A stretch of DNA of 15,092 bases from a bacterium (GTDB lineage: Bacteria; Planctomycetota; Phycisphaerae; Phycisphaerales; UBA1924), in assembly GCA_002401225.1 (NCBI GenBank), contig NVSM01000009.1, positions 51,124 through 66,215 of the forward strand, read 5' to 3'. The notes under the pieces are model-generated. The model ran no database searches. It was not told the DNA's origin and saw only the letters and a list, made by a program, of their open reading frames with translations. Every line of letters begins with the position of its first letter. Within the stretch, counting starts at the first letter, position 1. Both the position numbers and the translations under genes were made by a program. Shown one piece after another: positions 1 through 15,092 of the stretch.

Positions 1-216
1 GGATCTAAATATCGATTGTTCTGTGGATTTATTTGTAGTTCGAGTGCAATTTTGATCGCATTCATTAGCGATGCAGCTCAAATGGCTTGCGGCGGTTTCT
101 GCTTTTGACAGGCAGAGTTGTCTGACCCGTTAAAGCTAGCAATCTGACCCGCTAGGTGCTGGCTCTGCAGGCACATGTCATTATTGGTGACTGCGTAGAT
201 CGAGATCTTGAATAGA
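1..216. other. Left-flank intergenic stretch downstream of hsdR
   Basis: No convincing gene lies in these 216 bases, which follow the hsdR stop on the minus strand. I see no clear rho-independent terminator for the hsd operon. The only structure is a short direct repeat at 121-151, listed separately. Confidence 0.5.
121..151. repeat. Short direct repeat TCTGACCCG x2
   Basis: TCTGACCCG occurs at 121-129 and again at 143-151, a 22-base period. Short GGGTCAGA-type sequences recur near some transposase-linked repeats, so this could be a remnant of a mobile-element end. Nine-base matches are weak evidence on their own. Confidence 0.35.
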
Positions 217-3200
217 TCACACCTGCCCGCCCACACCCTTAAACTTTTCAACAAATGCAGCTATTTTCTGAAACACGCTCTGCTTCTTAGTCAAGTACTG
301 CGGATTCAAAGGGCTCATTTTGGGTAAGATTGAGTTGAGTTCGGTGCCATTCTCGCTGGCGAACTCGCGTTTGAGTGATGTTGTGATGTAACGCTTGGTC
401 GCTTCGGCGTTCAGCTTCTCGGTGCGAATAAGTTCCTCCGCTTCACGCTTCTGCTCGGCTTGGGCAAATGTGAAGAAAGCGTCAATCACACTTGCCTTGT
501 CGCTGATCTGATCAAGATCGGTCTGGTTAATGAAATCGACCAGTAGGCTCTCCTTGGCTCGATTGCCGATGCTCGAACGGATCACTCGTCGCACATCGTC
601 GACCAACATCGACTTGTCTTTGACCTTAGTATTGTTCTCGAAAATCAACTCAAGGATGTAATCGAGGTTGATCTCCTGAGATTTCAGCAAGTCGACTTCA
701 AAAACGACATCGTCCCAGTCAATCGTAGATTGCGCTGTTTCCTCGGCTGCCTTCTCACGCCGCAGCCAGTCTCGGATGTCGTTGTATGTGGATCGATAAT
801 CTTGGATGGCCCGCTCAGCCGGGACCTGAATGGCCTGTAGGTCCTTGATATCTTCATCATCTAAGTAATGCATAGCCTTGAATGCCTCAACGGCGTCGTT
901 GTCATTCAAGTCGACATTCTGCAGTGATTTGAGGGATGCGAACTCATCATAATTCTGAAGTACATTTTCAACCTTCAGATATTCGCCAAACAGTTTGACG
1001 AACTCTTTCTTCTCGGCTTCAGTTTCGATCTCTGAAGGCTCAGGGAAACGCCGTTCAAGTTCGGAAACCACATCGATATAACCACGCCTTGCCTCACCAG
1101 TAGCGATGTCGGTGAAGCCTTCCATGTACTCTTTGTAGCTTTTCTCCAGTACGACATTTCTGGTGTTTGAGTCTCCGAAAAGCGTGATCGAATCAATCGT
1201 TGCCTTTTCCAAATCTCTAAATGTGACAATATTACCGAAGGTCTTCGTGGCGTCGTAGATGCGGTTTGTTCTTGAATACGCTTGCATCAATCCGTGGTAG
1301 CGAAGAGTCTTGTCAACAAACAGCGTATTGAGCGTTGGTGCGTCAAATCCGGTCAAGAACATACCTACCACGATCAGGAGGTCAATTTCCTGATTCTTCA
1401 CTCGCTTTGCTAGGTCACGGTAGTAGTTCTGAAAGCCATTGCTATCGACGCCAAAGCTAGTCTTGAATAGAGCGTTGTAATCGGCAATAGCGGCGTCAAG
1501 AAACTCCTTGGCCGATTTATCCATAGCCGACACATCAAAGCTCTCGTCGAGAATCTCACCGATTGCGTTCTGCTCTTCATTCGCTGCAAATGAGAAGATG
1601 GTCGCTGTCTTCAAGGGCTTTTCTGCATTATTCTGAAGCTGCTTGAATGCTTCATAATAACACTTGGCGGCATTGACACTACTGACAGCAAACATGGCAT
1701 TGAAGCCTTTGTTGCCACCTTGGGTTCGATGTGTTTTCTTCCTGAAGTTGTTCAAGATGTACTGGGTGACTTCGTTGATACGGTCGGGGTGCAACAGGGC
1801 TTTTTTGTTCTCCGCGGCGCTTAGTTTCTTCTCGTCCTGCTCACTTTCTATAGCCTTGAACTTTGGGCGCACATCGTTGTAATCCACTTTGAACTTCAGC
1901 ACCTTCTCATCACGGATGGCGTCCGTGATGACATACGAGTGCAACTCAATACCAAAGACTCCCTTAGTGGTCTCGGAACCGCTAGCGTTCTCAGTAAAGA
2001 TGGGCGTGCCAGTAAATCCAAACTGGTAATACCGTTTGAACTTCTTCTTCAAGTTCTTCTGGGCCTCGCCAAATTGGCTGCGGTGGCATTCATCGAAAAT
2101 GAATACAACCTGTTGCTGGTAGACGGGGAGTTCAGCCTCCCCCTTCATCAGGTTGTTAAGTTTCTGGATCGTCGTGACGATGATCTTGTTGTCGTCTTTA
2201 TTCAGATTCTGCTTGAGTGCTGCGGTGTTGTTTGAGCCATTGACGCTGTCAGGAGAAAAACGCTGGTATTCCTTCATTGTCTGGTAGTCGAGATCTTTTC
2301 GATCCACGACAAAGAACACCTTGTCAATGAAATCGAGCTCTGTTGCAAGACGCGCCGCCTTAAAACTGGTCAGCGTCTTGCCCGACCCGGTGGTGTGCCA
2401 GATGTAGCCGCCCCCTTCGGGCTTGCTCCAAGTCTTGGCTTGATAGGAACTCGCTATCTTCCAGATGATCCGTTCGCTCGCCGCTATCTGGTACGGTCGC
2501 ATCACGAGCAGCGTATCGCTGACATCGAAGACCGAATACTTCAGAAGCACTTCCAAGAGCGTTTTCTTCTGGAAGAAGGTGGCCGTAAAATCCTTCAGAT
2601 CCTTGATCAGCCCATTGTTGGCCTTTGCCCAATGCATGGTGAAATCAAAGCTGTTCTTGTTGCGTTGGGTCGTATTTGCAAAGTAGCGGGTGTCGGTCCC
2701 GTTTGAAATTACGAAGAGCTGGAGGTACTTAAAGAGCGAGTGCTCGCTGTTGAAACTCTCTTTGCTGTAGCGATGAACCTGATTAAACGCCTCGCGGATG
2801 GCGACGCCGCGTCTCTTGAGCTCCACTTGCACCAGTGGCAGACCGTTCACCAAGATGGTCACATCATACCGGTTGGCGTGCGTGCCCGCCTGCTCAAACT
2901 GCGAGATCACCTGCACCTTATTGCGAGCGGTGTTCTTCTTGTAGACCAGATAGATATTTTGGATGTGTCCGTCATCAAAGACAAAGTCGTAAATGTAGTC
3001 ATCGTGAATCTTGCGGGTTCTATCGACAATGGAATCGCTCGGTTTGTCGAGGTAGGACTCAACGAAGCGACTCCATTCGTCGTCGGTGAACTGCATGTTG
3101 TTCAGTGCTTGCAGCTGCACACGCAAATTGGCGAGCATCGCTTCTGGCGTCTTGATGTCGGCGGCGAACTCGTAGCCTTGATTCTGCAGGTCTCGGATCA

Positions 3201-3318
3201 GCTCTTGCTCAAGGTCGTTCTCGCTCTGGTAGGTCTCGGCAGAGTCAGTCTCTCCGGTGTACTTATCCAAAATAATGAAGTTTTTGGACTCGGCAATAGG
3301 TTTCGTGCAGTTAGTCAT
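217..3318 (-). CDS. hsdR: Type I restriction enzyme, R (motor/endonuclease) subunit HsdR
   Basis: This 1033-aa protein is the ATP-driven DNA translocase and nuclease subunit of a type I restriction complex; it pulls DNA past the bound methyltransferase core and cuts at a distance. The N-terminal PD-(D/E)xK nuclease is visible as D152, E166 and K168, followed by a QxxxY motif at Q180-Y184. Superfamily 2 helicase motifs follow: Walker A GSGKT at 311-315, DECH at 409-412, FTGTP at 435-439, and a motif VI-like QAYSRTNRI later. Length and residue spacing match EcoR124I HsdR (about 1038 aa; D151/E165/K167 as I recall it), placing it in the type IC family. It is the last gene of the minus-strand operon, 17 bases after the PrrC-like gene. 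The start at 3318 is supported by AGAGG seven bases upstream. No frameshift or missing catalytic residue was seen. Confidence 0.96.
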
Positions 3319-3325
3319 TGGGATA

Positions 3326-3330
3326 CCTCT
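3326..3330 (-). promoter_or_regulatory. Ribosome binding site of hsdR
   Basis: AGAGG on the minus strand, seven bases before the hsdR ATG. It lies in the short gap after the PrrC-like gene, so hsdR has its own ribosome entry while sharing the operon transcript. Confidence 0.6.
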
Positions 3331-3334
3331 AGGA

Positions 3335-4516
3335 TTACTCCGCCTTCATTTTCATGCGATACATCTCATCCAGATTCCTGACGAGGAAGCCTAGGGTTCG
3401 TTTGTGGTCGTCTTTAACTTCGGTGATCTCCTCGCTAGAGTGCTTGGAGTGGCTGTACAAATTGATCATTCGTGCATAAGGGTTTTCTTGCTCGCCGTTG
3501 CTCTCTGGCAAAAGGTCTCCCCATTTTTCGTAGCCAACAAATGTGGATGTTTTTTCGAGTAGGTTTCGGAGGAAATTGAAATGATATTTCTTGATATCTC
3601 CGGTCTCCACTGCTCTTTCTAGCTCTTCCTTTATGAACAAGTGGTAGGCGAATGGGGAATCGTTTTTCTGAGTACGAAGGTCGTATTCGCCATTCTCGTC
3701 TTTGGCAAGCATGAATTTTTTTGCTTTGTTCAGCTCGTTAAAAAGCACATTGTAAAACAGAGGGTTGTGGGTTGAAATGATAAACTTGATGCCTTCTTTG
3801 CTGTCGGGATCGAAATTGCTTCCTTTGATCAGCGCCGCTAAATCGATAGCCAGTTGAATCAGGTGGTTTTCATCCAGTGAGCTGACAGGGTCATCGATGA
3901 AGATGTATTCGAGATCATCAAAATCATGGGTCTCCCGGTCGCCAGGGTTGGCGACATTGAGCACGCCGATGACTTCCTCAAGTACGGCGTAGAAGATGCT
4001 CCAGATGAAGTTGCTTTCTTCGCCTTTGGAGATTTTGATGTTGTCGGTTTGCTGGTCGTCTCCGCGCTCAAATGAGAATGTGACTTCGGAGAATGCGGGA
4101 ATGATCCGCTCCTTACCGTCCACATCTTTGACGGAGTAAGGTTCGTTGAATCGCGGCGTCAGCTTGTCGTTTGTGTACCGTTGGAAATGGCCGATTGCAT
4201 TTCGGTCTTGCCCTTGCTCTTCGAGTACCCATTGAGTGTATGTGTTTCGCTGGATGAGTAGCTTTCTCTCTGTGTCACCTTCAAGGTCATTGTCCCAATA
4301 GAACAGGTCTTCGGTGAAGGCGTTGTAGTAGAGGATCTTGCTGCGGGCGGGTTGATCGTCGTCTTGGTCGTCCGCGTCGGGTTGCTTCGGGGCGACCAGA
4401 TCCTTGAACTCACGCGATAGCCGGGTCTTGCCGGAGCCGTTGAAGGCGTAGATCAGCTGGACCTTCTTGTTGTTGTCCTTGAGCTGCTGGGCGATCTCGG
4501 CGAGGGTATTACTCAT
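3335..4516 (-). CDS. PrrC-like ABC/AAA ATPase, candidate anticodon nuclease
   Basis: This 393-aa protein has an ABC-type ATPase body: Walker A FNGSGKT at 25-31, a signature-like SKGEESN at 163-169, Walker B plus D-loop [12 protein letters not shown] at 204-215, and a switch histidine in STHNP at 248-252. The DDPVSSLD form is typical of the AAA_13 group, which includes PrrC and RloC. The C-terminal part has R317-x3-E321 (in LRNLLE) and histidines H356 and H359. EcoprrI PrrC is about 396 aa with a catalytic triad Arg320-Glu324-His356, so spacing agrees closely. It starts one base after the hsdS stop and precedes hsdR, the same M-S-C-R order as E. coli prr. In that system the nuclease is held silent by the restriction complex and cuts a tRNA anticodon loop when a phage disables it. 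Inference: a similar second-line guard here. Alternative: a related hsd-linked ATPase (RloA-like) without RNase activity. Confidence 0.75.
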
Positions 4517-4517
4517 C

Positions 4518-5777
4518 TTAGGCCACCGCCTCTTCAGCCCGAGGGAAGGTCAGCAGTTGATCGCGGTAGTACTCGTACTGCTTCCGCCGAGCGTTGATCT
4601 CGGCGGGCAGGCCGTCGGTCAGGTCGTTTGCCAGAGCCTCGAACTTGTCGAGGATGGAGACGATACGGGCTTGTTCAGCAAGTGACTTTTGGGGGTCGTC
4701 TGGGTACGGGACGGGTATTCGGATCTTGCCTAGGTTTGAAGACGAAATACGGTTGACTTTGGCACGAGCAACATACTTTCGTTTTGCGGTATGGAATGCT
4801 GCGATCTGAAAGCAGTATGACGCATATTTGGGATTCAGCGAATGCCGGAAAGCACAGCTGTCATCATGAATCGCAACTTTTTCAGTACCGAGCCATGCAA
4901 CGGCCTTGCCAACATCCTCAACAGTTTCGCCAACACCCGCAATCACAAGATCCCCCGGCTCTGCATATTGCAGCGAAGATGCCATATCCGAACGCACAAA
5001 CGAAACTGTTGAAGTTGCAGAACTTCCATAGTGGGTGTAAATTTCGCCGTAATGAATACAGGGAATGCCGTCTGTTGTGTAATCTTTCTTGGTGAAGCGG
5101 CGGCCACGGATAAAATGACCAATCTCATCAAGCGCTTTCCACCCAATATTTAACTTTTTGCTGCGGTCCCCATCGTCAGAGACTAGGAGCGCTTCGCGGT
5201 AGTATTGGTACTGCTGACGACGCGCTTTCAGCTCCGCTTCCAGCTCCGCTTCCAGCTCCGCTTCCAGCGTAGTGAAATTGTCGAGAATCCGAACGATCTC
5301 TGCTTGGACGGCTAACGATTTCATTTTGTCATCTGGGCAAGGGATTGGGATCTTTTTATGGCAGTACTTGCTAATCCATTGCCGTTTATGGTCGCCTTCA
5401 ATTAATTCGCTTGGCAGCGTGTTTAGCCAGTAATAAATATACTTACTGAGAACCTTGGTCTCATCTGCCGAAGTGATCATTTTCATAGCCGAGGACTTGG
5501 CCTTAAAATCAAAATCCACCCACTTGTTAGCAGTTGTGAAATCATCAAAAATTATCACAGGGCTCTTGGATGCATTGTATATTCCATGGGTCTCGTTTGT
5601 GTATCCCAAAACAAATGTCTTCCCTGCGGTTAAAACCGGTGTTTCCCAATCGTCGTTGTAGTTTTTCGATTTAACGAGGTACTGTGTTGGCTGTTCATAT
5701 TGCGATACTTGTCCAAGTGGTAGCCAATCAACATCAGACCCATCCAACAACTTGTCTATAAATAGAGAGTTGCTCAT
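4518..5777 (-). CDS. hsdS: Type I restriction-modification specificity subunit HsdS
   Basis: This 419-aa protein chooses the bipartite DNA target for both methylation and restriction. Two target-recognition domains are seen, roughly residues 15-150 and 215-360, each followed by a similar conserved helical region: [15 protein letters not shown] ... YQYYREALL at 154-198, and [15 protein letters not shown] ... YEYYRDQLL at 365-409. TRD2 has the [11 protein letters not shown] motif common in type IC HsdS. Residues 171-182 are three exact LEAE units, encoded by three identical 12-base repeats, inside the central spacer. It overlaps hsdM by four bases (ATGA), with a GGAGG ribosome site inside the hsdM end, and its stop is one base from the next start. 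The exact target sequence cannot be read from the protein. Confidence 0.95.
5230..5265 (-). repeat. Three perfect 12-bp tandem repeats in the hsdS spacer
   Basis: The 12-base unit AGCTCCGCTTCC (plus strand) occurs three times without a mismatch at 5230-5241, 5242-5253 and 5254-5265, and a partial AGC follows. On the coding strand each unit gives one LEAE block of the helix joining the two recognition domains. Gain or loss of a unit keeps the frame and changes the helix by four residues. In EcoR124I and EcoR124II, two versus three TAEL units change the spacer of the recognition site by one base pair. Confidence 0.93.
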
Positions 5778-7351
5778 GCCTCCGCCCCTTCGAGTTCTGC
5801 AACAATGGAATCGATCTCCGTCCGAAGCTCGATCTGCCGCTTGACGATCCCTTTGATCTTGGCGTTGAGTTCCGTGATGTCGATTACTTCACGCGTGTCC
5901 TTGGGTTCGACATAGCTGCTCACCGATAGGTTGTACTCATTGGCAGCGATATCCTCGAAACTGACCGACAACGCGAAATGGTCGGTGTCGGCTTTGGTAT
6001 CAAAGGCCTCCATGATCTTCTGGATGTGCCCTGGGTTTTCTGGGTCGTCATTATCGACCAGAACATTGTTGTTGGTCTCTTTCTTGAATAACCCGCTGGC
6101 GTCGATGAACTGGGTGGCGGTGTCGGTTTTGTGTTTGGAGAGCACAAGGATGTTCACGGAAATGGTGGTGCCGAAGAACAGATTGGGTGCGAGTGAGATC
6201 ACGGTCTCGACGAAGTTGTTATCAATGAGGAACTTGCGGATCTTCTGTTCTGCTCCACCTCGGTAGAAGATGCCGGGGAAGCAGACGATGGCGGCTCGTC
6301 CCTTGCTGGAGAGATAGCTGAGGGCATGTAGGACGAAGGCGAAGTCTGCTTTGGATTTGGGGGCGAGCACACCGGCGGGGGCGAAGCGATCGTCGTTGAT
6401 AAGGGTTGGGTCGTCCGAGCCGACCCACTTCACGGAGTAAGGCGGATTGGAGACTATGGCATCGAAGGGTTTGTCGCTGCCGAAGTGCGGATTAAGCAGT
6501 GTGTTGCCGAGCTTGATATTGAACTTGTCATAGTTGATGTTGTGCAAGAACATGTTCATGCGGGCGAGGTTGTAGGTCGTGTGGTTGATCTCCTGGCCGA
6601 AGAAGCCTTCTTCGATGATGTGGTTGTCAAAGTGTTTTTTGGCTTGCAGGAGCAACGAGCCAGACCCGGCTGCGGGGTCGTAGATTTTGTTGACGCTGGT
6701 CTGCTTGTGCATGGCGATTTGTGCAATCAGCCTTGAGACACTTTGCGGAGTGAAGAACTCGCCGCCGGATTTACCGGCGTTGGCGGCGTAGTTGGAGATG
6801 AGGAACTCGTAGGCGTCGCCGAAAAGATCGATCTGGCTGTTGCTGTGGAAATCGCCGAAGTCAAGCCCGCCAACGCCTTTGAGCACGGCTGCCAGACGGG
6901 TGTTCTTGTCGGCAACGGTGTGGCCGAGACGATTACTGGTGGTATCGAAGTCCGCGAAGAGGCCTTTGATATCATCTTCGGAGGCGTAGCCGTTGGCGGA
7001 GCTTTCGATGGCGGTGAAGATGGCGGCAAGGTCGGTGTTCAGGCTCTCATTGTCGTTGGCGGATTGGACGACATTGACGAAGAGCTGGCTGGGAGAAATG
7101 AAATAGCCCTTGGTTTTGACGGCGTCCTCTCTGATTTCGGGGGTGATGACGGAATCATCGAGCTCGGCATAATGAACGCTCTCGTCGTCGGCTTCGATGT
7201 AGCTGGCGAAGTTCTCGCTGATGAAACGATAGAACAAAGCACCAAGAACATACTGTTTGAAGTCCCATCCATCGATGGCACCGCGGACATCATTAGCGAT
7301 CCGCCAGATGGCTTTGTGTAGCTCGTCGCGTTGTGCGTTGTTGTTGCTCAT
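5774..7351 (-). CDS. hsdM: Type I DNA N6-adenine methyltransferase subunit HsdM
   Basis: This 525-aa protein is the modification subunit, transferring a methyl group from S-adenosylmethionine to adenine in the target chosen by HsdS. The N-terminal helical HsdM domain (about 1-165) is followed by the catalytic domain. It has [13 protein letters not shown] at 196-208, the AdoMet-binding motif DPAAGSGS at 225-232, and the catalytic NPPY at 302-305. Length matches the IC family (about 520 aa). It is the first gene of the operon, and its stop overlaps the hsdS start by four bases. The ATG at 7351 has only a weak purine-rich AAGAGA upstream. No defect was seen, so the operon should protect its own DNA. 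Confidence 0.96.
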
Positions 7352-7396
7352 GCGTTTGTTTTCTCTTGGGTCTGTGCCGTACTGGTCATGGCTGTG

Positions 7397-7570
7397 TCAT
7401 TCGCCTTGTTCGGTTTTCAATGGCTCTACAGCCCTTAAATGCCTGAGTGGTATCACTATTAGAATGTCCTCATTCAGATTGGGGTTTTCTACGAGGATCT
7501 GGCTGATCAAATCGTTCTGATCGTCGAATTTCAAAAAATTCCCTGACGGAAACCGGACATACGAGATGTA
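7397..7570 (-). pseudogene. Possible C-terminal gene remnant or tiny ORF upstream of hsdM
   Basis: On the minus strand an open frame from 7570 to a TGA at 7397-7399 translates to a plausible protein end with blocks such as KFDDQNDLISQILVENP and NEDILIVIPLRHLRA. It has no ATG. A TTG (before KFDDQND) follows an AGGGA at about five bases, which could give a 46-aa product. It ends 45 bases before the hsdM start and so might be a truncated operon-leading gene. The composition looks protein-like rather than random, but I recognise no family, and a chance frame of this length is quite possible. Confidence 0.3.
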
Positions 7571-7832
7571 TCATAGCGAGATGGGTTCGTAATTCCCTGA
7601 CTGGCTAGGGTTTGGTGACAACAAGTAGTCAGAGATGGCACGCATAGTACAACCACTAGAAGTAGGTGCAATTCAGACAACTGGTTGCTAAGCCACAAGT
7701 TAGGCCAGCGTAGATAGGCCGACGAACGATGTGGCTGATTTGAGGCCGCTGAAGCTGGCGAAACTTGAGCCGCTGCATGATCCGAACCATCGCCGCTTGA
7801 TCCACCGCCCGATCTTGCGACGCTACCTTTGC
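7571..7832. other. Gene-poor stretch between the hsd operon and the HTH gene
   Basis: No convincing gene. A plus-strand frame at about 7733-7865 reads like the end of a protein (KLEPLHDPNHRRLIHRP), but it lacks a start and has stops before it. AATTCCCTGAC occurs at 7537-7547 and 7591-7601, 54 bases apart. The overall look is of degraded sequence at the junction between the restriction operon and the mobile module. Confidence 0.4.
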
Positions 7833-8222
7833 CTATGTCGTTATGTGGGGCCAGACGCATCGGTTAGGTAGGTGATTGTGCCGGGGATGTAAAGGGAGAC
7901 GGTGCGGGTTATGGCGTATTTGAACCGATTGATCTTGATCCTTTGCCTGAGATGAATCATGTCGAGCTGTTTGAAACCATGCATCAAGATCAATGGGCAA
8001 GATGAATGTCATTGCTCTCGCACCAGCTCCACAAATACGCACAGATGGCAAGCCTTCGTTGCTGATCCAACGACGAACACTCTTGGCTGAAACGCCACAG
8101 ACGGCTGCCACGTCCCTCACGGAAAGAGCTGCTCTTCCTAATGCCCATGATGGAGTTGATGGACAAGGTTCGGAGTTGGACTGATTTGAGTTGTTTGGCT
8201 TGAGGTCTAAAGGCTCGGTCAT
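7833..8222 (-). CDS. Excisionase/MerR-like helix-turn-helix protein
   Basis: The 129-aa frame holds one recognisable segment, ALSVRDVAAVCGVSAKSVRRW at about 32-52, followed by ISNEGLPSVRI. This is a helix-turn-helix of the excisionase/HTH_17 type that binds DNA in recombination directionality factors and small regulators. A hydrophobic stretch then leads to DLDAWFQTAR. The last 40 or so residues (His, Pro and Arg rich) look unlike a folded protein. A neighbouring frame over the same bases reads more naturally (about 30 residues ending at a TAA), so a frameshift near the 3' end is possible. No good ribosome site precedes the ATG. With the tyrosine recombinase further right, a role in excision control is reasonable but unproven. 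Confidence 0.6.
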   Translation of the reverse strand: MTEPLDLKPNNSNQSNSEPCPSTPSWALGRAALSVRDVAAVCGVSAKSVRRWISNEGLPSVRICGAGARAMTFILPIDLDAWFQTARHDSSQAKDQDQSVQIRHNPHRLPLHPRHNHLPNRCVWPHITT

Positions 8223-8529
8223 CGCCGAATCAATCTATCGGTTCTGAGAAAGCTCGGCTCTTGTCCGACTAATGCTTTCTCTAACAAAGGCCATTGTACT
8301 GGAAACGAGATACACCTGCTAATGAAAAAATGGCCGGTCCATAAAAGACGAATTTTCGATTCTGAGATTCTGTATGGGACCCACAAGGCGTAATGGGGGG
8401 TATGCCAGGCCTACCCCTGCGAAGAAAGATGGGTGCTCTCGAAGTCGGTTTTCAGAGCATTCATTCACCGATTCACGCTGCTTGTTGATGACTTGTGAAA
8501 GCAAACAAACACATCTCAAGGAGCAAGTC
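8223..8529. other. Divergent intergenic region upstream of the amidoligase
   Basis: About 300 bases separate the minus-strand HTH gene from the plus-strand amidoligase, so promoters for both should lie here, but no box is clear enough to call. A dyad GGGGTA (8397-8402) / TACCCC (8412-8417) with a nine-base loop could be an operator or leader hairpin. The coding frame is open upstream of the chosen amidoligase start, yet this extension lacks a ribosome site. Confidence 0.4.
8518..8523 (+). promoter_or_regulatory. Ribosome binding site deciding the amidoligase start
   Basis: AAGGAG six bases before the ATG at 8530. It favours this start over the in-frame codons upstream at 8374 and near 8488. 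Confidence 0.75.
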
Positions 8530-9486
8530 ATGCTGGTATCAGAGTTGAATAGAAATCGTCGTATTGGCACAGAGTTCGAATTTGTATTACCACAGATTGG
8601 AACCGGTACTGGCGATGATGTTCGTCGTACTTTGGCTGAGGTCTTGACGGCAAATGGTCTACCCACGGTTGCACGAAGTTACAGCCATCGTCCTGTGCCA
8701 GCCGGAGCAGTATTGGCGGTAGAGTATGATGGATCAGTTAGAGGCGAGAGTCGCTATCGGGGGATCAAGTGGCAGAGCGTCGAGCTCAAGACAAAGATTC
8801 TGTCAGGTATCGATGAATGGGAATCCATTGTTCCTAAAGCATTGAAGATCTGCAAATATTTGGGCGGACGAGTCAATATCAGCACAGGTCATCATGTTCA
8901 CATCTCGATGCCTGAAGTCAAAGAGAGTCCAACAGCATTCCGGTCGCTCTACAACACCATCCATCGATTCGAGCCATTGATCTATGGATTGGTTGCTGAG
9001 AGTCGTCGTACCGGCCATTATGCAAGACCGATGCTCGACCAGCCGGCATTGCTCAATGGATGTAAGACTCTGTCTGCGATGAGTACCGCATTGGCAAGGC
9101 ATCCAAGAACGAACGGTTTTAATGTCATCCATCTCTTCGATTCAGATCCTCGATGGGAGTCGAGGTATCATGGCGGTACGCTTGATCCAATCAAAGCTAG
9201 ACACTGGTTACGATTCATGCTCCGCATCAGCGACCATTCCACGATGAGAGTTTGCAAGGCTGCGAAATCGCAGCATCCAAACAATCGAGAATCCATCGAC
9301 AAGATGCTGGTCACTTTGGGCCTCAAGGTAAACTCAAGGGTTTACGCTCAAGTGTCACCAGAAATGAGAGACACAGGAAAGTTCCTTCTCCGTCGCTGGA
9401 AAGAACTCAACGGAGATCAAGAGCACTCTTTGAGTCGTAGTCGTCGAGTATCAGAGACAATCGAACCTGCTGCAATGGCTTGTTAA
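8530..9486 (+). CDS. Amidoligase-family enzyme (Amidoligase_2-like)
   Basis: This 318-aa protein matches the putative amidoligase family of glutamine synthetase-like fold, which is predicted to form amide bonds in small peptides, metabolites or proteins using ATP. Visible family marks are IGTEFEF at 12-18 (E15, E17), EYDGS at 65-69, VELKT at 84-88, the histidine motif STGHHVHI at 118-125, ESRR at 157-160, and ESRYHGGTLDP at 210-220. These acidic, histidine and arginine positions fit metal and ATP binding. It stands alone, with a strong ribosome site before it and a terminator just after, upstream of the RuvB-like gene. I see no partner glutaminase or peptide-precursor gene. The substrate is unknown. 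The family call rests on motifs, and activity is inferred. Confidence 0.82.
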   Translation: MLVSELNRNRRIGTEFEFVLPQIGTGTGDDVRRTLAEVLTANGLPTVARSYSHRPVPAGAVLAVEYDGSVRGESRYRGIKWQSVELKTKILSGIDEWESIVPKALKICKYLGGRVNISTGHHVHISMPEVKESPTAFRSLYNTIHRFEPLIYGLVAESRRTGHYARPMLDQPALLNGCKTLSAMSTALARHPRTNGFNVIHLFDSDPRWESRYHGGTLDPIKARHWLRFMLRISDHSTMRVCKAAKSQHPNNRESIDKMLVTLGLKVNSRVYAQVSPEMRDTGKFLLRRWKELNGDQEHSLSRSRRVSETIEPAAMAC

Positions 9487-9500
9487 AGAAACAGATCAGA

Positions 9501-9532
9501 AGGCTCAAGCGTTGGCTTGGGTCTTTCTATTT
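9501..9532 (+). terminator. Rho-independent terminator after the amidoligase gene
   Basis: AGGCTCAAGC (9501-9510), a GTTG loop, and GCTTGGGTCT (9515-9524) form a ten-pair stem with two G-T pairs, followed by the T-rich TTCTATTT. It starts 14 bases after the amidoligase stop and separates that gene from the next operon. Confidence 0.75.
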
Positions 9533-9690
9533 ATGGGCTCAGGCCACTCATCTTATTCCCAAAGTGTGCAGCTCAGGATTGCTGAATAACGCCAGAATAA
9601 CGATTTGTTTGTGAGTGAAAAAGTTCACGCAGCTTAAACACGAGCTAAGTCACGGCGGTTGAGTTCCTGTAAGTTTTATTGTCGTGAATG

Positions 9691-9729
9691 TCAGGTTTAC
9701 GCCGGAAAAGACGGAAAAAATCAGGTTTA
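9691..9729. repeat. TCAGGTTTA direct repeat with 30-base period
   Basis: TCAGGTTTA occurs at 9691-9699 and 9721-9729, exactly 30 bases apart, about three helical turns, with CGGAAAA also repeated between them. It lies upstream of the RuvB-like operon, so a binding site for a regulator is possible. Confidence 0.4.
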
Positions 9730-9827
9730 TCAGTTTCTTGATCGTCCTGGTTTGATTTGTGGTCGTTCCAGGCGTGTGGTGTGTTTGTCAGCTATTCACC
9801 GAAAAGTGAAAGGCTCTGATGATGGAT

Positions 9828-9833
9828 AAGGAG
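9828..9833 (+). promoter_or_regulatory. Ribosome binding site deciding the RuvB-like start
   Basis: AAGGAG six bases before the ATG at 9840. It lies downstream of the in-frame ATGs at 9819 and 9822, so it argues for the later start. Confidence 0.75.
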
Positions 9834-9839
9834 ATCATC

Positions 9840-10832
9840 ATGACGAATACAAATCAGTCAAGCCAAACAATCCCGCCCACTCTCGATCATGTGATTGGAC
9901 AACAGAAAGTCGTTGCCAAACTCAAGGTCGCCGTTGAATCGAGTTTTTTCGATGGTGAAGTTCCATTACCCCACATACTACTAACCGGGCCTCCAGGAAC
10001 AGGCAAGACGATGCTCAGCAAAGTACTTTCAAAAGAGATGGCCTCAGAATTTTACGAGATACTTGGACAAACAATTGTTTCCCCGCAAGCTCTCAACGGA
10101 TTTCTGATGAGCCCTGAATCGGCCAACTCAATCCTTTTTATTGACGAATGCCATGAGATGTCACCATGGATACAAACCGCTTTGTATAAAGCGATAGAGG
10201 AGGGCTGTGTGTTCCTTGCCAACGAAATGCAGCAGAAAGTGCAGAAGCTCAAACTACAACCGTTTACGCTCATTCTTGCTACGACAGACCCTCAACGATT
10301 ACTCCAACCCCTTCGAGATCGCATCAAGCTGAACTGTCAGCTTCGGAGGTATACCAGCGAGGATATTCAACTCATTCTCCGCCAGAAAATACGTCAGATT
10401 GGATGGGAGGTAGAGGATGAAGTTCTCGAACAGATAGCCAATCGTTCCTTCGGTACTCCTCGACTCGCTCTTCGTTTGATGGATTCAGTGCGTCGCACAG
10501 CGAGATCATTGGGTGAAACGAATCTGACTATTCAACATGCGAACCAAACATTTGAGATCGAAGAAATGGACAGCATTGGCTTGAGCAGCGATGAGACTCA
10601 GTATTTGTCAATCTTGAGCGATTCAGTGCGTCCCATGAGGCTTGGAGTCATTGCTTCAAGGATGGGTCTACCCATAGAGGCGGTCGCAAAAGTTGTGGAA
10701 TCGAATCTGATTTGGCTCGGGTATGTTGATCGATCCGAGCAAGGGAGATCATTGACCGTTTCTGGTCTTGAGCATATTCAGAATCAGAGATCAGTATCGA
10801 GTGATCAGCAAAGAGATGGGGGTCAGCAATGA
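9840..10832 (+). CDS. RuvB-like AAA+ ATPase (Holliday junction branch-migration motor family)
   Basis: This 330-aa protein has RuvB architecture and nearly RuvB length. It has LDHVIGQQKVV at 15-25, Walker A GPPGTGKT at 50-57, Walker B LFIDECHEM at 99-107, sensor 1 ATTD at 147-150, an arginine finger region PLRDRI at 158-163, sensor 2 GTPRLALRL at 205-213, and a C-terminal winged helix ending in GYVDRSEQGRSLT. Bacterial RuvB is a hexameric ring that drives branch migration with RuvA. No ruvA or ruvC is nearby, and the gene sits between HTH and recombinase genes, so it is probably an element-borne paralogue and not the housekeeping copy. Its stop overlaps the next start by four bases (ATGA). 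The start at 9840 is set by AAGGAG. Its role could be DNA processing during element transfer or replication. Confidence 0.85.
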   Translation: MTNTNQSSQTIPPTLDHVIGQQKVVAKLKVAVESSFFDGEVPLPHILLTGPPGTGKTMLSKVLSKEMASEFYEILGQTIVSPQALNGFLMSPESANSILFIDECHEMSPWIQTALYKAIEEGCVFLANEMQQKVQKLKLQPFTLILATTDPQRLLQPLRDRIKLNCQLRRYTSEDIQLILRQKIRQIGWEVEDEVLEQIANRSFGTPRLALRLMDSVRRTARSLGETNLTIQHANQTFEIEEMDSIGLSSDETQYLSILSDSVRPMRLGVIASRMGLPIEAVAKVVESNLIWLGYVDRSEQGRSLTVSGLEHIQNQRSVSSDQQRDGGQQ

Positions 10833-11317
10833 GTCGTACAAGATTTACATTCGATCCATCTAGGCAGGTAGCTTTGACTGTCAGCGACATGGCGAGAGCA
10901 GTCGGACTCAGTAGGTCAAGGTTCTACTCGTTGGTGCAGCAAGGAGTGTTTCCTATGCCCTTGTATCTGATATCAACCAAACGGCCATTCTTTGATGAGC
11001 GGCTTCGAGATCAATGTCTTGAAGTGCGTCGAACAAGTCTTGGAATCAACAATCAACCAACTCTGTTTTACCCTCGGAGAGCCGGTTTGCCAACAACTCG
11101 TTCGAGTAAATCATCTTCTCGCCGAAAAAAGAAAACTCCCGCTATGAATCCGAGAGTGTTGAGGCTCACTGAGTTACTCAAGGGACTCGGAGTTGAGAGT
11201 CCGTCGCCTCAAGCGGTGGCGTCAGCCATCAAGGAATGCTTCCCAAACGGTGCTGAGGAGATGGAGGATCATGAGCTCGTTGGAGCCGTCTTCCGCCGCT
11301 TAAGACAGTCTTCATGA
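10829..11317 (+). CDS. Helix-turn-helix protein coupled to the RuvB-like gene
   Basis: This 162-aa protein overlaps the RuvB-like stop by four bases, so the two are probably translated together. Residues 15-40 (VALTVSDMARAVGLSRSRFY, then SLVQQGVFPMP) form a helix-turn-helix of the AlpA/excisionase (HTH_17) type. A basic serine-rich linker follows (about 90-105). The C-terminal 60 residues are acidic and helical and have no family I recognise. It probably binds DNA as a regulator of the element or as a recombination directionality factor. It is longer than a typical excisionase. Confidence 0.72.
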   Translation: MSRTRFTFDPSRQVALTVSDMARAVGLSRSRFYSLVQQGVFPMPLYLISTKRPFFDERLRDQCLEVRRTSLGINNQPTLFYPRRAGLPTTRSSKSSSRRKKKTPAMNPRVLRLTELLKGLGVESPSPQAVASAIKECFPNGAEEMEDHELVGAVFRRLRQSS

Positions 11318-11352
11318 CCAGATAAGCACACCACATAACTTAGATTATCTGG
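11318..11352. repeat. Eight-base inverted repeat CCAGATAA / TTATCTGG
   Basis: CCAGATAA (11318-11325) and TTATCTGG (11345-11352) are a perfect dyad with a 19-base gap, just after the HTH gene and upstream of the recombinase. It could be an operator or a recombinase arm site. It is unlikely to be a terminator, because no T-tract follows. TTAGATTATCTG within it recurs at 13258-13269. Confidence 0.5.
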
Positions 11353-11428
11353 GGTAACTCTGTTCAATGTCTGTGTTCTTTCCGTTCTCTTTCTGTCCAC
11401 AAGTCTGTCCTTTATCACCACATAATGC

Positions 11429-11434
11429 TTGGAG
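11429..11434 (+). promoter_or_regulatory. Ribosome binding site of the tyrosine recombinase
   Basis: TTGGAG seven bases before the ATG at 11442. It supports that start over the in-frame ATG at 11367. Confidence 0.55.
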
Positions 11435-11441
11435 TAATGCC

Positions 11442-12317
11442 ATGTCTAATTCCGAAACTAGCCTGATCGAAAACTTCTTGAGCGTGAACGACTTCTCTGA
11501 TCACACAATCAAAGCCATCACTCATGACTATCAGAAATGGGTCGGATGGTTTGAGCGTGCCAATGAAGAGGAGTACGAGAGTCGCCGAGTTACCATTCGA
11601 GATGTAACTGATTTCAGAAAGCATCTTCGAGAAGAACGAGGTCAAGCTGTTGCGACGGTCAATCGCTGCCTCGTCACACTTCGTCGTTACTTTCAATTTC
11701 TCGCAGAAAAAGAAGTGATCGAAACAAATCCTGCCAAAGGCGTCAAAGAACTGCGCCGGACGCCAACCGCACCCAAGGCAATAGAGCGATCAGCAGTCAG
11801 GCGACTCCTACGAGAAGCAACAGTCAGAGAAGATCATCGAGCGTCAGCCATTCTTGGGCTGTTTGTATATTGCGGTCTGAGAATCAGCGAGGTATCAGCT
11901 TTGAAGCTTGGAGACATCGATCTCACAGAGCGTCGTGGATCGCTTGTGGTGCGTCATGGCAAACACAACAAGGAACGCATCGTACCAGTTCCTATCGAGG
12001 CACGACGAATGCTTGTGAGCTACCTGCATGGAAGGCCGCCAGCAGATACTGATTGCATTTTCGTGGGACGAGGTCTCAAGCCTTTGGGCATTGATGGAGT
12101 CAGGTACACGGTCCGGAAGTATGGAGTTGCGATAGGGATTGATCTACATCCACACGCTCTTCGCCATACTTTTGCGACTCAGTACTTAGAGGCCAACAAC
12201 AACGATATCGTCGGTTTGGCTCAAATCCTCGGGCACGAATCAATCCAGACAACATCACGATACACCCAACGAGGCGAGTCGCAGCTCTCAGAGGCTAGCG
12301 AGATGGTGACATTTTGA
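11442..12317 (+). CDS. Tyrosine recombinase / integrase (XerC/D-like)
   Basis: This 291-aa protein is a site-specific recombinase of the phage-integrase family. The N-terminal core-binding (SAM-like) domain is about residues 5-95. The catalytic domain carries the full active site: R147 in CGLRISE, K174 in RHGKHNKER, H238 and R241 in HPHALRHTF, H265 in LGHESIQTTSRYTQ, and nucleophile Y274. Length and motifs are XerC/D-like. The gene shares four bases with the small membrane-protein frame downstream (TTGA). It is the likely integrase of the element that holds the amidoligase, RuvB-like and HTH genes. The start is chosen by TTGGAG. Dimer resolution of a plasmid-like form is an alternative role. 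Confidence 0.92.
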   Translation: MSNSETSLIENFLSVNDFSDHTIKAITHDYQKWVGWFERANEEEYESRRVTIRDVTDFRKHLREERGQAVATVNRCLVTLRRYFQFLAEKEVIETNPAKGVKELRRTPTAPKAIERSAVRRLLREATVREDHRASAILGLFVYCGLRISEVSALKLGDIDLTERRGSLVVRHGKHNKERIVPVPIEARRMLVSYLHGRPPADTDCIFVGRGLKPLGIDGVRYTVRKYGVAIGIDLHPHALRHTFATQYLEANNNDIVGLAQILGHESIQTTSRYTQRGESQLSEASEMVTF

Positions 12318-12508
12318 AATCAGACAAGTCATTCGAGTATCAGGTCGCCTTCTTCATCGGATTCATTCTCGTAGTCATGGTTGGGGTCGCTGTCAGAGTA
12401 TTTGCGGATCCGTCAGTCCTCCATCACGACGCATGGATTTGGTTGTCCTCGATATTCACAATTATCAACGGATTGTCGCTGGTCAATCATTTCATTTTCC
12501 GCAAATAA
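12314..12508 (+). CDS. Small two-helix membrane protein
   Basis: This 64-aa frame starts at a TTG that overlaps the recombinase stop by four bases. It has two hydrophobic segments, about residues 12-31 and 42-62, with a short polar loop between. The function is not recognised. Translational coupling to the recombinase suggests it is real, but the TTG start lowers certainty. It ends in FRK before TAA, inside a 27-base direct repeat also found at 14987. Confidence 0.55.
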   Translation: MKSDKSFEYQVAFFIGFILVVMVGVAVRVFADPSVLHHDAWIWLSSIFTIINGLSLVNHFIFRK

Positions 12509-12523
12509 TTATTGATGATCAAA
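12497..12523. repeat. Imperfect direct repeat, copy 1 of 2
   Basis: TTCCGCAAATAA, five bases, then GATGATCAAA. The same two blocks at the same spacing occur at 14987-15013, with 23 of 27 positions identical. In copy 1 the first block ends the small membrane-protein gene. Confidence 0.6.
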
Positions 12524-12564
12524 AATGAAAAGACCCATCAAGAACTCAGTAGCTCCGATGGGCC
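12521..12564 (-). terminator. Rho-independent terminator for the minus-strand small gene
   Basis: On the minus strand GGCCCATC (12564-12557) pairs with GATGGGTC (12539-12532) in an eight-pair stem with one G-T, followed by TTTTCATTTTT. It lies about 19 bases past the stop of the minus-strand gene. Confidence 0.72.
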
Positions 12565-12582
12565 TGCATAATTTGTAGAAAC

Positions 12583-12909
12583 TCAAAGAGTATCGAAAAT
12601 TGACCATCCCAATATCCTCGGATCAATAACAGCGACTCTATTCCCGAGTTTGGTAATTTTGAGCTCTCCAGTTTGAGGGTCAACGACAGCCCATTTGAGT
12701 TTGATCATGGCTTTCCTCGATTTCTCAATCTCAATACTGTTGACCGAGTCGAAGTTGTACTTCTCATCGAGATGATCCGCAAACTCTGCAATGCTGACAT
12801 TGCAGAAATAGCCCTTATGAAAACGTGCATATTCATAGCTTGCTCGTAGGTTGAGCATGTCCTTCGCTCTCTGTTCTACAATTTTTTCTTCATCCGATTT
12901 CCGCTTCAT
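12583..12909 (-). CDS. Hypothetical 108-aa protein
   Basis: This minus-strand gene runs opposite to the recombinase and primase genes. The start at 12909 is chosen because AGGAG lies seven bases upstream; an in-frame ATG at 12942 lacks a ribosome site. The N-terminus is charged (MKRKSDEEKIVEQRAKDM), then comes SYEYARFHKGYF, a mixed helical stretch, and a C-terminal GELKITKLGNRVAV that could be a beta wing. The whole could be a small winged-helix regulator, but I cannot name a family. It has its own terminator, so it is a single-gene unit. Confidence 0.65.
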   Translation of the reverse strand: MKRKSDEEKIVEQRAKDMLNLRASYEYARFHKGYFCNVSIAEFADHLDEKYNFDSVNSIEIEKSRKAMIKLKWAVVDPQTGELKITKLGNRVAVIDPRILGWSIFDTL

Positions 12910-12942
12910 TTTTGTTCTCCTATTCAATGGAATAATTTCCAT

Positions 12943-13299
12943 GGCGATTCATCGGTCTTGAGAACTCCAAGTTCAAACGAGCGATGATCGTCGCCATACT
13001 TCCATTTCGTCGAGAGCTGGCGATTGCAAACTGCGGTACACGTACAAATTTCTGCGGAAAGATGAAAATGCTCCCTGTATATAGACTGAAATAAATGGTT
13101 CAGATTTCTGCGTGTTTGACGGAGGGATCAATCTTGTATTTGTCGAACTGAATAGGTGCGGGTTGCTTCAAACGCTTCTGATCTCCCTGCAAATCTACCT
13201 CGCCTTGGTTGAAAGACCTTGGCGAGTGTTTCAGTTCAACAAGATCATGAACCAGATTTAGATTATCTGATTCAAATACAAACAGAGATCGGAAGCAAA
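12943..13299. other. Upstream region of the primase-like gene, with dyads
   Basis: About 330 bases with no clear gene. CTCGCC (13199-13204) and GGCGAG (13221-13226) form a stem with CCTTGG repeated in it. GTTGAA (13208-13213) and TTCAAC (13235-13240) form an overlapping dyad. CAGAT (13253-13257) and ATCTG (13265-13269) form a third close to the start. These could be operators or an origin-like region for the replication protein. No iterons are clear. Confidence 0.45.
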
Positions 13300-14829
13300 A
13301 TGTCTAAAAACAAAATAGTCCATAAGTGGAATGGGAAAGTTACGGATAACAACAAATGGTATCGGGATCCATCTGATCCTCGATATTTCTCAGGCGAAGC
13401 AATGGAGGAGAGAGTCAGGCTAAAGAAGATTTCGGATCAAATACGACAAACCAAAAAATTGAATGCGATAACCAAAGCCAAAGTCCATGCGGCCCTTGGA
13501 GATCAAACTGGAGAGCTTGTTGAGGCAATCATGAGTCATGTCAGCGGCTTTGATTATGGACTCGGGCTCCCTACTCATGTCAACTACAGGGGTATCCATT
13601 TTCCTAGAAAGCTCAGGAAGAGCGATATCTACAATCATCTCGCTGGAGATACAAGGCTCTACTACACGACCAATCCATTGCTGAACGGATTTCATATCGA
13701 ATGCATGGTGACTGTTGATCTCGACAATCCAAATCATGTTTCCAACTCTGAATCAAATGTCGCTCTTCAAGCGAAAGATCAGCTCGTATCAGATCTCAAA
13801 AAATTGGGACTCTACCCAATCGCTCAGGTCAGCTCCAATGGCAACGGGTTTCATGTGACCTTCTGTATTTCATTTCTCTCTGGCCGAGTTGATTCTGCGA
13901 TCAGAGATCTATTGAATCAGCTCAGGTCTGCCATCAGTTCCTTTTACGAGTCTTACTCCTGTCAAGAGATATGCCTTAAAGGTACAAATTACAGTCGAAT
14001 TGGTTATCAACCTGCTCTTTATGGAACTCTAGTCAAACTGCCAACGATAAATGATCCTGAGATGTCGTATGAGTTTTTAACCATGATCTCTTCTCCTATT
14101 CCTTTCTCCAAGATCATTTCGTATTACTCTCCAACACCAGCTGATTCATCCATTGAAGGGGTGGAAGAAAGAACAAACTTATATAGTTGGGGGGACAAAT
14201 GCCAATTGTCTCCAATTTCAAGGAAGAAGAAAAGGAAGAAATACGGGAAGAAGACAGGGATGAAGTCGAAGGGAAAACAATGGGGAACTTCAGCGATTGC
14301 AAGGATGAGAAGAGCTGCAACAATGTTCTGTCATGAGAATAAACGATTGCCTGGATCAGTTGGTGAACTAGTCCATTTCTACGAATCAGAGAGTTTGCAC
14401 ACAGGCACCGCAAAGCCAAACAGAGAGAAGAATGCAGAGATTGCTCTTGAATGGATAACGACAAACCATAACTTCACACCGCCGTCAGAGCAGTCGCTGT
14501 ATGACAAATGGTTCAAGCATTTCGAGTCGAAGGAATACGCGAAGGAGAGAATGACCTATACCACAGGTCGCTTCATTCGCCCATGCCATCTTGCCCTGGT
14601 CGCTGCAGTTATTGAGCACAAACAACTGAACAAGCACATGCGGGGCATTGCGAAGAACTACTTTATTCAGATTTCTCGGGAAAAGAAAAAACGGGGAGAG
14701 ATTGGGTTTGTCCTCGACAATAAGAAGTTCGCCCATTGCATTCCGATGTTGGTCGATGAACAAATTGTTGAGATATCAATGCCATCAACAATGCGAGAAG
14801 GAACGAAGTATCGGATTCACTGCATATAA
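13300..14829 (+). CDS. Archaeo-eukaryotic primase-like replication protein
   Basis: This 509-aa protein shows the motif order of archaeo-eukaryotic-type primases. Motif I is VTVDLDN at 137-143 (D140, D142), motif II SSNGNGFHV at 178-186 (H185), and a motif III-like QEICLK at about 222-227, followed by YGTLVKLP at 241-248, which resembles the conserved G..xRLP segment. Such enzymes make primers for plasmid, phage or mobile-element replication. No helicase domain is fused. A strongly basic stretch (about 308-326, RKKKRKKYGKKTG) precedes a C-terminal region with helical and winged-helix-like parts, perhaps DNA binding. The start at 13300 is preceded by GGAAG at five bases. A TTG at 13219 would add 27 residues that overlap the upstream dyads. 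Family assignment rests on motifs. Alternatives are a replication initiator or another nucleic-acid enzyme of the same fold. Confidence 0.65.
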   Translation: MSKNKIVHKWNGKVTDNNKWYRDPSDPRYFSGEAMEERVRLKKISDQIRQTKKLNAITKAKVHAALGDQTGELVEAIMSHVSGFDYGLGLPTHVNYRGIHFPRKLRKSDIYNHLAGDTRLYYTTNPLLNGFHIECMVTVDLDNPNHVSNSESNVALQAKDQLVSDLKKLGLYPIAQVSSNGNGFHVTFCISFLSGRVDSAIRDLLNQLRSAISSFYESYSCQEICLKGTNYSRIGYQPALYGTLVKLPTINDPEMSYEFLTMISSPIPFSKIISYYSPTPADSSIEGVEERTNLYSWGDKCQLSPISRKKKRKKYGKKTGMKSKGKQWGTSAIARMRRAATMFCHENKRLPGSVGELVHFYESESLHTGTAKPNREKNAEIALEWITTNHNFTPPSEQSLYDKWFKHFESKEYAKERMTYTTGRFIRPCHLALVAAVIEHKQLNKHMRGIAKNYFIQISREKKKRGEIGFVLDNKKFAHCIPMLVDEQIVEISMPSTMREGTKYRIHCI

Positions 14830-14929
14830 AAAAACGGAGAAGGAGTAAAGAGCTCCTCATCCGCTGGATTGATATTGTCAGGCAGTTAAAAACCGTATTG
14901 TTTCCCGAGGAAAATTGTAGGAGCATGCC
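14830..14929. other. Short spacer after the primase-like gene
   Basis: An AGGAG / CTCCT hairpin lies near 14845-14865 but has no T-tract, so it is not a good terminator. Nothing else is recognisable. Confidence 0.35.
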
Positions 14930-14998
14930 ATGGGACTCCCGCGTCAATCTTCCGGAATGTCATCGTCGGAAGAAGATGAGTGGCCATTCCGCAAATAA
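14930..14998 (+). CDS. Possible 22-aa leader or mini-ORF
   Basis: ATG at 14930 preceded by TAGGAG at six bases. The 22-residue frame is MGLPRQSSGMSSSEEDEWPF and two more residues, ending at TAA 14996-14998. The ribosome site is good, but the size is near the limit of what can be trusted. Its end lies in the direct repeat that also ends the membrane-protein gene at 12508, and it is followed at once by the partial frame at 15005. Confidence 0.3.
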   Translation: MGLPRQSSGMSSSEEDEWPFRK

Positions 14999-15013
14999 AT
15001 GCGGATGATCAAA
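14987..15013. repeat. Imperfect direct repeat, copy 2 of 2
   Basis: TTCCGCAAATAA, five bases, then GATGATCAAA, matching 12497-12523 at 23 of 27 positions. In both copies the first block ends a frame in FRK-stop, and the second holds ATGATCAAA six bases after the stop. Confidence 0.6.
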
Positions 15014-15092
15014 TGGTTTTTATACAGAGCGTATCCAGGATTTTATGGCGTTATCTACTTGTCACTGTCTGTAGTGGATTGCTGCATTCGTA
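15005..15092 (+). CDS. Start of a small hydrophobic protein, cut by the window end
   Basis: From ATG at 15005 (or 14999) the frame stays open to the end of the window, giving MIKWFLYRAYPGFYGVIYLS then LSVVDCCIR. The part seen is aromatic and hydrophobic, perhaps a membrane segment. No strong ribosome site is present, so coupling to the mini-ORF upstream would be needed. Only 29 codons are visible, and function cannot be judged. Confidence 0.35.
   Translation, partial: MIKWFLYRAYPGFYGVIYLSLSVVDCCIR

Follow-up and report, generated by a model that had tools for sequence, protein, structure and literature searches.

We conclude with high confidence that a 15,092-nucleotide stretch of Phycisphaerales DNA (the window) carries a type IC operon with a PrrC-family anticodon nuclease encoded between hsdS and hsdR, most likely working as a guard silenced by the HsdMSR complex. 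Gene content and order, intact frames, motifs, the catalytic triad, homology, and a mosaic ancestry of the protein come from the sequences themselves; latency, control by Stp and nucleotides, and the cleavage chemistry are taken over by analogy from published work on E. coli PrrC.

Gene content of the operon and its surroundings

The initial annotation proposed that a 393-amino-acid open reading frame in this stretch encodes a PrrC-like protein in the gene order of EcoprrI, hsdM-hsdS-X-hsdR. This frame is real, with an ATG start and no internal stop on the minus strand, and the flanking genes are intact, lie on the same strand, and match TIGR00497, Methylase_S, TIGR00348, and EcoR124_C (Table 1). 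The PADLOC PrrC model (E value, 1e-145) and an alignment with E. coli loci bear out the reading as a PrrC orthologue in a type IC operon. The genes are tightly packed: hsdM and hsdS overlap by 4 bases, and the spacings are 1 base from hsdS to prrC and 16 bases from prrC to hsdR. HsdR contains D152...E-x-K, GSGKT at 311, and DECH at 409. The type IC characters found are an EcoR124-like HsdR C terminus (EcoR124_C, 1.6e-70) and TAEL-like spacer repeats in HsdS; judged by sequence, the operon is a complete type IC restriction-modification system. HsdM and HsdR are each 78% identical to E. coli prrC-linked subunits.

TABLE 1 Features of the operon and of the PrrC protein (window coordinates; residues are those of PrrC)
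Feature	Position	Strand	Description
hsdM	5774..7351	-	Type I DNA methyltransferase subunit, 525 aa; TIGR00497 642.8 bits; motifs DPAAGSG, NPPY
hsdS	4518..5777	-	Specificity subunit, 419 aa; matches Methylase_S
12-bp tandem repeat in hsdS	5223..5268	-	Encodes (EAEL)x3; counterpart of type IC HsdS TAEL spacer repeats
prrC	3335..4516	-	393 aa, ATG start; anticodon-nuclease orthologue by homology
N-terminal ABC-ATPase module	3728..4516	-	Residues 1-263; Rad50/SMC-head-like in predicted model
Walker A AFNGSGKT	4424..4447	-	Residues 24-31; G29, K30, T31 in 320/320 homologues
ABC signature KISKGEES	4013..4036	-	Residues 161-168; E166 in 320/320
Walker B + D-loop	3872..3907	-	Residues 204-215; D208, D209, S213, D215 in 320/320
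Module junction	3725..3739	-	Residues 260-264; 18/25 breakpoint estimates
C-terminal nuclease module, window type	3338..3727	-	Residues 264-393; mostly helical in model
Putative tRNA-recognition loop NDSPFAYH	3641..3664	-	Residues 285-292
Predicted catalytic R317-x3-E321	3554..3568	-	320/320 homologues; align to E. coli Arg320/Glu324
R349-x6-H356, predicted catalytic His 356	3449..3472	-	H356 320/320; R349 316/320
hsdR	217..3318	-	Restriction subunit, 1033 aa; TIGR00348 680.6 bits; EcoR124_C 238.1 bits

The repeat in hsdS has relatives in most of its homologues, which carry one to three LTAEL- or LTTEL-like copies; among 82 hsdS frames, counting that of the window, 34 contain LTAELTAEL, 14 have a third copy, and 9 have no such repeat. 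The recognition sites of EcoR124I and EcoR124II have a gap whose length depends on the TAEL number, 6 bp with two copies and 7 bp with three (PMC3874165). Because the window HsdS has three EAEL copies, this relation predicts a 7-bp recognition gap, and the 12-bp repeat is likely to be a slippage site setting the gap in the recognition sequence.

The arrangement is widely shared. EcoPrrC of EcoprrI, read via 396-aa RefSeq proteins (e.g., WP_097331719.1), resembles the window protein in gene order, size, and 1-base gap, and all three E. coli prrC loci examined have this order and this hsdS-prrC gap. A set of 83 loci was compared, made up of the 80 best among 456 genome-contig relatives plus the 3 from E. 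coli; 77 show hsdM-hsdS-prrC-hsdR in the same order and orientation, which fits the published view that PrrC always accompanies type IC systems (PMC2610378). Five loci have no detected hsdM and one has neither hsdM nor hsdS; the contig starts there in five of these six, the exception being L038. Some loci leave room for further genes inside the operon, as L002, L007, and L018 do between prrC and hsdR. Yokenella L003 and Desulfurivibrionaceae L011 have the same operon arrangement as the window.

A different order is suggested by the gene list of PrrC170 from Klebsiella quasipneumoniae, hsdR-hsdS-prrC-hsdM (PMC11555353). Like the window protein, PrrC170 is a PrrC accompanied by a type I system; its divergence from the E. 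coli protein is far greater (35% identity). The same suggested order also surrounds a distant PrrC (L120/L156), where hsdS was named by eye. This PrrC belongs to genome G100 (L119, L120, and L156), from the same phylum as the window, which has a close prrC with hsdM, hsdS, and hsdR in EcoprrI order and, in addition, this distant one, at 29% identity to the E. coli protein and flanked by hsdR on its upstream and hsdM on its downstream side.

That the host lies outside the Enterobacteria, as first supposed, agrees with a neighboring HerA-like ATPase whose nearest named proteins are from Phycisphaerales (at most 78% identity; the closest protein overall is at 94%). Among sampled relatives of the host, prrC occurs in 1 of 61 genomes, the window's own, and across the phylum in 2 of 392, the window's own counted. 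Phage genome records gave no match to the window PrrC at an E value of ≤1e-5; the PHROGs family phrog_23661 matches it at 5e-171. In a plasmid collection, 113 records contain a PrrC relative of <60% identity, 71 of them from Klebsiella; in the Klebsiella plasmid entries listed, the match is split in two pieces, which are two hypothetical proteins where annotated. Two prrC operons on E. coli plasmids (L086 and L088) lie beside a late-promoter activator and phd/doc, with a terminase as well in L086, and we take these surroundings to resemble those of P1-like phage-plasmids.

Neighbors of the operon on the contig include genes for a Fic protein, two integrase-family genes, a ParB/methyltransferase protein, and a SMODS protein, and the surroundings look like a defense island. 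Given these island-like neighbors and the rarity of prrC, we infer horizontal acquisition. The Fic/DOC-family gene, which has a DUF4172 domain (L084:9983-11107), lies just outside the window beyond the hsdR end; PrrC/RloC-like genes have previously been found with Fic/Doc genes (PMC3710099). The CD-NTase-like gene (SMODS, DncV-like; L085:13761-14945) lies some 13 kb away from hsdM on this contig, with an integrase-family gene nearby (L085:12835-13407). Within the window, an Amidoligase_2-family protein (8374-9486) is encoded beyond hsdM on the opposite strand. Genes for a RuvB-like AAA protein below the NCBIfam RuvB cutoffs (9819-10832), a small protein weakly matched to the excisionase family (10829-11317), and a tyrosine recombinase that resembles XerC and scores under its cutoff (11367-12317) run in one direction and possibly form a mobile-element module. 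A 536-aa protein (13219-14829) has no Pfam, NCBIfam, or PHROGs match at an E value of ≤1e-3. RNA-family searches of the window returned nothing over the gathering score, and it contains no tRNA gene.

Rarity among host relatives could also fit a prrC that is inactive or decayed and retained purely as a structural part of the operon, perhaps a recent acquisition without long selection. The intact frame, the ATPase motifs and catalytic residues, and the intact hsdM, hsdS, and hsdR argue against such decay, which we consider very improbable.

Family and motifs of the PrrC protein

The window PrrC is an ordinary member of the known PrrC family. In the profile search that had been proposed as a check, the PADLOC PrrC model covers residues 3-391 with 483.5 bits, against 54.1 bits for the runner-up PADLOC model. 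The protein also matches Pfam AAA_13, has at least 8,000 homologues at an E value of ≤1e-3, and shares 50% identity over a 406-column alignment with an E. coli "anticodon nuclease" of 396 aa. An NCBIfam search gave a chance match only, far below the cutoff. Among solved structures, a single-sequence search returned chance matches only (E values of 0.2 or worse) and a profile search none at an E value of ≤0.1. Fold matches listed for the whole-protein model are Rad50/SMC-head-like over approximately residues 1-289; the ATPase part filled this listing, and no HEPN match appeared in it.

The ABC-type ATPase motifs first noted (Walker A, signature, Walker B/D-loop, and the H-motif, His 250) are present in the translation, as are R317, E321, H356, and H359. 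The initial annotation was to be abandoned if the C-terminal region aligned with non-nuclease AAA_13 proteins and if R317, E321, and H356 varied among close homologues; instead, E. coli proteins that carry an anticodon-nuclease annotation align to this region, and all three residues occur in each of 320 aligned homologues. H356 aligns to E. coli position 356, and D286, present in 318 of the 320, aligns to E. coli D287; roles of D287, Arg320, and Glu324 have been described for E. coli PrrC (PMC3014915). PrrC has been assigned to the HEPN superfamily (PMC3710099), and R349-x6-H356 fits the HEPN Rx4-6H motif by sequence. A medium-confidence model predicts helices in the nuclease module at 289-305, 310-327, 346-355, and 369-380. 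A block at residues 60-77, strongly conserved across the 320 homologues, is probably the 15-residue PrrC box.

Like EcoPrrC, the window protein has the ATPase motifs, the catalytic triad, and the D286/D287 aspartate. It differs in lacking the 16-residue N-terminal insert (73 of 84 proteins have no insert there), in a segment at 124-142 that is longer by 15 residues, and in a recognition loop that is 2 residues shorter and contains a proline. An acidic stretch near residues 45-57, initially thought unusual, proved ordinary: 44 of 84 aligned proteins, the window's counted, are at least as net-negative there.

Could the protein be a RloC-like wobble-excising tRNase instead of a PrrC? Some homologues have source names reading "wobble nucleotide-excising tRNase," and RloC likewise joins an ABC ATPase to the same kind of nuclease domain (PMC2610378 and PMC3710099). 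RloC, however, is built with a zinc hook and a coiled coil, cuts out the wobble base, and seldom occurs together with type I systems (PMC2610378), whereas the window gene sits in a type IC operon. Its 393-aa translation contains no cysteine, so the CXXC zinc hook is absent, and the gap between the two PADLOC scores again points to PrrC. We regard a RloC identity as extremely improbable.

Two nuclease types and module ancestry

Identity to E. coli PrrC is unevenly distributed over the window protein, at 65% in the ATPase part (residues 1-265; the N module) and 38% in the nuclease part (266-390; the C module). Across 320 proteins, the recognition loop has 8 residues in 188 (xDSPFxYH and variants; window type) and 10 residues in 132 (GDSNKSFSYH and variants; E. 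coli type). His 359, initially put forward beside the catalytic residues, is thus not a family constant: position 359 is H in 182 of 188 window-type proteins and L in 131 of 132 of the E. coli type. The residue matching D286 is present in 188/188 window-type proteins. Mean identity between the types, from random samples of 60 + 60, is 69.7% for the N module and 43.1% for the C module, and mean N-module identity within the window type is 71.1% in the same samples; these means rest on a type assignment that misplaces 3 of the 320 proteins. Proteins of the E. coli type were collected mainly through likeness to the E. coli nuclease part and the other set through likeness to the window, and the 188:132 ratio and within-type identities are therefore biased; 3 of 120 proteins from the E. 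coli-type search, being shorter than 340 aa, were left out.

The PrrCs of Yokenella L003, Desulfurivibrionaceae L011, P0002 (88% identical to the window PrrC), and Klebsiella P0098 share the window's nuclease type, and such proteins differ from it, as far as compared, by sequence divergence only. In lists of 120 proteins each, several of the E. coli type are named "anticodon nuclease," while the NCBI names of window-type proteins are "AAA family ATPase" or similar, and the window type seems under-recognized in databases. When aligned by eye, the distant PrrC of L120 has the 8-residue stretch DDTPFFHH at the loop, a hint that the shorter form may have come first.

Trees of the two modules give different histories. 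With the marker columns left out, the type label changes once on the C-module tree of 320 proteins and 9 times on the N-module tree (shuffled mean, about 101 for both); the 84 locus proteins alone give 1 and 4 changes, respectively. Forcing the E. coli type into one group on the N module was rejected (AU P = 0.0017; lnL, 235 lower), as was forcing the window's N-module group of seven into one on the C module (P = 0.0006; lnL, 87 lower), in tests on 36 chosen proteins with groups named after the trees had been seen. That group, with an SH-aLRT of 97 in an N-module tree of 64 proteins, unites the window, P0002, P0003, P0024, and L006, all of window type, with P0019 and P0060, both of E. coli type. 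P0019, whose source name is Phycisphaeraceae, is 81% identical to the window protein in the N module and 41% in the C module.

The switch from similar to dissimilar sequence falls mostly close to the domain border. Of the 132 E. coli-type proteins, 25 have a window-type relative whose N module is ≥80% identical; the best single breakpoint falls within 260-264 for 18 of these, within 257-259 for 3, and within 225-233 for 4. The most frequent position coincides with the nuclease border near residue 265 published for E. coli PrrC (PMC3014915), the numbering of the two proteins being offset there by a few residues. The pattern is unlikely to stem from metagenome chimeras, since the 25 include loci of named strains, of Yersinia (L066), Legionella (L081), Steroidobacter (L061), and Methylobacter (L068).

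The ATPase module follows the restriction genes more closely than the nuclease module does. Over 70 loci, distances in the N module correlate with those of HsdM (r = 0.69) and HsdR (r = 0.74), compared with 0.18 and 0.33 for the C module. The type label (9 of the 70 are E. coli type) changes 7 times on the HsdM tree, 6 times on the HsdR tree, and once on the whole-PrrC tree, which is led by the nuclease part. The raw correlation of PrrC is higher with HsdR (0.64) than with HsdM (0.53), which may merely reflect that prrC adjoins hsdR. The 9 label changes are no count of events because the ATPase tree is only modestly resolved: its starred branches by themselves require just 2 changes in the 64-protein N-module tree, and the two halves of the ATPase module, which correlate at only 0.39, give 18 and 9 changes individually. 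Within the window type, the ATPase-nuclease correlation is 0.46-0.53 and that between the ATPase halves 0.42; exchange is therefore visible between the types, not within them.

Together, these comparisons make it probable that the two nuclease types have been exchanged behind a common ATPase module, more than once; the data do not support unrestricted swapping among all PrrC tips. No statement on module exchange in PrrC was found in the literature consulted, although one may have been published.

Proposed working and candidate tRNA target

By analogy with E. coli PrrC, HsdMSR would keep the window PrrC silent until a phage anti-restriction factor disables the complex on unmodified DNA. Binding and hydrolysis of nucleotide by the Rad50-like ATPase module would then release the helical (HEPN-type) nuclease module, and R317, E321, and H356 would cut tRNA in the anticodon loop. 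Translation would stop, and the infected cell would die or stall ahead of phage spread. That the window protein behaves in the same way, with tRNA-Lys(UUU) as target and a corresponding trigger, is inferred from this likeness.

The host assembly is incomplete (2.59 Mb; 61% complete). It encodes tRNA-Lys(UUU), with the anticodon loop CUUUUAA, and tRNA-Lys(CUU), and tRNA-Lys(UUU) is thus available to the window PrrC as a substrate. MnmA and MnmG are present; MnmC had no match over the cutoff in this 61% complete genome, and the wobble base of the host tRNA-Lys may for this reason differ from that of E. coli. Two candidate explanations were set aside: the presence of MnmC as a cause of the two types showed no clear association (6/10 E. 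coli-type versus 18/40 window-type hosts, G000 counted), and the GC-rich anticodon stem of the host tRNA-Lys (UCGGC/GCCGC) is no special reason, since such stems also occur in other PrrC hosts (e.g., GCGGA in G450 and G474).

The early caution that the target tRNA was unknown was apt given the low identity of the nuclease part to the E. coli type; the window module being of another type, the E. coli target is not simply transferable, and we found no cleavage mapping for a window-type module in the literature consulted. An orthologue that, through its shorter loop, aims not at tRNA-Lys(UUU) but at another tRNA or a tRNA-Lys with different modifications would account for the contrast between the two modules in identity to E. 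coli PrrC, for the loop NDSPFAYH (8 aa) in place of GDSNKSFSYH (10 aa), and for H in place of L at 359. Only some PrrC proteins, moreover, have the E. coli recognition region, and with the sequence of that region the substrates may vary as well (PMC3014915). Against this, the counterpart of the wobble-contacting E. coli D287 is retained throughout the window type, and MnmC does not follow type. PrrC170, far more distant, is still reported to strike tRNA-Lys: together with its hsd genes it acted on T1 and T7, and sequencing of tRNA indicated that it targets tRNA-Lys (PMC11555353). The PrrCs of Haemophilus influenzae and Streptococcus mutans, whichever nuclease type they carry, have similar activity, reported as unpublished (PMC2610378). 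We consider a different target unlikely. The D286 equivalent, invariant in the window type, and the report on PrrC170 favor tRNA-Lys, which is our best guess for the target of the window PrrC.

These observations place a probable EcoprrI-order guard in the Phycisphaerales. The detailed specificity work that we found concerns E. coli PrrC, one nuclease type, while the window protein and 188 of the 320 proteins, in sets biased by how they were gathered, carry the other. The apparent exchange of the types raises the testable question of whether both tips cut the same tRNA. We tentatively entertain, at less than even odds, a scheme in which the ATPase module evolves with the restriction enzyme, the tip is swapped as a cassette at 260-264 among two or more ancient types, and the window tip, which is not that of the E. 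coli prototype, recognizes another tRNA or a differently modified tRNA-Lys. If this is true, phages would be unable to escape all PrrC guards by means of one tRNA or one repair route.
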